From the IMG/VR virus record IMGVR_UViG_3300022752_000024, positions 62,001 through 126,000 of that record: a stretch of DNA of 64,000 nucleotides; one strand, 5' to 3'. The stretch comes from a virus. The position numbers and the translations under genes are program-made. This document shows, piece by piece, positions 1-64,000 of this stretch (positions are counted from its first letter, which is position 1; every line of letters starts with the position of its first letter). Under the pieces are notes generated by a model. The model saw nothing but the letters and a program-made list of their open reading frames with translations, had not been told where the DNA came from and made no database searches.

Positions 1-748
1 CTTGGATGAATACAATATCTCCAACTCGTGTTCCACCAACTAAAGTTCCGCTTCCTGTAGTACCATAATATACATTTCCACCAAAAGTTTGACCTTGATT
101 TCCTACTAGCATAACATATCCATCATTTGGATATGCCATAGGCATAGAGTTGAATGATGTATTATTGTATACTGAACCTGTTATTCCCATATCAATATAG
201 TTAACAGAATCAGTACCGTTATCTGAAGTAACAACAAAATCTCCACTGCCCAACCCAGATAAGTTTTGTTGATTGACTTGAGAGTAATTATCAGAATAGC
301 CAGTAAACTGGGAAATCAAGTTAGGTAGAAGTACAAAGCCACCTCCACCAACAGATAATCTTTGCGTTACATTAGCTTGACCCTGAATGTCTAAATTTCC
401 AGTTATTGTATCGCCTGATTTACTTACTTTGTTATTTGCTGTATTATATGAAGATTGGGCAATTACATTAGCAGTATTGGCTTTATCAAACGCTGCTTGT
501 GCTTTGGTGTCTACATTGGTCGTATTGGTATTTTGTGTTGCATTAATACCTACCTGCAAGGTAACGTTGGATGATAAATTAGTAGCTACAGTATTAGCTT
601 GATTAAATGCAGCATTTGATTGTGCATACGCAGCAGTTGACTGAATAATTGCAGTATTTACTGAATCTTGAACATTTGAAGCACCAGTAAATGTTGATGT
701 TGAAAATACAGTTGCTCTTTGAGTTGGTTTGACTATAAAATTTGCCAT
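1..748 (-). CDS. Tail fibre protein, 3' part beyond left edge
   Basis: The gene starts at ATG 748 and runs left out of the window with no stop codon, so only about 249 N-terminal residues are visible. The product has low-complexity fibre repeats of the type AQAAFDKANTANV and then SGDTITGNLDI, a phage tail-fibre repeat motif. A glycine- and asparagine-rich beta section follows. It starts 3 bases after the stop of the small structural gene upstream. One repeat block (NLSSNVTLQVGINATQN) is almost the same as blocks in the fibre genes at 1164-4370 and 13014-14738, which suggests module exchange between fibres. Its receptor is unknown. Confidence 0.85.
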   Translation of the reverse strand, partial: MANFIVKPTQRATVFSTSTFTGASNVQDSVNTAIIQSTAAYAQSNAAFNQANTVATNLSSNVTLQVGINATQNTNTTNVDTKAQAAFDKANTANVIAQSSYNTANNKVSKSGDTITGNLDIQGQANVTQRLSVGGGGFVLLPNLISQFTGYSDNYSQVNQQNLSGLGSGDFVVTSDNGTDSVNYIDMGITGSVYNNTSFNSMPMAYPNDGYVMLVGNQGQTFGGNVYYGTTGSGTLVGGTRVGDIVFIQ

Positions 749-751
749 GCG

Positions 752-1096
752 TTACCTTGTTGCAGAAGGAGAGACAAAAATTTGACCTTCTAATACTCTT
801 GTTATTGATCCTGAGAGGGTATCTGTTATAATAACGTCATACACTAATTTTTGCCTAGGTGATATGTTTGTAGTAACCGCAGAATTTGCGCTTAATTGAA
901 TAATACCACTATTCGCATTATAGATTGAAGCATTAAAAACCAATGAGGCAGTATTTGAATAATAAGATGTTCTCGCTTGACTACGAACAGTAAATCCTGT
1001 CAAATTATAAGGTGCACCATTAGTATCGGAAAGAGTTGCTTGAGTGGTAAAAGTTGTACCTTGTTCGATGAATAAGTCGAGATATCCGGCAGCCAT
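752..1096 (-). CDS. Small beta-rich virion protein (114 aa)
   Basis: This 114-aa protein has alternating polar and hydrophobic residues consistent with a beta-sandwich (FTTQATLSDTNGAPYNLTGF near residues 16-35, then TRVLEGQIFVSPSATR at the C-terminus). It lies between two tail-fibre genes. Similar small Ig-like or BppU-N-like proteins sit in fibre clusters of T4-like phages, so a structural or fibre-attachment role is inferred from context. An AGGA ribosome site precedes the ATG. The intrinsic terminator at 1113-1146 lies just upstream, so expression needs read-through or a local promoter that I could not identify. Confidence 0.7.
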   Translation of the reverse strand: MAAGYLDLFIEQGTTFTTQATLSDTNGAPYNLTGFTVRSQARTSYYSNTASLVFNASIYNANSGIIQLSANSAVTTNISPRQKLVYDVIITDTLSGSITRVLEGQIFVSPSATR

Positions 1097-1112
1097 TGTT
1101 TGTCCTATAGAT

Positions 1113-1146
1113 AAAAAATCCTCTCATGTATTTAGCTGAGAGGATT
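1113..1146 (-). terminator. Intrinsic terminator after the 1068-aa fibre gene
   Basis: A perfect 10-bp stem (AATCCTCTCA with TGAGAGGATT) has a 10-nt loop and is followed on the minus strand by six T. It lies 18 bases past the stop of the large fibre gene. The plus strand has a shorter TTTT run on its side. Confidence 0.8.
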
Positions 1147-1163
1147 TTAATAGTTTATCAATA

Positions 1164-4100
1164 TTATCTATTAATTTGAGATTTCAAATTATTAACTTCT
1201 GCTTTGAGTTCCTTAATAGCTTCAATCAACAAACCAATCATATTTGAATACATCACAGACTTACCATGTTCGTTTTCTGATATTAGATATGGTATAATTT
1301 TTTCAACTTCTTGTGCAATTAGACCCATACCTTTTGTACCATTATCTATCCATTCATATTCGACACCTCTTAGTCTATTAACTGTATCTAATGCGTTTGA
1401 AATTTCAACGATGTTAGTTTTTAATTTCTCATCAGAGGTTGATGTCATTACCGTCGAAGATAATGTTCCTGTAGATGCAACGTAAGTTAGTTTGGTACTT
1501 GATGTGTTTGCTAAAGTTAATATTCCACTGGTTAACGATGTAATTAATGGATATTGTGTTGTAGCTGTTGTGGTATCGTTATTTATTGTTGCTACAGATA
1601 TAGCAGTATTTACTACAGAACTTATTCTACCATTGGCGGCAACAGTAATTACAGGAACGTAACTAGTATTGCCATAAGTACCAGCAGTTGTGTTAATATT
1701 GGTTACATCAGTATTGGCTCTATCATAAGCATTTTGTGCAAGTGTTGTACTGATAGCAGTATTTACTACAGAACTTATTCTACCATTGGCGGCAACAGTA
1801 ATTACAGGAACGTAACTAGTATTGCCATAAGTACCAGCAGTAGTATTGATGTTGGTTACATCAGTATTGGCTCTATCATAAGCATTTTGTGCAAGTGTTG
1901 TACTGATAGCAGTATTTACTACAGACACTATTCTACCATTAGCAGCAACAGTAATTACAGGAACGTAACTAGTATTGCCATAAGTACCAGCAGTAGTATT
2001 GATGTTGGTTACATCGGTGTTAGCAGTATTAAATGCAGCTTGAGCTAACACATTGGCAGTATTGGCTTTATCGAATGCTGCTTGTGCAAGTGTTGTACTG
2101 ATAGCAGTATTTACTACAGACAATATTCTACCGTTAGCAGCAACAGTAATTACAGGAACGTAACTAGTATTTCCATAAGTACCAGCAGTTGTACTAATAG
2201 TGGTTACATCGGTGTTAGCAGTATTAAATGCAGCTTGAGCTAACACATTGGCAGTATTAGCTTGATTAAATGCTGATTGAGTATAGGTATTTTGGGTTGC
2301 ATTAATACCTACCTGAAGCGTAACACTATTTGCTACATTATTTGTCGCAGTATTAGCTTGGTCAAATGCTGCTTGAGCAAGTATACCAGCATTATTAGCT
2401 GTATTATATGCACCTTGAGCTGTTGCTCCTGATATAAATGTGTTTACTACAGACACCACTCTACCATTAGCAGAAACAGTAATTACAGGAATAATAGTGG
2501 AATTTCCATAAGTACCAGCAGTTGTACTAATATTGGTTACATCAGTATTAGCAGTATTAAATGCAGCTTGAGCTAAAACGTTAGCACTATTAGCTTTATC
2601 GAATGCTGCTTGAGCAACTACGTTAGCAGTATTGGCTTGGTTAAATGCAGCTTGAGCTAACACATTGGCAGTATTGGCTTTATCGAATGCTGCTTGAGCT
2701 AACACATTGGCACTATTAGCTTGATTAAATGCTGATTGAGTAAATATATTTAAAAGATTTGCTGCTTTAGAACTTGCAACTGTCGAAGAACTGGTTGATA
2801 CTATAGAATCGCTAATTAAATTTGCGGTTAATATCTTAGAGAAACTAGTTGAGTTATCAACATCTCGTATTGCAAAATACTTATTTGACTCATCCCAGCG
2901 AATTGTTGCATTTGCGCCAGATGTTCCTCTATTGACAGAGAAATCACTATTTTGTCCAATAGAGGAACCCGCATTAATTGTAAATGTGGGTGTGTTGTAT
3001 ACCGTTGTTCCATTAAGAACAAAATTTCCATCTACTGTTAATTGTCCAAACGCTCTAATATTATTAAATTTTGCCTGTGTGACGTTATTTGCATCAAATG
3101 TTGTATTTGCAAATATATTTTCTGCAAAAATAGTAGATGTATTGATTGTAGCAGTATTAACAGAAGTATTTGCTTGTAGTCTATTGGTAAAGGTATTTCC
3201 TGTTACACTCAAGATAGCGGTATTAACAGAAGTATTTGCTTGTAATCTATCAGTAAAAGTATTTCCAGTAACATATACTGTGACAGTAGCTTGTAAAGTG
3301 TTGGTAAATAATGTACCAGTAACATTTAAGTTACCTGTAGTAATATATGTGTTTGCTTGTAACTTATCAGTAAAAGTATTTCCAGTAACACTTAACGTAG
3401 CAGTATTAACAGAAGTATTTGCCTGTAAAGTATTGGTAAATGTGGTACCAGTAACACTCAAGGTAGCAGTATTTACATTTGTATTTGCCTGTAAAGTATT
3501 GGTAAATGTGGTACCAGTAACACTCAAGGTAGCAGTATTTACATTTGTATTTGCCTGTAAAGTATTGGTAAATGTGGTACCAGTAACACTCAAGGTAGCA
3601 GTATTTACATTTGTATTAGCTTGAAGTGCATTAGTAAATGTAGTACCTGTTACACTTAATGTTGATGTATTAACAGAGGTGTTTGCCTGTAAAGTATTTG
3701 TGAATGTAATACCAGTAACACTTAACGTAGCAGTATTTACATTTGTATTTGCTTGTAAAGTATTGGTAAATGTGGTACCAGTAACACTCAAGGTAGCAGT
3801 ATTTACAGAAGTATTTGCTTGTAATCTATTGGTAAAGCTATTACCAGTAACACTCAAGGTAGCAGTATTAACAGAAGTATTTGCCTGAAGGGTATCAGTA
3901 AAAGTATTTCCAGTAACACTTAACGTAGCAGTATTAACAGAAGTATTAGCTTGGATAGTATCAGTTATAGTTCTTAATGCAATAGTTGCATTTCCAGAAA
4001 CAACTGCTGATCCATTAACCAAAATGTTATTGGCAACATATAAACCAACATTAGCTCCATTAGCATATATGCCACCTGAAGCAATTAGAGCGGATCTTGT

Positions 4101-4370
4101 ATTTTGCAAATATACAAATCCATATTTAACTGCAAGATTATTATCTATGCTAACAGATGAACCAATACCTTCAACTGATAATTGTCCAGCAACGATAGCA
4201 TTATTGCCAACTTGTAGACTAAGAGGTGTAGAGTTTAGATAAAGAGTTCCTAAAGATTTAGTATAATTTCCTATAGCTAAATCATTATTTTCGTTGACGA
4301 GTTTGTTTGTTGTGACTACCCAATCACCAAATGTATTAGCATATTCTAGACGTATAACTGTATTAGCCAT
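1164..4370 (-). CDS. Repeat-rich tail fibre with C-terminal S74 chaperone domain (1068 aa)
   Basis: This is a long fibrous virion protein. Residues of roughly 135-410 are about a dozen copies of a 22-residue repeat (NTSVNTATLSVTG plus TFTNTLQA). The middle has AQAAFNQANTANV repeats and about five copies of a longer block with GTYGNTSYVPVITVAANGR. The last ~90 residues (from TSDEKLKTN) match the intramolecular chaperone auto-processing domain, peptidase S74, including the Ser-Asp cleavage motif and the GLIAQEVEKIIP signature. In this family the domain trimerises the fibre and is cut off. The C-terminal coiled coil (IEAIKELKAEVNNLKSQI) is typical. The gene probably encodes a receptor-binding fibre. 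The repeats are prone to slippage or recombination. Confidence 0.9.
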   Translation of the reverse strand: MANTVIRLEYANTFGDWVVTTNKLVNENNDLAIGNYTKSLGTLYLNSTPLSLQVGNNAIVAGQLSVEGIGSSVSIDNNLAVKYGFVYLQNTRSALIASGGIYANGANVGLYVANNILVNGSAVVSGNATIALRTITDTIQANTSVNTATLSVTGNTFTDTLQANTSVNTATLSVTGNSFTNRLQANTSVNTATLSVTGTTFTNTLQANTNVNTATLSVTGITFTNTLQANTSVNTSTLSVTGTTFTNALQANTNVNTATLSVTGTTFTNTLQANTNVNTATLSVTGTTFTNTLQANTNVNTATLSVTGTTFTNTLQANTSVNTATLSVTGNTFTDKLQANTYITTGNLNVTGTLFTNTLQATVTVYVTGNTFTDRLQANTSVNTAILSVTGNTFTNRLQANTSVNTATINTSTIFAENIFANTTFDANNVTQAKFNNIRAFGQLTVDGNFVLNGTTVYNTPTFTINAGSSIGQNSDFSVNRGTSGANATIRWDESNKYFAIRDVDNSTSFSKILTANLISDSIVSTSSSTVASSKAANLLNIFTQSAFNQANSANVLAQAAFDKANTANVLAQAAFNQANTANVVAQAAFDKANSANVLAQAAFNTANTDVTNISTTAGTYGNSTIIPVITVSANGRVVSVVNTFISGATAQGAYNTANNAGILAQAAFDQANTATNNVANSVTLQVGINATQNTYTQSAFNQANTANVLAQAAFNTANTDVTTISTTAGTYGNTSYVPVITVAANGRILSVVNTAISTTLAQAAFDKANTANVLAQAAFNTANTDVTNINTTAGTYGNTSYVPVITVAANGRIVSVVNTAISTTLAQNAYDRANTDVTNINTTAGTYGNTSYVPVITVAANGRISSVVNTAISTTLAQNAYDRANTDVTNINTTAGTYGNTSYVPVITVAANGRISSVVNTAISVATINNDTTTATTQYPLITSLTSGILTLANTSSTKLTYVASTGTLSSTVMTSTSDEKLKTNIVEISNALDTVNRLRGVEYEWIDNGTKGMGLIAQEVEKIIPYLISENEHGKSVMYSNMIGLLIEAIKELKAEVNNLKSQINR
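1590..2250 (-). repeat. Long coding repeats in fibre gene
   Basis: Four imperfect copies of a block of roughly 135-200 bp encode NTDVTNINTTAGTYGN, SYVPVITVAANGRISS and VVNTAISTTLAQ. A fifth, diverged copy lies near 2430-2550. Copies near 1600-1980 are nearly identical at the DNA level, which suggests recent duplication. Confidence 0.85.
3150..3960 (-). repeat. Tandem 66-bp coding repeats in fibre gene
   Basis: About 12 direct repeats of 66 bp encode the 22-residue unit NTxVNTATLSVTGxTFTxxLQA. Three neighbouring copies around 3464-3620 are identical or nearly so at the DNA level, while the outer copies have diverged. One copy is shortened to 17 residues (TVTVYVTGNTFTDRLQA). There are no spacers between units, so this is protein repetition and not a CRISPR array. 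Confidence 0.9.
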
Positions 4371-4593
4371 TGTAACCTTTATCCAGTAGTTTTAGCATTA
4401 ACTGTTTAATTTCATACATATCATCTTTGATACTAGAAATCTCAGCCTTTACTGTATTTATTTCATCTTCCTGCGTCTTTAACATTCTAACTTTAGAATA
4501 GTATTCATTTCTTGCTGTTTCATCTATGTTCATAAGTGCCATATTATTAGTATCTCTAACAAAAGAGGTACCAGTTACTTTTACTAGAGCCAT
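4363..4593 (-). CDS. Small coiled-coil virion-cluster protein (76 aa)
   Basis: The chosen start is ATG 4593 (product begins MALVKVTGTSF), one base after the stop of the DUF4815 gene. A longer reading from 4629 would overlap that gene. After a short N-terminal segment the protein is a heptad-like helix (KTQEDEINTVKAEISSIKDD) from about residue 35 to the end. Its 3' end overlaps the start of the large fibre gene by 8 bases. It may be a fibre connector or assembly factor by position, but the exact function is unknown. Confidence 0.7.
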   Translation of the reverse strand: MALVKVTGTSFVRDTNNMALMNIDETARNEYYSKVRMLKTQEDEINTVKAEISSIKDDMYEIKQLMLKLLDKGYNG

Positions 4594-4594
4594 A

Positions 4595-7500
4595 TTAGAA
4601 TCCTGTTCCAGTTGGTAGTGCCAACGCACGCATGTCTGCTAAGAATGGTACAGCAGTCTTATCATTAGTTGTCATAACTATCTTAATTGCAAATTGATTA
4701 AATGTGGTATATGTTGTTTCATTTGTGCTAGTATATGCTACTTGATTGTTAGCAACATTTCCAACTCCAGGAGCAGCTTCAAATTCTAAAATATTTGTTC
4801 TAGAACTTGAGAACATGTTTCCAGTATTATTTAAGTATGTCATAAGTTGCCAAGAACCGTTTTCAAATGCTTGGTCATCATTTTGATTTTGTATGCGATA
4901 GAACACATAGATATTCGTTCCTGCTGGACGATAAGCAGAAAAGAACACTCTTAAATCTCCAGAATCATTTGTTGCCAATGTAGTTTTCTTAGTTACATAT
5001 GCTGACAAAGCGTTACCACCAGAAGAAGAATACTCAGATATTCCTGTAGCGGATGCTCCTGTTCCTGGTGTAGTATTTGCATCAATAATGCTATATGTTG
5101 GTGTGCTTAAATATCCACTACCAGAAGACGTTAAGTAAACAGACTGAACAACTCCTCCACTAATATTTGCTGCTGCATACGCTTGAGTTCCTCCTGATAC
5201 ATCTGGTGAAGAAATCGTAACGCTAGTAGTGTTTGCATTATATCCACTACCACCATTTACTAGCACGATATTATTATTAGATAACTCCAAATTATTAATA
5301 TTCCATTTTATATTAAATAGTGTTAATCCATCATCAGACAACACTGGACTAATATTAGTTGAACTTGAAGATAGTGTTGCATATAAGAAAAATGAGTTTG
5401 AATTATTAGCTTGAAGAACTCTTGGACCGTAGCCATCATTTAAATATATGTTATCAAAAGTAGGACATCCAAATTTTCCAGGGATAGCAGTCTTTTCTTG
5501 ACCTAATGTCAATGTTGATTTTATTGTTGGAATATAGCTATATGAAATATTAGTGCCTGTTGTTATAAGATCAGTTGTGCTGATGTTGAATGCATGACTT
5601 TCAACATCTTGTTTCGTATATACTCCTTGTACATTATCAGATAAGTCAGCAGAATAATATCCTTGAATACCTTTAATCGCAGTTTTTCTATTTGGTAAAT
5701 TTTTAGGAACAGAAAACTTAATTTTTGGTGTTTTGGTGATATCAAAGACACATCGACTGACAACAAACATCATAGCTTTTGTTTGATCTGCTGTCCAAGT
5801 AATGGCATTTTGAGACTCAAATAACGCACCAACATACGGCTCACTACCAATTTTAGTGACAGTAGTTGGAGTTACGTCTGTAGGTTTAACTTTGGCTGTT
5901 GACGGAAGTGCTATAGCATTTTTTGACGCAACATATACAGAGTAATCTTGCGATGCACTTTGCAAAACAAATGCATACAAGTTATTAGGTTGAATATAAA
6001 TTGGAGCTTCAAACGTAAATTCTGTCCAAGTTGTAGAATCCAAATAGTGAGGTGTGCTGGATACATTAACTTTATTTGGATGTAAAGTAACAATGGAGTG
6101 ATCTAATGTTTGACCGTTAGGATAACCATTTTGTGTTCCAACAACAGATAAGGTTATTGGAATGTCTGTTGTTGTTGGTTTGTTTTGGAAGAAAAGTTTC
6201 ACGGAGTTAATGAATACGCCGTTAGGATAGTCTACACCATTAATATTAAACGCTTGAGCAACAGGATCTAAAGTATTTAAAACTGTTGACTCGGTAGTAA
6301 TTTGAGTTTGAGTAACTGAATTTTGTTGTGCGTTTGTCTGTTTGAAAGTTTGTGATGCTGCATAAACTGAAGATGCAAAATTTCTTGATAAAGATTTTGA
6401 TGATAACCCAGTAGCATAGAACGTTGCTTCTGCCCAAGTGGTTGCACTATTTGCCGTATCATCCGCAGTTCTGTTATCTATACGGAAAACTCTTTCTCCA
6501 GTTTTGAATATTCCTTCAGGTACGTCAAATATTCCAACAAAGGCGCCTTTTTCGTCAGTAGATAACTTAGCAGTTCCGCCTTCAGATAACGTGAGTTTAT
6601 AGCTATCTTTTGTACCAGCTATCGAATACGATGAAGTTATTGAACCACCTACGAGGGTATTGTCTCCAATACTAACATTGATTGGTGTACTTAATGTGGC
6701 AACTTTAGTCGATCCATCGTATGCCGTGATTGTTGCAGTATACGTGTTAGTTACTTGAGATTTAAGGTACGTAGGAACTGCCCCAACATAAGCATTATAA
6801 TTATAATAGGTACTGCTTAATTTATTGTCAGTAGATCGAGTACCAAAATTATAGAGTGTTTCAGCATTTATGTATGTTGAAGTGACACTTATTTTACATC
6901 CTACATAAAAATCGTTGTTAGCTGATGCAACAGTACTTAATACTATTTGAGTTGCACCTGTGTAATATAATCCACCACCAACCATAGAAGCTGCTGTTCC
7001 TGAATTCAATGGAGCTGCCGTTTCTGTGTACTGGCTAGTATTGTATATCATATTTCCTGCGCTATCGGTGATAGTCATAGCCGCACATGAAGGATTTTTT
7101 GCTTGGGTTCCTCCTTTATTATTATTAGCAGTCAGACGAACCGTATGATTTCCTGCTGTTAATATTTTTGTCTGAGTATATTGTGTTTTATATGCTGTTC
7201 CATTAACTACTTGAGTACCATCCACATATATTTTTCCAATGTTATCAAACATACCATTAAATGTATATGTTCCTGCCGTTGGAAAATTAACTGTAAAGGA
7301 TACATCAAAAGGATTTGTTGAGGTAGAATTAGACCAAACCCCATATTTATTCATAAAGTCTGTCCAAGCTGGACTATTCACTCTATAGAGAATAAGAGAT
7401 TGTGTATTTGCATCTGTAAATGTTCCACCAACTGCACTAATTTTTCCGGAAAGATTTACTGTAATTGGATGATTTTCTCCGGCCGTTCCATATGCGGTGC

Positions 7501-10500
7501 TAGATACATAGGCACCATTTTGATCAAATATCGCATTGTATATTGTAGGTGTGTAATCTCTGAATCCCGAAAACGTCTGCGAGCAAACGTATAAGCGAAC
7601 ATTACTTGTACCAGCATATGCTTGTACAGAAGCAACTATTGCAATAGGATAAAAATTTCCACTTGAATCTTTATATCCAACTATGTCGTCTTCATTAAAT
7701 GTTCCTGTGACGTTGGTTAATTCAATAATATCAGGATTAGTAATATAATTATCTACACTAATTCCATCAAAGAATGTTTTAATTGGTGTATTAACTTTTA
7801 GTGATTTGGCTCTAATCAATAAAGACTGTTTACGAATATATGGTTGAATACTAGCATCTTTAATATAACCATTTATGTTTTCGTATGAAGTTCCCAAGTT
7901 AGTATACGCACCTTGAGTTGCTTGCTGTAATTGTGTTGGGGTTGTACCTGATGTTTTTGCTACCTGACTGGCAGTAGGAACTAATGTTGACGGAATAGAT
8001 TGCCAATTATTTACATTTATAGTGTTTAGTGAATCTGATGTCTGAGAAACTTTAGTAGTATTATCAACAAGTATTGCATTAGGTTCTCTTGTATCATCAA
8101 CCCAGTTATCCATAGGAGGATTTACGCTACAAACTCCTTGATAAACTGGTGTAGTAAATTGATTTGCAAATACTGTAGTACTAGCTAATTTTTGTTCAAC
8201 AAGTCCAGCAGTAGAATATGGTAAAGTAAAAATATTAGTTGATTTTCCAATAGTATGAACTTTATAACCCAATGTACTAGGACTTGTAGAAATTTGTCCT
8301 AATGCGCTTACAGAATCGACTGGTTGTAAAGGATAACTAGTTACACTTTGAGAAGAAGTCATCTGTTGTGTTACACGGTCGATAGCCGCATTAAAATCTG
8401 GACTTCCAGTATCAGAAACAACAGTTGAACTGAAGTTGTCAACGACAATACCATTTTTAAATCTATTTAATCCTCTAGAGTCTGCAACTTGTAATCTGTT
8501 GGCATTTTGTTCCAGTAAATTTAATGTAGTATAATATTCAATATTATTAACTTGATTTTGTAGAGTAGTAATATCATTCATCGTCCAACGACGGTGACGA
8601 ACTTTTTCTATCGATAAGTTTGGCGAAGTTCCTTGAGGTGCCTCACTAGGTAAATATACGGTATATGGATCATGAGTTAAATTTGCAATCTCCAATGCAC
8701 CATCCGGTTTAGTTGGAAATATTGGATTAGTTGCAGGATTACCTTGAATAATTTGAAAATTCTTATCTTTACTCAGAACGAGTTTATCTTTTCTTCCATA
8801 ATAGAAAGAATAATTACTAATAAAATTTGTCAAATCTTGAGGAATATATGTACCTGCGTCAGATGATGCCGGATCTGCACTCGTTTCCAAACCATAAGTT
8901 GCTGTTGCATTCTTGCGAGAAGGTCTAAAATCTAAACAGTCACGAAGATTATAGCTATTCCCATTAGTTGCAGTATATGTAGGTATTTCTCCATAAGATT
9001 CGCTGGTATATAATTGACCAGAAAAATATCCATCTGCGGCAGAATGACTATAAAAATCGAATATTACTAAAATGTTTCCTTTTGGTTTAGGTGCATTTGG
9101 TCTTAGTGTTAAGAATGCATGATCATAGAATGTATCTTTTTGACCATTATTAAATGCAAAAGATTTTGTAATATCATACGATGCTCCTGTTAACATACTG
9201 GTTGTAGGTACAGTACCTGGTGCACCGGTATCAATAATTTTTTTGATTTTCTTTACGTCAGTAACATATAAACTTTGTGTTTGTCCATAACCAACTAATC
9301 CAGCATTTTTAATATAAACTTGACCATTAGTTAAATCGACATATGTATTACTGTTAATAACACCACTAGGACCAGCATAACTTACTATTGATGTGTTTCC
9401 TGTTACTAGTGTTTTTCTTCTTTGAATAGCAGTAGTATCATCAGCATTAGTGATGTTAATATTTGAGATAACAGTAACAGATAATGGAGTTTTATATTTT
9501 GTTGATGAGAAAGTTACTGTGTTTTTATCAGAAGAAACCGTTACCGTGTTTCCTGATGTACAAAAGTCCATAATCGAACCTACGGTACCATTATTTGCAG
9601 TATCAGTCGTACTTGTGACGATAACGGTATAGTTTCTCTTTATTGCATCTGTACTTAATGTTCCAGTACCACCAGCAAAATCAACTAAACTTTGAATACC
9701 TACTGGTAGTGTAAGTGCCAAACTAACCGTGCCCGAACCGCTAAATGATTTATTTCTAAATGTTTTTGTCGATGAGTAAGAACTATCGCTTATTGTTGCA
9801 ATATATGGATTTCCTATTGGATAAATTAGTTCAGGCGACTGTGGATTATTTAAAATAGTAGATCCTGTAGCTACTCCTCCAACCTTTCCTGTAGTCACAT
9901 TAATATTTGAATTTGCAACAAGAGTATATGTTCCTGGCGTAGTGCTTACAACGGTCTCTACGTCTTTTGTAGTAAATCGTAAAGAGAATTTAGATGTAGT
10001 ATCTGGAGTGATAGGAAATATTGGATTAATAGTAGCTGTTTTTGTTGATCCAGTATATGAGGTGATTGTTCCTGTATATCCTGCACCAGTTCCAGAATCA
10101 ATAGTTAGAATAACTCCAAAGTATGCGTTTGTTGTTGCAGAAAATTGTCCTGTAGTATCATAAAAAACAATATTAGTAGCTGATGCAGAGGAAACGTTAC
10201 TACTTAACGTGTTTGCCGTAATGCTATAAACGTAAGACCTATAGACATATGAAGCTGTGTTTGCATCAGTTAAATTACGATCATATACTAGATTTCTGAT
10301 ATAACCTTTTCCAACTAACGTGGAATTATATGTTGTTGTATTAGTTGAGACAATATTGGTAACAGGAACAAGATGTAAATCAACAGCTTGTCCTACAGTT
10401 CCATCAAAAACGCCTTTAACGGTATCAACATAAAAATATGAACCGTAATCAGTATATACAGAATTATTATTGACACTTTCTGTTGCTCTGGAACGATCAT

Positions 10501-11581
10501 TATTTAAAACTATATCCGATTGATTTTCAATTCTATATCCACGAACATATGCAACACCTTTTCCAATTTTAATATTATATTTTGCACTATTGGTGTTATC
10601 TGCTGTAGTTCCTAAAGCAAAATCATTAACAATAAAATCACCATTTGTGTCAAATGTTCTCTTTGCAATATAATCATCAATAGTTGAATATACGGTACTA
10701 TCTACCTGCTTCACAATACTACCAGAATTAATGCGAACTAATTCAATAAATCCGTCATCGTTTCCTAGTTCAAGTGGTAATGTGGTCAATGTTAATATGA
10801 TAGTGTATCTATCAGCACCAGGTGCCTGATAGTTCGATGCGCCAATTGCAGGATCTAATAGAGAAGGATCATCAATATAGTCTGAAACGGTTTCGGTAAT
10901 ATTCAATCCAATACGATATGATGGTGTACTGGTGTATTTGTTTAAAATAATTGTTTGTGGTTGTACTGCAACAAAGTTACCAATGGTATACTTACTATAG
11001 CTACCATCATCATTTTGTGTTTTAGATGTATAATATCCATGTCTTACGTAAAAAACACCATCTGAAATAGATGCAACAGATGAAAGACCGGTACAAGTTG
11101 TCCCACCAGCAGTACCAGAAGTTAGCGCAGTATAGTTGGATCCATCTACTGGAAATATTTGAGTGGCATCACCAAACTGTCCACCAGAGAAGTAAGATAT
11201 AATGAGCGTTGGTGGATCACCGGCACCACCAGAAGAACCTGTTGCTTCGGCAGTTGCAATGACTTTAGCTAAAACTGTTCCTGTTGCGTTTGTAATGATT
11301 CTGTTTTTAAAATCACTTGCAACAACATCTACGCCATTATATTGACTAGTAAGTTTTAAATAATAACATTTCAAATTTACTGTGACTTTACCTCCACTTA
11401 CTGGAGTATTTCCAGCAAAAATATTATCAGCAAAACTAGAAATTTGTCTCTGTAATGAAGTCTGAAGCTGTGTTAGTTCACGAGACTGTACAGCGTATCC
11501 TGGTTTAAATAGAATGCGATGATAATTCTTTGATGGATCAAAATCATCAAAGTATGGTGCACCAGTAAAAGATATAGCCAT
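4595..11581 (-). CDS. Giant DUF4815-domain baseplate/fibre protein (2328 aa)
   Basis: The N-terminus (YFDDFDPSKNYHRILFKPG, then AVQSRELTQLQTSLQRQI) is typical of the DUF4815 family found on virions of T4-like marine phages. The rest is beta-rich. Around residues 1350-1510 there is a PA14-like segment (FNGMFDNIGKIYVDGTQV, AGNHTVRLTANN) that may bind carbohydrate. Near the C-terminus are GGSGYNANTTSVTI repeats shared with the baseplate proteins. The gene follows gp8 by 10 bases, where T4 has gp9-gp12. It probably serves as the baseplate-to-fibre connector or a side fibre. Family recognition is firm; the exact role is inferred. Confidence 0.8.
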   Translation of the reverse strand: MAISFTGAPYFDDFDPSKNYHRILFKPGYAVQSRELTQLQTSLQRQISSFADNIFAGNTPVSGGKVTVNLKCYYLKLTSQYNGVDVVASDFKNRIITNATGTVLAKVIATAEATGSSGGAGDPPTLIISYFSGGQFGDATQIFPVDGSNYTALTSGTAGGTTCTGLSSVASISDGVFYVRHGYYTSKTQNDDGSYSKYTIGNFVAVQPQTIILNKYTSTPSYRIGLNITETVSDYIDDPSLLDPAIGASNYQAPGADRYTIILTLTTLPLELGNDDGFIELVRINSGSIVKQVDSTVYSTIDDYIAKRTFDTNGDFIVNDFALGTTADNTNSAKYNIKIGKGVAYVRGYRIENQSDIVLNNDRSRATESVNNNSVYTDYGSYFYVDTVKGVFDGTVGQAVDLHLVPVTNIVSTNTTTYNSTLVGKGYIRNLVYDRNLTDANTASYVYRSYVYSITANTLSSNVSSASATNIVFYDTTGQFSATTNAYFGVILTIDSGTGAGYTGTITSYTGSTKTATINPIFPITPDTTSKFSLRFTTKDVETVVSTTPGTYTLVANSNINVTTGKVGGVATGSTILNNPQSPELIYPIGNPYIATISDSSYSSTKTFRNKSFSGSGTVSLALTLPVGIQSLVDFAGGTGTLSTDAIKRNYTVIVTSTTDTANNGTVGSIMDFCTSGNTVTVSSDKNTVTFSSTKYKTPLSVTVISNINITNADDTTAIQRRKTLVTGNTSIVSYAGPSGVINSNTYVDLTNGQVYIKNAGLVGYGQTQSLYVTDVKKIKKIIDTGAPGTVPTTSMLTGASYDITKSFAFNNGQKDTFYDHAFLTLRPNAPKPKGNILVIFDFYSHSAADGYFSGQLYTSESYGEIPTYTATNGNSYNLRDCLDFRPSRKNATATYGLETSADPASSDAGTYIPQDLTNFISNYSFYYGRKDKLVLSKDKNFQIIQGNPATNPIFPTKPDGALEIANLTHDPYTVYLPSEAPQGTSPNLSIEKVRHRRWTMNDITTLQNQVNNIEYYTTLNLLEQNANRLQVADSRGLNRFKNGIVVDNFSSTVVSDTGSPDFNAAIDRVTQQMTSSQSVTSYPLQPVDSVSALGQISTSPSTLGYKVHTIGKSTNIFTLPYSTAGLVEQKLASTTVFANQFTTPVYQGVCSVNPPMDNWVDDTREPNAILVDNTTKVSQTSDSLNTINVNNWQSIPSTLVPTASQVAKTSGTTPTQLQQATQGAYTNLGTSYENINGYIKDASIQPYIRKQSLLIRAKSLKVNTPIKTFFDGISVDNYITNPDIIELTNVTGTFNEDDIVGYKDSSGNFYPIAIVASVQAYAGTSNVRLYVCSQTFSGFRDYTPTIYNAIFDQNGAYVSSTAYGTAGENHPITVNLSGKISAVGGTFTDANTQSLILYRVNSPAWTDFMNKYGVWSNSTSTNPFDVSFTVNFPTAGTYTFNGMFDNIGKIYVDGTQVVNGTAYKTQYTQTKILTAGNHTVRLTANNNKGGTQAKNPSCAAMTITDSAGNMIYNTSQYTETAAPLNSGTAASMVGGGLYYTGATQIVLSTVASANNDFYVGCKISVTSTYINAETLYNFGTRSTDNKLSSTYYNYNAYVGAVPTYLKSQVTNTYTATITAYDGSTKVATLSTPINVSIGDNTLVGGSITSSYSIAGTKDSYKLTLSEGGTAKLSTDEKGAFVGIFDVPEGIFKTGERVFRIDNRTADDTANSATTWAEATFYATGLSSKSLSRNFASSVYAASQTFKQTNAQQNSVTQTQITTESTVLNTLDPVAQAFNINGVDYPNGVFINSVKLFFQNKPTTTDIPITLSVVGTQNGYPNGQTLDHSIVTLHPNKVNVSSTPHYLDSTTWTEFTFEAPIYIQPNNLYAFVLQSASQDYSVYVASKNAIALPSTAKVKPTDVTPTTVTKIGSEPYVGALFESQNAITWTADQTKAMMFVVSRCVFDITKTPKIKFSVPKNLPNRKTAIKGIQGYYSADLSDNVQGVYTKQDVESHAFNISTTDLITTGTNISYSYIPTIKSTLTLGQEKTAIPGKFGCPTFDNIYLNDGYGPRVLQANNSNSFFLYATLSSSSTNISPVLSDDGLTLFNIKWNINNLELSNNNIVLVNGGSGYNANTTSVTISSPDVSGGTQAYAAANISGGVVQSVYLTSSGSGYLSTPTYSIIDANTTPGTGASATGISEYSSSGGNALSAYVTKKTTLATNDSGDLRVFFSAYRPAGTNIYVFYRIQNQNDDQAFENGSWQLMTYLNNTGNMFSSSRTNILEFEAAPGVGNVANNQVAYTSTNETTYTTFNQFAIKIVMTTNDKTAVPFLADMRALALPTGTGF

Positions 11582-11590
11582 TTTTTTTCC

Positions 11591-13003
11591 TTAATAACCT
11601 ATTACTAATTTAAATTGTTCTATGCCGTCAATACTTCTTTGAATTTCTGCTCTGTTGTCTAAGTATATAATGTTTCCAGATAAAGTTGAGAAGTCTGGAG
11701 TATTATATGATAGAAGTGTTCTTGCTGTTTGAGATGAAGCACCATAAACAGACTTATTATTTACTGGAACACCTTTAGTATTTATCACCTTAATTACATT
11801 GCCCGCAGCATCAAAATTAACTACTACTCCAGTAAATGTTGCTGTTTCCAATGATGTACCTTGATATACCACTTCATCTTGCACATAAACACCAAATCCG
11901 GAAGTAGCAATTAAATTTGTTGTTGTTGAGTATATGGCTCCATTAGCAATTAGTGATTTATCTGAATATGGAGGATTAAAAGATATTGCAGTAGGATTAA
12001 TCATTAATCCAATTTGATGATAGTTTATGTCTGTTGATATTACGTCATTTTCAGAACCATCAAACTCTACAGAATACATTACTGTTTGAACACCAAGATC
12101 GTTTGCAAGTTGTTGACCGTGACCACCAATAGGAGACACAGGAGCAACAGCAGTAGCATTAGCACCAAATGATGAAGTGATAGTTACATTGGCATAAGTA
12201 TAATTTTTTCCTGAATTTGTAACAACAATATCAGTTAATACTCCACCACCTGACACGACAGCATAAGCTAAAGCAGATGTTCCTGTTACACCATTTGCAG
12301 CAGTACCATCACCTACAATTTTAATAGTTGGAAGACTATTTGAGCGATATCCTGAACCACCATTGGTAACATTAATAACATCAATATTCCCTACACCAAT
12401 AGTGGAGTTTTTAATATATGGATTTGGAGCTGTTGTACTAATGGGAACAGGAATCCAATTTGAGTCCATAAATTTAATCTTTGAGCCTTGATCGATGGTG
12501 TACAAATATTTCCATTTGTATCCATCTGCATTTTGATATATGTTATTGGTATAGAATACGCCAGGTTCAAAAAATGGTTCATACGTAGAAGGTGCACCAT
12601 TATTGTTCCATAAGCACTTAAATACTTGATCGTAACGATTTCTTACATAGAAGTTATATACTGGATATTGATTAGCATCTTTTGCTAGAATATCAACATC
12701 ATCTCTATAATATGCATAGACTACTCCATTAGTCCAGTCAATTCTACGAGCAACAAGCGAAATATCATTGGATGTGACTTTCTTTACAGCAAAAATACTT
12801 TTCATCACATATTTCAAATATTTTTGATCTTGTGTTGGTTGCGGCGGATTGTCATTATCTGTCCAAGGATCAACTTTAGCTAAAAAAGCATAAATTGATT
12901 CGAGTGGTTGAGCCGCATTTATAAGATACGAGTTTGGAGCAAAGTAGTTTAACTGTGCAGTAATCGTCTTAGCGTAAGTCGTGAGTATATTTTTATTTGC
13001 CAT
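11591..13003 (-). CDS. 8: Baseplate wedge subunit gp8
   Basis: The 470-aa protein shares the T4 gp8 layout: an early SIYAFLAKVDPWTDNDNPP segment, then RRIDWTNGVVYAYY, a GYKWKYLYTIDQG motif, and the terminal block SGNIIYLDNRAEI, which matches the T4 gp8 region GEMIYMENRPPI. T4 gp8 has 334 residues. The extra length here is a beta-rich insertion (VTNGGSGYRSNSLPTIKI and a second copy) around residues 205-290. In T4 gp8 links gp7, gp10 and gp6 within the wedge. It lies between a fibre-like gene and the DUF4815 gene, in the same minus-strand late cluster as gp6. Confidence 0.85.
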   Translation of the reverse strand: MANKNILTTYAKTITAQLNYFAPNSYLINAAQPLESIYAFLAKVDPWTDNDNPPQPTQDQKYLKYVMKSIFAVKKVTSNDISLVARRIDWTNGVVYAYYRDDVDILAKDANQYPVYNFYVRNRYDQVFKCLWNNNGAPSTYEPFFEPGVFYTNNIYQNADGYKWKYLYTIDQGSKIKFMDSNWIPVPISTTAPNPYIKNSTIGVGNIDVINVTNGGSGYRSNSLPTIKIVGDGTAANGVTGTSALAYAVVSGGGVLTDIVVTNSGKNYTYANVTITSSFGANATAVAPVSPIGGHGQQLANDLGVQTVMYSVEFDGSENDVISTDINYHQIGLMINPTAISFNPPYSDKSLIANGAIYSTTTNLIATSGFGVYVQDEVVYQGTSLETATFTGVVVNFDAAGNVIKVINTKGVPVNNKSVYGASSQTARTLLSYNTPDFSTLSGNIIYLDNRAEIQRSIDGIEQFKLVIGY

Positions 13004-13013
13004 GTTTTATTTA

Positions 13014-14738
13014 TTACTGGTAAATTACAGATACATATGTATTTGCTTGGTCACCACCAATACTAAAATATCTTAGGTATGCTGAATGTAAAGAATTTAA
13101 TGCAAAGAATGTTGCACCAATTGTTGAGTTATTAGCTAAACATCCGTGCGTGATATTATGATTTGAACCAGCACCAGTATCAGTATTTGTCACCCAAACT
13201 TCAACAATTTTACCCGTTTTGAAACCGCTTAGACTAATTGTTGTAGTTGCATTGGTTTTGAAATAATATAATGAATTATTTGCAATATCTATGTTCAGCG
13301 TTGTTGTGATTGCTGATAACACATTGGGAGTTAATACTAATCCTTTTTGTGGATTAACTTCACCAGTGAAAACTACAGAGGTACCGTTAAACTGTGCAAT
13401 ATTAGTTAATGTGTTTGAACCTATTGGTGTGTTCCACATTTCAAGTCTTGTACCACGAGCAGTATCGGTAAAATCTTCAGTTGCAACAATATCTAAACGA
13501 CCAGAACCAAATGGCGCATAACCTGTTGCACCAAAACCGTTTCCGGAGAATCTAGTTAATATATCACCAGCCTTAACACCAGAAGGATTTGCTACGTTAC
13601 CTCTTGCTGAACGACCGGCATATACAACATAGGTATTTGCACCATAAGAATCACCAACAATACGAGATACAACGTTTTGTTTGCCAGAAATATGAATCAT
13701 GTAACCATCGTTTGATGGTACTGCAACTGTAGGTGATGCGGAGATTGTTAGTGCTGATTCTGTGGGCAAGAAGTTTGTATTTTGTAGAACAACTTGTGCA
13801 TTTCCTGTGATGATGCCTGTTACTTTTAGTGTACCTGCAATGTTTGCAGTTCCATTCATTGATGTAGTACCATTAACAATCAGATTACCTGTGGTGATTG
13901 TACCAGTAGTTGATTGAACCCCTGAGGCAATAACATTACCAGTAAAAGTTAAATCACCAGCAAATGTTCCTGTAGTGTTTGCTAGAGCATTATTAGCTTT
14001 ATTAAATGCTGCTTGAGTATTGGTATTTTGTGTTGCATTAATACCTACTTGCAACGCCACATTGGATGATAAATTGGTTGCTACAGTATTTGCTGCATCA
14101 AAAGCAGCTTGAGTATATCCTGATGACGCTGCTGCTGTATTCTGAGAGGTGCCATCATCAAAGAAGATTTTTTTACCATTTACGAATTTCAATCCATCAG
14201 AGGTAATTTTATAGACTATGTTTGCTAAATTAGGTCCACCCACAATAAATTTGACTTCCGTATTTGCTGTAGTAGTACCGACAGTTAAGTTACCGCCAGG
14301 ACCACCAGGTGTACCAATTGCACCACCTTGAACATACAGATAACCATCAAGTGGATAAATTGATGTTCCTAAGTTATTAAATTCAGCTCCGGGTTGAAAA
14401 TCTTTATTAGCAAGACCTAAATCAACAAAATATGTTGAATCTGTTCCTGTATTTGCAGTAACTACAATATCAGCACTACCACCATTGTTCAAATTAACCA
14501 AATTAGTTTGAATATACGATTCGCCAGCTAACGAAAATTGTGCAATAGTATTAGGTAAGCTAACAATATTATTACCAACATTCAATATGTTCTTCGAATA
14601 TAGTTGTTGTGCTAAAGTTGTTGCTGTAAGCTTACCGGTTACTCCTGTAGGTAAATCAACACCTAGAAATAAAGTATTTGATGTATTTGCTGCAATTGAA
14701 GGTAATCCAGGTAATTGTGAAATCTTTACTGTTGACAT
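13014..14738 (-). CDS. Fibre-like structural protein (574 aa)
   Basis: The N-terminus (MSTVKISQLPGLPSIAANTS) is of a type seen at the base of phage fibre proteins. Glycine-rich beta segments follow, then a short AQAAF repeat section (SGYTQAAFDAANTVATNLSS and VALQVGINATQNTNTQAAF) like that in the two fibre genes at the left edge. The C-terminal half (residues ~330-574) is a separate beta-rich domain with no chaperone motif. It sits between the gp7-like gene and gp8, suggesting a fibre or wedge-associated spike anchored at the baseplate. The receptor and exact position are unknown. Confidence 0.7.
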   Translation of the reverse strand: MSTVKISQLPGLPSIAANTSNTLFLGVDLPTGVTGKLTATTLAQQLYSKNILNVGNNIVSLPNTIAQFSLAGESYIQTNLVNLNNGGSADIVVTANTGTDSTYFVDLGLANKDFQPGAEFNNLGTSIYPLDGYLYVQGGAIGTPGGPGGNLTVGTTTANTEVKFIVGGPNLANIVYKITSDGLKFVNGKKIFFDDGTSQNTAAASSGYTQAAFDAANTVATNLSSNVALQVGINATQNTNTQAAFNKANNALANTTGTFAGDLTFTGNVIASGVQSTTGTITTGNLIVNGTTSMNGTANIAGTLKVTGIITGNAQVVLQNTNFLPTESALTISASPTVAVPSNDGYMIHISGKQNVVSRIVGDSYGANTYVVYAGRSARGNVANPSGVKAGDILTRFSGNGFGATGYAPFGSGRLDIVATEDFTDTARGTRLEMWNTPIGSNTLTNIAQFNGTSVVFTGEVNPQKGLVLTPNVLSAITTTLNIDIANNSLYYFKTNATTTISLSGFKTGKIVEVWVTNTDTGAGSNHNITHGCLANNSTIGATFFALNSLHSAYLRYFSIGGDQANTYVSVIYQ

Positions 14739-14741
14739 TTT

Positions 14742-17561
14742 TTATCCTAATAGAATGATGACGCCATCTTCTGTTGTTATTGTATCACCAGATTCTGTTG
14801 TTAACTCTGGGAAGTATTGTAATCCAATTGGTCCAAAAATCTTAATTTGATTTGCATTATATATTGTCCCACCAGCAAAGAATGTTCTATTGACTGCCAT
14901 TAGTGAGTTTGCATTTGCCGATAGATTTGCTGTCAGCGTAATTATACCTTTTATATAGTCAACGCTTTTTACAGTTTTTGCTGTGTTATTTGCAACAAGA
15001 ACTTGGTCTCCTGCATATACAATATCCATTAGAGGATTTGCAGTATTGCTGTAGATACCATTGTTGATAACATCATATGCACCGGTCAATGATCTTATAT
15101 TTATTGTGTTTGAACCAGTATTTCCTCTTACATAGGCAACATTAGCAAAAGTTAACCATGTGTTTGTTGCTAATGTTACTGTATTCGCTGCTGCATCAAT
15201 AGACACTATAGAAGAAAAAACTTCTTGTCCAGTACTGCCGTTAGTAGGTGTCAATCCAATTGAACTATTTGCAAAAATGAACTGTGCAATATTAACACCA
15301 GAACCTAACTCATTAAATTTGACAATGTTCGTACTCTTAGTGGTAAAATCTGTGGTCATTGTCACATTCGATGCAGCACGACCAGTATAATAATATAAAG
15401 TTTGTCCTTTATTGGTAGAGTTAACAGAGAAAGTATTCGCCAAAGCTTCTGATTTCAATGCAACCCTACCAATTATTTTTGTTCCGGCTGGATGTAACAA
15501 CTTCAATAAGGTGTCTCTATATTTTGCAATTTCTTTTTCTACTGTAACCTGATAGGTGAAGTTATTGTATTTTTCACTCTCTAGTTTTGCATATGAGCTT
15601 GGGTGACCTTGTGTTTTTATCCACTGACCTTGACTAAAACTTAATCCATTTAAGAACGATGCGGTTCCTTTGGCATTACCGTCACCATATACTCTTATTC
15701 CATTATCATTGTATCTTGGATCAGGATTATCAGGTGGATATGGAGCATTGTACATTTTATATGCTACACCAACAGTATCAGATTTTAATGGTAACGCAGT
15801 ATTTGGAGTTGAGTTATAATTAAAAACACGAAGTCTATAATATGGTTCTGCTAAGACAGAAACAGAGTCTACTGTTGCAACATAGGTGGCTACATTTAAA
15901 TTTGCACCTTGATATATGGTATCTAATCTATTTACAGTTGTTGACGACGAAACATTTGATACTACAATGTCTTCGATCTTAAATGATACATTAGGTTTTC
16001 CTATATAGTCTTCACCATAATTAGTAATATTGATTGTAGTAATCGAACCTGCTCTGTCAACAACGACCGAGAATGTTGCTCCATCACCAAGAATTCCAGG
16101 AACATAAACAATAGCATTTGCTGCTTGAGTATTCGCTGAGTTAACCGTGAGTGAAGGTAGACCATCTCTAGTATATCCTAATCCACCTAATGGGTATTTA
16201 AGTAATCCTGGCACATACGAAACTGATGTGATAGCACCTGTTCCAGAAACTGTAATGACATTCGCATAAGCACCATATCCTCTACCGCCAGAAAATACAA
16301 TCTGGTCGTTTGCTTGATATCCTGTACCGCCATTTGTAATTTGAATTGGTGCTAGTATTCCAAGATTTCTTAAATTTCCATACACATTAGGAACATTTGT
16401 TGGATATACTGAGTCTGCGGTTACGACAGGTACTTTGGTAATTCCTCCACCACCATTATCTACAACAACTGATGATATTGGGAAAGTAGAAAATGCTGCA
16501 AAACCAAATGCATTAATTAAGGATGTATTGGCGTTTGCTGATATATTATTTGAAAGAAAACTATAACTGGTGTTTCCAATTGTCGTATATCGTGATAATG
16601 TAATATCATCGGTTATGATAAGATTGGTGTTTGCAATACCATTAGGATCAAAAGAAGCTGCGTGAGCTACAGCATCTGGAGCATTTGTAATAGACAATAT
16701 AGTGTTTGGAATTTCTCTGTATCCATATCCACCATTAACAACATTAATACGTTGAATAGAACCGGAGGTTGTACTTCCAACCTCTGCTTCTGCACCAATA
16801 GGATTTTCAACCTCAGGACTCAGACCACCATAGACAATAACAGGATTGCCTGGTTCATATAAAAGACCTCTATTATTTGGATCAATATTAATTTGATTAA
16901 TTTGACCAACAATTTTTGCTCGTAATGGATTTCCATTAAATAAAATAGGTTGATTGCTATTATCAACGACTCTTACGAATTCTCCTGATTGAAATAGTCG
17001 TTCAATATTAGAAATAAAAACTTCAGTTTTTCCATTAACTTGTAATGTGTTTTCTATTGTCGCAATTGATTGTGATGTTTCTCCGAATAGTCTATAGTTT
17101 GCAGTATTCGCAAAATTTGAATCTAAAGAAGCTAATCTAAGACTTTTTGCGACAAACCATTCACTAGAAGATGCTTTAAATACTGCTTCTTTTGTGTTAA
17201 AAAAATCAAAGTCTGAATTATAAAGAACTCTAAACAAAAATTGATATGAAGCTGGTGTTCCTTTGGTTTCATATAATTGTTTAGCTGCTTTGATTAATTT
17301 TCTTTTATCTGCAAGAGCATCTTCTGGAAAGTTTGGAAGAAAATCGTTGACATAATATTGTATGAATTCGTCACTAGTTTTATCAACGTCTTTATAATTT
17401 AAAAGATTTTTAGTTCTTTCAGTTACTTTTCCATTTTGTTCCATCCACTCATAATATGCTTGAAGAAATTGAACAAATTTAGAGTAATCAGGATTATCCC
17501 GAATGAATTCAGGAAGCTGCGATGGAACTAATAACGATGTTTTGTGATTATTTTCGATCAT
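14742..17561 (-). CDS. Large baseplate wedge protein, gp7-like by position (939 aa)
   Basis: The N-terminal ~160 residues (LVPSQLPEFIRDNPDYSKFV, QFLQAYYEWMEQNGKV, PASYQFLFRVLYNSDFDFF) form a conserved helical head seen in baseplate genes of T4-like marine phages. The rest is beta-rich with repeated GGYGYREIP or GGTGYQAN units. The gene overlaps the gp6 gene by 4 bases, and gp8 follows after one fibre-like gene. T4 gp7 (1032 aa) occupies the same slot between gp6 and gp8. I call it gp7-like from order and size; I did not see clear T4 gp7 sequence signatures. Confidence 0.6.
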   Translation of the reverse strand: MIENNHKTSLLVPSQLPEFIRDNPDYSKFVQFLQAYYEWMEQNGKVTERTKNLLNYKDVDKTSDEFIQYYVNDFLPNFPEDALADKRKLIKAAKQLYETKGTPASYQFLFRVLYNSDFDFFNTKEAVFKASSSEWFVAKSLRLASLDSNFANTANYRLFGETSQSIATIENTLQVNGKTEVFISNIERLFQSGEFVRVVDNSNQPILFNGNPLRAKIVGQINQINIDPNNRGLLYEPGNPVIVYGGLSPEVENPIGAEAEVGSTTSGSIQRINVVNGGYGYREIPNTILSITNAPDAVAHAASFDPNGIANTNLIITDDITLSRYTTIGNTSYSFLSNNISANANTSLINAFGFAAFSTFPISSVVVDNGGGGITKVPVVTADSVYPTNVPNVYGNLRNLGILAPIQITNGGTGYQANDQIVFSGGRGYGAYANVITVSGTGAITSVSYVPGLLKYPLGGLGYTRDGLPSLTVNSANTQAANAIVYVPGILGDGATFSVVVDRAGSITTINITNYGEDYIGKPNVSFKIEDIVVSNVSSSTTVNRLDTIYQGANLNVATYVATVDSVSVLAEPYYRLRVFNYNSTPNTALPLKSDTVGVAYKMYNAPYPPDNPDPRYNDNGIRVYGDGNAKGTASFLNGLSFSQGQWIKTQGHPSSYAKLESEKYNNFTYQVTVEKEIAKYRDTLLKLLHPAGTKIIGRVALKSEALANTFSVNSTNKGQTLYYYTGRAASNVTMTTDFTTKSTNIVKFNELGSGVNIAQFIFANSSIGLTPTNGSTGQEVFSSIVSIDAAANTVTLATNTWLTFANVAYVRGNTGSNTINIRSLTGAYDVINNGIYSNTANPLMDIVYAGDQVLVANNTAKTVKSVDYIKGIITLTANLSANANSLMAVNRTFFAGGTIYNANQIKIFGPIGLQYFPELTTESGDTITTEDGVIILLG

Positions 17562-19636
17562 GTCTTAGGCGTAACTTTTACCAAAATAGAATTTGGATCG
17601 TAAGGATCAACTGTAATTATTCTATTTAATGATGAAGAAATAATAGTTGTTGTTGGTTTAGCTGAAACTGTAAATTGTCCTAATTCGTTATTTACCGCAA
17701 GAGGATTGAATCCGAGTAGAGTAATCACTCCTTCTTGGTAGTCAATTGTACCCGCATTAGGATTTAAAATTGTTTTTATTTGATTATTATTATAATAATA
17801 TGTTCTTAGTTTTCCATATCTACCTTGCAGAGTTACTATAGCACCAGCACCTTGACCTGTGGTGTCATTAGATTTTGCTGTTACTGTAGCTACTGCTGAT
17901 GTATAGTTATTTCCAGAATTTGTTACAGTAATTGACGCTAGAGTTCCGTTTGGATTAATTTTTGATGTTGCGGTAGCTCCTGAACCATCACCCAAAATTG
18001 TAATTGTTGGAGCAAATTGATATTTGAATCCTGGGTTTATGACCGATACGGATTCAACACCTCCGGTTGATACTGGAACTTCTTCAATATAAACTAAGTC
18101 GATAGTGCTAGTTAAATTAGCAGGATCTCTAAATTTTAAACTCGGAGAACTATTTACTCCACTTAATAGAACTCCTCTCTGTAGAGGTGTTCCATAATAT
18201 AATTTATAATCGCTAGGTGTAAATAAGTCTGGATAAAACTTTTTCTGTACTTGAATATTGATTTCATTTGCGATAATTGATCTATCAACTGCTTGAATTT
18301 TATTAGATAAGTCAGTAGCAGAAAATGTTGAGTTGAAAGAGTTTAGTGTTGTCGCAGAAAAACTTGATATAGCTGATTTTACATACAATTCTATTTGTGA
18401 AGCAGTTGATGTTGTTTTCTTTGGATCATACAAAACATTAGCGTTGATTTGTATATAGGCGTAATCTGGATCAACAATCGCAGGAGCAACCGTAAGAACA
18501 GAAATTGGTTTTAATACTTCATTAGTGATTCTTTGTTTTTGAACATCAGTTAAAGTGTATGCTCCAGCTGGCTTTAATGAAATGAATACTTGTCCATACA
18601 CCGGAGGATCATTTTCTTGTCCTCCCCAAACATTAATAGCATCAAAAGAAATACCTAATTTGTTTTGTTGAATTAGTGTAATATAATCTTCTTTAGATAC
18701 TGCCCGATTTTGTGCAGCATACGATTTTGGTGCTTGAAATTTAATTGAATCTATTGATTCTTTGGCTGCTCCAGTTGTTGCAGGAGATACTGAGTTGATT
18801 GTGGTGTTTGCAAAACCAGAAACTGGATCAAGTAAAACAAAACTATTTGCACTTGATGCCGAAGAACCTTCAGTAGAAATATAGGATACTCTAACAATAT
18901 TACCATCAAATAATGCCTTTCCTAATACTCCATCACCAAAATAGATTTCATAGTTACTATTCAGTCCTTCTTGTAAAAAATAGACTAAACTTGATGAATT
19001 TAGTGCTAAAAAATCTGTAGCGTTATTATAAATCTGTGTAGAAGTATTTGTTCCAGATTGTTGCACCGATACTGTCAATGTTGTGGTATCAATATTCTGA
19101 TCTGGAATTTCAAAAGTTGAACTAGGATTAGATAAAGTATCTACAGTAAAAGAATAATTTAATGGTGTTCCTTGTTTGATCGTAATATTATTAAATGTTG
19201 CTGTGTTATTGATTACATTTACTGTCGTAGAATCTGAAGTAACGAAGTTATAGTTGATTCCATTAATAGCTTCTGACACAAAACTAGTACCTTTAGGTAA
19301 TGTTAGTGCTGAGTCAGTAACTTGATTAACTATTAAATTTATCTTTGCACTTGGCGCAATAGCCGATCTTGGAATATAATTTAATGTTTTTGCTTGAGAT
19401 ACAACAGAACTTCTTTGAAGTGCAGTATCTAAAAACATTTCATTACCAACCATGTTCAAATAGTATGCATTATATTGAGTATTATATGCAAGAACATCAA
19501 GAAGAATAGACATGCCAGAACCGGAAAAATTATAGTCCTTAAATGTGTTCTGACTTCTTAGATAGTTAATTAGACTAGTTTTAACGTCTGCAAAATCTAA
19601 GTCTGCAAACTGAAATTGAGAATTGGCTCCAGCCAT
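17558..19636 (-). CDS. 6: Baseplate wedge subunit gp6
   Basis: The N-terminus (FADVKTSLINYLRSQNTF, SGSGMSILLDVLAYNTQYNA) matches T4 gp6 and the baseplate J-like family. Family similarity runs on through residues ~300-480 (AVSKEDYITLIQQNKLGISF, VTDVQ-type J domain). The 692-residue length is close to T4 gp6 (660). In T4, gp6 dimers form the inner ring that holds the wedges together during contraction. A C-terminal insertion carries PGFKYQFAPTITILGDG and a second similar unit. It abuts gp25 with a one-base overlap, the order of the contractile-tail module. Confidence 0.9.
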   Translation of the reverse strand: MAGANSQFQFADLDFADVKTSLINYLRSQNTFKDYNFSGSGMSILLDVLAYNTQYNAYYLNMVGNEMFLDTALQRSSVVSQAKTLNYIPRSAIAPSAKINLIVNQVTDSALTLPKGTSFVSEAINGINYNFVTSDSTTVNVINNTATFNNITIKQGTPLNYSFTVDTLSNPSSTFEIPDQNIDTTTLTVSVQQSGTNTSTQIYNNATDFLALNSSSLVYFLQEGLNSNYEIYFGDGVLGKALFDGNIVRVSYISTEGSSASSANSFVLLDPVSGFANTTINSVSPATTGAAKESIDSIKFQAPKSYAAQNRAVSKEDYITLIQQNKLGISFDAINVWGGQENDPPVYGQVFISLKPAGAYTLTDVQKQRITNEVLKPISVLTVAPAIVDPDYAYIQINANVLYDPKKTTSTASQIELYVKSAISSFSATTLNSFNSTFSATDLSNKIQAVDRSIIANEINIQVQKKFYPDLFTPSDYKLYYGTPLQRGVLLSGVNSSPSLKFRDPANLTSTIDLVYIEEVPVSTGGVESVSVINPGFKYQFAPTITILGDGSGATATSKINPNGTLASITVTNSGNNYTSAVATVTAKSNDTTGQGAGAIVTLQGRYGKLRTYYYNNNQIKTILNPNAGTIDYQEGVITLLGFNPLAVNNELGQFTVSAKPTTTIISSSLNRIITVDPYDPNSILVKVTPKT

Positions 19637-20028
19637 TATCTTGACCTCTCAAGAATTAGGTTAATTGATGTTGGTTCTGTGCTATTGCCGACAAAAAACT
19701 GCAACTCAACATAAAATGCATTTTGATCTTCTATTGACAAAACTTTTACTGAAATTAAATTGACTCTGGGTTCATAGTTTTTTATGACATTTCGTATTTC
19801 TGTCTCTAATGATGATGCAGTAATAGCAGTAGACGGTTCAAAGAGATATCCTTCTACGTTTGAACCTAGCCCTGGTTGAAACAGTCTCTCATAGAAGTTT
19901 GTCAACAACAGATTTCTCATTGATCGAATAACTGCCTGTTCATCATAACTAATAGAAACATCACCTGTAACTGGATTACGGGTAAATGTTAAATCTAAAT
20001 CTGAATAAATTTTTTGTAGTGTAGGCAT
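19636..20028 (-). CDS. 25: Baseplate wedge subunit gp25
   Basis: This 130-aa protein has the gp25/GPW family layout: DLDLTFTRNPVTGDV near the N-terminus, a central helix (AVIRSMRNLLLTNFYERLF), and the diagnostic EPR motif in NYEPRVNL near residue 90. gp25 is a structural wedge component at the gp6 ring and has no enzymatic activity. It lies between gp5 and gp6 and shares a base with the gp6 start codon. Confidence 0.92.
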   Translation of the reverse strand: MPTLQKIYSDLDLTFTRNPVTGDVSISYDEQAVIRSMRNLLLTNFYERLFQPGLGSNVEGYLFEPSTAITASSLETEIRNVIKNYEPRVNLISVKVLSIEDQNAFYVELQFFVGNSTEPTSINLILERSR

Positions 20029-20044
20029 CTCTTATTTATGACTG

Positions 20045-21016
20045 TTATTGTGGAGCACCTGTACTTCCACCTTGTGCATCCGGGTGTGTATGATTATCTA
20101 AGCTGATTCCGCCAGAAACTACATCTCCAGTAGCGGTTATTTTTCCGTTAACGCTCACATCACCAGTTACATTTACGTCACCAGTTAAGTTGAAAGAACT
20201 GGCAACTGCGGTAACTTTGCTTGCTTTTAAATTAACGTTGCCTGATACTGTAATGCTACACGTACCTTGAATATCTATAAAATCGTCACCTACAATAATC
20301 TCGTAATTCTTACCTAAAACTTTAGTAACTTTGCTACCATCTGGACGCATTTCAATATAAGTACCTGTTCTGTGTGCAAGATTTACTCGTTCCGAATCAG
20401 GAGTATCGTCAAACTCGATTACATGACCCGACTCCGTTTCTTTTACATCATTATATGGAGGTACTGCATTATATGGTGAAGCGGGTTCGCTCCAAGATAC
20501 TCCATCAGCAGTTGGAACATCTTTTGTTAATGATGCATTTCTACGACCAATAATGGTAGAACCAATGCCTTCATTTCTATATAATCTACTTGTTGTAGGT
20601 TCTCCGACATACCTAGGATATCGAGTTGCCAAACCGCCAAATGGTTTAGGAGCTGCTGTTAATTCTGCACTTGATCTTGGATCAGAGAAACCTTTTTGTG
20701 GATTATTTACGTATGGAGTAGGTATCCCAGGTAAAACACCAAAATATATAGGTACTTGACCTGAAGTACCATCGTAAAAGAAACCAATAACCCAATCACC
20801 TTCGACTGGTGTTGTGAATGTTTTTGAATTGTTGACAGGCAATACTGGTTGCGCCCACGGTAAATCAGCAGTAGGAATTAATGTTTTATTTTCTGTGTGC
20901 CAACCAAATATTCGTATTTGACACCGACCTACATTTAACGGATCTTTTCTGTTTTCAACGACACCCGTCCACCAGATGAATCCATTTAATCCTGCAAATA
21001 TGGTATTCTCATTCAT
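20045..21016 (-). CDS. 5: Central spike / baseplate hub gp5, lacking the lysozyme domain
   Basis: The N-terminal OB-fold is clear (WTGVVENRKDPLNVGRCQIR and TPVEGDWVIGFFYDGTSGQ). The C-terminal half carries the gp5 signature TESGHVIEFDDTPDSERVNL, then HRTGTYIEMRPDGSKVTKV and a short beta-helix spike (ITVSGNVNLKA, LTGDVNVTGDVSVNGKITATG). T4 gp5 has 575 residues with a T4-lysozyme domain between OB-fold and spike. Here that domain is absent and the protein is only 323 aa. A muramidase-like domain occurs instead in the plus-strand tail protein at 26994-28688. It is coupled to the gp27-like gene by a one-base overlap. Confidence 0.9.
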   Translation of the reverse strand: MNENTIFAGLNGFIWWTGVVENRKDPLNVGRCQIRIFGWHTENKTLIPTADLPWAQPVLPVNNSKTFTTPVEGDWVIGFFYDGTSGQVPIYFGVLPGIPTPYVNNPQKGFSDPRSSAELTAAPKPFGGLATRYPRYVGEPTTSRLYRNEGIGSTIIGRRNASLTKDVPTADGVSWSEPASPYNAVPPYNDVKETESGHVIEFDDTPDSERVNLAHRTGTYIEMRPDGSKVTKVLGKNYEIIVGDDFIDIQGTCSITVSGNVNLKASKVTAVASSFNLTGDVNVTGDVSVNGKITATGDVVSGGISLDNHTHPDAQGGSTGAPQ

Positions 21017-22452
21017 TATTTCTTCACTCCTGATACCGTAGCTTTATATATTGGCTTAGAGTTGTCCACATTAGAATAATTATTTGGTAAGCTATCTTTA
21101 ACTACTTCAACGACAGTATTATACGCACCAGTTTGAATGATATGACGAACCGCAGTAATTAAATATTTTCCAGAATAATATTTATCGGTTGTTTTTGGAT
21201 CTTTCTCTGAAGCAGGATCCTGTGATAACATTTTAAAATCTATTGTCATTCCAATAGTTAAGTTAGGATCTCCAGCAACATATAATTTCATTCGAGTATA
21301 GTTCGTTAATGCTAATTGAGATTTTCTTTGAGAAAATGTTGTCTCGACAAAAGAATCTTTAGTTACAGAATCTGGTTTATTTTTAATATAGTCAACTTTC
21401 GATTGATTTTTATTTGTTGATGTTAATTTAAAACAACCTTCAGGAGTCTCGTATAGAGTTTTCCCAAATCGATTCTGTAGATTGTTAACAACAGGATTTG
21501 AATTTAATGTTTTTGCTTTGAGGTGGTAATCCATATAATTAAAATCTGTTACTTCGTATCTATGAAGCAATGGATCAATAGTCAGCAAACGATTTGCAAA
21601 CATACCAGAAGATATACCATCTAATATATTAAATGAATCAATTAATTCGTATGCTAAAACATTAAAAACTTCTGTAGAACCTAAGTCACCATAATCCTCA
21701 GATTTTATATTTTTAGGACGATAATGATACGTCTGATATGGAGTTCTTTTGAATAATGTTTGTAATGAAGAAAAATTGTATCCTTCAGCATTTTCGAAAA
21801 ACAACATATCTGCACCAACATTTCCTTGTATTCCAGACTGAGAATAAAGTGTTAACCAATTTATTGCTTCGAATGGTTTAAAGTTTGGAACAATTATACT
21901 GTAGATTCCTTTAGTTTGTTCTATATTTCTCTGATTGTATTTGTGTTCTGGTGCTTTTATATAAACATTTAATATATCTTTAATGATATCTGAAATTTGT
22001 TTATTTGGATAAGATTTACTGATTCGATATTGTTCAGAGAGAACGAGTTCGTCAGAACAAAAATATATTGCATAAGATTCAGAATCAAATCCAGATGACT
22101 TTTGTCTTGGGGATATTTTATATACTCTGAATAGTTTATCTATTCTAATATTAGGATTATTATCTTTACCAAAAGCCAATCTTATATATTCATTTCCATG
22201 TAAACCAAGCTTCTCGATATAACCTTGTGCATCAGAAATCATTACTTGACCAGATACTGAATTATTATAAATGTCCTCAAAGTAAGATAATTCTACCATG
22301 CTAGGTTTTAAGTCTAGTGTGATAAATTGACCGGATAGAAGATTAATCGATATAAGGTTATAGTCTTTAGAGTAAACAATACCTTTTGTTTTATCTCCTA
22401 CGGTAGGATTACTTGTCTGTGCTTGTGTTGGACTAACTAAATTAATTGCCAT
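21016..22452 (-). CDS. Baseplate hub gp27-like protein (478 aa)
   Basis: Position and motifs indicate the hub protein that carries the spike. Segments such as LKPSMVELSYFEDIYNNSVS and GQVMISDAQGYIEKLGLHGN (residues ~45-90) and FKPFEAINWLTLYSQSGIQG (~190) match the beta-barrel hub family of T4 gp27 and related late-control proteins. The length exceeds T4 gp27 (391 aa). A trimer of this protein would adapt the three-fold gp5 spike to the six-fold tube. It is directly upstream of gp5 (one-base overlap) and two bases after gp53, so the hub genes are likely translated together. Confidence 0.75.
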   Translation of the reverse strand: MAINLVSPTQAQTSNPTVGDKTKGIVYSKDYNLISINLLSGQFITLDLKPSMVELSYFEDIYNNSVSGQVMISDAQGYIEKLGLHGNEYIRLAFGKDNNPNIRIDKLFRVYKISPRQKSSGFDSESYAIYFCSDELVLSEQYRISKSYPNKQISDIIKDILNVYIKAPEHKYNQRNIEQTKGIYSIIVPNFKPFEAINWLTLYSQSGIQGNVGADMLFFENAEGYNFSSLQTLFKRTPYQTYHYRPKNIKSEDYGDLGSTEVFNVLAYELIDSFNILDGISSGMFANRLLTIDPLLHRYEVTDFNYMDYHLKAKTLNSNPVVNNLQNRFGKTLYETPEGCFKLTSTNKNQSKVDYIKNKPDSVTKDSFVETTFSQRKSQLALTNYTRMKLYVAGDPNLTIGMTIDFKMLSQDPASEKDPKTTDKYYSGKYLITAVRHIIQTGAYNTVVEVVKDSLPNNYSNVDNSKPIYKATVSGVKK

Positions 22453-22453
22453 A

Positions 22454-23089
22454 TTATGTCATTAATAGTGATTTCAATTTATCTTCCATGTCATCAGCAT
22501 AGTTTTCATTGATAATTTTTGTCTCTCTTTTCATTTCATTGGTTTCTAATTCATAATCATATATGGTTTTTGTTTGACGAGATTGAGTAACTCTAGTATA
22601 GCTGCCTGAAGGAAAATATTTTGTGGTTATTAAATTTACAGGTAAGTTTGCATAGGTTTCTTGATCTACAATAAAAACATTTGTTGTGGTAATATTGGAT
22701 TGAGAATCATATGTCAATACAAGTTTTTCATATAGTTTTATTGTGGATTGAGTATATGCAATAACAGTTTGACTGTTGGCGTTTGCCGCTGCTTTATATT
22801 TGTCGTTAAGAAACGATTGAAAATTTCTTTGAGATAAAGGTAAATCCCATTGCGGATCAATAATATTGTTTCCATATAAAAATATCCAATAACGATATGG
22901 GTTATTGTAATATTTTGTTGCTATGATCTCTGGCGTGTCTCCATCTTGCACGGCATAGGTATAATATAATGAAGGATTGTTCACTAAATTTGGAACAATA
23001 TTAACTCTAGCCAATAAATTAGTTGCTAAAGTTGCTGTGCCTAAACCATCTGAATTAATTAATTTCGGAAAATTAGAAAAATATTTCAT
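22454..23089 (-). CDS. 53: Baseplate wedge subunit gp53
   Basis: The 211-aa product has the gp53 core: a LysM-like region with YAVQDGDTPEIIATKYYNNP followed by YRYWIFLYGNNIIDPQWDLP (residues ~60-90), the same pattern as T4 gp53 (196 aa). The gene overlaps gp48 by one base and precedes the gp27-like gene by 2 bases. gp53 clamps neighbouring wedges around the hub in T4. The C-terminus is helical and charged. Confidence 0.88.
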   Translation of the reverse strand: MKYFSNFPKLINSDGLGTATLATNLLARVNIVPNLVNNPSLYYTYAVQDGDTPEIIATKYYNNPYRYWIFLYGNNIIDPQWDLPLSQRNFQSFLNDKYKAAANANSQTVIAYTQSTIKLYEKLVLTYDSQSNITTTNVFIVDQETYANLPVNLITTKYFPSGSYTRVTQSRQTKTIYDYELETNEMKRETKIINENYADDMEDKLKSLLMT

Positions 23090-24291
23090 TATCTAACCTC
23101 TCCTTTTTCCATTCGTGTTCTGTCGAGAATTTCGATTTCTTTAAATGACAAGTTTAATCTAGTTTGTACAGGTGCGCCACCAGAATATGCTGCCCAACCA
23201 TTTGGAGCATAATCAACAGAAACATCTTCTAAAACACAATCTCCTACCTTATATAGTCTATCATTTTCATTTCCAGTTGATACTCCACCATTACCAGTAA
23301 TTGCGTTTCCCAAAGGAACATTAGGAATAATACTATTGCCTGCTTTCTGTAGCATATTTGTTAGTCCAGAAATTCCTCCAGACTTTGCCATTAAAAAATT
23401 CATATTAAAAATAGAAGGAGGAGTAAAATACATACCACCTTTACCTTGAACTCTAGGAGAAGATGCGTATATGAACGTATTGACTATTGCAGAAACTTGA
23501 TCTGATTCTTCTTTTGATTTTGGAGTAAACAGAAACTCCATGGTAAAAGTTCTAAACCCTACACCTTTATATATTAGTTGCAACTGAGGATTAATCGCCT
23601 TACCTAAAGCTTTTAATCCTAAATCTGTAAGGTTGGTATTAAACTGTCTGTCTGCTAGTCTCAATGCTGCTTCTGGTCCATATTCTTCTAAATTCTTAAT
23701 GACTGCGTTTTTGATATCAGCTCCACTTCCTCCACCAGCATTTAAATCTTCGATTATCGATCCTATCGCTCCAGCCGCTCTATTCATGCCATTAGTTGCC
23801 TCTATTAGAGTCAAGTCACTATATTCTGCATGATAATTCATAGCTAAAGTATCTGGCATATACAACGAAACAACAGTCTTTGTTTCTTTTTTGTTTGGTT
23901 TCAAATGAGCATTTAAGTTTGTCGCTAAGTCTGCGGCTTTTACTGTAGCTGATTTTAACTGGCTCGCACCTTTAGCTATTTGTGCTTTTGCGGCTTCTCT
24001 TGCTTTCTCGTCTAATGATACAAAATTCGCAGCACCAGCAGCAGCATTGTAAGTACCTGAAACAGAATCACTTACCGCATCATATAATTTTGTTTCTTCG
24101 AATTGTGTTGGAAGAATTTCAGAAATAGTGAATTGCACAATATGCATTTTTGAAGGATCATTACCTAAATCTGATGGATATTGGTACTTGTTTAGACCTG
24201 TTTTTGTCCCAAATAGCTTATCTAATGGTCCTTTAATGACTCCAGTCAAACTGCCTGTAGAGATCCCGCCTATTTGATTGATAATAGCCAT
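23089..24291 (-). CDS. 48: Baseplate tail-tube cap gp48-like protein (400 aa)
   Basis: The C-terminal part has the tube-like fold signature seen in gp48/gp54/gp19 relatives: GFRTFTMEFLFTPKSKEESD, a PPSIFNMNFL segment and the final LNLSFKEIEILDRTRMEKG. The middle (VVSLYMPDTLAMNYHAEYSD) is typical of gp48 of T4-like phages. T4 gp48 has 364 residues. gp48 caps the baseplate hub and starts tube growth with gp54. Residues ~80-125 are a long alanine/lysine-rich helix. It is the first gene of the leftward structural operon and has a TATAAATA late-type box 37 bases upstream. Confidence 0.8.
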   Translation of the reverse strand: MAIINQIGGISTGSLTGVIKGPLDKLFGTKTGLNKYQYPSDLGNDPSKMHIVQFTISEILPTQFEETKLYDAVSDSVSGTYNAAAGAANFVSLDEKAREAAKAQIAKGASQLKSATVKAADLATNLNAHLKPNKKETKTVVSLYMPDTLAMNYHAEYSDLTLIEATNGMNRAAGAIGSIIEDLNAGGGSGADIKNAVIKNLEEYGPEAALRLADRQFNTNLTDLGLKALGKAINPQLQLIYKGVGFRTFTMEFLFTPKSKEESDQVSAIVNTFIYASSPRVQGKGGMYFTPPSIFNMNFLMAKSGGISGLTNMLQKAGNSIIPNVPLGNAITGNGGVSTGNENDRLYKVGDCVLEDVSVDYAPNGWAAYSGGAPVQTRLNLSFKEIEILDRTRMEKGEVR

Positions 24292-24327
24292 GAGTTGAAT
24301 ATATAATACAATTAACGTTAATGATTA

Positions 24328-24335
24328 TATTTATA
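24328..24335 (-). promoter_or_regulatory. T4-type late promoter box for leftward baseplate operon
   Basis: The minus strand reads TATAAATA, exactly the T4 late promoter -10 box, in the divergent 43-bp gap between gp48 and gp4. It lies 37 bases before the gp48 start and overlaps the gp4 start codon on the other strand. A gp33 coactivator gene in this window supports T4-style late transcription. I saw no equally good box facing gp4, only TATAATA near 24303. Confidence 0.5.
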
Positions 24336-24754
24336 TGGCATACTCTGGACGATTTAAACCTTCAAACCCACAAAAGTATATAGGTGACTATAATAATGTC
24401 ATTTACCGGTCATCATGGGAATGTAGAGTGATGAATTGGCTTGACAAAAATCCTGAAATATTACAATGGAGTTCTGAGGAACTTGTCATTCCATACAAGT
24501 CACCAGTTGACGGAAAATTTCATAGGTACTTTCCAGACTTTACAGTAAAGACAAAAAACAAAACACTGGTTATTGAAATTAAACCAGAAAGAGAAAAAAA
24601 AGAACCTAAACCTCGTAGTAGAATTACAAAACAATACATTCAAGAAGTTGCTACCTATGGAATCAATCAAGCAAAATGGAAAGCAGCAACGGAATATTGT
24701 CTTGATAGAGGTTGGGAGTTCAAAGTTTTAACAGAAAAAGACCTAGGAATATGA
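24335..24754 (+). CDS. 4: Head completion protein gp4 (TnsA-like nuclease fold)
   Basis: The 139-aa product has the T4 gp4 (gp50/65) pattern: GRFKPSNPQKYIGDYNNVIY, then YRSSWECRVMNWLDKNPEI, HRYFPDFTVKTKNKTLVIEI and a final RGWEFKVLTEKDLGI. The PDF...EIK spacing (about residues 67-86) fits a PD-(D/E)XK nuclease core. T4 gp4 acts on filled heads before tail joining. It starts the rightward operon, diverging from gp48, and is followed 12 bases later by the gp2-like gene. Confidence 0.88.
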   Translation: MAYSGRFKPSNPQKYIGDYNNVIYRSSWECRVMNWLDKNPEILQWSSEELVIPYKSPVDGKFHRYFPDFTVKTKNKTLVIEIKPEREKKEPKPRSRITKQYIQEVATYGINQAKWKAATEYCLDRGWEFKVLTEKDLGI

Positions 24755-24766
24755 GATAAATAGTAT

Positions 24767-25363
24767 ATGGCCTCTCAATTAACTAAAATCGCACAACAAA
24801 AATCCAATCTCGATCACGAAATATTATCGAGAGAGAGTATCAATTGGCTAAAACAAAAAATTAATACTATTCGTAACCCAATAGCAGTCGCAAGAGAAAT
24901 TACAAGAGAACAGCAAAGAAAACAAAGAACTGTACTAAGAGGTCATTTGTATTTCTATGCTTATGATCCAAAATATGCGGAGATTTTACCATATTACGAT
25001 ATCTTTCCTCTTACTCTGGTATTGGAAAAATATGGCGATGGATTTCTTGGATTAAATCTGCATTATTTACCAATACCATACCGTGCCGCATTTTTGGATA
25101 GATTGCTCGACTTTGCCAAATACGATGAAAATGAGGGTATAGAGAGGCTCAGAGTAACATATGACATTCTGAGAGCAACTAAGAATTTAAAGGCGTTTGA
25201 GCCCTGTCTGAAGCGTTATTTGTACGGTCAAATGAAAACTCCTCCACTAAAAGTAGAAAACCATGAGTGGGAGACAGCTTTATTTTTGCCAGTGGAAAGA
25301 TTTCAAAAAGCTAAAAAGTCTACGGTACATAAAGAATCGATAGAACAAATAAAGGAAATATAA
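24767..25363 (+). CDS. Probable DNA end protector gp2-like protein (198 aa)
   Basis: A conserved core LRGHLYFYAYDPKYAEILPY, then YDIFPLTLVLEKYGDGFLGL and LHYLPIPYRAAFLDRL (residues ~58-115) is one I associate with proteins annotated as gp2 in T4-like marine phages. The pairing with gp4 agrees: T4 has 2 and 4 side by side. T4 gp2 is longer (274 aa) and protects packaged DNA ends from RecBCD. The N- and C-terminal tails are basic and helical. The stop abuts the next ATG directly. The family name is from memory and less certain than gp4. Confidence 0.55.
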   Translation: MASQLTKIAQQKSNLDHEILSRESINWLKQKINTIRNPIAVAREITREQQRKQRTVLRGHLYFYAYDPKYAEILPYYDIFPLTLVLEKYGDGFLGLNLHYLPIPYRAAFLDRLLDFAKYDENEGIERLRVTYDILRATKNLKAFEPCLKRYLYGQMKTPPLKVENHEWETALFLPVERFQKAKKSTVHKESIEQIKEI

Positions 25364-26059
25364 ATGCCATCGTTAAACGAGTTCAAAGCCAGTTTTAAAA
25401 CTGATTTTGCCAGACCAGCTAGGTTTAATGTGGAAATTCCACTTCCACTAAAACTTGTGGCATATTTAAATACAGCAAGATTACTAACATTAAGATGCGA
25501 AAATGCTGAACTTCCAGGTAAAACTGTAGCCACAACAGATAGAAAAATTTATGGTCCTATCGAAAAGCAACCGTATCTAACTACTTTTAATGACTCTACA
25601 TTCACCTTCATTGTGAGTGACGACATGAAAGAGAAAAAGCTTTTTGATGCATGGATGGATTTAATTAATCCAAAAACCACATTTGACCTAAATTACAAAG
25701 GTGACTACATTACACCAATTACTGTGAATCAGTATGATGTAACAAATAAATTATCTTACTCAGTTACAATGATTGATGCATTTCCTGTTTCAGTAAACCA
25801 ATTGGACTTAGATTGGAGTAATGATAACACTCATCATAAACTATCGGTAACCTTTGCATATTATACTTGGGAAAATAATTCAATTCAAAGCTTTGCACAG
25901 GACCTCGTCAATGCTGGAATCTCAACTGGAGTTGATATTGCAACAGAAGCACTTTCGAAATTTAATTTTAAATCACCATTCAGTCCACTTACTTCTGACA
26001 CCGGAGGCGCCGTTTATGATATGAAAACTATCGCTAAAGGTTTTGAAGGAAAAAATTAA
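25364..26059 (+). CDS. Tail tube fold protein, gp54/gp19-like (231 aa)
   Basis: The sequence has the tube-protein pattern: ARPARFNVEIPLPLKLV, LTLRCENAELPGKTVATTDR, KIYGPIEKQPY, and DLNYKGDYITPITVNQYDVT plus MIDAFPVSVNQLDLDW. T4 gp19 (tube) has 163 aa and gp54 (tube initiator) 320 aa, so size does not decide. The position among baseplate genes, away from a gp18 sheath gene, favours the gp54-like initiator or a tube paralogue. The C-terminal ~45 residues may be a specific extension. It follows the gp2-like gene without a gap. Confidence 0.65.
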   Translation: MPSLNEFKASFKTDFARPARFNVEIPLPLKLVAYLNTARLLTLRCENAELPGKTVATTDRKIYGPIEKQPYLTTFNDSTFTFIVSDDMKEKKLFDAWMDLINPKTTFDLNYKGDYITPITVNQYDVTNKLSYSVTMIDAFPVSVNQLDLDWSNDNTHHKLSVTFAYYTWENNSIQSFAQDLVNAGISTGVDIATEALSKFNFKSPFSPLTSDTGGAVYDMKTIAKGFEGKN

Positions 26060-26076
26060 TATTATAGGAGATCATC

Positions 26077-26802
26077 ATGGGTTTGCCAAAAATAGATACA
26101 CCAATTTACGAACTTGATTTGCCGTTGTCTAAAAAACATATTCGTTTCAGACCTTTTCTAGTAAAAGAACAAAGAAACTTATTGATGGCTCTTGAAGCAG
26201 AAGATAATGACAGTATAGAGCAAAACATTAAACAAGTTTTGCATAATTGTACTTTGACTGAAGATATTGATATCGAAAAACTTCCTGTTACAGATGTTGA
26301 ATATTATTTTCTAAATCTTCGTGCCCGGTCAGTCGGAGAAGTTGCAGAAAACAAATATAGATGCAACAATGAGGTAGACGGAAAAGAATGCGGTAGCATA
26401 ATGGAAGTGAATGTGAATTTGCTGGACATCAAAGTAGATATGCCAGAAAATATTACAGATACCATTAAGTTGTCAAATAATATGACAGTTAAACTAAAGT
26501 ATCCTGAGTTTTCTATAGTTAAAGAAGCAAAAGATACTACGGATATTGGAGAGTTTGCAATTAAAATGATTGCAAGTAGTATTGAATATATTCACGATGG
26601 AGAACAATTCTATTATGCATCTGAAGTGGATCAGAATGAACTTGTTGAATTTATAGATTCTCTCAATCAACAACAGTTTGTAAAACTAGAAGAATTCTTC
26701 AACAATCTACCTAAGTTGCAAAAGACTGTAGATTTTACTTGTGGTAAATGCGAGTTCAATCACAAACTAGAACTTGAAGGACTCAACAATTTTTTCGTCT
26801 AA
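26077..26802 (+). CDS. 26: Baseplate hub assembly protein gp26 (0-frame product, 241 aa)
   Basis: The 241-aa protein matches the gp26-type hub assembly protein: FRPFLVKEQRNLLMALEAED near the N-terminus, two Cys pairs that could form zinc knuckles (YRCNNEVDGKECGSI near residue 105; FTCGKCEFNHKLEL near 225), and a helical middle. T4 gp26 has 208 aa. A strong GGAG site precedes ATG 26077. The gene ends NNFFV-stop, and the codons for FF form a U UUU UUC slippery heptamer. An open -1 frame then continues for 65 codons, so the gene probably also yields a 305-aa extended product. Confidence 0.75.
   Translation: MGLPKIDTPIYELDLPLSKKHIRFRPFLVKEQRNLLMALEAEDNDSIEQNIKQVLHNCTLTEDIDIEKLPVTDVEYYFLNLRARSVGEVAENKYRCNNEVDGKECGSIMEVNVNLLDIKVDMPENITDTIKLSNNMTVKLKYPEFSIVKEAKDTTDIGEFAIKMIASSIEYIHDGEQFYYASEVDQNELVEFIDSLNQQQFVKLEEFFNNLPKLQKTVDFTCGKCEFNHKLELEGLNNFFV
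26790..26796 (+). promoter_or_regulatory. Probable -1 ribosomal frameshift site (T TTT TTC)
   Basis: The heptamer T TTT TTC is a perfect X XXY YYZ slippery site in the gp26 reading frame, two codons before the stop. A slip by one base enters an open frame that has no usable start of its own at its beginning and continues to 26993. I see no obvious strong stem-loop just downstream, so a stimulator is not established. Confidence 0.65.
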
Positions 26803-26993
26803 CCTTTCGTCATGATTCATTGCAGAATTATTATAGAACAAATTTTGCATTGATGCAGCATCACAAATATAGTCTTGCGGAACTTGAGAATATGCTACCG
26901 TGGGAGAGAGATATTTACGTGAATCTCTTAATTCAACACATTGAAGAAGAAAATGAAAAAATAAAACAAAGAAACGCAGAAAGAAGAAAGTAG
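26796..26993 (+). CDS. -1 frame extension of gp26 (gp51-like position, 65 aa)
   Basis: The -1 frame encodes 65 residues: RLTFRHDSLQNYYRTNFALM, then QHHKYSLAELENMLPWERDI and a charged helix with IEEENEKIKQ. The first in-frame ATG comes only at residue 20 and has no good ribosome site, so translation by frameshift from gp26 is more likely. It ends in TAG immediately before ATG 26994. In T4, gene 51 (hub assembly catalyst) follows gene 26. A short product plus a frameshifted long product also recalls the G/GT tail assembly chaperones of lambda. Equating this with gp51 is inference. Confidence 0.65.
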   Translation, partial: RLTFRHDSLQNYYRTNFALMQHHKYSLAELENMLPWERDIYVNLLIQHIEEENEKIKQRNAERRK

Positions 26994-28688
26994 ATGATAC
27001 CATTACTAGGTAATAAATCTAGACCAGAACCATCAGAAGAATTAACAAACAATGCAGGCGGATTGATGAGTAAATTCAATCCGTCTAATTTGGTTCGAGG
27101 TTTGGTTGGAGGTAAACGATCAGGTTCTTCTATGGGTGATATGATTGGAACAGATAGACAGAAATTAAAATCTGCCGTAAGTCCAAAAAACAAAGATCCA
27201 GAACTAACAACGGTTGGAGCATCCGATATCTCTCCTGTTCGTAAAGGTGATTCTGTTGCAAACGTGGCTGCAAAAGTATATAACCTAATTAACGGAAAAT
27301 ATGATGAAAGAAAAAAAGAAATTAAACTCGAAAATAAGCTGACACAAGAGTTAGCAATAAAAAAAGAAAAAAGACATACGGAACTTTTGAGAGCATTGAG
27401 CGAGAGACCTAAGCAAAAAGTAACTGAGGTAAAGGTACCCAAAAAAGAAGAACCCAAACCAACTCCTCAAGCAGCACCTAAACCTAGTGCTCCTCAAGCG
27501 GCTGCTCCTAAGCCAACAACACCACAAGCTGCTGCTCCTAAACCAGCATCACAGGCAGCAGCCCCAAAACCTGGTGCTCCTCAAGCGGCTGCTCCAAAAC
27601 CTACTACACCACAAGCACCTCAGGCAGCAGCACCTAAACCAACAACACCACAAGCGGCCGCTCCTAAACCAACAACACCACAAGCACCACAAGCGGCTGC
27701 TCCAAAACCTGCGGCACCTACGGCTGCACCTGCTGCTCCAGCAGTTCCTTCGGCTGCTCCTATTACACAGGCAGCACCTGCGGTATCTACCGCAACTCAA
27801 GTAGCCGTAGGTACAGCATTAGTAGCAGCATCGTCATATTCTTTTGCGGCAGGACCTCTTGCTGAAAATATTGTTGCTCATGAAAGTAAAGTTTCTTCTC
27901 CATTGCGTAGAGATGGAAAAAAAATTACAACTAAATGGAAAAATGATAGCGAATATAATGCATATAATAAAGGAACTAAAATTGCTGCCGATTTTGATGA
28001 AAAAGGAGAATCTGTAATTGATTTCTCTAAGATGACAATAGAAGAATATTTGCAGAGAGGTTCTATTAAAGATCCTAAAAATCCTAAAAAGATATTTGCT
28101 ATGGGTAGATATCAAATCATTCCAGACACAATGAAATTTTTGGTTAAGAATTTAAATATAGATCCAAAAACAACATATCTGACAAAAGAAACTCAAGATT
28201 ATCTTTTCATGGCTGGAATCATAGGAACAAAAAGAAAAAAAGTAAAAGCGTATATTGATGGAGATGCAAAAGTAACTAGAGATGAAGCCATATTGGAATT
28301 ATCACAAGAATTTGCCTCAATTGGTGTACCATATGATACGAAATATAAAGGAAAAGTAATAAAAAAAGGACAATCGTATTATGGTCAAAACACAAAATCT
28401 GGTTTTGCTTTAAATCCTCCAGAAGAAGTTGGTAAAGCTTTAGATGCCGAAAGAGAAAGACAAACGAAACTAAAACAAAAATCAACACCATCGAATGTGC
28501 CAGGTCAAGGAAAAAAATTAGGTGAAGCATCAACAGAAAATGCAGATTTAAAGAAAACAGCATCATCAGGACAATCCACAATAATCATGAATAATAACAC
28601 TACAGTAGCAGCAATGTCACCAACAAATCAAACTATGGTAGCACCAAAATCTGATGCATCGAAATTCGTACAAGGAGTTGGAGCATAA
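26994..28688 (+). CDS. Tail hub / tape-measure-region protein with muramidase-like domain (564 aa)
   Basis: Three parts are visible. Residues 1-140 are charged and helical and include ANVAAKVYNLINGKYDERKK, a segment repeated in the next gene. Residues ~145-290 are a very Ala/Pro/Gln-rich linker made of APKPTTPQAAAPKP-type repeats. Residues ~295-490 look like a muramidase or transglycosylase: NIVAHESKVSSP with a candidate catalytic Glu, EYNAYNKGTKIAADFD, MTIEEYLQRG and IFAMGRYQIIPDTMKFLV. Because gp5 here has no lysozyme, this domain may open peptidoglycan during infection. The start abuts the -1 frame stop, and the end overlaps the next ATG by one base. Confidence 0.7.
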   Translation: MIPLLGNKSRPEPSEELTNNAGGLMSKFNPSNLVRGLVGGKRSGSSMGDMIGTDRQKLKSAVSPKNKDPELTTVGASDISPVRKGDSVANVAAKVYNLINGKYDERKKEIKLENKLTQELAIKKEKRHTELLRALSERPKQKVTEVKVPKKEEPKPTPQAAPKPSAPQAAAPKPTTPQAAAPKPASQAAAPKPGAPQAAAPKPTTPQAPQAAAPKPTTPQAAAPKPTTPQAPQAAAPKPAAPTAAPAAPAVPSAAPITQAAPAVSTATQVAVGTALVAASSYSFAAGPLAENIVAHESKVSSPLRRDGKKITTKWKNDSEYNAYNKGTKIAADFDEKGESVIDFSKMTIEEYLQRGSIKDPKNPKKIFAMGRYQIIPDTMKFLVKNLNIDPKTTYLTKETQDYLFMAGIIGTKRKKVKAYIDGDAKVTRDEAILELSQEFASIGVPYDTKYKGKVIKKGQSYYGQNTKSGFALNPPEEVGKALDAERERQTKLKQKSTPSNVPGQGKKLGEASTENADLKKTASSGQSTIIMNNNTTVAAMSPTNQTMVAPKSDASKFVQGVGA

Positions 28689-30220
28689 TGGAAAAGGCAT
28701 ATCAATATCAACAAGCAAGAAGAATTGGAAAAATATCCATTTCAGACCTTATTGCTAAAAATATTATTGAAGGTGAAAGTATTCCTGGTGCTATAGGAAA
28801 ATCAATCTCACAAAAATTCAGGGCAAGAGCAACTAGATTTAAAGAGAAATTTGATCTTTTAAACATTGCAAGTATGCTTGTGGGTAGAAGCAGATTAGGT
28901 ACTGCTATTCTTGGTAAATTGATGGGTCGTAGTGGTGAAGATATTGCATACTTTGCTAAAAAAGGAAGCAGAGCTGGTGGCGCAAAAAATCCATTTTATA
29001 CAAGAATTGGTGCTGGTTCAAGAGAGCCAGTAAAACGAAACGATAATGTAGCGGATGTATTTGCTAAAGTATACAACTTGATGGAGCGAACGTATGAGCA
29101 AGAAAAACGTTTAAAGGAAATACAAAGTAATTTTAAAGAAGAACAAGACATAGAAGATGAAAGACGCCATGAAGAATTACTAGAAGCAATCACTGGTAAA
29201 AAATCTACTAAGCCTAAGGCGACAAAAATAAAAGAAAAGAAAGAAGAAGGCGGTGGTATTTTTGATACGATCAAGAAGATGTTTGCTGATCTAGTATCAT
29301 CTTTGAGTCCATTCATTAATTTAGCTAAAACAATTATGACTGCTTTTGGTAATGGATTTTTGAGTGTGATTGCAAGACTTGGAGCATTCTTATTAAGTCC
29401 TGTTGGTATTGCCATACTAGGACTATTGACTGTTGCTGCACTAGGAAAATATATTTTCGATCTTTGGTTACAAAGAGATGAAGCTCAAACACAAAAAGCT
29501 TTAGCTAGTGGATATGGAGGTGAAGCAGAATATGAATCAATGAAAGAAAGTCAAGAAAAAGAAGCAGAAAGAGCAAAGATAATTAAAAAATTCAATAAGG
29601 ATAAGAAAGGTGATATCACCAATGCTACCTTACCTGAACTGAATGCCTTGCGTGATGATATTCTGCAATATGGTAATCCTAGATTTCTATTAAAGAGTAA
29701 TCCTACACCATTAATCAAGGAGACGTCAAAAAAACTTGATTCTATTGAAGCAGAAATTAAAAAGAGAAAAGAAAGTCAGTCAACTACTACACCTATACCT
29801 TCAGTAGCATCACCTGCTGCAATGAGTGAGAAGACTGCTGCACCTATACCTTCAGTAGCAACTCCTGCTGCTATGAGTAACCAAACTACTATGTCATCAA
29901 GTGCAGAGCCACAATCTAAACCATTACCTGCAGGTGTCAATCTTCAAGATAATGAAAGCAGACCATCTAAACCTATTCCTGTTTCAACTGTGCCTTCTAT
30001 TCCACCAGTAGAAAATATAATGAAGCAGAATTTTGAATTAAATCTTCAAGAGAATACTGGCGGTATGGCTGGTGCACCTATAGTTATCAATAAAAATAAT
30101 GTTGGTGGTTTAAATGTTGGAAATGGTGATACCGGAACTATAACTGGTGCTGCATCTGTTCGTGATTCTCCATTAGGTGACTTGATTGGTAGATTGCAGA
30201 AAAGAGCCTCTGTAATGTAA
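28688..30220 (+). CDS. Putative tape-measure/hub protein (510 aa)
   Basis: The N-terminal ~200 residues are basic and helical (KISISDLIAKNIIEGESIPG; FAKVYNLMERTYEQEKRLKE; RRHEELLEAITGKK). Residues ~225-260 form two hydrophobic stretches (FLSVIARLGAFLLSPVGIAI, LGLLTVAALGKYIFDLWLQ), as often found in tape-measure proteins. The C-terminal third is Pro/Ser/Thr-rich with repeats of PIPSVATPAAMS. It shares a KVYNL/RRHxELL module with the preceding gene. T4 gp29 (590 aa) would be the functional counterpart by context. It is the last gene of the rightward operon and faces gp32. Confidence 0.55.
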   Translation: MEKAYQYQQARRIGKISISDLIAKNIIEGESIPGAIGKSISQKFRARATRFKEKFDLLNIASMLVGRSRLGTAILGKLMGRSGEDIAYFAKKGSRAGGAKNPFYTRIGAGSREPVKRNDNVADVFAKVYNLMERTYEQEKRLKEIQSNFKEEQDIEDERRHEELLEAITGKKSTKPKATKIKEKKEEGGGIFDTIKKMFADLVSSLSPFINLAKTIMTAFGNGFLSVIARLGAFLLSPVGIAILGLLTVAALGKYIFDLWLQRDEAQTQKALASGYGGEAEYESMKESQEKEAERAKIIKKFNKDKKGDITNATLPELNALRDDILQYGNPRFLLKSNPTPLIKETSKKLDSIEAEIKKRKESQSTTTPIPSVASPAAMSEKTAAPIPSVATPAAMSNQTTMSSSAEPQSKPLPAGVNLQDNESRPSKPIPVSTVPSIPPVENIMKQNFELNLQENTGGMAGAPIVINKNNVGGLNVGNGDTGTITGAASVRDSPLGDLIGRLQKRASVM

Positions 30221-30240
30221 AAACCCCGCACAAGGCGGGG
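30219..30240 (-). terminator. Intrinsic terminator downstream of gene 32
   Basis: The hairpin CCCCGC-loop-GCGGGG is followed on the minus strand by TTTTT, 25 bases past the gp32 stop. It lies between convergent genes. The plus side lacks a T run, so it mainly ends leftward transcription. Confidence 0.8.
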
Positions 30241-30264
30241 CTAAACAAGACCGTCTAGTCTGTT

Positions 30265-31152
30265 TTAATCTTCTGCTGCAAGTTTGGCAAAGTAATCCAT
30301 GTCATCATCTTCTGACTCCTCTAAGCTAGGTGCTGCTTTAGGTGCCACTTTCTTGATAACTGGTTCTGCATCTTCAACAGTTGTTTGTGGGAAAGAACTA
30401 CCACCGTCTAGACCTAGAACTTTATCTAAACGTGCTTTCACTTGTTCATATGATTTGAACTTACTTGGGTCAATGATCTCTTTAAGAGAGTATTCAGACT
30501 TCCATACTTTCTCAAGTGTATCATCATCGTCAAGTAAAGCGGCAGGTGAATCAAATTCACATTTGTCGTAGTTTTGATAACCATCGACTTTACGAATCTT
30601 CAGTTTGAAGTTTGCACCTTTCCACAAATCAAAAGGATTCATAGGCTTCTCATCTTCAAATTCTGGATTCATAGCACCATTGATTTTATCAAAAATGATT
30701 TTACCATATTTGAACAAAAAGACTTTACCATTGTTCTCTGGACGCTTAGGGTCTTCAACAACATAGATATTTGAAATATACGATAACTTACGCTTCTGAT
30801 CACGGGCAATCTTTTTGTTTGCTTCTATGCCTGAGTTCCATAGGTTTGTGTTGTGTTCACAAACTGGACACTTGTCATTGTTTGTAGTACGACAATCATC
30901 GATCAGCCAACCACCAGGACCTTGAAAGCCATGACGGAATACTTTGACCCAAGGTAAACCTTCATCGCCATCGGCAGGTGGCTCAGGTAGAAAACGAATA
31001 ACAGCATAACCATTACCAGACTTATCTAGTTCTGGTTTCCAGTAATTGTCATCGGATGAATTTGATTCAGAATTTTGATTGAGTGATTCAATCGCTTTGG
31101 AAAGTTTGTCTAGGTTAGACGAACTCTTTTTCAATTTAGAAAAATCTGCCAT
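30265..31152 (-). CDS. 32: Single-stranded DNA-binding protein gp32
   Basis: The product is 295 aa from ATG 31152, chosen because AAGGAG sits just before it; 18 further codons upstream are open but lack a site. T4 gp32 features are present: a basic N-terminus (MADFSKLKKSSSNLDKL), the core YAVIRFLPEPPADGDEGLPW, a zinc-binding region starting CPVCEHNT (Cys95, Cys98), and an acidic tail ending EDDDMDYFAKLAAED. In T4 the tail recruits gp59 and other replisome proteins. It is last in the 33-59-32 cluster and is followed by a terminator. Confidence 0.95.
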   Translation of the reverse strand: MADFSKLKKSSSNLDKLSKAIESLNQNSESNSSDDNYWKPELDKSGNGYAVIRFLPEPPADGDEGLPWVKVFRHGFQGPGGWLIDDCRTTNNDKCPVCEHNTNLWNSGIEANKKIARDQKRKLSYISNIYVVEDPKRPENNGKVFLFKYGKIIFDKINGAMNPEFEDEKPMNPFDLWKGANFKLKIRKVDGYQNYDKCEFDSPAALLDDDDTLEKVWKSEYSLKEIIDPSKFKSYEQVKARLDKVLGLDGGSSFPQTTVEDAEPVIKKVAPKAAPSLEESEDDDMDYFAKLAAED

Positions 31153-31217
31153 AGTAATCTCCTTATTAAACGGCGTATAAACGGAATATAATCGACTTGT
31201 CCACAATGTATCTCATA

Positions 31218-31246
31218 ATATTAAACTATTTAGTCTCAAATTGCAA
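31218..31246 (-). promoter_or_regulatory. Possible sigma70-like promoter before gene 32
   Basis: TTGCAA (-35) and TAATAT (-10) lie 17 bp apart in the gap between gp59 and gp32, about 66 bases before the gp32 start. The match is weaker than the TTGACA promoters elsewhere in this window. Confidence 0.4.
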
Positions 31247-31270
31247 GCACTATTTTACATATTTTTACTG

Positions 31271-31885
31271 CTAGGTAATGTATGCCGAACTAGCATACAA
31301 TTCTTTTAATTTTGCTTTGTACTTCATTTTATCATAAACAAGAAATGGAGTATACTTTTCTATCTTTTTTTGCCAAGTAGGCCAGATAATATCATCGTCA
31401 ATCTTTTTTTTCCACATTGGTAAGAAGTTCATAATATCATTGAGTATTACCATAGTCTCTATGCATATTTTACTTGATGCCAATTCAGAAAGCAATATTG
31501 GAAACATACCTTGTCTTGGTTTAATAAGTTCTTCAGGATTATAATTATCCAACAAATAGGATACTTGATTTTCAAAAAGATAGAACAATGACTGGTTACG
31601 TTTTTGCCATGTGCGGTATATTTCTTCTGCTTCTTCAGTAAGTAATTCTCCTACCCACTTAGAATCATTTACTAAAAAGTTTGCAACAAAAAAACTTCTA
31701 CATTCTTCTAAGGAATATTTTCTAGATAATTTGTAGAATGAGTATTTGTTTTTATTGGTAAGAAAAGATTCTTTGGAAGTATTAGTCTTACCGTTGTACT
31801 TAAAGTAATCATAGCTGTTGCTAATAAAATGCAACCTCAATGATTGATACATCATATAAACGGCTAGTCCTCCATTTTCACTCAT
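31271..31885 (-). CDS. 59: Replicative helicase loader gp59
   Basis: The 204-aa protein starts at ATG 31885, which overlaps the gp33 stop as ATGA. It resembles T4 gp59 (217 aa): KNKYSFYKLSRKYSLEECRS matches KYFFQKLSEKYKLKEL of T4, and FVANFLVNDSKWVGEL matches the ISNLVANQDAWIGDI region. gp59 loads gp41 helicase on gp32-coated DNA at recombination forks. Gene order 33-59-32 is the same as in T4, which strengthens the call. Confidence 0.88.
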   Translation of the reverse strand: MSENGGLAVYMMYQSLRLHFISNSYDYFKYNGKTNTSKESFLTNKNKYSFYKLSRKYSLEECRSFFVANFLVNDSKWVGELLTEEAEEIYRTWQKRNQSLFYLFENQVSYLLDNYNPEELIKPRQGMFPILLSELASSKICIETMVILNDIMNFLPMWKKKIDDDIIWPTWQKKIEKYTPFLVYDKMKYKAKLKELYASSAYIT

Positions 31886-32103
31886 AGGGGTAGTCTGCAA
31901 GTTTTCTTTATTTGATTATTGCTTTCTGCTTGTTCACGAATCTTTGATTTTAAGTTGGGTGAGATTAAAGTTGAAGCGACTTCGATTTCTAAACCTGTTT
32001 GTGAACAATGGTGCAGAATAGCATCGATATAATCAGAACTTAGCCGACTTGATAGTTCCTCAATCAACAGACTGAAATCTTTTATTTCCTCTTTCGTTGC
32101 CAT
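31882..32103 (-). CDS. 33: Late transcription coactivator gp33
   Basis: This 73-aa protein has the conserved core DYIDAILHHCSQTGLEIEVA followed by STLISPNLKSKIREQAESNN, typical of gp33 of T4-like marine phages (shorter than the 112 aa of T4). gp33 bridges RNA polymerase, the gp55 sigma factor and the sliding clamp at late TATAAATA promoters. It overlaps the gp59 start by 4 bases and the upstream small gene by 44 bases. gp55 is not in this window. Confidence 0.82.
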   Translation of the reverse strand: MATKEEIKDFSLLIEELSSRLSSDYIDAILHHCSQTGLEIEVASTLISPNLKSKIREQAESNNQIKKTCRLPL

Positions 32104-32251
32104 ATTCTTTTAGTGTCCTTATTAATTCATCAATATCTTCATCATGCATAAAAATGGTAGAAGAAAATCTAAGACCATCTTCTCTTTCATCATCAATCTT
32201 AGTTAACAAAAACTGTTTACTGCCATATGGTGATATTTTAAATCTTATCAT
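32060..32251 (-). CDS. Hypothetical protein (63 aa)
   Basis: This is a small charged protein (MIRFKISPYGSKQFLLTKID, then FMHDEDIDELIRTLKEYG) with a beta-then-helix appearance. Its ATG overlaps the stop of the endolysin gene, and its 3' end overlaps the gp33 start by 44 bases. I know of no function. Confidence 0.6.
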   Translation of the reverse strand: MIRFKISPYGSKQFLLTKIDDEREDGLRFSSTIFMHDEDIDELIRTLKEYGNERGNKRFQSVD

Positions 32252-32778
32252 GTGTTTGTATAAAATATGTGATTACCAATTTGCATTACAACATGCTTTT
32301 TATTCCAACCAGGACTAACATACTTTGCATGGTAAAACATTGCTTGAGTTCTAGCTAGTTTAACATGAGCGATAGGTTGTGTCAATGCTTTCATTGCAAT
32401 ATATTTGGATTCTTCCCAAAGATAGGCATTCTTTGCCGCAGGAACAGTCGTACATGTCCAACTAAACTGACAGACACTTTTGCCATTATAATTAGTTTTT
32501 TGATATACCACACCACATATGTTTACTGGATATTTACCTGAATTAGTTCGATTGATTGTCACCTGTGCTACTGCAAGCTTTCCTTCAAAAGATTCAGATC
32601 CTGCTTCATAGTAAATATTCTTAGCTAAACATTCCATTTCTTTGCTCATGTGTACTTGAATATCAGTATTGATATCTTGTCTCACTTGATATGGAAACGA
32701 ATAGATAAGAATTACAGTAAAAAATAATATAGTAGCTATAAGCAGGTTGACACTTGTGAATATTTTATTTTTAAGCAT
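32248..32778 (-). CDS. SleB-type cell wall hydrolase (endolysin) with N-terminal membrane anchor
   Basis: Residues ~8-30 (FTSVNLLIATILFFTVILIY) form one hydrophobic segment, either an uncleaved anchor or signal-arrest-release type. Residues ~48-176 match the Hydrolase_2/SleB family: ECLAKNIYYEAGSESFEGKL with the candidate catalytic Glu, AVAQVTINRTNSGKYP, QFSWTC and MFYHAKYVSPGW. The family cleaves glycan strands of peptidoglycan. Such membrane-tethered endolysins can reach the periplasm without a holin channel. A strong AAGGAG site precedes the ATG, and a UUCG hairpin lies in its leader at 32800-32817. It is the likely lysis enzyme of this phage. Confidence 0.85.
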   Translation of the reverse strand: MLKNKIFTSVNLLIATILFFTVILIYSFPYQVRQDINTDIQVHMSKEMECLAKNIYYEAGSESFEGKLAVAQVTINRTNSGKYPVNICGVVYQKTNYNGKSVCQFSWTCTTVPAAKNAYLWEESKYIAMKALTQPIAHVKLARTQAMFYHAKYVSPGWNKKHVVMQIGNHIFYTNT

Positions 32779-32799
32779 TACTTCTCCTTAATAGTTAGG

Positions 32800-32817
32800 G
32801 AGAGACCGAAGTCTCTC
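32800..32817 (-). promoter_or_regulatory. UUCG tetraloop hairpin in the endolysin leader
   Basis: On the minus strand a 7-bp stem GAGAGAC/GTCTCTC encloses the loop TTCG, a very stable RNA tetraloop, about 10 bases before the AAGGAG site of the endolysin. No T run follows, so it is not a simple terminator. It could stabilise the mRNA, mark a processing site or tune translation. Confidence 0.5.
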
Positions 32818-32957
32818 TTGTCCCAATCAGGTAGACTTTTTGCTAGTAGTCTTTTCTGGTATGATATTTGAAACGAATCCGTTTAAGGATTGTGTTGTGT
32901 GTAAAAAGTGTGGTAGTGAGTTTATTTCTCAGGTACTCACTCGACCTGTGATATTAT

Positions 32958-33032
32958 TTAGCGATTTGCAATATACATGGAAATTTCAAAACCAAAACGC
33001 ATATCTTGTGCTGAAGGTGTAGTCCATTTCAT
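32958..33032 (-). CDS. pqqA: PqqA, peptide precursor of pyrroloquinoline quinone (24 aa)
   Basis: The gene has ATG 33032, an AAGGAGA ribosome site 8 bases ahead and a TAA stop, and encodes 24 residues. The peptide begins MKWTTP and ends RFGFEISMYIANR, lining up end to end with bacterial PqqA (pattern W-T-x-P-x3-D-[LM]-R-x-G-F-E-x3-Y-x-A-N-R). Glu16 and Tyr20 keep the E-x3-Y spacing; these are the two residues cross-linked by PqqE on PqqD to become PQQ. No pqqBCDE gene is in the window, so host enzymes would be needed. It lies between the endolysin and the tmRNA, with a TATAAT box at 33075-33080 (minus strand) but no good -35. Confidence 0.9.
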   Translation of the reverse strand: MKWTTPSAQDMRFGFEISMYIANR

Positions 33033-33124
33033 ATCATTCTCCTTGATTTGTCATAGCAAAATACTACGACTATAATTATATATGCATAGTGTAACACGAA
33101 TGTAATAATTAAAACCATTAAAAT

Positions 33125-33430
33125 GCAAGGTGATTGGGTAATAAGGACACCTTGCGAAACCCCAAGAGAATTAAGCCGCTAGGCGTTCATCTCCAAAATA
33201 TGCATCGTTTGCATTTACTTGTTTTGCTCGGATTACGTCCGTCGCCTTTCGTGTTGCCTTCTCTATTATCTCACCCTGTCGAAACCAGGTCATCCCCATC
33301 AGAAGTACACAATCCCCGCTAGAGCCCTAAGAGGTTTCTTTCATCTAGGACAACTATGCACTTCTGGTGGAGATGGAGGGAATCGAACCCTCGTCCAGAA
33401 TGCCTTCACTTTGAAGGAATTACAACAATT
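33125..33430 (-). ncRNA. ssrA: Circularly permuted (two-piece) tmRNA
   Basis: On the minus strand the acceptor piece comes first: T-arm GAGGG-TTCGATT-CCCTC, acceptor strand CATCTCC, then A-CCA ending at 33365. A 67-nt intervening segment (33298-33364) follows. The coding piece then begins at 33297 with GGGGATGACCTGGTTTCGAC, a tmRNA 5' signature. GGGGAUG pairs with CAUCUCC over 7 bp with G3-U70 as the third pair, the alanine identity element. The tag frame at 33171-33212 encodes ANDAYFGDERLAA-stop. The intervening segment has a 9-bp helix (AGAAGUGCA with UGUACUUCU) extending the acceptor stem for processing. The hairpin GCAAGGTG/CACCTTGC (33125-33155) probably ends it. The 5' end is approximate. 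Confidence 0.93.
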
Positions 33431-33531
33431 CTAATTCTTGTATTTTATTTATTCATTGTAGCTATACAATAACCAAATACAAATGGATATCAAACAACCA
33501 ATAGCTAACCCGATACAGAATCCAGTTATGT

Positions 33532-33560
33532 ATTGTATCATTCTTTATTGATTATGTCAA
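33532..33560 (-). promoter_or_regulatory. Consensus sigma70 promoter of the tmRNA gene
   Basis: TTGACA (33555-33560) and TACAAT (33532-33537) are separated by 17 bp, placing the start of transcription near 33525, about 95 bases before the tmRNA acceptor piece. A 30-codon reading frame at 33449-33541 begins inside this -10 box and is therefore unlikely to be translated from this transcript. Confidence 0.8.
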
Positions 33561-33563
33561 TGC

Positions 33564-34229
33564 TTATTTCGGTGTATTTTGGCGATAATACGTAATTACA
33601 TCAATTAAACCATCAATATGATCTTTGACTTTTTCTTTGAAGATTATTGGAGCAGAATCTTTTACTGCCATAATGATAACCAGATTATCAATTGGAGTAC
33701 CAATTAATTCTTCATACATCGAAGCATAAGCAGTAGTTTGCCAAAAATAGTCTAAAACATCTTCTTTTCTTTTTACTTTACTAGATGTTTTAAAGTCTAT
33801 TACAGAAAGTTCACCTTCATACTCTGCTATACAGTCAACACGACCTGCCATACCTAAAGTCTTAGACCACAATGCTTGTTCTTGATAATGAATGTTATCT
33901 ATGTTGTCTAAGAAAGGTTTAATAGAGAGAAAATACTCAACAGCATCAGGCATGATGCCTCTCATATAATATGGTTCATTGTTGAGATAATTCTCACAGA
34001 TAGTATGAACATTGGTACCTCTAGATGTAGCTTGTTTGGAGATTTTATTGGCTTCTTCTTCGCCAACTCTTGCTCTCCACTCCATGATAGCTTTTTTCTT
34101 TTTGGCTCCTACTACAGTGGTTACTGATGGCAACTTAGTACCATCAGGTAACTTGTAATATCTTTTCCCATCAGGAAAAGTTTCTGATTTTAAATCTTCT
34201 AGTTGTTTTGGTGGGCAATATGTAAACAT
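33564..34229 (-). CDS. PD-(D/E)XK family nuclease (221 aa)
   Basis: The core GMAGRVDCIAEYEGELSVID followed by FKTSSKVK (residues ~125-155) is the PD-(D/E)XK pattern of RecB/Cas4-like exonucleases: Asp in GRVD and D-x-K in IDFK. An upstream helix with TSRGTNVHTICENYL supplies the conserved His/Glu region, and YFWQTTAYASMYEEL the Q-x3-Y motif. Such nucleases are common in T4-like marine phages and probably act in recombination or host DNA breakdown. Its stop lies next to the tmRNA promoter. Confidence 0.8.
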   Translation of the reverse strand: MFTYCPPKQLEDLKSETFPDGKRYYKLPDGTKLPSVTTVVGAKKKKAIMEWRARVGEEEANKISKQATSRGTNVHTICENYLNNEPYYMRGIMPDAVEYFLSIKPFLDNIDNIHYQEQALWSKTLGMAGRVDCIAEYEGELSVIDFKTSSKVKRKEDVLDYFWQTTAYASMYEELIGTPIDNLVIIMAVKDSAPIIFKEKVKDHIDGLIDVITYYRQNTPK

Positions 34230-34248
34230 AATATAATAGATTTTTTAG

Positions 34249-34656
34249 TTAATTACTAGCTCGTAATACTCTAAGTTCAGCCGCTGTATTGCAGGTTTCA
34301 ACAAGTTTAGTAATATCTCGCAATCTTTGTTTTTCAGCTACAATTGCGGATGTGTCTGCATTTGTCTCTAATGCACGTTGAAATAATATATCTTGAGCAG
34401 CTAAAAGAGGTTGCCTTTCATTACGCAAACGATCTATAGTGATTGCTTTAGCTTTAGTAATATTTACCGACACGACACCATTATTTAATTCCCACGCACC
34501 AAAGAAATCATCATCAGCGTTAGGCAATGTGTTAGCATCAACAATAATAGAATGTTCTGGTGTATGTTTGGCTTTAACATCCTCAATGTTCATTTCGTTT
34601 GTTGGAACACACACTGATACGTTGCCATCTTCATTCGTGTATATAATTACGTTCAT
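34249..34656 (-). CDS. Hypothetical protein next to fibre-type gene (135 aa)
   Basis: The N-terminal half is beta-like (MNVIIYTNEDGNVSVCVP) with a short domain ending FFGAWELNNGVVSVNI. The C-terminal half is helical and charged (AITIDRLRNERQPLLAAQDI, AIVAEKQRLRDITKLVETC). A Trp-containing first domain joined to a long helix is also seen in phage tail-fibre assembly chaperones, and the neighbouring upstream gene is fibre-like, so a chaperone role is possible. The family was not recognised with certainty. Confidence 0.6.
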   Translation of the reverse strand: MNVIIYTNEDGNVSVCVPTNEMNIEDVKAKHTPEHSIIVDANTLPNADDDFFGAWELNNGVVSVNITKAKAITIDRLRNERQPLLAAQDILFQRALETNADTSAIVAEKQRLRDITKLVETCNTAAELRVLRASN

Positions 34657-34665
34657 TTTGACTCC

Positions 34666-35046
34666 TTAAACTGTTTTCATAATAGCCACACTAGTGAAGG
34701 CACCAGAATTAACTCGGGCGTCGCTGGCGTTACTAAATTGGACTTGTACAGATGTAGAGGTTTGTGATAACACATGAGCAAACATTTCGCCATCTGGATT
34801 AGTGCTATACCCAATTGCAGAAACGGCATAAGCATCAGTACCAAGATCAGGAAAAGACACGGTATATTTACCTGCTGCACCATTATAGGTTACCCCACTT
34901 ACATTATCAGACCCGTTTATCGTTGGCGTGGTTGACCCGTTAAAACTAACCCACGCTACAATTGATGATGTAACTGGTTTAGGAGCAGTATTTTGTGTAG
35001 TATTATCGTTGAATATTAAATGTGTTCCATTTGCAGAAATTGTCAT
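34666..35046 (-). CDS. Small fibre-tip type virion protein (126 aa)
   Basis: The first ~25 residues include a peptide (LIFNDNTTQNTA) found at fibre N-termini; the 13014-14738 protein has the related FFDDGTSQNTAA. The rest is beta-rich (VAWVSFNGSTTPTINGSDNV, KYTVSFPDLGTDAYAVSAIG, TSVAIMKTV), a type recurrent at the tips of phage fibres. A late-type TATAAATA box lies ~28 bases upstream, inside the end of phoH, consistent with late structural expression. Confidence 0.65.
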   Translation of the reverse strand: MTISANGTHLIFNDNTTQNTAPKPVTSSIVAWVSFNGSTTPTINGSDNVSGVTYNGAAGKYTVSFPDLGTDAYAVSAIGYSTNPDGEMFAHVLSQTSTSVQVQFSNASDARVNSGAFTSVAIMKTV

Positions 35047-35073
35047 TTTTATACCTCGTTATTTCGAATCATA

Positions 35074-35081
35074 TATTTATA
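35074..35081 (-). promoter_or_regulatory. T4-type late promoter box TATAAATA
   Basis: An exact TATAAATA on the minus strand overlaps the phoH stop codon and lies 28 bases before the ATG of the 126-aa fibre-type protein. Spacing and downstream gene class fit a late promoter. Confidence 0.5.
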
Positions 35082-35775
35082 AACCTAATTTTTCTTTTTG
35101 TGTAATATATTCTTTCACAAAACCGCTTCGAACAATGTCATCAGTACAAAACTTAATGTGTCCTACATTTTTAATATTTTCTAGAATTCTCACCGCATCA
35201 TGCAATCCAGACTTCTCTTTCTTACTATTTAGATCGTTTTGATTATAATCTCCACATAATATGAACCTACAATTCTCACCTACACGAGTTAATACCGTAT
35301 CGATTTCGTGGAAAGTAGCTGACTGAAATTCATCAAACACAATAATACAGTTTCTAAATGTCAATCCACGAAGAAAGCTAGTAGTTTGAAACTCTATGAT
35401 TTCCTTATTTACTAAGAAATGCCAAGCATCGCCTCGACCAATTAGTTCATTAACGATATTCATGTAAGGTTCTTGATATATCTTAGCCTTTTCTTCAAGT
35501 GTTCCTGGTACAAAACCTAAATCTCTAGAAGGTACTGCCGAACGGATAATAATTATTCTATTATAATAAGAACTTTCATCAAGGAGTTCACTCAATCCTA
35601 AATACATCGCAAGAAACGATTTACCTGATCCTGCTGATCCAGATAATACAAGATTGTTACCTTCATCATATGCTAAAAAAGCTTTTTCTTGGTTCTCTGT
35701 TAGCGGTTTAATTTTCTTCAGAGTGAAATGTTGTGATTTGGCTTCTGCTGAGGCTGTTCTTTTTTTTGTTGCCAA
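35077..35775 (-). CDS. phoH: PhoH-like P-loop ATPase
   Basis: Walker A (GSAGSGKS), the PhoH signature IIIIRSAVPSRDLGFVPGT, Walker B (CIIVFDEFQSA) and the sensor region FILCGDYNQND are all present. PhoH-type ATPases are frequent in marine phages, and their substrate is not settled. I place the start at TTG 35775 because AAAGGAG ends 6 bases before it. The in-frame ATG at 35793 has that site downstream of it and overlaps the previous gene's stop. From TTG the protein has 232 residues. Confidence 0.88.
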   Translation of the reverse strand: MATKKRTASAEAKSQHFTLKKIKPLTENQEKAFLAYDEGNNLVLSGSAGSGKSFLAMYLGLSELLDESSYYNRIIIIRSAVPSRDLGFVPGTLEEKAKIYQEPYMNIVNELIGRGDAWHFLVNKEIIEFQTTSFLRGLTFRNCIIVFDEFQSATFHEIDTVLTRVGENCRFILCGDYNQNDLNSKKEKSGLHDAVRILENIKNVGHIKFCTDDIVRSGFVKEYITQKEKLGL

Positions 35776-35786
35776 TTGTTTCTCCT

Positions 35787-36062
35787 TTACCATTCACGAG
35801 GCATTTTAGTTTTGTGTCCTGCTTTTACAGTATTACCAGGTACTCTTTCTTTAATTCTACCAATAACTTCTCTTTCAAACCGTGCATCGGGTTGTCCTAT
35901 ACCAGGAACAGACATACGCATACCATCACCTAATATAGGTGCTTCGTCTATGTATCTTTCTAAATGGGAATTATTGGACTTAAAATCATCATACTGAGAG
36001 ATTCTCATTGTATGTTCTTCAAGTGTATTCGTTTCTTTATTTAAGAATGCGTAAGTTGGCAT
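35787..36062 (-). CDS. Hypothetical protein (91 aa), FmdB-like N-terminus without cysteines
   Basis: The start MPTYAFLNKETNTLEEHTMR then ISQYDDF recalls the FmdB/zinc-ribbon family, but the two Cys pairs of that family are absent. The second half is basic and polar (PDARFEREVIGRIKERVPGN). Versions of this protein occur in T4-like marine phages. Function unknown. Confidence 0.65.
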   Translation of the reverse strand: MPTYAFLNKETNTLEEHTMRISQYDDFKSNNSHLERYIDEAPILGDGMRMSVPGIGQPDARFEREVIGRIKERVPGNTVKAGHKTKMPREW

Positions 36063-36113
36063 ATAATCAAATCATTAGGTTTATTATTAATCATTACAGT
36101 ATACTGTATTTAT

Positions 36114-36281
36114 CTAAACTTTAGGTGGCTTGCAACTTGCCTCTATTTTAAAGTTCTTAAACTTCAGCCAATATGTCATGGATGATTTAGCACGTTCGCA
36201 TGACTGCTGATCAGGAAATTCAAGTGTTACTTTCCCAGGCTGATCATTTGGGTCGTTTAGATGAACTGCTATCAATATCAT
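36114..36281 (-). CDS. Small hypothetical protein (55 aa)
   Basis: ATG 36281 to TAG 36114 encodes 55 residues (MILIAVHLNDPNDQPGKVTL, then EFPDQQSCERAKSSMTYWLK and a basic end FKIEASCKPPKV). It has two Cys and a beta-helix-beta look. It begins inside the last 38 bases of the metallophosphoesterase gene, as other small genes here do. It is the only open frame in the stretch. Confidence 0.65.
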   Translation of the reverse strand: MILIAVHLNDPNDQPGKVTLEFPDQQSCERAKSSMTYWLKFKNFKIEASCKPPKV

Positions 36282-37050
36282 CAACCACATCGTTGTTCTC
36301 CTCTTGTGTCCAAGTTATTATCTCCCATCGACCATCATGATGTTCAACTAACGCAGTACAAGATTCAACCCAATCACCATCATTCATGTATGTTACACTA
36401 TCAATTTCTTTTATTTCTGCTTTATGTATGTGACCACATATCACACCATCATATCCTTTTTTCTTACAGTATCCAGCAAGATTCTTTTCAAACTGAAACA
36501 TAAAGTCTACTGCTTTTTTAACTTTTTGTTTTAGAAATAGAGATAAACTCCAATAACCAAAACCAAACTTATGACGAAACCAATTGAATTGAGAATTTAG
36601 AGCAAGGACAAAATCGTATGCTTTGTCTCCTAACATCGATAGCCATGGTGCTAGTCTTGTGATACCATCAAACAAGTCACCGTGAGTAACTAGATAATGT
36701 TTACCATCTACGCCAACATGCTCACATTGATTTGCAATCTCTAACATACCAAATCCTAGACCATAGTGCAGATATGGTCTAAGAAACTCATCATGATTTC
36801 CTAAAATATAAACAACTTTAGTGCCACGTTTAGCATGACCAAGAATTCTACGAACCACATTTGTATGTGATTGCTTCCATTTCCATTTATTTTGTTTTAT
36901 TTTCCATGCATCGATTATGTCACCAACAAGGTATAGTGTTTCACAGGTGTTATGCTTGAGGAAATTATTGAGTAGTTCAGCCTTGCAGTCTTTAGTGCCA
37001 AGGTGAACATCTGAAATAAAAATGCTTCGGTATGTTTTATCCGTTTTCAT
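36244..37050 (-). CDS. Metallophosphoesterase, LpxH-like (268 aa)
   Basis: The start is ATG 37050, which overlaps the upstream stop as ATGA. All five calcineurin-type motifs are visible: SIFISDVHLGTKDCK, LYLVGDIIDAW, VVYILGNHDEF, YLVTHGDLFDG and DGVICGHIHKA. The pattern and length match the UDP-2,3-diacylglucosamine hydrolase (LpxH/YbbF-like) group, which acts in lipid A synthesis. A role on host envelope lipids or on another phosphoester is possible. The tail (VVDDIDSSSSKRPK) is disordered. The substrate is not fixed by the sequence. Confidence 0.75.
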   Translation of the reverse strand: MKTDKTYRSIFISDVHLGTKDCKAELLNNFLKHNTCETLYLVGDIIDAWKIKQNKWKWKQSHTNVVRRILGHAKRGTKVVYILGNHDEFLRPYLHYGLGFGMLEIANQCEHVGVDGKHYLVTHGDLFDGITRLAPWLSMLGDKAYDFVLALNSQFNWFRHKFGFGYWSLSLFLKQKVKKAVDFMFQFEKNLAGYCKKKGYDGVICGHIHKAEIKEIDSVTYMNDGDWVESCTALVEHHDGRWEIITWTQEENNDVVDDIDSSSSKRPK

Positions 37051-37595
37051 AGTTGAATATTTGCTGAGTACCATAGTGGTACCGCACGTTTTTTCCAGTT
37101 TGCTAAGTGTGTTTTATTTTTAGTGTAATAGTTTCTGTATGATGCAATAGAATCACCAGTAACTTTTACGTCATCAGGCATTGCTGGTGTCGGTTCAGTA
37201 AAAGGCTTTTGTGGTATATTATTAGGTAATCTAGCAAGATGCATTTCTAATTTTGAACATGCATGAACTTTACCGTAACGGTATGTATATTCATTCATCA
37301 ATGCTTGAAACAAACTGAATAACCAATCGTAGTTCTTATCAGACTGTCTTACCCAAACCGCGGAAGGGTGATTAACGTGTGTAGCAGAATAAAGAACATC
37401 ATCCCGGGAATCCATAAGTCGGTATACAGTTTTCTTGCGGCCAGATGCACTAACACCAGCAGTAAGAACACCGTCAAGAATACGGTGAGCAGTAGAAAGT
37501 AATTGAGCATATTCAAGGATCATTTTTATGGTATGTTTATCGTTATGCATTTCTGCACAAAGTTCGGGATCGTTGTGTAGATAGAAAATATTCAT
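37047..37595 (-). CDS. Conserved phage protein of unknown function (182 aa)
   Basis: The start at ATG 37595 gives MNIFYLHNDPELCAEMHNDK; ten in-frame codons upstream would overlap the previous small gene. Conserved segments include HTIKMILEYAQLLSTAHRIL, HVNHPSAVWVRQSDKNYDWL, NEYTYRYGKVHAC and SYRNYYTKNKTHLANWKKRA. The protein is widespread in T4-like phages. His, Trp and Tyr residues are strongly kept, suggesting an enzyme, but no known motif is evident. It is coupled to the metallophosphoesterase by ATGA. Confidence 0.75.
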   Translation of the reverse strand: MNIFYLHNDPELCAEMHNDKHTIKMILEYAQLLSTAHRILDGVLTAGVSASGRKKTVYRLMDSRDDVLYSATHVNHPSAVWVRQSDKNYDWLFSLFQALMNEYTYRYGKVHACSKLEMHLARLPNNIPQKPFTEPTPAMPDDVKVTGDSIASYRNYYTKNKTHLANWKKRAVPLWYSANIQL

Positions 37596-37599
37596 ATAG

Positions 37600-37749
37600 T
37601 CACCAATGATGTATAATACCAACAATAATAAAAAGGTTTGTCACAACATATATTAACACAATACCGGCACGAATGCAAGCGATTTTGTTAGCTTCGCTGT
37701 CATTTGTACCAGATTTTTCACCTAATGCTTTTGCAATAAGTCGCCACAT
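37600..37749 (-). CDS. Small membrane protein (49 aa)
   Basis: ATG 37749 to TGA 37600 encodes MWRLIAKALGEKSGTNDSEA, a basic stretch, then one membrane segment (AGIVLIYVVTNLFIIVGII) at residues ~28-46. Its stop overlaps the ribosome site of the next gene. A GGAG lies rather far (14 bases) before the ATG. Probably an inner-membrane peptide of unknown use. Confidence 0.6.
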   Translation of the reverse strand: MWRLIAKALGEKSGTNDSEANKIACIRAGIVLIYVVTNLFIIVGIIHHW

Positions 37750-37791
37750 TGTAGTTTAAAAATCTCCACTTTTCTGCTTAAAATTTGCCAA

Positions 37792-39102
37792 TCAGTATTC
37801 CCAGCCTTTGCAATATCCAAATCGCTGCAATTTACCTAAAGCTTTCTCGCACCTCTCACCTATATCTGTTCTGTATTGTGGATCATTACCGAGTCTAATT
37901 TTCTTTACCTGCTCATACGCCTTATCTTTAGCTTCGGTAATGCTATCTCCTGTACCTGTGCAAACAAGAATGTATGACCCTGCTGTACCCCACTCAGGCA
38001 CATTCTCAACAAGATTACCTTCAATCATTTTAACGGTGCTACTAAGTTTTACCTCGCATGGATGAATGTGGTCGATATCTGTATCCTCAGTAAGAATTGG
38101 AAAATCCAAATAGTCTTCCTCATCTCTTTGATTGAATGGAAAGTCTGCATTTGCCATAACTACACCTACACAGGTTTTTTCTTCTACCTCTAGAGTATTT
38201 TTACCTTGTACACAATCTAACATCCATTGTGCAGGATCACCTTTGTGGAGTGGTTGTTGAATATTCCACATAGGATATCCTGGTCTGGCAGTCCATTCCA
38301 TTGGCCATGGCGTGCCATCTTTTTCGTCAATAATACAATTCATATCCAACATACCAACGTATCCAATAGAATGTAAAGTCTTTTGCATAGGTTTCATTAG
38401 TACATCGGCTAATTTTGATTTGCTTGTGTAGCGAATAACTGTTCCCATCTCTCCAGTATTCACACCTAGGTCACCATTCATTTGTTTTTTAAATTCAAAA
38501 CCTTCAGCAAAATATGGTTGCCAACCACCAGGACCAAAGATACCTGTTACGGCAACTTCAATACCTTTTTTGAATTCTTGCAGAATGAATGGGGAAGAAG
38601 GTTTACCTTTTTCTTTGCGTTTGCTTAGAAACCCGATGAGGTCGGCTTCGTCTTTTGCGACATATGACAAAGTTTTATCTTCTTCTTCGCCACAAGGTTT
38701 ACAGACATATCGTTTTGGATTTTCTTTGATGAAAGATATGGCAGCATCGTAATTTTTGAATTCGAATGAAGGAATGATTTTACCGCCAAATTGTTTGACT
38801 ACATTTTGACCATACATTCGATCAAGTTCGAGTTTTGCTGCTCTTTTTCCTGGTCCGAATATTGGATAACCTGCTTTGATATATTTGTCTATCTCATCCA
38901 TATATTCTAGATTATCTGCCAAGAATATAAGATCAGCAATACCCATATATTTGCGCCAATTGTCTACTTTATCGACTAGGCCTTCACCTATATGAGCCGC
39001 TCTTGAACCTTTAGTATAGAGTTTGACTGTGTGTCCGGCTGCTACACAACGCAGACACCAGTCTAATGTTAACCCGCTTGGGTCAATTACAAGGATGAGC
39101 AT
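37792..39102 (-). CDS. PurD-like ATP-grasp ligase (436 aa)
   Basis: This looks like phosphoribosylamine-glycine ligase (GARS) and its ATP-grasp relatives: an N-terminal nucleotide-like fold (MLILVIDPSGLTLDWCLRCV), the ATP-grasp lid and core (KRYVCKPCGEEEDKTLSYVA, FILQEFKKGIEVAVTGIFG), the metal-binding end (MEWTARPGYPMWN), and the C-terminal RRM-like domain (EWGTAGSYILVCTGTGDSIT). The length agrees with PurD (~430). No other pur gene is present in the window, so the reaction may be a diverged ligation and not purine synthesis. Confidence 0.72.
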   Translation of the reverse strand: MLILVIDPSGLTLDWCLRCVAAGHTVKLYTKGSRAAHIGEGLVDKVDNWRKYMGIADLIFLADNLEYMDEIDKYIKAGYPIFGPGKRAAKLELDRMYGQNVVKQFGGKIIPSFEFKNYDAAISFIKENPKRYVCKPCGEEEDKTLSYVAKDEADLIGFLSKRKEKGKPSSPFILQEFKKGIEVAVTGIFGPGGWQPYFAEGFEFKKQMNGDLGVNTGEMGTVIRYTSKSKLADVLMKPMQKTLHSIGYVGMLDMNCIIDEKDGTPWPMEWTARPGYPMWNIQQPLHKGDPAQWMLDCVQGKNTLEVEEKTCVGVVMANADFPFNQRDEEDYLDFPILTEDTDIDHIHPCEVKLSSTVKMIEGNLVENVPEWGTAGSYILVCTGTGDSITEAKDKAYEQVKKIRLGNDPQYRTDIGERCEKALGKLQRFGYCKGWEY

Positions 39103-39135
39103 TTTATATCCTAAGGTTAGTTTAAACTATCCTTA

Positions 39136-39447
39136 TTATTTATTACTTCCACTATCATTATATTTTGCCGACTCAACCTTGTTTGACCAAAATTCTTTTT
39201 CGGCTTCAAAGAAATCTAGATCACCTTTAGTCTGCTGAGGTCCCAGTGGTCGTTGCTTCTGCAATAATACATCAGGATATGTTACCTGAATATCTGCAAA
39301 TTTGTAACCTACACCTCGAAGAAACTTTTCAAAATGCACCATTACTTCATCTAGATTACAGGCAGAAAAACTTGTTGAGGTCGAACAATCGACTTCTTCC
39401 AAATCTTCAGTATGTGAAGAAAAATTAAAACGAATCAATTCATTCAT
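39136..39447 (-). CDS. Hypothetical protein (103 aa)
   Basis: A conserved-looking centre (ACNLDEVMVHFEKFLRGVGY, then KFADIQ) is followed by a polar tail. The start overlaps the end of the neighbouring 88-aa gene by 4 bases. Similar DEV..HF..FLRG..Y proteins occur in T4-like marine phages. Function unknown. Confidence 0.7.
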   Translation of the reverse strand: MNELIRFNFSSHTEDLEEVDCSTSTSFSACNLDEVMVHFEKFLRGVGYKFADIQVTYPDVLLQKQRPLGPQQTKGDLDFFEAEKEFWSNKVESAKYNDSGSNK

Positions 39448-39710
39448 AGCTTAGGAATCTCCACTTTATCAGATTTTTTAGGAAAACGTTTTGCAATATC
39501 ATCAGCACTAACAGTCTGCAATGCAAATTGTTTAAACTGTTCGTAAGAGTCCTTTACGTTATAAGCACTTTTACCGTTAACAGCGGCAGTATCTGCAAAG
39601 AATAATACACAACCACCAGCAGCCAGAGGAGCAATCTCAATAACACTATCAAGATTAATGATGGTTTTACAATCTTTTTCTACTGAATCAACTTCAACAA
39701 AAATGGCCAT
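39444..39710 (-). CDS. Hypothetical protein (88 aa)
   Basis: A compact beta-rich N-terminal half (MAIFVEVDSVEKDCKTIINL, DSVIEIAPLAAGGCVLFF) leads to a short helix and a basic end. The GGAGG site is strong. Translation is coupled on both sides (TAATG with the gene before, overlap with the gene after). Function unknown. Confidence 0.7.
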   Translation of the reverse strand: MAIFVEVDSVEKDCKTIINLDSVIEIAPLAAGGCVLFFADTAAVNGKSAYNVKDSYEQFKQFALQTVSADDIAKRFPKKSDKVEIPKL

Positions 39711-39883
39711 TATGCCTCCAAGTCAGGTTTAGAATTATTTTTGATTTTAGCATTTTTTGATCTTAATTCAGCAAGTTCTGCTTCAATCATAAATTGTTTA
39801 GTTTCATGTAGTCGTTCTGGTGCGGTGACCATCAGCAACCGTTTTGTTTCTTTACTCATTTTATATCCAGATGCAAGCTTCAT
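39710..39883 (-). CDS. Small basic hypothetical protein (57 aa)
   Basis: ATG 39883 overlaps the previous stop as ATGA, and its own TAA overlaps the next ATG (TAATG). The product (MKLASGYKMSKETKRLLMVT, then RLHETKQFMIEAELAELRSK) is helical and basic. The tight coupling on both sides is good evidence that it is real. Function unknown. Confidence 0.75.
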   Translation of the reverse strand: MKLASGYKMSKETKRLLMVTAPERLHETKQFMIEAELAELRSKNAKIKNNSKPDLEA

Positions 39884-40131
39884 TTTTTATCACAGTCCTT
39901 TGTACGAATTAAATAATTAGTATGTTCATTATAAGGTCTTACAAAAAAACATTCTCCACTTACTGACCATAGCAAATGATTTTGGATTCCTTGAGACGGA
40001 ATCAGTTCAGGAGGGTTCTTCAGTTCTTCATATTTTGTTCTTGCTGCAAGAAAAAATACAATACTAAACAACACTATGACCGTGTTTGTTCCAATAGCGT
40101 ATGCGTTTTTACGAATAAACTCAATCATCAA
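39880..40131 (-). CDS. Membrane protein (83 aa)
   Basis: One membrane helix (IGTNTVIVLFSIVFFLAART, residues ~13-32) follows a short basic N-terminus. The outer part has two Cys (GECFFVRPYNEHTNYLIRTK, then DCDKK) that could bridge in the periplasm. Coupled by 4-base overlaps to both neighbours. Together with the next membrane gene it may form an envelope pair, possibly lysis-related; this is speculation from topology. Confidence 0.7.
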   Translation of the reverse strand: MMIEFIRKNAYAIGTNTVIVLFSIVFFLAARTKYEELKNPPELIPSQGIQNHLLWSVSGECFFVRPYNEHTNYLIRTKDCDKK

Positions 40132-40388
40132 ATTACTCCAAAGTCATGAAGTAGTACATATAGAGACAACAATAATAACATAATTGATGTTAATTGTATA
40201 GAGGTAAGTAATAAGTCTACCATTTGCTCTTTATAATATTCCAATTCATGTTGGGTCATTTCACGTTGAGCCAATAGCATAGGTGGACACTCCGTTTCTC
40301 CGCCCATCATATGAACTGTTTTATTTTGTTCTTCTAATCTACGCTTAGTAGATAACCAATGCACAATACTAATCATTTTATCTCCCAA
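40128..40388 (-). CDS. Membrane protein (86 aa)
   Basis: A long hydrophilic N-terminal part (STKRRLEEQNKTVHMMGG) precedes a single C-terminal membrane segment (LLLTSIQLTSIMLLLLSLYV, residues ~58-78). The topology is therefore tail-anchored. ATGA overlap with the next membrane gene suggests coordinated expression. No recognised family. Confidence 0.7.
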   Translation of the reverse strand: MGDKMISIVHWLSTKRRLEEQNKTVHMMGGETECPPMLLAQREMTQHELEYYKEQMVDLLLTSIQLTSIMLLLLSLYVLLHDFGVI

Positions 40389-41036
40389 TTAATCCCACAG
40401 GCTTCTGTAGTAGCGACCAAAAAGTCTAAATCCATTCTGCATACGTTCTTCTACCTTTCGAATACCTTCATAGTCACATTTATAGGTATGGTTAGGTCCT
40501 TCTTGAAATTCATATAGCATCGGATCACCATTGTCATCCCATTCAACTGGTACACTTTTCATGTCATTTACACCAGAACTAAATGCTGCTTCCCAAGTAT
40601 CATCTACGGTATTCTCAAAAGCAAAAATCATTTCACCCATCACCCAATCCCAACGTTTGAAATGGTTATCGTCAACATCCCATTCATTTTCTGTTGGTGG
40701 TGCCGATGACTTTTTTAATTCTTCGGGTACGTCATCATCATCAACACCAGGAGCACCATGCTTATTGGCATTTAATTGTTTTAACATAGGCAGAATAATA
40801 CCAGCCAATGTATGATCCATCGACCATGTATCCCAACGATCAATCTTCACATAATTAATTTGCGGATGCACGAAGTCTAAAAATTTCTGTCGTGCTATGG
40901 AAAATGGACTTAATATCTTTGCGAGTTTTTCAATAATTGGTTCATCGTAATTGATCTCACGCCAAAAGAAAACTTTCTCAAGAATATCATAAGGAGAAAG
41001 CCAATGATGTCGATAGTTGGAAATATATACTTTCAT
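40389..41036 (-). CDS. Conserved phage protein of unknown function (215 aa)
   Basis: Trp/Tyr/Asp-rich (MKVYISNYRHHWLSPYDILE, then KVFFWREINYDEP; KIDRWDTWSMDHTLAGIILP; EWDDNGDPMLYEFQEGPNHT). A middle loop of Asp/Glu residues (DDDDVPEELKK) is likely flexible. Versions with the MKVYISNYR start are common in T4-like marine phages, but I know no function. It ends one base before the next membrane gene. Confidence 0.75.
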   Translation of the reverse strand: MKVYISNYRHHWLSPYDILEKVFFWREINYDEPIIEKLAKILSPFSIARQKFLDFVHPQINYVKIDRWDTWSMDHTLAGIILPMLKQLNANKHGAPGVDDDDVPEELKKSSAPPTENEWDVDDNHFKRWDWVMGEMIFAFENTVDDTWEAAFSSGVNDMKSVPVEWDDNGDPMLYEFQEGPNHTYKCDYEGIRKVEERMQNGFRLFGRYYRSLWD

Positions 41037-41038
41037 GA

Positions 41039-41251
41039 TTATTTCTCATTCACAATATTAGAAATTTGTTGAGCAGGAATACCAATATCATATGCCATGC
41101 AATGGTATGATAATAGTTGAATAATCCTAGCAGCCTTATTTATGAGTATACCACGCTCATGCTCACCGAATTGATTTTGTATAGCGGCATACTCATTTAA
41201 TTTTTCAATGAATTTATCAACAGCCAAAGAGTCTTTAATTATTTCACTCAT
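41039..41251 (-). CDS. Hypothetical helical protein (70 aa)
   Basis: Mostly helical (MSEIIKDSLAVDKFIEKLNE, then YAAIQNQFGEHERGILINKA). It shares one base with the preceding metallophosphoesterase gene's stop and is separated by 2 bases from the following gene. Function unknown. Confidence 0.65.
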   Translation of the reverse strand: MSEIIKDSLAVDKFIEKLNEYAAIQNQFGEHERGILINKAARIIQLLSYHCMAYDIGIPAQQISNIVNEK

Positions 41252-42063
41252 TAGACCTCCACATATTTAAGTTTAAAGCTATCAGCACGATCCTCATACC
41301 CATCGTAGCCTCTAGGATTGCAAACTACTCTAGTTGTGCCGATCATATAATCAAATTCTTCATGAGTATGGCCATGCGTCCACAGTTTAATATTTCTGTT
41401 ATCTAATATAAATTCTACTAGGTCACTACTATACGCACCATTAATATGTGTTTCGTGCTTATATTTAGGATGGGTACTCTCTTTACATGGTGCGTGATGA
41501 CCAACTACCACAAATTTAGCATCAGGATTTAATACTAGACAAGTTTTTAGTTTATTTAAAAACGTATTATGATCCTCAACAGCATCCATTGGAAGAAAAC
41601 GACAGCCTTCACCAACTTTTTTATTGGTGATGACTCTAAAATCACTCATATAGTTTTGGATTTTATTGATTGAGATAGGATCACTTTTGTTCATATCTGT
41701 CCACAATGTACCACCAAAGAATATAACATCATTAACACGGACGCTCTGCTTATCTAAAATAAGAAAATTATCAAACTTCAGGTGTTTATATAGAGTATCA
41801 AAAGTTTCACTAAAGTCACCATGATAGTGTTCGTGATTACCTGCAACAAATAGAACCATCTTGAATTCTTTACAGCAATTGGCGATGAATTCGTAATATT
41901 CTTTTGCAACCTTTTGGCGAATACTAAATTCATTATTGAGGTCTGTTAGGTCTTCGGCTACTAAAATATCACCACCAAGAATGAGAACGTCCGCATTCTC
42001 GGTATTCTTGATTACAAGAGAACCAAATTCTAAATGTAAGTCAGAACAAACAGCAATTTTCAT
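41251..42063 (-). CDS. Calcineurin-like metallophosphoesterase (270 aa)
   Basis: Motifs in order: IAVCSDLHLEFG (D-x-H), ADVLILGGDILV (GGD), VLFVAGNHEHYHG (GNHE), FVVVGHHAPCKE and IKLWTHGHTHEEFD (GHTH). The start is ATG 42063, which overlaps the previous TGA. A GTG one codon earlier is also open. It belongs to a different metallophosphoesterase group from the LpxH-like gene at 36244, closer to the general phosphodiesterases of marine phages. The substrate is unknown. Confidence 0.82.
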   Translation of the reverse strand: MKIAVCSDLHLEFGSLVIKNTENADVLILGGDILVAEDLTDLNNEFSIRQKVAKEYYEFIANCCKEFKMVLFVAGNHEHYHGDFSETFDTLYKHLKFDNFLILDKQSVRVNDVIFFGGTLWTDMNKSDPISINKIQNYMSDFRVITNKKVGEGCRFLPMDAVEDHNTFLNKLKTCLVLNPDAKFVVVGHHAPCKESTHPKYKHETHINGAYSSDLVEFILDNRNIKLWTHGHTHEEFDYMIGTTRVVCNPRGYDGYEDRADSFKLKYVEV

Positions 42064-42305
42064 CACAGGTACCTATAGAGTTCAAAACGTGCATCACGGA
42101 GAGAAGTAAATTTTTTATCTTTTATATAGATTGTTTTAGATGACATAACACGGCATTCACCAATTTTAGTGTCAAAGGTATAGTATGTAGTCTTACCATT
42201 AACCACTTTTGTTTTGCAATGGTAATCATTTACTAGACCAGCAAACATTAGCAATTCGCGGAATTCATCGGATACAATTTTACGAAGGTATGCATTATTT
42301 ACCAC
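42063..42305 (-). CDS. Hypothetical protein with GTG start (80 aa)
   Basis: GTG 42305 is preceded by GGAGAA at a good distance; the first in-frame ATG is 19 codons in and has no site. The product (VNNAYLRKIVSDEFRELLMF, then beta-rich KVVNGKTTYYTFDTKIGECR) ends in LRDARFELYRYL. It overlaps the stops and starts of both neighbours. Function unknown. Confidence 0.65.
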   Translation of the reverse strand: MVNNAYLRKIVSDEFRELLMFAGLVNDYHCKTKVVNGKTTYYTFDTKIGECRVMSSKTIYIKDKKFTSLRDARFELYRYL

Positions 42306-42477
42306 TATAGTTCTCCAGTTTAATGCAACGATAATTTTTTTCAGGCAGATTTAATTCTTTAGCAGCAGCCTTGCACATTTCTTGACCACGAAAGGATGCT
42401 AGTGGTCGCCAATCATAGTATGTACGATAATGATCCGCTGAAACTACTGTCCATAGAATTAGTGCATAGACTGCCAT
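42295..42477 (-). CDS. Small exported or membrane protein (60 aa)
   Basis: A hydrophobic N-terminus (MAVYALILWTVVSA) resembles a signal or anchor. The remainder has two Cys (QEMCKAAAKEL and NYRCIKLEN), which may bridge outside the cytoplasm. One-base overlap with the zinc-finger-like gene before it. Function unknown. Confidence 0.65.
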   Translation of the reverse strand: MAVYALILWTVVSADHYRTYYDWRPLASFRGQEMCKAAAKELNLPEKNYRCIKLENYSGK

Positions 42478-42683
42478 TATTTTTTTCCTTTTGGTTTAGG
42501 AAACTTGCTACACCACAGACACTTGATTGATGGTGTATCTTTGAAGTAAAGATTCATGTCAAAGTATTCCTTACTGCATGATACACAGGTAAACTTCTTC
42601 ATTTCAATATCTTCAGGTTCAGCAACCTTTTTTGTTCTAGGTGTCTTTGGTTTTTCTTCTTCCATAAAATCTAATATGCTCAT
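42477..42683 (-). CDS. Zinc-ribbon protein (68 aa)
   Basis: Two CxxC pairs (FTCVSCSKEYFDMN and IKCLWCSKFPKPKG, residues ~33 and ~55) form a likely zinc ribbon. The flanks are basic (KPKTPRTKKVAE and PKPKGKK). It may bind nucleic acid or RNA polymerase, but no family is certain. Confidence 0.7.
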   Translation of the reverse strand: MSILDFMEEEKPKTPRTKKVAEPEDIEMKKFTCVSCSKEYFDMNLYFKDTPSIKCLWCSKFPKPKGKK

Positions 42684-42862
42684 CTTTGTAAATGATCCAT
42701 TATATAATTTTGGACTGTTTCAACATCTACTTTGTACACCTCTGCTGGTGTTTTCATATCAAAGGCACGATTGGGAGAATCCCACCACATATCAACAAGC
42801 TGCATATCACCAAGTAAGGCAAATAACAGCTTGTTGATTCTAGGAGAAAAATTGTTTTTCAT
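42680..42862 (-). CDS. Small DUF2384/MbcA-like helical protein (60 aa)
   Basis: The segment VDMWWDSPNRAFDMKTPAEV followed by YKVDVETVQNYIMDHL resembles the C-terminal domain of the MbcA/ParS/Xre antitoxin family (W..SPN..F...TP..). No toxin partner of RES type is next to it. Start at ATG 42862, overlapping the previous TGA (TGATG). The family call is tentative. Confidence 0.6.
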   Translation of the reverse strand: MKNNFSPRINKLLFALLGDMQLVDMWWDSPNRAFDMKTPAEVYKVDVETVQNYIMDHLQR

Positions 42863-43185
42863 CAAACAGCGGTAACTTCTTCTTTTATTTCAAGAGATTT
42901 AGTTGGTTGTGTACTGCCAACATAACAACCGTTGCTGTCAAAATCTTTGAAGTTTACAAGTTGGTATGCGGTCACTTTACGACCATCTTTGACTACCTTT
43001 ACAACACCATTATCATACTTGCGAATGTCATAGATGAAGGTAGAAAGGCGATACATCAAGGCAGTCATCTTTGCATCGGCTGCAAATGACGCTTTAATAT
43101 CTTCCACGTTTACTACTTTGCCACTCAAAAGAATTTGAGCAATTTTATTGTGAGGACGAATTTTAGGTGTGTTAGTTTTTGCCAT
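42862..43185 (-). CDS. Hypothetical DNA-binding-like protein (107 aa)
   Basis: Start at ATG 43185 (MAKTNTPKIRPHNKIAQILL), downstream of the promoter at 43219-43247. The body looks like a winged helix: SGKVVNVEDIKASF, MYRLSTFIYDIRKYDNGVVK, VVKDGRKVTAYQLVN. A small DNA-binding regulator is a plausible reading but unproven. It is first in the long small-gene operon running to ~36 kb. Confidence 0.65.
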   Translation of the reverse strand: MAKTNTPKIRPHNKIAQILLSGKVVNVEDIKASFAADAKMTALMYRLSTFIYDIRKYDNGVVKVVKDGRKVTAYQLVNFKDFDSNGCYVGSTQPTKSLEIKEEVTAV

Positions 43186-43218
43186 AGTATAATATTCCAA
43201 TCAGGTTAATAGAACTAT

Positions 43219-43247
43219 ATTGTAACATATTCTGGATGATATGTCAA
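43219..43247 (-). promoter_or_regulatory. Sigma70 promoter (TTGACA-N17-TACAAT)
   Basis: TTGACA at 43242-43247 and TACAAT at 43219-43224, spacer 17 bp, between the CobS-like gene and the 107-aa protein. The sequence around the -35 (CTCTTGACATAT) differs from the CCCTTGACAATT of the 45-52 kb promoters. Confidence 0.75.
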
Positions 43248-43250
43248 GAG

Positions 43251-44417
43251 TTAAAATGGAATTTCGCCAGTTGGTGGTGCTACTGGTGCTACTGGTACCA
43301 CTTCAGGCTCATTCGCTTTTATATCAATCTTAGTGTATAAATCTAAGAATGACGTTTTGGTTTCTGCATCAAAGCGGGCAACACATAGTTCAATCGCTTT
43401 CATACGATCACCAAAAATCTTATATGCTTTCGCAATATGGACAAGACGGCGAGTAGAGATAATTTCATCTACGGCATTCTCATCAAATGATTTACGAATA
43501 ACATCTGCCCACTGGACGAGCAGTTCAACGAATTCTTTATCTTCAATAAGAGGAGTAAGAATTTTCTTTTCTGTTTTTGTATCGGGAAATTCTTGTTCTA
43601 CTGTAATTGGAAATCTTTCTAAAAAAGCAGAATCTAGAATTTGAGCCAAATATTTTCCTTCGTCACTTCCTTGACCTTTGGTATTTGCAGTAGCAATCAC
43701 ATTGAAGCCAGGTGCAGGATACACCATCTCGCCATTCTTCTTATTAAAGTATGGCTTACCTTCTAGAATACCTTGCAAACACATTAGCTTGTTAGAGCCA
43801 CGGTCTACCTCATCAATCAGTAAAATCGCACCTCGCTTCATTGCAAGAATAACAGGACCGTCACGGTTAACCACGTTACCATCAACAAGTGTAGGACCGC
43901 CAAGTAAGTCGTTTTCATCGGTCTCAATAGAAATATTGACACGGATACATTCACGTTTTAGCGTGGCGCATACTTGCTCAACCATCAAGGTCTTACCGTT
44001 ACCTGATAGACCAGTAACGAACACAGGATAGAATTCTTTTGAAGAAATGATATTAGTCAAATCTTTGAAAAATCCAAACGGTACATAATCAGGATATTTC
44101 ACAGGAACAGAAGGTTCCGACTCATCAATCAGTTTAGGTTGTTTGAAAGCCAAGACCTGTGCAGCCATTTCAACGGTCTCGGTTTCTCTTACCTCGATAG
44201 GTGCGGAAGTTTTTACTTGCGGTTTAGCAGAACCAGCTACCTCAGGTAATTGATATTGACCACGACCTGCACGATATTCCTTGCGTGATACAAACCAAAA
44301 TGGATAAGGTACATCCTTTTCTGTTACCACACGGTCAACCTGGTCACGGTTTAGAATCGCACCTTCGCCATATAATTCAGCCGCGGCTTCTACAAAAGCA
44401 ATAGCATTTTTATTCAT
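43251..44417 (-). CDS. CobS/MoxR-like AAA+ ATPase (388 aa)
   Basis: Start at ATG 44417 (MNKNAIAFVEAAAELYGEGA). After an N-terminal part with a small winged segment (PYPFWFVSRKEYRAGRGQYQ), the AAA+ core shows Walker A VTGLSGNGKTLMVEQV (~residue 140), a DENDLLGG motif, Walker B AILLIDEVDRG (~198), sensor 1 NVIATANTKGQG and an Arg-finger region FLERFPITVEQEFP. This is the MoxR/CobS type, which normally works with a VWA-domain partner. A VWA protein of CobT type is encoded at 54164-56272. No cobalamin biosynthesis gene is present, so the pair probably remodels another target. Confidence 0.82.
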   Translation of the reverse strand: MNKNAIAFVEAAAELYGEGAILNRDQVDRVVTEKDVPYPFWFVSRKEYRAGRGQYQLPEVAGSAKPQVKTSAPIEVRETETVEMAAQVLAFKQPKLIDESEPSVPVKYPDYVPFGFFKDLTNIISSKEFYPVFVTGLSGNGKTLMVEQVCATLKRECIRVNISIETDENDLLGGPTLVDGNVVNRDGPVILAMKRGAILLIDEVDRGSNKLMCLQGILEGKPYFNKKNGEMVYPAPGFNVIATANTKGQGSDEGKYLAQILDSAFLERFPITVEQEFPDTKTEKKILTPLIEDKEFVELLVQWADVIRKSFDENAVDEIISTRRLVHIAKAYKIFGDRMKAIELCVARFDAETKTSFLDLYTKIDIKANEPEVVPVAPVAPPTGEIPF

Positions 44418-44427
44418 TGTTACCTCA

Positions 44428-44610
44428 TTAAAGATTTTCATTTTGTTTATACAAAGTATAAAATTCAGAATCATCCACGTAATTCATTAATTTCATTATA
44501 GCAATTACCTCATCAACTGACATACCCATGATGGTCGCCACCTGTTCTGGTGTTTTACCGTCACCAAGCATTTCAACAATTGTAATACATTGTTCCTTCA
44601 TTTTACCCAT
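44428..44610 (-). CDS. Small helix-turn-helix-like protein (60 aa)
   Basis: The product (MGKMKEQCITIVEMLGDGKT, then PEQVATIMGMSVDEVIAIMK) has an HTH-like pair of helices and an acidic end. AGGATAAG precedes the ATG. It lies just upstream of the CobS-like gene, 10 bases apart. A regulatory role is possible; not recognised. Confidence 0.65.
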   Translation of the reverse strand: MGKMKEQCITIVEMLGDGKTPEQVATIMGMSVDEVIAIMKLMNYVDDSEFYTLYKQNENL

Positions 44611-44614
44611 AATC

Positions 44615-44725
44615 TTATCCTATTAAAATCTTACCTAAAAAGTAGCCACACAACAAGAATCCAAGGATTATTATCAGACCAACAAGCTCTGCTAGAAAAA
44701 TTGTAATTATTTTAATAAATTTCAT
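44615..44725 (-). CDS. Membrane peptide (36 aa)
   Basis: ATG 44725 to TAA 44615 encodes one long hydrophobic helix (FLAELVGLIIILGFLLCGYF) with a basic N-terminus. It fills the gap between two genes, 4 bases from each. The ribosome site is weak, so translation may depend on coupling. Several similar one-helix peptides occur in this early region. Confidence 0.5.
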   Translation of the reverse strand: MKFIKIITIFLAELVGLIIILGFLLCGYFLGKILIG

Positions 44726-44729
44726 TTTA

Positions 44730-44960
44730 TTAATTTTCTAAAAACACTTGGGTTGTGGCTTTGCGAAGGATAGCCATGGTTTCATCATAATCCTTTTTTG
44801 AGAGTTTTTCAGCAAGGATTCCTGCTAAGGTTGTTTCATAGTATCCTGTGGCATACGCATATCCACCACGTTTTTGATACGTCACGGCAGAGAATCCACG
44901 CAGGACAGCATCAGCCTCGGCTCGGCGTTGCGATTTAACAACAAGATTTGTCTTTTTCAT
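44730..44960 (-). CDS. Hypothetical basic protein (76 aa)
   Basis: Starts MKKTNLVVKSQRRAEADAVL and continues YQKRGGYAYATGYYETTLAG and a helical end. It is the first gene after the promoter at 44990-45018, with AAAGGC before the ATG. Function unknown. Confidence 0.65.
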   Translation of the reverse strand: MKKTNLVVKSQRRAEADAVLRGFSAVTYQKRGGYAYATGYYETTLAGILAEKLSKKDYDETMAILRKATTQVFLEN

Positions 44961-44989
44961 AATCAGCCTTTCTCTATCAGTATGGCTCT

Positions 44990-45018
44990 ATTATGAGGCA
45001 TTCCTGCCCAATTGTCAA
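44990..45018 (-). promoter_or_regulatory. Early-type sigma70 promoter (CCCTTGACAATT family)
   Basis: TTGACA (45013-45018), 17-bp spacer, CATAAT (44990-44995). It shares CCCTTGACAATT with the promoters up to 52.1 kb and stands 30 bases before the 76-aa gene that leads to the CobS-like ATPase. The 16-bp GTTG-CAAC palindrome at 45030-45045 lies 11 bases upstream of the -35. Confidence 0.85.
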
Positions 45019-45029
45019 GGGTTATTTTT

Positions 45030-45045
45030 GTTGCTTTTTTGCAAC
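45030..45045. promoter_or_regulatory. 16-bp palindrome GTTGC-N6-GCAAC upstream of promoter
   Basis: Minus-strand GTTGCAAAAAAGCAAC sits upstream of the -35 box. Sites of the same length and form occur upstream of the -35 at 56344-56359 and 58098-58113. This suggests a common regulator. Confidence 0.5.
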
Positions 45046-45149
45046 ATATCTGCCGGAGCCTTGAAAACCTAGCATCCACGCGGGACGTATACAGGCTAGG
45101 AAGGGTTGTAGGAGGTTTTCTGGTAGTGGTCCACATGGAGATATTAGCC

Positions 45150-45178
45150 AAAAAAAGAGCCTCTTATACGGAGGCTCT
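45150..45178 (-). terminator. Strong intrinsic terminator
   Basis: Stem AGAGCCTC/GAGGCTCT (8 bp) with loop CGTATAA, then seven T on the minus strand, ~30 bases after the stop of the 81-aa gene. It closes the operon that begins at the 46361-46389 promoter. Confidence 0.9.
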
Positions 45179-45209
45179 GGAAATTATCATTTTGACAATT
45201 ATTGGATGG

Positions 45210-45455
45210 TTAATTAAAAAATTCCTGATTCATTTCATGGGTCTTAATTTCCTTTTCCGTATATTCTACGGAATGCCATTCTCCGTCAGGAGTTTGGGCA
45301 CGTACAATATCAAAGGAATATATGGATCCCATTTCAGTAAAAAAGCCCTCGACCTCTGCAAAACGGGTTACAGTCTTTTTATTGTCTAGCATGGTACCAA
45401 ACCATCCATTACGGAGTTGGATACGCATTCCTTTTTTAATTTCAGCGGTTTTCAT
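45210..45455 (-). CDS. Conserved phage protein of unknown function (81 aa)
   Basis: A small beta-barrel-like protein: MKTAEIKKGMRIQLRNGWFG, then TMLDNKKTVTRFAEVEGFFT and YSFDIVRAQTPDGEWHSVEY. The same start pattern occurs in many T4-like phages. It follows the AAA+ ATPase gene by 34 bases and ends at a terminator. Function unknown. Confidence 0.7.
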   Translation of the reverse strand: MKTAEIKKGMRIQLRNGWFGTMLDNKKTVTRFAEVEGFFTEMGSIYSFDIVRAQTPDGEWHSVEYTEKEIKTHEMNQEFFN

Positions 45456-45489
45456 TTTTTCTCCTAGTTCAATGTAAGTACATTATAAA

Positions 45490-46323
45490 TTAGCCGCATA
45501 GTGCAAATTCCGCTAATTGTTTCCAATTGTCATTAGGGTTCGCTTTACGAATTTTGGTGCATTGTATAAGTGAACGAAGGGACAGTTCACGAACATAGTC
45601 CTTAACATTATCAATAAGGTTAAGGGCATCGAGTTTCATAGCACGAGGAAACTCAGGCATAAACTCTGGTGCATCAACAAGGAAACGCATCCGGTCAACT
45701 TTTTGTTGGGTAGTCATTGATAGGTCAACAACCATAGAACGGCTAAGGATCGCTTGGTCAATCTGGCTTGATGATAGGTTACTGATAAAGATAACACGAC
45801 CTTTGAATTCAAAAGATTGAGGAAGGTCCTCATCACGGATATCCGCACGGTAAGTGATAATACGGCGAGAATAAGAATCCAACGCAGCCTTCAATAAATT
45901 CAATGATACAGGATCCCGCAGGATAGAATCTGTATCATCAAAAACTAGGACGCCATCTTTGTTTTCGTATAATGTACGGTACAGGCCTTTGGCAGTCGAA
46001 TAGCCTTTTACAACCACATAATTCTTTTTGCCTACAGGTGCACCGATTTCAGCAAGGGACATATCCTTCATGCCTGCTTGCCGCAAGGATTGAGTAACAG
46101 TAAAGGACTTGCCAAGACCGCCAGGACCTGTAACGATAACGGAAGCCTGATCGCCTTTGGCTAGCATGGTCACCATATCTGATACAAAACCAAAACGCTC
46201 ATTAATTGAAAAACGTGATTCTACAACAGGAGCAGGTTCTGTATTGAATTTGGTAACAGTAACAGGACCATTTTGTTGGTTCTTGGTCTTACGAAAACCT
46301 GCACGTGGAACGCCTCTTGGCAT
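45490..46323 (-). CDS. AAA+ family ATPase (277 aa)
   Basis: A basic, Pro-rich N-terminal tail (MPRGVPRAGFRKTKNQQNGP) is AT-hook-like. The ATPase core has Walker A VIVTGPGGLGKSFTVTQSL (~residue 65), Walker B DGVLVFDDTDSILRDP (~122), a sensor GRVIFISNLSSSQID and Arg region AILSRSMVVDLSM. It differs from the CobS-like gene and contains no VWA or helicase motif. It may act on DNA or as an unfoldase; the target is unknown. First gene after the 46361-46389 promoter, with an AAAGGAG site. Confidence 0.78.
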   Translation of the reverse strand: MPRGVPRAGFRKTKNQQNGPVTVTKFNTEPAPVVESRFSINERFGFVSDMVTMLAKGDQASVIVTGPGGLGKSFTVTQSLRQAGMKDMSLAEIGAPVGKKNYVVVKGYSTAKGLYRTLYENKDGVLVFDDTDSILRDPVSLNLLKAALDSYSRRIITYRADIRDEDLPQSFEFKGRVIFISNLSSSQIDQAILSRSMVVDLSMTTQQKVDRMRFLVDAPEFMPEFPRAMKLDALNLIDNVKDYVRELSLRSLIQCTKIRKANPNDNWKQLAEFALCG

Positions 46324-46360
46324 ATTATGCTCCTTTGAGTTAATTAATCAGTATGGATAC

Positions 46361-46389
46361 AGTATAGGGTATCCATGCCGAATTGTCAA
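46361..46389 (-). promoter_or_regulatory. Early-type sigma70 promoter with ATGGATAC palindrome
   Basis: TTGACA (46384-46389), 17 bp, TATACT (46361-46366). ATGGATAC before and GTATCCAT overlapping and after the -10 form an inverted repeat over the -10 box. It drives the AAA+ ATPase gene at 45490-46323. Confidence 0.88.
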
Positions 46390-46394
46390 GGGTT

Positions 46395-46484
46395 TTATCC
46401 TCTTATTCCTATTAAAAATAAGAGAGTTGTTGCAATAATTGCAATTATTCCTGTTATTATCACAATTGCAAGATCCTCACGCAT
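46395..46484 (-). CDS. Membrane peptide (29 aa)
   Basis: ATG 46484, with AGAGAGG 5 bases before it, encodes MREDLAIVIITGIIAIIATT and a short basic end: one membrane helix. It overlaps the preceding stop and ends next to the 46361-46389 promoter. It is very short, and only the ribosome site and overlap support it. Confidence 0.5.
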   Translation of the reverse strand: MREDLAIVIITGIIAIIATTLLFLIGIRG

Positions 46485-46677
46485 AGTGCCTCTCTATAAT
46501 CTCAGGACGATAAGAACCCACAAAGGCAATCAATTCCTTTGGTGATAGTGAATCCAGTTTTTCTTGGATAGCGTTATAAGCAAAATCTTCCAATTGTTCG
46601 GGTGTCATGCTAATAACCCTCTGCCACGCATATTCCGTCTGTATGCGGTCCCTACGGTCGTTAGTGAGTCTTAACAT
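46477..46677 (-). CDS. Hypothetical helical protein (66 aa)
   Basis: Helical throughout (MLRLTNDRRDRIQTEYAWQR, then MTPEQLEDFAYNAIQEKLDS). TAATG overlap with the gene before it. Function unknown. Confidence 0.65.
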   Translation of the reverse strand: MLRLTNDRRDRIQTEYAWQRVISMTPEQLEDFAYNAIQEKLDSLSPKELIAFVGSYRPEIIERHYA

Positions 46678-47141
46678 TACATTTCCTCCGTTTTTTCATC
46701 AAGTGCCAATTCACTCACTACGTCAGAGAATTCGGTATCATCATAGGAAGCAAAAGTCCACTGGTTGTTTTGAAACAGGTAACAATACTCTGCTCCACGG
46801 TTATAGTATTCCTCAAGAAAATCAGCTTCGGACTTAAAAATTCGTGCGGTTGCATCGAATTCACCACGGTCACGACCATAAAAGGTTGACCAATCTTTTG
46901 CATTGGCTTCCTCATACGCCTCACGCTCACCCTCAAAAGGTGAGAAAGGACGTTTTTGACCAATCACTTTTCCTAGTGACGAAATATCACCCAAAACCAA
47001 CAGGTCAAGGATATTCTCTTCCGTGTTATAACTTTCAACTAGGGTCTGACCAACACCTTGCAGATAACCATCCCAATGACAATAAACTGCCATAATAACA
47101 GTATCAGCCAATTTGATACCAATAGCGGAACGAGTAGCCAT
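46677..47141 (-). CDS. Conserved phage protein of unknown function (154 aa)
   Basis: The N-terminus (MATRSAIGIKLADTVIMAVY, then CHWDGYLQGVGQTLVESYNT) is a widespread phage/bacterial family pattern with a CHWDGY motif. The C-terminal half is acidic and aromatic (EADFLEEYYNRGAEYCYLFQ). Coupled by TAATG to neighbours on both sides. Function unknown. Confidence 0.75.
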   Translation of the reverse strand: MATRSAIGIKLADTVIMAVYCHWDGYLQGVGQTLVESYNTEENILDLLVLGDISSLGKVIGQKRPFSPFEGEREAYEEANAKDWSTFYGRDRGEFDATARIFKSEADFLEEYYNRGAEYCYLFQNNQWTFASYDDTEFSDVVSELALDEKTEEM

Positions 47142-47281
47142 TATTTTTTCTCCATAATATAATCAATCACAATTTTTGATTCTGAATAATCAGAATATTC
47201 CAAGGCAGCCTCAATCATTTGCTCATGCAGGTCATAAAGGTCTTCCAGCATGGCTTCAATAATTTGACGTTTCCTATACAT
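47141..47281 (-). CDS. Small acidic helical protein (46 aa)
   Basis: ATG 47281 to TAA 47141 encodes MYRKRQIIEAMLEDLYDLHE, then QMIEAALEYSDYSESKIVID. It overlaps the preceding gene by 8 bases and the next by one (TAATG). The tight packing supports it. Function unknown. Confidence 0.65.
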   Translation of the reverse strand: MYRKRQIIEAMLEDLYDLHEQMIEAALEYSDYSESKIVIDYIMEKK

Positions 47282-47603
47282 ACGTTTTTTCCTTCATCAG
47301 GTCGGAATACTCAATAGCCGTTTCAGGGTATAGAATTTCGCCATCAAAATCCAACTGGCTTTGCTCAAACCAGGACAGATAGGTATCAGGTTCAATGGTA
47401 AAATATTCCACGTATTCCTGGGACATATCGCTATTATGGCAAAGGATTTTTTCAACGTGGTCAACGATAGGCTGATAGGATGCCTTATCATTGTAAATAG
47501 GCACGTTTAGAATCTTATGGGATGACCCACCTTTCATTTTCCAATAAGGTTCGTCAGGTGAGCCATAATTCTCGGTGTACTGCGTGTGGATGACTAGCAT
47601 CAT
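47274..47603 (-). CDS. Conserved phage protein of unknown function (109 aa)
   Basis: The N-terminal part (MMLVIHTQYTENYGSPDEPY, then WKMKGGSSHKILNVP) is a pattern seen in several phages. The second half is acidic with many aromatic residues (YVEYFTIEPDTYLSWFEQSQ). AGGAG precedes the ATG. First gene after the 47635-47663 promoter. Confidence 0.7.
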   Translation of the reverse strand: MMLVIHTQYTENYGSPDEPYWKMKGGSSHKILNVPIYNDKASYQPIVDHVEKILCHNSDMSQEYVEYFTIEPDTYLSWFEQSQLDFDGEILYPETAIEYSDLMKEKTYV

Positions 47604-47634
47604 AAAAGTCTCCTATCAATCAATTTATATGACT

Positions 47635-47663
47635 ATTATAAGGCATCCATGCCGAATTGTCAA
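47635..47663 (-). promoter_or_regulatory. Early-type sigma70 promoter, perfect -10
   Basis: TTGACA (47658-47663), 17 bp, TATAAT (47635-47640), in the CCCTTGACAATTCGGC family with ATGGATGCC in the spacer. It lies just past the stop of the 45-aa membrane peptide gene and drives the gene at 47274-47603. Confidence 0.9.
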
Positions 47664-47668
47664 GGGTT

Positions 47669-47806
47669 TTACCAACCTTCCATCCACATTTCAATCTTGT
47701 CATAATAGTATTCCGCAAGGTCTGCTATAAATGACAACTGTTTCAATAATAGCAACGGAAACAGGATTGTCAATCGGATAAGCCATGTTAGGGTCCAATT
47801 ATACAA
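47669..47806 (-). CDS. Small membrane protein with TTG start (45 aa)
   Basis: TTG 47806 follows AGGAGTC at 7 bases. The product has one membrane helix (WLIRLTILFPLLLLKQLSFI) and an acidic-aromatic tail ending EMWMEGW. An in-frame ATG further upstream lies inside the preceding gene and is less likely. Function unknown. Confidence 0.5.
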   Translation of the reverse strand: MYNWTLTWLIRLTILFPLLLLKQLSFIADLAEYYYDKIEMWMEGW

Positions 47807-47808
47807 TT

Positions 47809-47985
47809 TTAGACTCCTAAAAAATTCGTAGGTAAGTCGGCAAAGGTTGCATTGGTACCATAAAGGTTTGCCCGCTGCCAAGACCACAGGTCGGCTATTT
47901 TATTATAGGTAGGACCAAACACGTATCCCGTAGCCTCTACACAGGACTGCCAGCCACCTGGCACGTTTTTACAGACAATTTTCAT
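47809..47985 (-). CDS. Small hypothetical protein (58 aa)
   Basis: ATG 47985 to TAA 47809 encodes MKIVCKNVPGGWQSCVEATG, then YVFGPTYNKIADLWSWQRAN, rich in Trp and Gly, with two Cys. It is the fourth gene after the 48534-48562 promoter and lies 3 bases after the previous stop. Function unknown. Confidence 0.65.
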   Translation of the reverse strand: MKIVCKNVPGGWQSCVEATGYVFGPTYNKIADLWSWQRANLYGTNATFADLPTNFLGV

Positions 47986-47988
47986 AAT

Positions 47989-48159
47989 TTATACCTCATC
48001 ACAAAAGTCAACAATTTCGGTAAGTTTAATTGCAGGGTGTGCAAAATCATACCACATTTCATTTACCAAGTCGGTTACATCGGCATCCTCAGATACCCAA
48101 ACACGCACCACAACCTCGATGGATTTTAGTTTATCCTTGTCCAGTTTATCCTTGTCCAT
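47989..48159 (-). CDS. Small acidic hypothetical protein (56 aa)
   Basis: Starts with a duplicated pentapeptide (MDKDKLDKDKLKS) and continues IEVVVRVWVSEDADVTDLVN and an acidic end. TAATG overlap with the gene before. Function unknown. Confidence 0.65.
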   Translation of the reverse strand: MDKDKLDKDKLKSIEVVVRVWVSEDADVTDLVNEMWYDFAHPAIKLTEIVDFCDEV

Positions 48160-48323
48160 TAGTATACCTCTCTTTCGCGGATGTCATAGGTAAAGTAATG
48201 ATTTCCATCATCCTTTTCCATCTCTTTAATATAATTAATGGCATCATCATACTTGGCAAATACTCTCAAAACGGTATCTCCCTCATATTCATATATTTCC
48301 ACTACAATAAATACTTTTTGCAT
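48159..48323 (-). CDS. Small hypothetical protein (54 aa)
   Basis: Beta-helix pattern: MQKVFIVVEIYEYEGDTVLR, then VFAKYDDAINYIKEMEKDDG. AGGTAAG precedes the ATG. It overlaps the next ATG (TAATG). Function unknown. Confidence 0.65.
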   Translation of the reverse strand: MQKVFIVVEIYEYEGDTVLRVFAKYDDAINYIKEMEKDDGNHYFTYDIREREVY

Positions 48324-48327
48324 TTTC

Positions 48328-48492
48328 TTACCTCATTGTTGCTAATCTTACCCATGCACCATCCACAGGTAATCTCAAGGTTTCGGACTCATCCAAAGAA
48401 AAGGTGTCAAAATTATCATCATCCACCCATCCGTCGGTGTTACTCCAGAGAAAATCTGGATCAATTGTGTTTTGAATAACAAAGCGGTTCAT
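48328..48492 (-). CDS. Small acidic hypothetical protein (54 aa)
   Basis: MNRFVIQNTIDPDFLWSNTD, then GWVDDDNFDTFSLDESETLR and LPVDGAWVRLATMR. The layout of Trp and acidic residues suggests a small domain. First gene after the 48534-48562 promoter, with AGGAG before the ATG. Function unknown. Confidence 0.65.
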   Translation of the reverse strand: MNRFVIQNTIDPDFLWSNTDGWVDDDNFDTFSLDESETLRLPVDGAWVRLATMR

Positions 48493-48533
48493 AATTAAAA
48501 CTCCTATATTTCATCATCAATCAATATGGATAC

Positions 48534-48562
48534 AGTATAAGGCATCCATGCCGAATTGTCAA
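48534..48562 (-). promoter_or_regulatory. Early-type sigma70 promoter
   Basis: TTGACA (48557-48562), 17 bp, TATACT (48534-48539), followed by TGTATCCATA and preceded in the spacer by ATGGATGCC. It drives five small genes to 47669. Confidence 0.88.
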
Positions 48563-48588
48563 GGGTTATTCCACTGGTTAGTGACCAC

Positions 48589-48798
48589 TTAGATTACAAA
48601 GTCTACCACGTAGGTATCCATTTCAATTTTGCTAATCTTGCACTTAAAATCAAATGCCTGCATCAAATTGGAAAAGACCTTGCGGGATACGGACATCGGA
48701 GCGGTGTAGAATAATGATCCATTGTACACTTCAAAGTCCGTTACCTTCAGTCCTGCATTGGTACACACCTCGGACACTACCTGATTAAAATTATCCAT
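48589..48798 (-). CDS. Small protein, paralogue of 50143-50355 product (69 aa)
   Basis: Start at ATG 48798, after GGGGAG and 2 bases past the previous stop. The core FEVYNGSLFYTAPMSVSRKV, then FSNLMQAFDFKCKISKIEMD and YVVDFVI is about 60-70% identical by eye to the product at 50143-50355. The pair with the REKAIETL gene upstream is also duplicated. Function unknown. Confidence 0.7.
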   Translation of the reverse strand: MDNFNQVVSEVCTNAGLKVTDFEVYNGSLFYTAPMSVSRKVFSNLMQAFDFKCKISKIEMDTYVVDFVI

Positions 48799-48799
48799 G

Positions 48800-48997
48800 T
48801 TATTCAGTCTCCCCAAATAGGTACGATATATCACGTTGGTCCAATTCCATCATTAATTCCTCATCAGCCATCGCACGATAACCTTTGAAGCCTGATTCTA
48901 GAATTGACCTCAATAATTCCACGCCATAGTCGGAATTCATAACGGTATCAAAATCATTATCCACTAGGGTTTCAATAGCTTTTTCACGGTCGAACAT
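48800..48997 (-). CDS. Small protein, paralogue of 50693-50902 product (65 aa)
   Basis: MFDREKAIETLVDNDFDTVM is followed by a short helical part with GFKGYRAMADEELMMELDQR. The protein at 50693-50902 starts INREKAIETLIRDD and keeps GFRGYQNYTNSELITEL, so the two are paralogues. Function unknown. Confidence 0.7.
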   Translation of the reverse strand: MFDREKAIETLVDNDFDTVMNSDYGVELLRSILESGFKGYRAMADEELMMELDQRDISYLFGETE

Positions 48998-49046
48998 TTT
49001 TTACCTCTTATAGTTAAGAATTAATTAAGTAGCCTTTAAGCAGCCT

Positions 49047-49796
49047 TTACGCTGCCGCCAACATAATTGTAGGATATTTCACAAAACCAGTGGTGTCTTT
49101 TTTCGCTTTACCTTTTGCATATAAGCCAACTACCACACCTTTAGGATCAAGGAATCGCAGGTCAGAATCATCACCATTAAAGACAGGACGACCTAGATAC
49201 GATTCTGGCATGGGTTCAGTCTTTTTGATACCAAAGACCACTGCCACATTGTAACCTTGCTCAATAGCCTTAATAACATCAGAATCATTACCATCGGCGG
49301 CTGAAAAGGTCAAGTGGTAGTTAGGAATATGCTTAATCTTACGACCAAGGATTTTGGTATAGTCATAAAATTGTACCTCAGGGAATGCAAAGAAAATGTT
49401 AGGATACGTCACACCATTACGGACTACCTCATACTTTTCCCATGCGATATCACTAGTACCATTAGGACGATAAACAGGAATCAAACCTAAACGGATAGAT
49501 TGTTTAAGACCTAATTCGATATCTGCAACCATTAAACGCATGAATTCCTCACGGTTTTCAAAGAATAAACGGGTCTTGCGTTTCCGTGCTTCCTGTATGA
49601 CGTTAGTGGTCTCGCCACGTTTCATCATACCGCCACGACCAGCCATATTGAGGCAGGCTAGTGTACAGCCTTCAGTCCGCATGGCGCAGGTTTCATAACC
49701 AGAAAGGTTAGCAGGAGCAAGGTGTAGAATGTAGGTATTGAAACCTTGCTTAGTGCCTTTGAGGACTTTGGGATTACCCGTAGATAATAATTTCAT
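49047..49796 (-). CDS. GP88-family phage protein (249 aa)
   Basis: Resembles the Gene product 88 family of phages: KLLSTGNPKVLKGTKQGFNT, ILHLAPANLSGYETCAMRTE, GCTLACLNMAGRGGMMKRGE with conserved Cys residues, then VYRPNGTSDIAWEKYEVV and KHIPNYHLTFSAADGN. The Cys motif (CAMRTEGCTLAC) could bind metal or an iron-sulphur cluster, but no biochemistry is known to me. It is the first gene after the 49834-49862 promoter. Confidence 0.72.
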   Translation of the reverse strand: MKLLSTGNPKVLKGTKQGFNTYILHLAPANLSGYETCAMRTEGCTLACLNMAGRGGMMKRGETTNVIQEARKRKTRLFFENREEFMRLMVADIELGLKQSIRLGLIPVYRPNGTSDIAWEKYEVVRNGVTYPNIFFAFPEVQFYDYTKILGRKIKHIPNYHLTFSAADGNDSDVIKAIEQGYNVAVVFGIKKTEPMPESYLGRPVFNGDDSDLRFLDPKGVVVGLYAKGKAKKDTTGFVKYPTIMLAAA

Positions 49797-49833
49797 AATT
49801 TGTTTGCTTTCGTCAATTAATCACTATGGATAC

Positions 49834-49862
49834 ATTCTACAGGTAATCCTGCCAATTGTCAA
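49834..49862 (-). promoter_or_regulatory. Early-type sigma70 promoter
   Basis: TTGACA (49857-49862), 17 bp, TAGAAT (49834-49839), then TGTATCCATAG. The upstream triplet is CGC where the other members have CCC. It drives the GP88-family gene. Confidence 0.85.
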
Positions 49863-50125
49863 GCGTTTTTGGCAAAATCTTTTCGAATGCCAGTCACCGT
49901 TTTCCGTGGCATGGAAACGGTAATATTATAATAACCTTTAGACTCCATGACCCTCCGAATATTGCCTGAAATAGTCCACCGCTGAAGGTGTTGCTCATCT
50001 GTCAAGTCCTCCAATATTCCACAGAGGTGTTCTAATTTGGGTTCCAATGTAAAAGGGATAACGTCAAGGACCTTGCCGTCACGGACAATTGTTTTCTTTT
50101 TAGCAACCACAATTTCGTTTTTCAT
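49859..50125 (-). CDS. Hypothetical basic protein (88 aa)
   Basis: MKNEIVVAKKKTIVRDGKVL, then a helix (EHLCGILEDLTDEQHLQRWT) and NIRRVMESKGYYNITVSMPR. A small mixed alpha/beta protein; the stop overlaps the -35 box of the following promoter by 4 bases. Function unknown. Confidence 0.65.
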   Translation of the reverse strand: MKNEIVVAKKKTIVRDGKVLDVIPFTLEPKLEHLCGILEDLTDEQHLQRWTISGNIRRVMESKGYYNITVSMPRKTVTGIRKDFAKNA

Positions 50126-50142
50126 TTTACTATCCTTTACAG

Positions 50143-50355
50143 TTAAGCAACAAAATCCACGGCATAGTAATCCATTTCAATTCTGCTAATTTTGCAGCGG
50201 CCATTAAACTCCTTCATTAGGTTGGAGAATATCTTACGGGACACTGATAACGGAGCCGTATAGAATAAGGTTCCGTTGTATATTTCATAATCAGCAGGAG
50301 CCAGGTACTCGCCACATGTTTTATTGACAACGGTTTCAAAAAATGAATTTTTCAT
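50143..50355 (-). CDS. Small protein, paralogue of 48589-48798 product (70 aa)
   Basis: MKNSFFETVVNKTCGEYLAP, then YEIYNGTLFYTAPLSVSRKI and FNGRCKISRIEMDYYAVDFV. See the 48589-48798 entry for the paralogue. Together with 50693-50902 it forms the second copy of the duplicated pair, with one gene inserted between. Function unknown. Confidence 0.7.
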   Translation of the reverse strand: MKNSFFETVVNKTCGEYLAPADYEIYNGTLFYTAPLSVSRKIFSNLMKEFNGRCKISRIEMDYYAVDFVA

Positions 50356-50378
50356 GTTAATGTGTACTCACTTAAAAA

Positions 50379-50615
50379 TTAATCTTCAGACAATTCCACG
50401 TCCTCATCGGTATAGCCTTCCACGTAGAAATTGCCATCATCAGCCGCAGAATTAACAAAATTCAAAAAATCCTCACGGTATGCAATAGGATCCATTTCCT
50501 TCAGTATAGCAGATGGTGCGAATTCAAGATAGCCCATGCGGAACGGCTCATTGCATTCGTCCAACAATTCGTCAAACATTTCCATGGCTTCGGATTCAGT
50601 GTAGATGGTAGTCAT
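50379..50615 (-). CDS. Acidic phage protein (78 aa)
   Basis: ATG 50615 follows GGAGATTAT. The product MTTIYTESEAMEMFDELLDE, then APSAILKEMDPIAYREDFLN is acidic and has a DP.AYR..F pattern I have seen in other phages. It follows the 50650-50678 promoter. Function unknown. Confidence 0.7.
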   Translation of the reverse strand: MTTIYTESEAMEMFDELLDECNEPFRMGYLEFAPSAILKEMDPIAYREDFLNFVNSAADDGNFYVEGYTDEDVELSED

Positions 50616-50649
50616 ATAATCTCCTATCAATTAATCAGTGTATGGATAC

Positions 50650-50678
50650 AGTATAACGGCAAAGGTGCCAATTGTCAA
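50650..50678 (-). promoter_or_regulatory. Early-type sigma70 promoter
   Basis: TTGACA (50673-50678), 17 bp, TATACT (50650-50655), then TGTATCCATAC. It drives the 78-aa gene and the two after it. Confidence 0.88.
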
Positions 50679-50692
50679 GGGCTTTGCCAAGA

Positions 50693-50902
50693 TTATCCTT
50701 CATACAATTCGAGTTTAAAACTATCATCAAACCGTTCTGCCAATTCTGTTATCAATTCAGAATTGGTATAATTCTGATAACCACGGAACCCTGTTCTAAG
50801 AATATCCTCAAGGTACCAGGTGTCGTTATTGGAAAGAAAATCTGTTACGGTATTAACATCATCCCGAATCAGGGTCTCAATGGCTTTTTCACGGTTAATC
50901 AT
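50693..50902 (-). CDS. Small protein, paralogue of 48800-48997 product (69 aa)
   Basis: ATG 50902 follows GGAGATTAT, as for the 78-aa gene. MINREKAIETLIRDDVNTVT is followed by YLEDILRTGFRGYQNYTNSE. Paralogue of 48800-48997. It stands alone between two promoters. Function unknown. Confidence 0.7.
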   Translation of the reverse strand: MINREKAIETLIRDDVNTVTDFLSNNDTWYLEDILRTGFRGYQNYTNSELITELAERFDDSFKLELYEG

Positions 50903-50934
50903 ATAATCTCCTATCAATTAATCACTATGGATAC

Positions 50935-50963
50935 AGTATAGCGGAATGGCAGTGAATTGTCAA
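50935..50963 (-). promoter_or_regulatory. Early-type sigma70 promoter
   Basis: TTGACA (50958-50963), 17 bp, TATACT (50935-50940), then TGTATCCATAG. It drives the 69-aa gene. Confidence 0.88.
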
Positions 50964-51331
50964 GGGTTATCCAAGGAAAAAATGAAAATAAACCGTAGGA
51001 AATACTGTTATCCAAAAGATAACCGCAGGATATTCTATTGGTTTTGGGTTCCTGATAGTTTTTGGCTATCGGGCGCATAGGGTCTCGCGGATCCTCTTGG
51101 TAGATAGGTCTTAATTACATCCACCGAGCAAACCTTTCAGAATACTGCCAGGAACCTTCAGAAAGGTCTCAGAGGGTCCCTAAGGGTATGCGGAATGGCT
51201 AGCATAGTATACCGAAAAAGCCTCGGAGAAACCCGTTTAAACGGCAAAGTTTACTCTGGGACAACTAATTATCGGAATGATAACATCATGCCCAGGAGTG
51301 GATTAGGATACCAGATTTGCTGCATCACCAT
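50964..51331 (-). ncRNA. Candidate structured non-coding RNA (~370 nt)
   Basis: No reading frame longer than about 20 codons fits on the minus strand, yet a perfect promoter (51338-51366) points into it. The minus-strand RNA would hold many helices: CTCCTGGG..CCCAGAG closing GTTATC/GATAAT; the palindrome CCGTTTAAACGG; ACCTTTC/GAAAGGT with a 22-nt loop; GATAG/CTATC; GTTATC/GATAAC. The stretch is richer in G and C than its neighbours. It ends at the next promoter, and no clear T-tract terminator was found. An untranslated leader or DNA-level function is possible. Confidence 0.5.
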
Positions 51332-51337
51332 AGAATC

Positions 51338-51366
51338 ATTATAGGGTATTTCAAAGGAATTGTCAA
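51338..51366 (-). promoter_or_regulatory. Early-type sigma70 promoter facing a gene-free region
   Basis: TTGACA (51361-51366), 17 bp, TATAAT (51338-51343): both hexamers are perfect. It lies between the terminator at 51384-51417 and the gene-free stretch 50964-51331. Confidence 0.9.
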
Positions 51367-51383
51367 GGGTTTTGCGAGGAAAT

Positions 51384-51417
51384 AAAAAAAATCCTCTAGT
51401 TTTTCCACTAGAGGATT
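51384..51417 (-). terminator. Strong intrinsic terminator
   Basis: An 11-bp perfect stem AATCCTCTAGT/ACTAGAGGATT, 6-nt loop, then a run of seven T on the minus strand, 20 bases past the stop of the Lys/Ala-rich gene. Confidence 0.92.
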
Positions 51418-51436
51418 CTTATCAAGTTACTAAGGC

Positions 51437-51736
51437 TTATGCGGTTGCAAACTTAGTAACAACGGCTTTCGAAGGTTTCTTGGCAGCCTTGATGGCTTTG
51501 GTGCCAACTTTTGGTGCTTTCATGGCTGCCAGCTTGGCTTCCAGCTGGGCGATTCGAGCAGCCTTTTTGGCTTCACGGTCTTGGGCTTTCAAGGTCTTTT
51601 GGATAGCCTTGGTGGCTTTTTGAGTAGCCTTGAATTCCTTTTCATCGGCTTGGGCGGACTTCAATTGAACCTTCAAGGATTTGAGGGTTGCGGTAGCGGC
51701 AGCGATATCTGCCTTAAGGAGTTGGATCTTAGTCAT
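51437..51736 (-). CDS. Lys/Ala-rich coiled-coil protein, histone H1-like in composition (99 aa)
   Basis: The N-terminal ~70 residues are a continuous helix (IAAATATLKSLKVQLKSAQA, then ATQKATKAIQKTLKAQDREA) with heptad-like spacing. The end is basic and Pro/Ala-rich (APKVGTKAIKAAKKPSKAVV), like histone H1 or HU tails, so DNA binding is plausible. It is a single-gene unit with its own promoter (51784-51812) and strong terminator, suggesting high early expression. Confidence 0.7.
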   Translation of the reverse strand: MTKIQLLKADIAAATATLKSLKVQLKSAQADEKEFKATQKATKAIQKTLKAQDREAKKAARIAQLEAKLAAMKAPKVGTKAIKAAKKPSKAVVTKFATA

Positions 51737-51783
51737 ATGTTACCTTTCGAAAAAATTAATCAATTTGTTTACTCAATGGATAC

Positions 51784-51812
51784 AGTATAGCGGTTTTGCT
51801 GCCAATTGTCAA
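51784..51812 (-). promoter_or_regulatory. Early-type sigma70 promoter
   Basis: TTGACA (51807-51812), 17 bp, TATACT (51784-51789), then TGTATCCATTG. It drives the Lys/Ala-rich protein gene. Confidence 0.88.
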
Positions 51813-51824
51813 GGGTTATTTCAA

Positions 51825-51914
51825 TTAATCCTTGCGGTCAAATAGTGCGTCCAGGATAATGTATACACTACCTGCAATAGTTGCAATAATAAAAACGATC
51901 TCTAGAGTTTCCAT
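51825..51914 (-). CDS. Membrane peptide (29 aa)
   Basis: ATG 51914 follows AGAGGTAAGG, a very good ribosome site. The product METLEIVFIIATIAGSVYII, then LDALFDRKD is one membrane helix with a charged C-terminus. Second gene of the short operon from the 52098-52126 promoter. Confidence 0.6.
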   Translation of the reverse strand: METLEIVFIIATIAGSVYIILDALFDRKD

Positions 51915-51928
51915 ACCTTACCTCTTAA

Positions 51929-52060
51929 TTAAATGCAAAGGTTAATCAGATTACAAGTTACCTCAACGATCCCACTACCTACAATTGTCGAAATAGCAAG
52001 GACTGCCTTCGAGAATACTGCCCCGGTGATCAGGCTTGCGAGAATGATAAGGATTTGCAT
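51929..52060 (-). CDS. Small membrane protein (43 aa)
   Basis: ATG 52060 is the first start after the 52098-52126 promoter; a longer reading from 52126 would begin inside the -35 box. The product (MQILIILASLITGAVFSKAV, then LAISTIVGSGIVEVTCNLIN) is almost wholly hydrophobic, with one or two membrane helices. The ribosome site is weak. Function unknown. Confidence 0.55.
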   Translation of the reverse strand: MQILIILASLITGAVFSKAVLAISTIVGSGIVEVTCNLINLCI

Positions 52061-52097
52061 AGTGTGGTTTTTCTTTCGTTTTTTCAGCGTATACACT

Positions 52098-52126
52098 ATT
52101 ATAGCGGATTCGGTGCCAATTGTCAA
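52098..52126 (-). promoter_or_regulatory. Early-type sigma70 promoter, both hexamers perfect
   Basis: TTGACA (52121-52126), 17 bp, TATAAT (52098-52103), in the CCCTTGACAATTGGC family. It is the rightmost promoter of the 45-52 kb array and drives two membrane peptides. Confidence 0.9.
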
Positions 52127-52460
52127 GGGTTATCGAGGGTTATTGGTGTTGTAGGAAAACAACGCTGGTGGGATATACTCTGAGGATTCTTTGTGACTCT
52201 GCGGTCAGGTTTTGGTGGGCTTAGTGAAATTAAAAAAAAGTTAATATTCTCAAACCCCTAGACCCGTAACTGAAAAACTCCTAGCAAAACCCGTGGATTC
52301 CAAAATTTTTTTCGGAGCAGAATCCACGGTAAATCCAAAATAAAACCAAACTTATGAGGTACCAAGAGGGGTTGAGTTAATTTACTCAGTCTAACTTAAA
52401 ATGCTTAAATGGTGCATCGAGAATATTGGAGAATTCCTAGAAGATACCGCAGATACTACA
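52127..52460. other. Gene-free stretch with a 10-bp inverted repeat
   Basis: No supported gene was found in these 334 bases. They contain CCGTGGATTC (52291-52300) and its exact complement GAATCCACGG (52320-52329), 19 bases apart, enclosing an A/T run. There are also a small GTTGT/ACAAC hairpin near 52150 and a run of eight T on the minus strand near 52240. It marks the end of the promoter array. The repeat might be a terminator, a protein-binding site or part of an origin; none is proved. Confidence 0.45.
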
Positions 52461-52640
52461 CTACACATACACATCTACTCTATTTGCACTCACAACCATC
52501 TCACGTTGTTTCTTTTGATATTCTTCAAGTTTCTCTTTCTTTAAGAGACTCTCAAGACGATCCATTTGTTTTCTATAATCTTCAATACTCACTTCTTTAC
52601 GGAGTAATTGTAGACTGTGATTGCCATTAACGATTTTCAT
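52461..52640 (-). CDS. Charged coiled-coil protein (59 aa)
   Basis: MKIVNGNHSLQLLRKEVSIE, then a strongly charged helix (YRKQMDRLESLLKKEKLEEY). No good ribosome site is seen before ATG 52640, so the gene is less certain than its neighbours. It follows the 48-aa gene by 18 bases on the same strand. Confidence 0.5.
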   Translation of the reverse strand: MKIVNGNHSLQLLRKEVSIEDYRKQMDRLESLLKKEKLEEYQKKQREMVVSANRVDVYV

Positions 52641-52658
52641 AGGAGTAGTAGGAATAGA

Positions 52659-52805
52659 TTAGAACCAGTGCAGGCTTCTCTTATAGTTGAATTCATTGAT
52701 GATTCTGTCAATGTCAGCAGGAGACTTAGGATTACGTGAGGAGATATATTGATCAATTTCGTTCATTTGTTTATTAGCGAACCATTGAATAATCTTTGTT
52801 AACAT
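52659..52805 (-). CDS. Small hypothetical protein (48 aa)
   Basis: AAAGG precedes ATG 52805. MLTKIIQWFANKQMNEIDQY, then ISSRNPKSPADIDRIINEFN: a helical protein with an SRNPKSPADID motif that I associate with short proteins of marine phages. Function unknown. Confidence 0.7.
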   Translation of the reverse strand: MLTKIIQWFANKQMNEIDQYISSRNPKSPADIDRIINEFNYKRSLHWF

Positions 52806-52898
52806 TTTACGACCTTTCTGTATTTGTTTGTATACAGTTATATAGAAAGAAAATGTTGCAATTGCACATATACGTTTTATTTTATTTCATGATAACAG

Positions 52899-52997
52899 TT
52901 ATTTTAACTTCTCTATCAGCTTTTCAGAATGAATTAATCGTGCTTCTAGATATTCGATATACTCTTTCATTAGTTGAATTTGTTCTTGGTCGTTCAT
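52899..52997 (-). CDS. Very small helical protein (32 aa)
   Basis: ATG 52997 overlaps the previous stop (ATGA). MNDQEQIQLMKEYIEYLEAR, then LIHSEKLIEKLK is a single amphipathic coiled-coil helix. Supported mainly by the coupling. The 93 bases between it and the next gene hold nothing I recognise. Confidence 0.55.
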   Translation of the reverse strand: MNDQEQIQLMKEYIEYLEARLIHSEKLIEKLK

Positions 52998-53185
52998 TCT
53001 TCAACTCCAAAGTGTTTCAAAATGCATTCATATGGGTCGTGTTCTTCTCTAAGTGCAATAGACGCACATTCTTGAACAATCAACTGGGCGAACTTTTGAC
53101 ATTCGGGCATATCCCAATGTCCGATACCAAACATATCTTTTTCGTACCCAGCCTCGATAGCAAGTTCTTTAATTCGTTCGTTCAT
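52994..53185 (-). CDS. Conserved phage protein, paralogue of 53669-53935 (63 aa)
   Basis: Pattern MNERIKELAIEAGYEKDMFG, then KFAQLIVQECASIALREEHD and a final HFGVE, which is common in phages. The 53669 product shares MN.RI..AIEAGF and F..L.VEECA.VA. Function unknown. Confidence 0.75.
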   Translation of the reverse strand: MNERIKELAIEAGYEKDMFGIGHWDMPECQKFAQLIVQECASIALREEHDPYECILKHFGVEE

Positions 53186-53188
53186 TTT

Positions 53189-53440
53189 CTATCCTTCAAT
53201 CAGAGTACGACTTTGTACATCCCAATAGTGTACTACGGCAGCCATAGCGGAAGTCAAGTCAATATATTGTCCTAGATGCTTTTCGTCATCAACAGTAAAG
53301 GTGTATTGTCCAGTATACACTAAAGCGATCCAGATATCCACGATAGCTTGTTTATTTGCTTTACCTAGGATTTTACCTGTCTGTACATCATAGTAGTAAA
53401 ATGCATTAGATCGTTCTTGCCATTCAAAGTTGTTTTTCAT
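53189..53440 (-). CDS. Hypothetical protein (83 aa)
   Basis: ATG 53440 overlaps the previous TGA. A longer in-frame reading from 53635 runs across two other small genes and is unlikely. MKNNFEWQERSNAFYYYDVQ, then TGKILGKANKQAIVDIWIAL contains a DVQTGKILG/DVQSRTLIEG internal echo at both ends. Function unknown. Confidence 0.65.
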   Translation of the reverse strand: MKNNFEWQERSNAFYYYDVQTGKILGKANKQAIVDIWIALVYTGQYTFTVDDEKHLGQYIDLTSAMAAVVHYWDVQSRTLIEG

Positions 53441-53541
53441 AGCGGTTTTGCGTAACCTTTCTTGTGTAGTGTTCCTGTAATATAATCGACATAACACCAC
53501 GATTGAGTCTTTGCCCATGCAACTACTGAAGTTATTGCCAT
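53437..53541 (-). CDS. Small hypothetical protein (34 aa)
   Basis: GGAGAG stands 6 bases before ATG 53541. MAITSVVAWAKTQSWCYVDY, then ITGTLHKKGYAKPL. ATGA coupling to the next gene and TAATG coupling to the one before. The YVDY.TG pattern resembles the DVQTG segment of its neighbour. Confidence 0.65.
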   Translation of the reverse strand: MAITSVVAWAKTQSWCYVDYITGTLHKKGYAKPL

Positions 53542-53672
53542 TATTTCTCTCCGAACTTGGTACACTTGTATTGTTCTGCACTTGTTTTGTACATAACATA
53601 TTCATGCAGGTTATCCCATACATCTGGTTCACCATAAAATAGGAATACTAGAAGTAATATGGCAAATATCAT
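53541..53672 (-). CDS. Small membrane or exported protein (43 aa)
   Basis: ATG 53672 overlaps the previous stop (ATGA). A hydrophobic start (MIFAILLLVFLFYGEPDVWD) is followed by a polar part with one Cys (SAEQYKCTKFGEK). The coupling on both sides supports it. Function unknown. Confidence 0.7.
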   Translation of the reverse strand: MIFAILLLVFLFYGEPDVWDNLHEYVMYKTSAEQYKCTKFGEK

Positions 53673-53935
53673 TCTGACCCCTCTGTGATTGGAAGGGGCG
53701 TAAGGGGCGTTGAATCTTTGAAATTGAAATGATCTCTTATTTCTTCTTCGACAAAAACAATACCATCATAAGAAGAATCCAATCCACACTTTCTCAAAGT
53801 AAACTCTCTGGCTACTTTAGCGCATTCCTCGACAAGCAATTCAGCAAACTTGTCAAATAAAGGTATATTACCTCCAGTGCAGTTTACGGGGTTGAATCCT
53901 GCTTCAATAGCCATTTGTATAATTCGGTCGTTCAT
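53669..53935 (-). CDS. Conserved phage protein, paralogue of 52994-53185 (88 aa)
   Basis: MNDRIIQMAIEAGFNPVNCT, then FDKFAELLVEECAKVAREFT and a longer C-terminal part with EEIRDHFNFKD. The last residues (STPLTPLPITEGSE) come from a short duplicated DNA run (aaggggcgtaaggggcg). Function unknown. Confidence 0.72.
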   Translation of the reverse strand: MNDRIIQMAIEAGFNPVNCTGGNIPLFDKFAELLVEECAKVAREFTLRKCGLDSSYDGIVFVEEEIRDHFNFKDSTPLTPLPITEGSE

Positions 53936-54133
53936 TTACTTGCCTTCTGTTAAAAAAAGTGGAGAAGAACCTTCGTGTACAAAATTTTCTGCTAATTCTT
54001 CTGCGTCATTAATTCTTACTTTACTAAGTCTCTGTAAGTGTTTACCATCAACATAAAAATCTACCATGTAAGTATCTGAGAATCTAGATACTGTTGCTTT
54101 TCTGTTATCGATCTGGTATTCAGATAGTAGCAT
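53936..54133 (-). CDS. Hypothetical protein (65 aa)
   Basis: AAAGGAG precedes the ATG. Beta-rich start (MLLSEYQIDNRKATVSRFSD, then TYMVDFYVDGKHLQRLSKVR) and a short acidic helix. It abuts the next gene without a gap. Function unknown. Confidence 0.7.
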   Translation of the reverse strand: MLLSEYQIDNRKATVSRFSDTYMVDFYVDGKHLQRLSKVRINDAEELAENFVHEGSSPLFLTEGK

Positions 54134-54163
54134 TTGGTTGTCTCCTTTATATTAATACTTTCT

Positions 54164-56272
54164 TTATGTAATCATTCCAATAAACTTGTTAAGTACAACA
54201 CGGTTAATAACTTTGTTTGTATTGTACTTGGTAAACGCTGTAACAAGACTGCGGGTCGTATTCGATTTTACTTGAAAGTCACCATCATCGTCAACATCAG
54301 TTTCGGCACGAATAATATAATACTCGTCATAACCAGATGAAGTACATGTTACGCTTTTCTCTTTCATGAATTTATCACGAATGTCATCTAGGTTTGCAGT
54401 CTTAGGAAACAGTCGGCGACTTTCTTGTTTAAATTCACGGCTATTCACAAGATAGAAACCAATAACATTTGTATTAGTAACTTGTTTTAAAATGCTTAAA
54501 GCAGCAGCAGTATATGATTCATTGCCAGGTTCTTTTACTTTTTCAATAATACCACTAGACTTGTGACGCATGACTGCCGATCGTTTAGCGGTAGTGGTAA
54601 AACTGTAATCATCTCCACCTTGTCTTGAATACAACAAATGACCTTCACCATCAGTAAGAAAAACAGTATTCACAACTTGTAGTTTATTCTCTTTTTGAAA
54701 CTTAGGAACAATCTTTATTGCAGAAAATATTGTTTCGTTGAGAGGTGTGTACTGCATCTTCATCCAGTCTGGGAAGCCACGCATTCTACTATGAGTAACA
54801 AGTTGAGAACCATGCAATAACACGGAAGCCATAAAAGAAAGTTCGTTTGCTGTCATCTTATTTGAAAGGATATTCATCAAATGAAAACGTTTCATAATAA
54901 TTTCATTCTGTTTGTATGTTACAGGTTCTTTGCCTCGTTCTGGATGATCGCCTTGATAATAAAAGTGATTGCTAAAAGCATATACCTCAAAAGGAATATT
55001 TACTTTTTTGCAGAACAATACAAGATTCAATAGCTGTTTAATTGTTGCATTCAAATGAGGAACCATCGATCCAGACCAATCAAGGAACATAACAAGTCCA
55101 TGTGATTTGCCACCAGGTACAACAGTCAGTCGTTTAAAAATATCATCATTAAATTTGTATGAATAAATTTTACTCATATTCAAATCGCCAGTCTTTGCAA
55201 TACTAGCACGTTTCATTTGATCTGCATTTTTACGCAGTTCAAATTCTTTTACTAGGTAAGAAACTACCTTTGAAGATTTTTTCTTAAATACGTTGAATTC
55301 TTCATTTGTAGTTATAGTGTTGAAGTATTGTTCGTTTTTATATCGGCTGATGATATGCTTATATGGAACAATAACACGATTGAGATCAATATCTTCTGGA
55401 ATGTCACCATATTCGTAATCCGTAGGATCAGCACTTACAAGTTCTTTTTCACGTTTTCGAAATGCATCATCGGTGTAAGATTCAATTTCATCATCTGTAT
55501 TATTGAATTCATCACCATCAGAATTTTTTCCTTCAGCAGAATCTTCATCTTCTGATTGGTCGTCAGGAGATTCTGGTGTATCAGATAATGAATCGTTTTC
55601 TTCATCAACTTCATCACCGTCATCAAAATCTTCGGAAGAATAATCAGTATCATCACTCCACTCATCAGTTGGTTCGGCAGGTTCATCTCCATTCTTCTGT
55701 TTGCGTTTTTCTTTTTCTTGGCGATAAAGTGCCATGATTTTCTTAGACACTTCAATAACATCATCAAAAGTTTCTAACTTTTCCATTTCTTCGACAAGAA
55801 AAAGTTCTTCATTATCGAATTTGATACCTAGAGATGCACCAATTTTGAAATGTAAATTCAGTCGATCTAGAATATTCATTCCATTCAAGTCAACACCGTT
55901 AGTAGCAAAAAAATCACGGGAAAGAAGTTCTCTGTAGGCTTTTGAGAATGGCGCACGGAGACCAGGATATTTTCGTTTGATTAGTTTTTCAATTCTAGCA
56001 TCTTCGACAACATTAAGAATTGCTTTAGGAATCTTCAAATCAACAACAGAATCATGCCAACCATGTTCTGGTGTATTCAATGCATGACTAATTTCGTGAC
56101 CAACGAACAGATCGTACAATTCAGGAGTAAGACCATCTTTAAGAATAGGAACTACGAGCTTTCTTTCTTTAAGATTAAAATATGCGGTAGGAACCTTTTT
56201 GTATTCAACAGTCAGATTTTCTGTTGCCATAAGTTTGGCAAGCTGCGATTTGGATTCTTGTGTGATTTGCAT
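54164..56272 (-). CDS. CobT-like protein with HExxH metallopeptidase motif and VWA domain (702 aa)
   Basis: Residues ~1-130 have a zinc-peptidase-like domain with HEISH at 59-63 (LFVGHEISHALNTPEHGWHD) and a downstream NVVEDARIE motif. Residues ~195-290 are a very acidic, probably disordered linker, as in CobT. Residues ~390-600 are a von Willebrand A domain with MIDAS motif VMFLDWSGSMVP and later NTVFLTDGEGHL. VWA proteins of this kind pair with MoxR/CobS AAA+ ATPases, and one is encoded at 43251-44417. The HExxH part adds a possible protease function. It follows the promoter at 56301-56329. The target is unknown. Confidence 0.82.
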   Translation of the reverse strand: MQITQESKSQLAKLMATENLTVEYKKVPTAYFNLKERKLVVPILKDGLTPELYDLFVGHEISHALNTPEHGWHDSVVDLKIPKAILNVVEDARIEKLIKRKYPGLRAPFSKAYRELLSRDFFATNGVDLNGMNILDRLNLHFKIGASLGIKFDNEELFLVEEMEKLETFDDVIEVSKKIMALYRQEKEKRKQKNGDEPAEPTDEWSDDTDYSSEDFDDGDEVDEENDSLSDTPESPDDQSEDEDSAEGKNSDGDEFNNTDDEIESYTDDAFRKREKELVSADPTDYEYGDIPEDIDLNRVIVPYKHIISRYKNEQYFNTITTNEEFNVFKKKSSKVVSYLVKEFELRKNADQMKRASIAKTGDLNMSKIYSYKFNDDIFKRLTVVPGGKSHGLVMFLDWSGSMVPHLNATIKQLLNLVLFCKKVNIPFEVYAFSNHFYYQGDHPERGKEPVTYKQNEIIMKRFHLMNILSNKMTANELSFMASVLLHGSQLVTHSRMRGFPDWMKMQYTPLNETIFSAIKIVPKFQKENKLQVVNTVFLTDGEGHLLYSRQGGDDYSFTTTAKRSAVMRHKSSGIIEKVKEPGNESYTAAALSILKQVTNTNVIGFYLVNSREFKQESRRLFPKTANLDDIRDKFMKEKSVTCTSSGYDEYYIIRAETDVDDDGDFQVKSNTTRSLVTAFTKYNTNKVINRVVLNKFIGMIT

Positions 56273-56300
56273 TTTAATGTCTCTCTAGTGAAGATGATAC

Positions 56301-56329
56301 ATTATCTCATGGATCCAACAATTTGTCAA
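56301..56329 (-). promoter_or_regulatory. Sigma70 promoter before the CobT-like gene
   Basis: TTGACA (56324-56329), 17 bp, GATAAT (56301-56306). The 16-bp GTTG-CAAC palindrome (56344-56359) lies 14 bases upstream of the -35. Drives the VWA gene. Confidence 0.82.
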
Positions 56330-56343
56330 CAGAAAACCTGAGT

Positions 56344-56359
56344 GTTGCATTTATACAAC
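56344..56359. promoter_or_regulatory. 16-bp GTTG-CAAC imperfect palindrome
   Basis: Minus-strand GTTGTATAAATGCAAC, like the sites at 45030-45045 and 58098-58113. It covers the last codons and stop of the AbrB-like gene. Confidence 0.5.
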
Positions 56360-56524
56360 AGGTGATATCACAATGACATTACCGGCTGGATCCACTTTCA
56401 GATCCAAGTTTAGTTCTGTACCTTCTTCCCAACCAAGTTCGTCAAGGAGTTCTGGTGGAAATGTCATAATGGCATCGCCAGATCCATCTTCAGCATCTTC
56501 AACTACTAATTTATATTTTGTCAT
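56351..56524 (-). CDS. AbrB/SpoVT-like small DNA-binding protein (57 aa)
   Basis: ATG 56524 to TAA 56351. The pattern IMTFPPELLDELGWEEGTEL, then a beta end with GNVIVISP is that of the AbrB/MazE swapped-hairpin fold. The start is MTKYKLVVEDAEDGSGDA. Common in T4-like marine phages. It could be a transcription regulator; its gene ends on one of the three GTTG-CAAC palindromes, which invites an autoregulation test. Confidence 0.72.
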   Translation of the reverse strand: MTKYKLVVEDAEDGSGDAIMTFPPELLDELGWEEGTELNLDLKVDPAGNVIVISPVV

Positions 56525-56526
56525 AA

Positions 56527-56682
56527 TTAAAAATAAGAAAATTGTTTACGGAGTTGTTCGTATTCTTCTAAATCTTTTTGCCATCTTGTTTTAATTGCCC
56601 AGCCTTTTACGATTTCATCCAGTTTTTTCCAAGGATCATCAACACCAACTACTTCACCGTTGTAAATTTTTTCGTTTTCCAT
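56527..56682 (-). CDS. Small hypothetical protein (51 aa)
   Basis: AGGATATT precedes ATG 56682. MENEKIYNGEVVGVDDPWKK, then LDEIVKGWAIKTRWQKDLEE: helical, charged, with three Trp. It ends 2 bases before the AbrB-like start. Function unknown. Confidence 0.7.
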   Translation of the reverse strand: MENEKIYNGEVVGVDDPWKKLDEIVKGWAIKTRWQKDLEEYEQLRKQFSYF

Positions 56683-56691
56683 AATATCCTA

Positions 56692-56886
56692 TTAATGATA
56701 ATAATCACTCTGATCGATAACAAAAGACTTGTTTTGTTTCTTTAAATTTCCTAGAGACTTTGCCATCACAACAAATTCATCTATTTCTTCCTCTGTCATT
56801 TCTTCTAGCATTTCTCCCATTTCTTCAATTAAGCAAATTTCTTCCTCACTAAAAAAATCAAGTTCATTCGAATTTGAGTCCGACAT
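56692..56886 (-). CDS. Small acidic protein (64 aa)
   Basis: Start at ATG 56886, with GGAG 8 bases before it, inside the end of the methyltransferase gene. MSDSNSNELDFFSEEEICLI, then EEMGEMLEEMTEEEIDEFVV is highly acidic. Such proteins may mimic DNA or bind basic partners; no evidence decides. Confidence 0.68.
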   Translation of the reverse strand: MSDSNSNELDFFSEEEICLIEEMGEMLEEMTEEEIDEFVVMAKSLGNLKKQNKSFVIDQSDYYH

Positions 56887-57562
56887 ACAAATTACTCCTT
56901 TCATCATAAGCTGTTGATAAACGATTTACTGCGAGATCATAAACATCAGTAACAATCTCTGCTCCAGCCCAATTTCTATGTGCGTGGATACAGGCTTCTG
57001 CGGTACTACCTGATCCCATGAATGGATCAAATATCATTTCTCCTGGATTTGTATAAACATCAATAAATTGACTAAGGAGTCCAGTTGGAAAGTTATCAAC
57101 ATATGCTTTATATGCTTTAACTTCTGTTTCTATCACATCCGGAATGGACATATCACTAAAACCAGGCCTGGAGAACTGTTTTCCGGGCTTCTTAAAGGTT
57201 AAAATGAAGGAGTAGTTAAAACGATACAGATTAGCTAGTTTTGAGCGTACCCATATTTTTTGACTTTTGTGGATCCAATGCAATTCTTCCATCGTATCTA
57301 TGATGAAATTGTGTTTTTTTATCACTTTTCCGCCAGATTTACGGTCACGGAGGATAATTGTGACTACATTATTGATTGGATTCAGTTTGGAGAAGGTATC
57401 ATACATCAATCTTTCCCATTTTGCTCTAGATTCATCAGGATTTTCCCCAATCTCGTCAAAATCAGGAGGTGATGTAATGACATAATGATACTGGAGACCT
57501 CGATCCAGAGTATCTAAGCAGTCTTCATTGTATAGAACACAATTATCCGTGGGCATATACAT
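56864..57562 (-). CDS. DNA methyltransferase, N6/N4 beta-class type (232 aa)
   Basis: The order of motifs is that of the N6_N4_Mtase family: catalytic loop YVITSPPDFDEIGE (residues 27-40) near the N-terminus and the AdoMet-binding FDPFMGSGSTAEACIHAHRN near the C-terminus (~182-201), with NWAGAEIVTDVYDLAVNRL. Motif IV is SPPD where the family usually has SPPY or DPPY. This may mean altered base flipping or lost activity. No restriction enzyme gene is nearby, so it would be an orphan enzyme protecting or marking phage DNA. AAGGAG precedes the ATG. Confidence 0.8.
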   Translation of the reverse strand: MYMPTDNCVLYNEDCLDTLDRGLQYHYVITSPPDFDEIGENPDESRAKWERLMYDTFSKLNPINNVVTIILRDRKSGGKVIKKHNFIIDTMEELHWIHKSQKIWVRSKLANLYRFNYSFILTFKKPGKQFSRPGFSDMSIPDVIETEVKAYKAYVDNFPTGLLSQFIDVYTNPGEMIFDPFMGSGSTAEACIHAHRNWAGAEIVTDVYDLAVNRLSTAYDERSNLYVGLKFE

Positions 57563-57677
57563 TGATTTTCTCCTTATGTTTTACTTTACGGGTATATTGC
57601 ACATCAATTTTATGTTTTTGTGGTGCTGGAATAGGTGTCCGACAGACAGGTTTAGGTATTTTAACAATTATCTTCAT
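57543..57677 (-). CDS. Small basic proline-rich protein (44 aa)
   Basis: ATG 57677 to TAA 57543 encodes MKIIVKIPKPVCRTPIPAPQ, then KHKIDVQYTRKVKHKEKI. It overlaps the methyltransferase start by 20 bases and carries that gene's ribosome site. Its start stands just after the previous stop. Function unknown. Confidence 0.6.
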   Translation of the reverse strand: MKIIVKIPKPVCRTPIPAPQKHKIDVQYTRKVKHKEKINVYAHG

Positions 57678-57678
57678 T

Positions 57679-58035
57679 TTATCGTCTCATCTTAGCTATA
57701 TCTTTTGCCTCATCACTATTGAATATAGGAACAGCATTGGATTTATGCAAAGTACCAATACCTATCATTTTTGTTCCTGTATATTTTTTCTGATTATCGA
57801 TTGGCTTTGTAGCTGCTCCAGTGTCAGCAGAGTTTAAACTTGGTATGTGTCGAGTAGATCGTTCGGCAGGAACAACAAGCTTAGGCATTTTACTATTTGA
57901 CTTAAAAATCTTCTTATTCTGTTTTTTAACACCAGACATAGAATTAATTTTTTTAAGCCATTCGTCATATTCTGCCTGTGCAGCTTTTGTTAGTTTTTTT
58001 GGCTTTGATTTTCGAATGTATCCGTAAACTATCAT
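57679..58035 (-). CDS. Conserved phage protein of unknown function (118 aa)
   Basis: Basic N-terminal part (MIVYGYIRKSKPKKLTKAAQ, then AEYDEWLKKINSMSG), then a conserved-looking region HIPSLNSADTGAATKPIDNQ, YTGTKMIGIGTLHKSNAVPI and FNSDEAKDIAKMRR. That last stretch is common in T4-like marine phages. First gene after the 58062-58090 promoter. Function unknown. Confidence 0.72.
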   Translation of the reverse strand: MIVYGYIRKSKPKKLTKAAQAEYDEWLKKINSMSGVKKQNKKIFKSNSKMPKLVVPAERSTRHIPSLNSADTGAATKPIDNQKKYTGTKMIGIGTLHKSNAVPIFNSDEAKDIAKMRR

Positions 58036-58061
58036 GATAGTCCCTCACTAAAAGAGACTTA

Positions 58062-58090
58062 ATTATAATACAAAATCAAGAGTTTGTCAA
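58062..58090 (-). promoter_or_regulatory. Perfect sigma70 promoter (TTGACA-N17-TATAAT)
   Basis: TTGACA (58085-58090) and TATAAT (58062-58067), 17 bp apart. The GTTG-CAAC palindrome (58098-58113) is 7 bases upstream of the -35. Drives the 118-aa gene and the methyltransferase. Confidence 0.9.
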
Positions 58091-58097
58091 CTACTAT

Positions 58098-58113
58098 GTT
58101 GCAAATATACAAC
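58098..58113. promoter_or_regulatory. 16-bp GTTG-CAAC imperfect palindrome
   Basis: Minus-strand GTTGTATATTTGCAAC, third member of the set that also occurs at 45030-45045 and 56344-56359. All three are 16 bp and lie 7-14 bases upstream of a TTGACA. Confidence 0.5.
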
Positions 58114-58124
58114 AGTCTTCGATT

Positions 58125-58301
58125 TCAGTAGTAGCGATCTTCTTCATCATCATAGCGATTTTTGTATTCCCATTCTTTTAATTTCTTCTTTATTTCAGAA
58201 TGTTCTTTTACTTTTCTTTTCACATTGAGCTTTTGATTACTTCGATCATAATCATCAGCATAGTCATCATTTTTACGAAATTTACCAGAAAACTTACTCA
58301 T
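58125..58301 (-). CDS. Small charged protein (58 aa)
   Basis: ATG 58301 to TGA 58125 encodes MSKFSGKFRKNDDYADDYDR, then a basic helix (NVKRKVKEHSEIKKKLKEWE) and an acidic Tyr end (DDEEDRYY). AAGGAG stands about 12 bases before the ATG. It may bind nucleic acid. Function unknown. Confidence 0.65.
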   Translation of the reverse strand: MSKFSGKFRKNDDYADDYDRSNQKLNVKRKVKEHSEIKKKLKEWEYKNRYDDEEDRYY

Positions 58302-58319
58302 ATGAAAATAGTACTCCTT

Positions 58320-58697
58320 TTATTTCAATGTTAAAAACTTAATACCTTTTATCTTACTCTCAGGTAGTGTTTCTTTGTCACTATTTTTGGTTACAAAAAA
58401 TATTTCCGAATTTGGATATACTATTTGAACTATTCTTAATAGCTGACATGCCGTACCATCAATATCATCATATGAAAATACTTCATCAACACATTTTAAT
58501 TCTGTAACTAACCTTCTACGGGATTCGTAATTTTTATTTAAACTTTTTTCGTATTTTTTTAAATAGTTGTCAGAATGGACTCCAACAATTAACCAATCGC
58601 CTTTTAATTTAGCTTTTTTAAAAAATGCAATATCTTCAGATTCTATAGGATCAAACTCACCAATCGTAACAATTATTTTGTCTCTTTTTATTTTCAT
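58320..58697 (-). CDS. Nucleotidyltransferase-fold protein lacking the HxGH motif (125 aa)
   Basis: Start at ATG 58697, overlapping the previous stop. The fold pattern of cytidylyltransferases (GCT/HldE-C type) is visible: IIVTIGEFDPIESEDIAFFK, LKGDWLIVGVHSDNYLKKYE, RRRLVTELKCVDEVFSYDD and a last strand. In active members the first motif is G.FD..H.GH; here it reads GEFDPIESED, so both His are missing. It may be a binding protein or a diverged enzyme. It lies in the RNase H operon. Confidence 0.68.
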   Translation of the reverse strand: MKIKRDKIIVTIGEFDPIESEDIAFFKKAKLKGDWLIVGVHSDNYLKKYEKSLNKNYESRRRLVTELKCVDEVFSYDDIDGTACQLLRIVQIVYPNSEIFFVTKNSDKETLPESKIKGIKFLTLK

Positions 58698-59116
58698 GGT
58701 AGCATGTTGGGAAAACACTCCTTAACAAATCCGTAAGTTAGTCCTTTTACTCCTAAGTCTTTTGACATAATTCCAATTACAACTTCAGCTTCTCTAAATT
58801 CAAGAGACTCTAAAAATTGAAGGAGTAGTTCGTTTCTTTTTTCTTCAGTCAAAGCTTCTGCGGATGGATGACCATCTTGAAACAAATACAATCTACGTAA
58901 TTCGGTACTCAACTGTGCATATGATACGCCAGGAAGAGTGTCTGGAATCTTATAGTTGTCTGGTATTTCTTTTATCTTCCATCTATAATTTGGACTAAAA
59001 GTATATTCTAGAACCTTGACTAAAGTAGGAGATAAATTCTTTTCTATTACTGCTTTTCTTTCTGCTTTTGTTTTTGCTTCTTCAAACTCATCAAATATTT
59101 CATAAATGTTTTTCAT
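58694..59116 (-). CDS. Protein resembling the N-terminal domain of T4 DNA ligase (140 aa)
   Basis: The layout (IYEIFDEFEEAKTKAERKAV, IEKNLSPTLVKVLEYTFSPN, final IGIMSKDLGVKGLTYGFVKE plus CFPNMLP) parallels residues 1-130 of T4 ligase, whose stretch reads RRVMMRDLECGASVSIANKV then WPGLI. No adenylation domain follows. It may be a stand-alone DNA-binding module or a split ligase partner. It is coupled to the RNase H gene (one-base overlap), so a role in Okazaki-fragment or flap repair fits. Confidence 0.65.
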   Translation of the reverse strand: MKNIYEIFDEFEEAKTKAERKAVIEKNLSPTLVKVLEYTFSPNYRWKIKEIPDNYKIPDTLPGVSYAQLSTELRRLYLFQDGHPSAEALTEEKRNELLLQFLESLEFREAEVVIGIMSKDLGVKGLTYGFVKECFPNMLP

Positions 59117-59973
59117 TAAAATTCCTCAATAACATCCATCAGATTTTTTAATCGGTACTCAATAAAGTAATTTAATAATTTACTTCTTGGTGCTGGTTTA
59201 GTTTCATCATATGTATTTATGATTTTTTCCTTTATATCACCTGGTATAAGAGATAAGTCGATCAGTAGTTGATTTCGTGTAAATCCAGTATTTGCAATAG
59301 ATTCATAGTTGCTATAATGTTCAGCAAGAAACTTATCTAGTTTTCCTTTTGTGATAGGAGTCTGACGCTTCTCTAAAACAAAACAATCTGACGGAGAAAG
59401 TATGTTAGGAATACCATCACCTTTATCGCCTTTAATAATCTTCTCTTTTAAGTCCTGTATAGGATTTTGAGATACAACAAATTTCTTCAAAGCAGGATTG
59501 TACTGCTTCACGTTAAATTTGCTTTTATTATTATATGCTTGAAGTTGTAGAAAGTCGCCATCGCTCGAAAGAATCAAAATATTCTCATGCATAATGTGAC
59601 GAGGTACGAGTGTACCAATAATGTCGTCGGCTTCGGCACCTTCAACATCAATTACTTTATATGGAAAATTTTCTTTGAGTTCTGTTTTGAGTTTGGCAAG
59701 AATATCAAAAATTAAATGCCAATCAAGATCAGATTTTTCACGGGCTTTTTTACGACCGGCTTTATAGAAAGGAAATATTGATTTGCGCCAGTAGTTGCGG
59801 TTATCACAACACAGAACTACTTCGCCATATTCTTTAAATTTATTAGTATTGGTACGAATAACATTCAGCACCATGTGGCGAACCAATCCTTCTTCTAGCT
59901 TAACATTTTTTTGTGATGCGAGTTGTGCCATAATGCCAGACAGCAGAACTTGGTTTAAGTCAATTAGTATCAT
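59116..59973 (-). CDS. rnh: RNase H / 5'-3' flap exonuclease (T4 rnh-like, 285 aa)
   Basis: The FEN-1/T4 RNase H fold is clear from the metal-binding acids in order: MILIDLNQV, VVLCCDNRNYWRKSIFPFYK, YKVIDVEGAEADDIIGTLVP, ILILSSDGDFLQLQ, then the helix-three-turn motif KIIKGDKGDGIPNILSPSDC. T4 RNase H has 305 residues. It removes RNA primers and flaps during lagging-strand synthesis. Next to the ligase-domain gene. Confidence 0.9.
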   Translation of the reverse strand: MILIDLNQVLLSGIMAQLASQKNVKLEEGLVRHMVLNVIRTNTNKFKEYGEVVLCCDNRNYWRKSIFPFYKAGRKKAREKSDLDWHLIFDILAKLKTELKENFPYKVIDVEGAEADDIIGTLVPRHIMHENILILSSDGDFLQLQAYNNKSKFNVKQYNPALKKFVVSQNPIQDLKEKIIKGDKGDGIPNILSPSDCFVLEKRQTPITKGKLDKFLAEHYSNYESIANTGFTRNQLLIDLSLIPGDIKEKIINTYDETKPAPRSKLLNYFIEYRLKNLMDVIEEF

Positions 59974-60003
59974 GATAATATCTCAAAGTTATGAGACTAT
60001 AGT

Positions 60004-60348
60004 TTACTCTATATCTTTCAATTTGTCAAATGTATTTTGAATAAATTCGGTTGATGTTGTTGTTTTTTTAGCAACTACTCCATAAAAATCACATGTTATC
60101 AATCTAGAAATATATTCCAAAGGTTCTACTAGAATAGCTTCAAACAAATCAGGTTCTATAGGGGCTCCATCTTCGTCTTGTTTAAACAACATAATATGAT
60201 ACATATCACCCATTTCACTACCTTCTATAGTTTCTCCTGGTATTTTATATTTTGCACCTTCAATATTTACTGTATCTTCTTCGGAACCTGGTACAAAAAA
60301 GAAAGCATCGAAATTTTCATTCTTCGCTTCTTTGAGAGACTCTAACAT
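60004..60348 (-). CDS. Hypothetical acidic protein (114 aa)
   Basis: MLESLKEAKNENFDAFFFVP, then YKIPGETIEGSEMGDMYHIM and EAILVEPLEYISRLITCDFY. It is a mixed alpha/beta protein overlapping the GIY-YIG-like gene by 32 bases. Function unknown. Confidence 0.65.
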   Translation of the reverse strand: MLESLKEAKNENFDAFFFVPGSEEDTVNIEGAKYKIPGETIEGSEMGDMYHIMLFKQDEDGAPIEPDLFEAILVEPLEYISRLITCDFYGVVAKKTTTSTEFIQNTFDKLKDIE

Positions 60349-60754
60349 TATAATCCTTAATATGTGATTTTCTAACTCTTACCATTATCCATGTATTGTA
60401 ATAGTCATCACATTCTATCACTCCACGGACAAATTGCTCTTTAGCTTCTAGATAACCACATTCACCTTTTGATTTGCAAAGATGCAATATCTCACGAGAA
60501 AAGTTATCCTCTCCGTGTAGTATAACATCATTTACTAATTCTGTGTTAGATCCGTAGTAAGTTTGCCAATTACTAGAAACTTTCACTTTTTTCTTTTTAC
60601 CTTTGACTTGTTTGGTTCTAGAAGAATAAAAAAATTTCTTGCCTATGTATTTTTTTCCATTCGTCAGATTGGTAATCTGGTAAACAAAACCATAATTATC
60701 ACCAATCAAGTCTTCTGTAAAATCTGTATTATTGTATGTCCAGTTTAATCCCAT
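60317..60754 (-). CDS. GIY-YIG-like nuclease (145 aa)
   Basis: The N-terminal core NYGFVYQITNLTNGKKYIGK followed by KFFYSSR has the GIY...YIG arrangement (GFVY and KYIG), a basic loop (KQVKGKKKKVKV) and YYGSNTELVNDVIL. The rest (HLCKSKGECGYLEAKEQFVR) supplies the conserved Glu. Versions are found in T4-like marine phages near nrd genes. It may be a free-standing homing-type or repair nuclease. Its ATG overlaps the zinc-ribbon gene's stop. Confidence 0.75.
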   Translation of the reverse strand: MGLNWTYNNTDFTEDLIGDNYGFVYQITNLTNGKKYIGKKFFYSSRTKQVKGKKKKVKVSSNWQTYYGSNTELVNDVILHGEDNFSREILHLCKSKGECGYLEAKEQFVRGVIECDDYYNTWIMVRVRKSHIKDYNVRVSQRSEE

Positions 60755-60930
60755 TCATCGCCATCTTCAGAGTCGTCATCATCTATATATTCCTCTTGAA
60801 TTTCATCGATGACTTCTCCGCAGAATGGACAATGTTCTGGATACTCCTGAGAAACAAATTCATCCACGTATGCAACTTGGTAACTAGATTCGCAGCTAGA
60901 ACATTCTGCTGTTATTGTTTTATCGTTCAT
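60745..60930 (-). CDS. Small zinc-ribbon protein with acidic tail (61 aa)
   Basis: CSSCESSYQVAYV and CPFCGEVIDEI (Cys pairs at residues ~10 and ~34) make a likely zinc ribbon. The end is very acidic (YIDDDDSEDGDEWD). It sits between nrdB and the GIY-YIG gene. It may contact the transcription or repair machinery; function unknown. Confidence 0.75.
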   Translation of the reverse strand: MNDKTITAECSSCESSYQVAYVDEFVSQEYPEHCPFCGEVIDEIQEEYIDDDDSEDGDEWD

Positions 60931-60940
60931 TTATTTTCCT

Positions 60941-61930
60941 TTAGTGTGCCCAGACATCACCCCAATCTCCAGATAAAGCACCTTTTGCATAATCAGTTGC
61001 TCTATTCTCAAAGAAATTAGTATGTGTTGGTGCATTAATCATTTCTTCAACCCATGGTAGTGGATTACGTTTTACTTTATTGATACCTTTAAGACCAAGG
61101 CTAATGAGCCTACGATCAGCAATATAGCGGATATACTGTTTAACGTCAGCAGAATCAAGTCCTTCCATTTGTCCCATGCTAAACGCAAGGTCAATAAATT
61201 TATCTTCAAGTTCTACCATTCTTTCTGCAATAGTATAAATTTTTGATTTTAATTCATCATTCCAAATTTCTTTATTTTCTTCTATATATGTCCTGAATAA
61301 TTTAATCATAGATTCAGCATGTTGAGTTTCATCTACAATCGACCAAGTAACGATCTGTCCCATACCTTTCATTTTACCTTGGCGTGGAAAATTAAGTAAC
61401 ATGATAAAAGAACTGAATAGTTGCATTCCTTCGGTGAAAGCAGAGAATACTGCAATGTGAGTAGCAGTAGAAGTCTTATCTTCATCCTGTGTGCTAATAT
61501 CAAGAACATAGTTATGCTTTTCTCGCATAGCCTCATATTCTAAAAATTCATTGTACGTAGTTTCGGGTAAACCTAAAGTTTCAATGAGATGTGAATATGC
61601 TGCAATGTGTAATGCTTCTCTTGCAGCAAAACCCATCAACATCATTCTAATTTCAGGTTGAGGAAAATACGGTAGATAATTCTTTACGTATCCACCAGCA
61701 ACATCAATATCTCCTTGTGTGAAGAAACGAAAGATGTGTGTTAAAAAATTCTTTTCGGAATCAGTAAGTTTTTTCTTCCAATCTTTAACGTCTTCGAGCA
61801 TTGGAACTTCAGTATGAAGCCAATGTGATTGTTCATGTTTTAGCCACGAATCATATGCCCATGGATAGTTGAATGGTTTAAAATATTCTCTTCCTTCATT
61901 TAACTTCTGTTGCGGTATTTTTTTTATCAT
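60941..61930 (-). CDS. nrdB: Class I ribonucleotide reductase beta subunit NrdB
   Basis: The 329-aa protein has the ferritin-like NrdB pattern: LTDSEKNFLTHIFRFFTQGD, AAREALHIAAYSHLIETLG with E-x2-H-x3-Y (the metal ligands and the radical Tyr), EGMQLFSSFIMLLNF and IVDETQHAESM. The C-terminal tail that binds NrdA (ALSGDWGDVWAH) is present. It supplies the radical for reduction of ribonucleotides to dNTPs for phage DNA synthesis. nrdA is two genes upstream. Confidence 0.95.
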   Translation of the reverse strand: MIKKIPQQKLNEGREYFKPFNYPWAYDSWLKHEQSHWLHTEVPMLEDVKDWKKKLTDSEKNFLTHIFRFFTQGDIDVAGGYVKNYLPYFPQPEIRMMLMGFAAREALHIAAYSHLIETLGLPETTYNEFLEYEAMREKHNYVLDISTQDEDKTSTATHIAVFSAFTEGMQLFSSFIMLLNFPRQGKMKGMGQIVTWSIVDETQHAESMIKLFRTYIEENKEIWNDELKSKIYTIAERMVELEDKFIDLAFSMGQMEGLDSADVKQYIRYIADRRLISLGLKGINKVKRNPLPWVEEMINAPTHTNFFENRATDYAKGALSGDWGDVWAH

Positions 61931-62060
61931 TCTCGTCTTCTTTCGTTTGTTGTTTTTTTCTTTCGATTGGCGGTGGAAAATATGGTTCTATTACATAATG
62001 ATTAGCACCCCACCATCCGAATGCACTAAAAAATCCATACAATAATAACTCCAATACCAT
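61896..62060 (-). CDS. Small membrane protein (54 aa)
   Basis: ATG 62060 to TGA 61896. A membrane segment (MVLELLLYGFFSAFGWWGAN) is followed by YVIEPYFPPPIE and a charged tail. The GFFSAFGWWGAN start is one I have seen in T4-like marine phages between nrd genes. The tail overlaps the nrdB start by 35 bases. Function unknown. Confidence 0.7.
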   Translation of the reverse strand: MVLELLLYGFFSAFGWWGANHYVIEPYFPPPIERKKQQTKEDENDKKNTATEVK

Positions 62061-62061
62061 T

Positions 62062-62706
62062 TTATTTCTCCATCAATCTATCAACGAATTCAAGCAATAA
62101 TCTATGATGCCTTCCGTCATGATATTTACCTTTCATCCAACTATATGATTCGAACCAATGAGGTTCACTTTCTAAATGGCAGGCAATTAATCCTATATTG
62201 TTTTGTATGATAGCCATTGGGTCACCATTCGCATATCTTGCTACTGTTTCAAAGTGTTCTTCACTTCCTGCAACTGCAAATCCATCATAAAAGTAGATTC
62301 TTTCCTGTTGATTGTTCCACTCAACTTCCATGTGTTTTGCGTGAGGTCGTCTTGTGTCTGTGTTTGGTCGTTTGATGTACTGGGTAATGGTAACATCATC
62401 AGATAGAATCCCAAGATAATAGTCAGAGGCCCAATAACCGCCCATACAGATTCCGAGATACTTACCACCGTCTTGTACAAATCTACGTATTCTATCGCCA
62501 TTATGGGCAAAACACATATCAAACTTACTAGCATCACCAATGCCACCTGGGATGCATACCATATCAACGTTATCAAAAAAATCTTCTTCGAGTTCATGTT
62601 TTGTAAAAATTTTAAATCTATAATTTGGAGTTAGAGCATTGAGTATACCATTTCCAGATTGCACGGAGCAATAAGGTTGGTGCATAAACATTGCAATCGT
62701 TTTCAT
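62062..62706 (-). CDS. Class I glutamine amidotransferase-like protein, BPL_N type (214 aa)
   Basis: Start at ATG 62706, after GGGTGAT. The pattern VDMVCIPGGIGDASKFDMCF, then GGKYLGICMGGYWASDYYLG (nucleophile Cys ~87) and a C-terminal AVAGSEEHFETVARY and GLIACHLESEPHW (His/Glu) is that of the amidotransferase-like N-terminal domain of some biotin-ligase relatives. The synthase partner is not evident, so the substrate is unknown. It lies between nrdA and nrdB, and the PurD-like ATP-grasp is far away. It could make a nitrogen transfer in nucleotide metabolism. Confidence 0.7.
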   Translation of the reverse strand: MKTIAMFMHQPYCSVQSGNGILNALTPNYRFKIFTKHELEEDFFDNVDMVCIPGGIGDASKFDMCFAHNGDRIRRFVQDGGKYLGICMGGYWASDYYLGILSDDVTITQYIKRPNTDTRRPHAKHMEVEWNNQQERIYFYDGFAVAGSEEHFETVARYANGDPMAIIQNNIGLIACHLESEPHWFESYSWMKGKYHDGRHHRLLLEFVDRLMEK

Positions 62707-62707
62707 A

Positions 62708-64000
62708 TCACCCTTCACATGCTATACAATCATTACCTTGTGCGATTTGTGTCATATCTAATTCTTTAATTACTTGTCTTTCAATACGTTTTGATACTTT
62801 ATCTGCTTTACCAATTTTCTCTGAACGGCAGTAATATAATGTCTTTAATCCTTTTTTCCATGCCATGAAATGAATAGCATGGATGTACTTAATGTGTACA
62901 TCCGGTCTAAAAAATAAATTTAACGATTGTGCTTGGTCAATGTATTGCTGTCTATCTGCTGCTAAATCGATGACCCATCGTTGGTCAATTTCCATACTTG
63001 TTTTGAATACTGCCTTTTCATTTTCATCTAAAATATTTAAGTGTTGTACTGAACCATCGTTAGCAATAATGCTTGACCAAACATCATTATAATCTTCTGT
63101 AGCAATCGCACCAGATTCATCAGCTAATTTACTTTCAATCAGTTTATTCAACCATTTGTTTTTGTTTAGGTGTGATCCCGAGAGCGTATCTTGTCTATAA
63201 GCATTAGCACGATAAGGCTCAACGCTAGGAGAAGTGTTACCCATAATAATACTGGATGATGCGTTTGGTGCAATAGCCATAAGGTGGCTGAAACGGCGGC
63301 CATATCCCACAGCATCGGGTGCTTCACCACGTTCTTTACCAAGTTCCAAATTCGCTTCATCTAATCCCTCTCTAATATGTTTGAAGATTCTGTTATTGGC
63401 AACTTTTGCCATGACACCTTCAAAAGCAATACCATTGCGTTGTAAGTAAGCGTGAAAACCGAGAGCACCAACACCAATACTACGCTCACGGGATGCAGAA
63501 TATTTTGCACGGCTGATTGTGTCAGGAGCGTTATCAATAAAATACTGTAACACATTATCAAGCATCTCAGCAACGTCTTTGAGGAATAATTTATCATTTT
63601 TCCATTCATCATAAGTCTCCAAATTCAATGACGATAAACAACATACGGCGGTTCGTTCTTCGTTTGTGGGTAATATAATTTCACTGCAAAGATTTGATTG
63701 ATGTACTTTCAAACCTTTATCTTTTAGCCATTCGGGAAGCATTCTATTACTTGTATCAATAAAATGAATATATGGTTCACCAGTATGCATACGCAATTCT
63801 AAAATCATCTGCCACAACATTCTTGCAGACACTACTTCTCTCACTTCTCCGGAATGTGGGTCTTTTAATTCCCACTCATCACTTGCACTTGGATCCAACA
63901 TACAGTTTTCAATGATACTCATGAAGTCATCTGTAATGTTAATACCGTGATGTAAATTCAGGCAACGCACATTTTGGTCACCTGTCGGTTTTCTCATCTC
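62708..64000 (-). CDS. nrdA: Class I ribonucleotide reductase alpha subunit NrdA, 5' part beyond right edge
   Basis: The frame is open to the right end of the window (the ATG at 63997 is internal), giving ~430 C-terminal residues of a protein normally ~750-800 long. Active-site features are visible: NLCSEIILPTNEERTAVCCL with N-x-C-x-E and the reactive Cys of the second strand, LSSLNLETYDEW, GVGALGFHAYLQRNGIAFEG, NASSSIIMGNTSPSVEPYRA and the C-terminal redox pair CIACEG. It reduces NDPs with NrdB. The stop is 2 bases from the next ATG. Confidence 0.95.
   Translation of the reverse strand, partial: EMRKPTGDQNVRCLNLHHGINITDDFMSIIENCMLDPSASDEWELKDPHSGEVREVVSARMLWQMILELRMHTGEPYIHFIDTSNRMLPEWLKDKGLKVHQSNLCSEIILPTNEERTAVCCLSSLNLETYDEWKNDKLFLKDVAEMLDNVLQYFIDNAPDTISRAKYSASRERSIGVGALGFHAYLQRNGIAFEGVMAKVANNRIFKHIREGLDEANLELGKERGEAPDAVGYGRRFSHLMAIAPNASSSIIMGNTSPSVEPYRANAYRQDTLSGSHLNKNKWLNKLIESKLADESGAIATEDYNDVWSSIIANDGSVQHLNILDENEKAVFKTSMEIDQRWVIDLAADRQQYIDQAQSLNLFFRPDVHIKYIHAIHFMAWKKGLKTLYYCRSEKIGKADKVSKRIERQVIKELDMTQIAQGNDCIACEG

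Follow-up and report, generated by a model that had tools for sequence, protein, structure and literature searches.

Known pqqA genes of cells and viruses

PqqA is the precursor peptide of PQQ, and one molecule is consumed for each PQQ made, whereas PqqB–E are catalytic. In the pathway, PqqD/PqqE cross-link Glu16 and Tyr20 of the peptide, followed by the action of a protease, PqqB, and PqqC. As a rule pqqA leads a pqqBCDE operon, but this position does not define it, and orphan copies occur in cells too. Methanol and other alcohols enter the metabolism of marine and freshwater methylotrophs through PQQ dehydrogenases.

Methylophilaceae have 3–12 pqqA copies and typically one of the other pqq genes (PMC4109929), showing that substrate dosage alone is selected in cells too. 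Purified PqqA combined with Gluconobacter cell extract yielded PQQ, in work cited in PMC9851590. In Acetobacter, addition of the whole pqqABCDE increased PQQ eightfold, versus 29% for pqqAB alone (PMC7936290); without infection, the substrate therefore does not always limit PQQ production.

The presence of pqqA in a virus, which the preliminary description of this locus suspected might already be known, has been on record since 2020, when PqqA and methanol dehydrogenase were reported from one Lake Baikal methylotroph virus population, VP_266 (PMC7678222). The same study stated that phage P19250A has none of the genes reported for VP_266. In 2026, pqqA was listed among virus-encoded phosphorus-cycle genes (PMC13188868). 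As of 2023, Venkman, MEP301, and Melnitz were the only OM43 phages known and belonged to distinct groups, to which MEP401/402 were added as a new lineage (PMC10580990). The published list of Melnitz auxiliary genes omits pqqA (PMC9004378). The open-licence literature searched contained no report of pqqA in all isolated Methylophilaceae phages, of wide viral carriage of pqqA without methanol dehydrogenase, or of an ssrA-pqqA cassette; the breadth of carriage and the cassette described below appear to be new.

An intact orphan pqqA gene behind ssrA

The window (the whole 64,000-nucleotide stretch analyzed here) covers positions 62001–126000 of a 142,881-bp IMG/VR virus record. The features around pqqA, in window coordinates, are as follows.

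32248..32778, minus strand: endolysin, the neighbor downstream of pqqA
33032 down to 32958, minus strand: pqqA, 24 codons plus TAA, encoding the PQQ precursor peptide MKWTTPSAQDMRFGFEISMYIANR with Glu16 and Tyr20 kept
33033..33045, minus strand: ribosome-binding site of pqqA (AAGGAG, 6 nt ahead of the ATG)
33080..33457, minus strand: ssrA, a permuted (two-piece) tmRNA of betaproteobacterial type with the tag ANDAYFGDERLAA (ARAGORN; Rfam RF01850, 148 bits; RF04321, 153.4 bits)
33532..33560, minus strand: candidate sigma-70-like promoter, TTGACA-17-TACAAT with TG before the -10 box (consensus match only), about 100 nt upstream of ssrA
33564..34229, minus strand: exonuclease (phrog_298), a neighbor that served to fetch relatives
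35077..35793, minus strand: PhoH-like protein (T4-like core), a neighbor

The preliminary description had proposed a 24-codon PqqA with a strong ribosome site, and this proposal held up. The peptide (M1-K-W3-T-T-P6-S-A-Q-D-M-R12-F-G14-F-E16-I-S-M-Y20-I-A-N-R24) matches Pfam PF08042 over the full model (positions 1–19; 31.9 bits, E-value 1.3e-7; curated cut-off 21.1 bits) and the NCBIfam equivalog model TIGR02107, also over its full length (1–21; 31.8 bits; curated cut-off 20 bits), thus passing both cut-offs. It contains the E-x3-Y pair (Glu16 and Tyr20) whose residues are joined into PQQ; position 18 is Ser, an unusual departure from the Thr normally found there. The gene has the form expected of pqqA (about 22–30 codons, own start and ribosome site), and the bases directly 5' of its ATG are caAGGAGaatgatATG. 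On the plus strand, positions 32958–33032 read as interrupted nonsense, and the ORF lies on the minus strand. This ORF is the only PqqA match in the whole 142.9-kb record; a search of PDB sequences with the peptide returned no relatives. At the level of sequence, the ORF is thus confirmed as PqqA.

The record is a genuine virus genome, and T4-like virus genes surround pqqA, namely those for the exonuclease, PhoH, endolysin, gp59 helicase loader, single-strand binding protein, RNase H, ribonucleotide reductase, and proteins of the baseplate and tail. The adjacency to ssrA noted in the preliminary description is real, with ssrA directly upstream of pqqA across a gap of 47 bases. The sigma-70-like site is a candidate promoter of both genes; a conserved promoter upstream of ssrA was sought across relatives and was not found, a strong match being present only in the window phage and one relative (L256). 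The window pqqA does not head a pqqBCDE operon. No pqqB–E genes were detected by tblastn over the whole 142,881-bp record, including pqqE, and the record has no PQQ beta-propeller protein or PQQ dehydrogenase. Any processing of the peptide therefore needs host enzymes, as had been supposed from the lone precursor.

Host of the window phage

The nearest counterparts of the window PqqA are Burkholderiales types (xxTPxxxDMRFGFEITMYIANR), from which it is three to four residues apart; it is further from the Methylophilaceae type (MWTxPAATEMRFGFEVTMYVMNK). The best lineage-specific Rfam family for its tmRNA is the betaproteobacterial one. Among eight bacterial genomes chosen for similar or Methylophilaceae-type PqqA, seven contain PQQ alcohol dehydrogenases. 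Based on the closeness of PqqA to Burkholderiales, the tmRNA type, and these dehydrogenases, the host is probably a PQQ-making betaproteobacterium, and we assume that it has pqqB–E. Assignment to a family by tmRNA was attempted in 399 Burkholderiales genomes, in which the best matches were partial and mostly 76–85% identical, so that no family can be named; the exact core pattern of the window PqqA was absent from the same genomes. The preliminary description had seen the gene as fitting a host dependent on PQQ methanol dehydrogenases. The betaproteobacterial tmRNA and a PqqA nearest to Burkholderiales rather than Methylophilaceae types lend this idea no support; instead of an obligate methylotroph, the phage may infect a burkholderial bacterium that uses PQQ.

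pqqA in isolated phages

A tblastn search of 50,697 phage records with the 24-residue peptide matched 12 records. Ten of these comprise four Melnitz records, P19250A, Venkman, MEP301, MEP401, MEP402, and an uncultured podovirus from a spring. The other two, filed as 'Acinetobacter phage MD-2021a' (CAKLQF020000010.1 and CAKLQH020000055.1; loci L014 and L015), contain polyphosphate kinase and a pqqABCDE operon; they are misfiled bacterial chromosome and were not counted. The surmise that related phages might carry the gene proved right in that all nine records of isolated Methylophilaceae phages, representing about five groups, have an orphan pqqA, i.e., it is present in every isolated Methylophilaceae phage examined. 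Each phage frame that was read (for Melnitz, one of the four records) is complete with a start, a ribosome site, and a stop of its own. Cultured pairs of phage and host exist for Melnitz and Venkman (OM43 strain H5P1) and for P19250A (an LD28 host).

None of the ten phage records annotates pqqA, and five have no feature at the locus. In Melnitz (MZ577097.1, 76100–76195; L007) and the spring phage ctXG6705 (MW202481.1, 2067–2195; L011), a hypothetical ORF is annotated antisense to pqqA and is probably miscalled. P19250A does carry an unannotated pqqA, which corrects the published statement that it lacks the gene (PMC7678222).

pqqA in environmental viruses

When a degenerate DNA pattern for R-F-G-F-E-[VI]-x-M-Y was run on IMG/VR, it matched at least 120 stretches, and all 120 of the matches listed are PqqA-like ORFs with a start and an intact stop, most of them with a clear ribosome site. 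A control with the same codons in permuted order gave no IMG/VR matches. This difference, and the fact that the tblastn carriers are nearly all Methylophilaceae phages, exclude a chance match on sequence grounds. A gammaproteobacterial-type pattern added 48 IMG/VR loci and an alphaproteobacterial-type pattern one. No pqqB, C, D, or E was found near the 169 IMG/VR loci (at least 120 plus 49), an absence that is local given partial contigs; the same queries were positive at 39 of 119 bacterial pqqA loci.

Carriers have one pqqA copy each and include contigs of 356, 340, 217, 166, and 148 kb. When the loci were clustered by the proteins they share, no common proteins were detectable around pqqA between Melnitz, MEP401/402, the main cloud, and three singletons. 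When three shared hits were required, 25 groups resulted, a number inflated by partial loci. PQQ alcohol dehydrogenase was absent from 36 of the 37 other full records searched (eight of these records without pqqA).

Several viral contigs have features of their own. The 48 gammaproteobacterial-type contigs (L335–L382; up to 340 kb) form a second viral orphan PqqA family, (W)[TS]KPTY[EQ]K[IL]RLGFEVTMYFK, with no pqqB–E nearby and no close match among isolate phages; its host is probably not Methylophilaceae. One contig (L383:2754–2782) has a Methylobacterium-type PqqA (MKWSAPIVQEVCVGMEVTSYESAEIDTFN). Another (L396; G005:C1:30001-50000; IMGVR_UViG_3300025120_009955, 72 kb) carries pqqA with a full-length PQQ alcohol/methanol dehydrogenase, a formate-dehydrogenase-like molybdopterin subunit (946 aa), a SoxY-SoxZ fusion, a curlin-repeat protein, GroEL, and ribonucleotide reductase, a C1/sulfur auxiliary gene set that is unusually broad and resembles that of Baikal VP_266.

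Proposed role in substrate replenishment

Considering the identity and intactness of the gene, the lack of other pqq genes, the purifying selection described below, its carriage by unrelated phages, and its position behind ssrA, we regard it as very probable that the phage pqqA is a functional auxiliary metabolic gene that replenishes the substrate of host PqqB–E after host shut-off. The gene would have been acquired from a PQQ-making proteobacterium, and the expressed peptide would be a single-use substrate for host PqqD/PqqE, the protease, PqqB, and PqqC. Catalytic host PqqB–E would outlast the shut-off; once host transcription stops, PqqA would be the first component to run out because one peptide is destroyed per PQQ while the enzymes persist. 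One small phage gene would then restore the supply and allow PQQ synthesis to continue during infection, maintaining periplasmic PQQ-dependent oxidation of alcohols and methanol (or sugars) and the supply of electrons, to the presumed benefit of the phage. It is reasonable to infer a raised flux to PQQ from the phage gene. The multiplied pqqA copies of Methylophilaceae and the conversion of added PqqA by Gluconobacter extract fit this role, and the Acetobacter result tells against an absolute form of it.

Conservation, selection, and alternative explanations

To follow the gene without ascertainment on pqqA, 80 relatives were fetched through the neighboring exonuclease. For 58 of them, at least 3 kb of downstream sequence was available; pqqA is present in 19 of these and missing near the exonuclease in 39, and long records of 156–176 kb lack it altogether, showing that pqqA is not essential in the window lineage. 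The tmRNA end and pqqA are less than about 80 nt apart in 15 of the 19 loci that contain both genes, and about 770 nt apart in the remaining four. The ssrA-pqqA order is thus conserved in the window lineage, with patchy loss or gain. The tmRNA tags of relatives (L310, L324, L329, L331, L332, and others) are diverse (ANDAYFGDERLAA, ANDESYRIAA, ANDEKFALAA, ANDSSYEYALAA, and the long VKTKTNVNANDSSYEYALAA), which suggests rapid turnover or different hosts.

Codon changes in the window lineage comprise 9 synonymous, against 4.5 expected, and 11 nonsynonymous (simulation P 0.022), and pN/pS is 0.33; the viral set gave 0.17, a value biased low by its ascertainment by pattern. These values point to purifying selection on pqqA and bear out the synonymous-site conservation that the preliminary description asked for, although so short a gene gives a modest signal within the window lineage by itself.

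An orphan precursor without processing enzymes could also act as a decoy or inhibitor that binds PqqD/PqqE and is poorly processed, or that overloads the pathway, thereby slowing or redirecting PQQ-dependent metabolism; the Ser18 variant of the window phage would suit such a peptide. In a decoy, one would expect loss or alteration of the cross-linked residues, whereas all full-length relatives fetched by way of the exonuclease retain Glu16 and Tyr20, and the window sequence lies within the range of cellular substrates. We therefore consider a decoy unlikely.

It is more improbable still that pqqA is a functionless passenger. Host genomes do offer multiple scattered copies for capture, many of them orphans, and the gene is patchily present among relatives, but purifying selection, the conserved ribosome sites and stops, the repeated carriage in unrelated phage groups, and the conserved order behind ssrA all argue against this explanation. 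The most doubtful alternative, a phage role outside PQQ (e.g., serving a different radical-SAM RiPP enzyme as its substrate, or acting as a tmRNA-linked regulator), would fit the tight ssrA linkage in the window lineage, but Melnitz and the small phages have other genes next to pqqA, the window record contains no PqqE-like gene, and the sequence constraint is that of PqqA.

Implications of replenishment by phages

If phage pqqA replenishes the host pathway, PQQ synthesis is predicted to continue in infected cells after host shut-off. The distribution of the gene suggests that phages commonly sustain the alcohol oxidation of their hosts by topping up its raw material. On balance, we favor the broader idea that phages of PQQ-dependent proteobacteria carry an orphan pqqA almost universally and by convergence. 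Very different phages would then independently carry only the single-turnover substrate, overlooked as gene callers drop such short genes. If true, phages would have a general way of taking over host metabolism in which the consumable of a RiPP pathway is supplied instead of an enzyme. The unannotated pqqA genes also show that functional genes of fewer than 30 codons are systematically missed in phage annotation.

Comparison with known systems

The window peptide resembles cellular PqqA (PF08042, TIGR02107; Burkholderiales and Methylophilaceae) in length, in the W-x-x-P motif, in Glu16/Tyr20, in its full-length HMM match, and in the shared core R-x-G-F-E-[VI]-x-[ML]-Y. Unlike its cellular counterparts, the gene is phage-encoded, lacks pqqB–E, adjoins a tmRNA gene, and has Ser18. 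The T4-like pelagimyophage HTVC008M (SAR11) shares the PhoH-exonuclease order with the window phage, and a search of it for PqqA found none. VP_266 (PMC7678222) is likewise T4-like, is attributed to Methylophilaceae, and has pqqA as an auxiliary gene. Its pairing of pqqA with methanol dehydrogenase recurs in G005, whereas the window record lacks the dehydrogenase, which only one of the 37 other records searched has. The Methylophilales phage Melnitz (PMC9004378) is, like the window phage, a T4-like myophage with pqqA and a two-piece tmRNA. Its tmRNA is alphaproteobacterial according to its authors (PMC9004378) and its pqqA adjoins a tRNA gene and a baseplate gene, whereas the window tmRNA is betaproteobacterial and the window pqqA adjoins ssrA.
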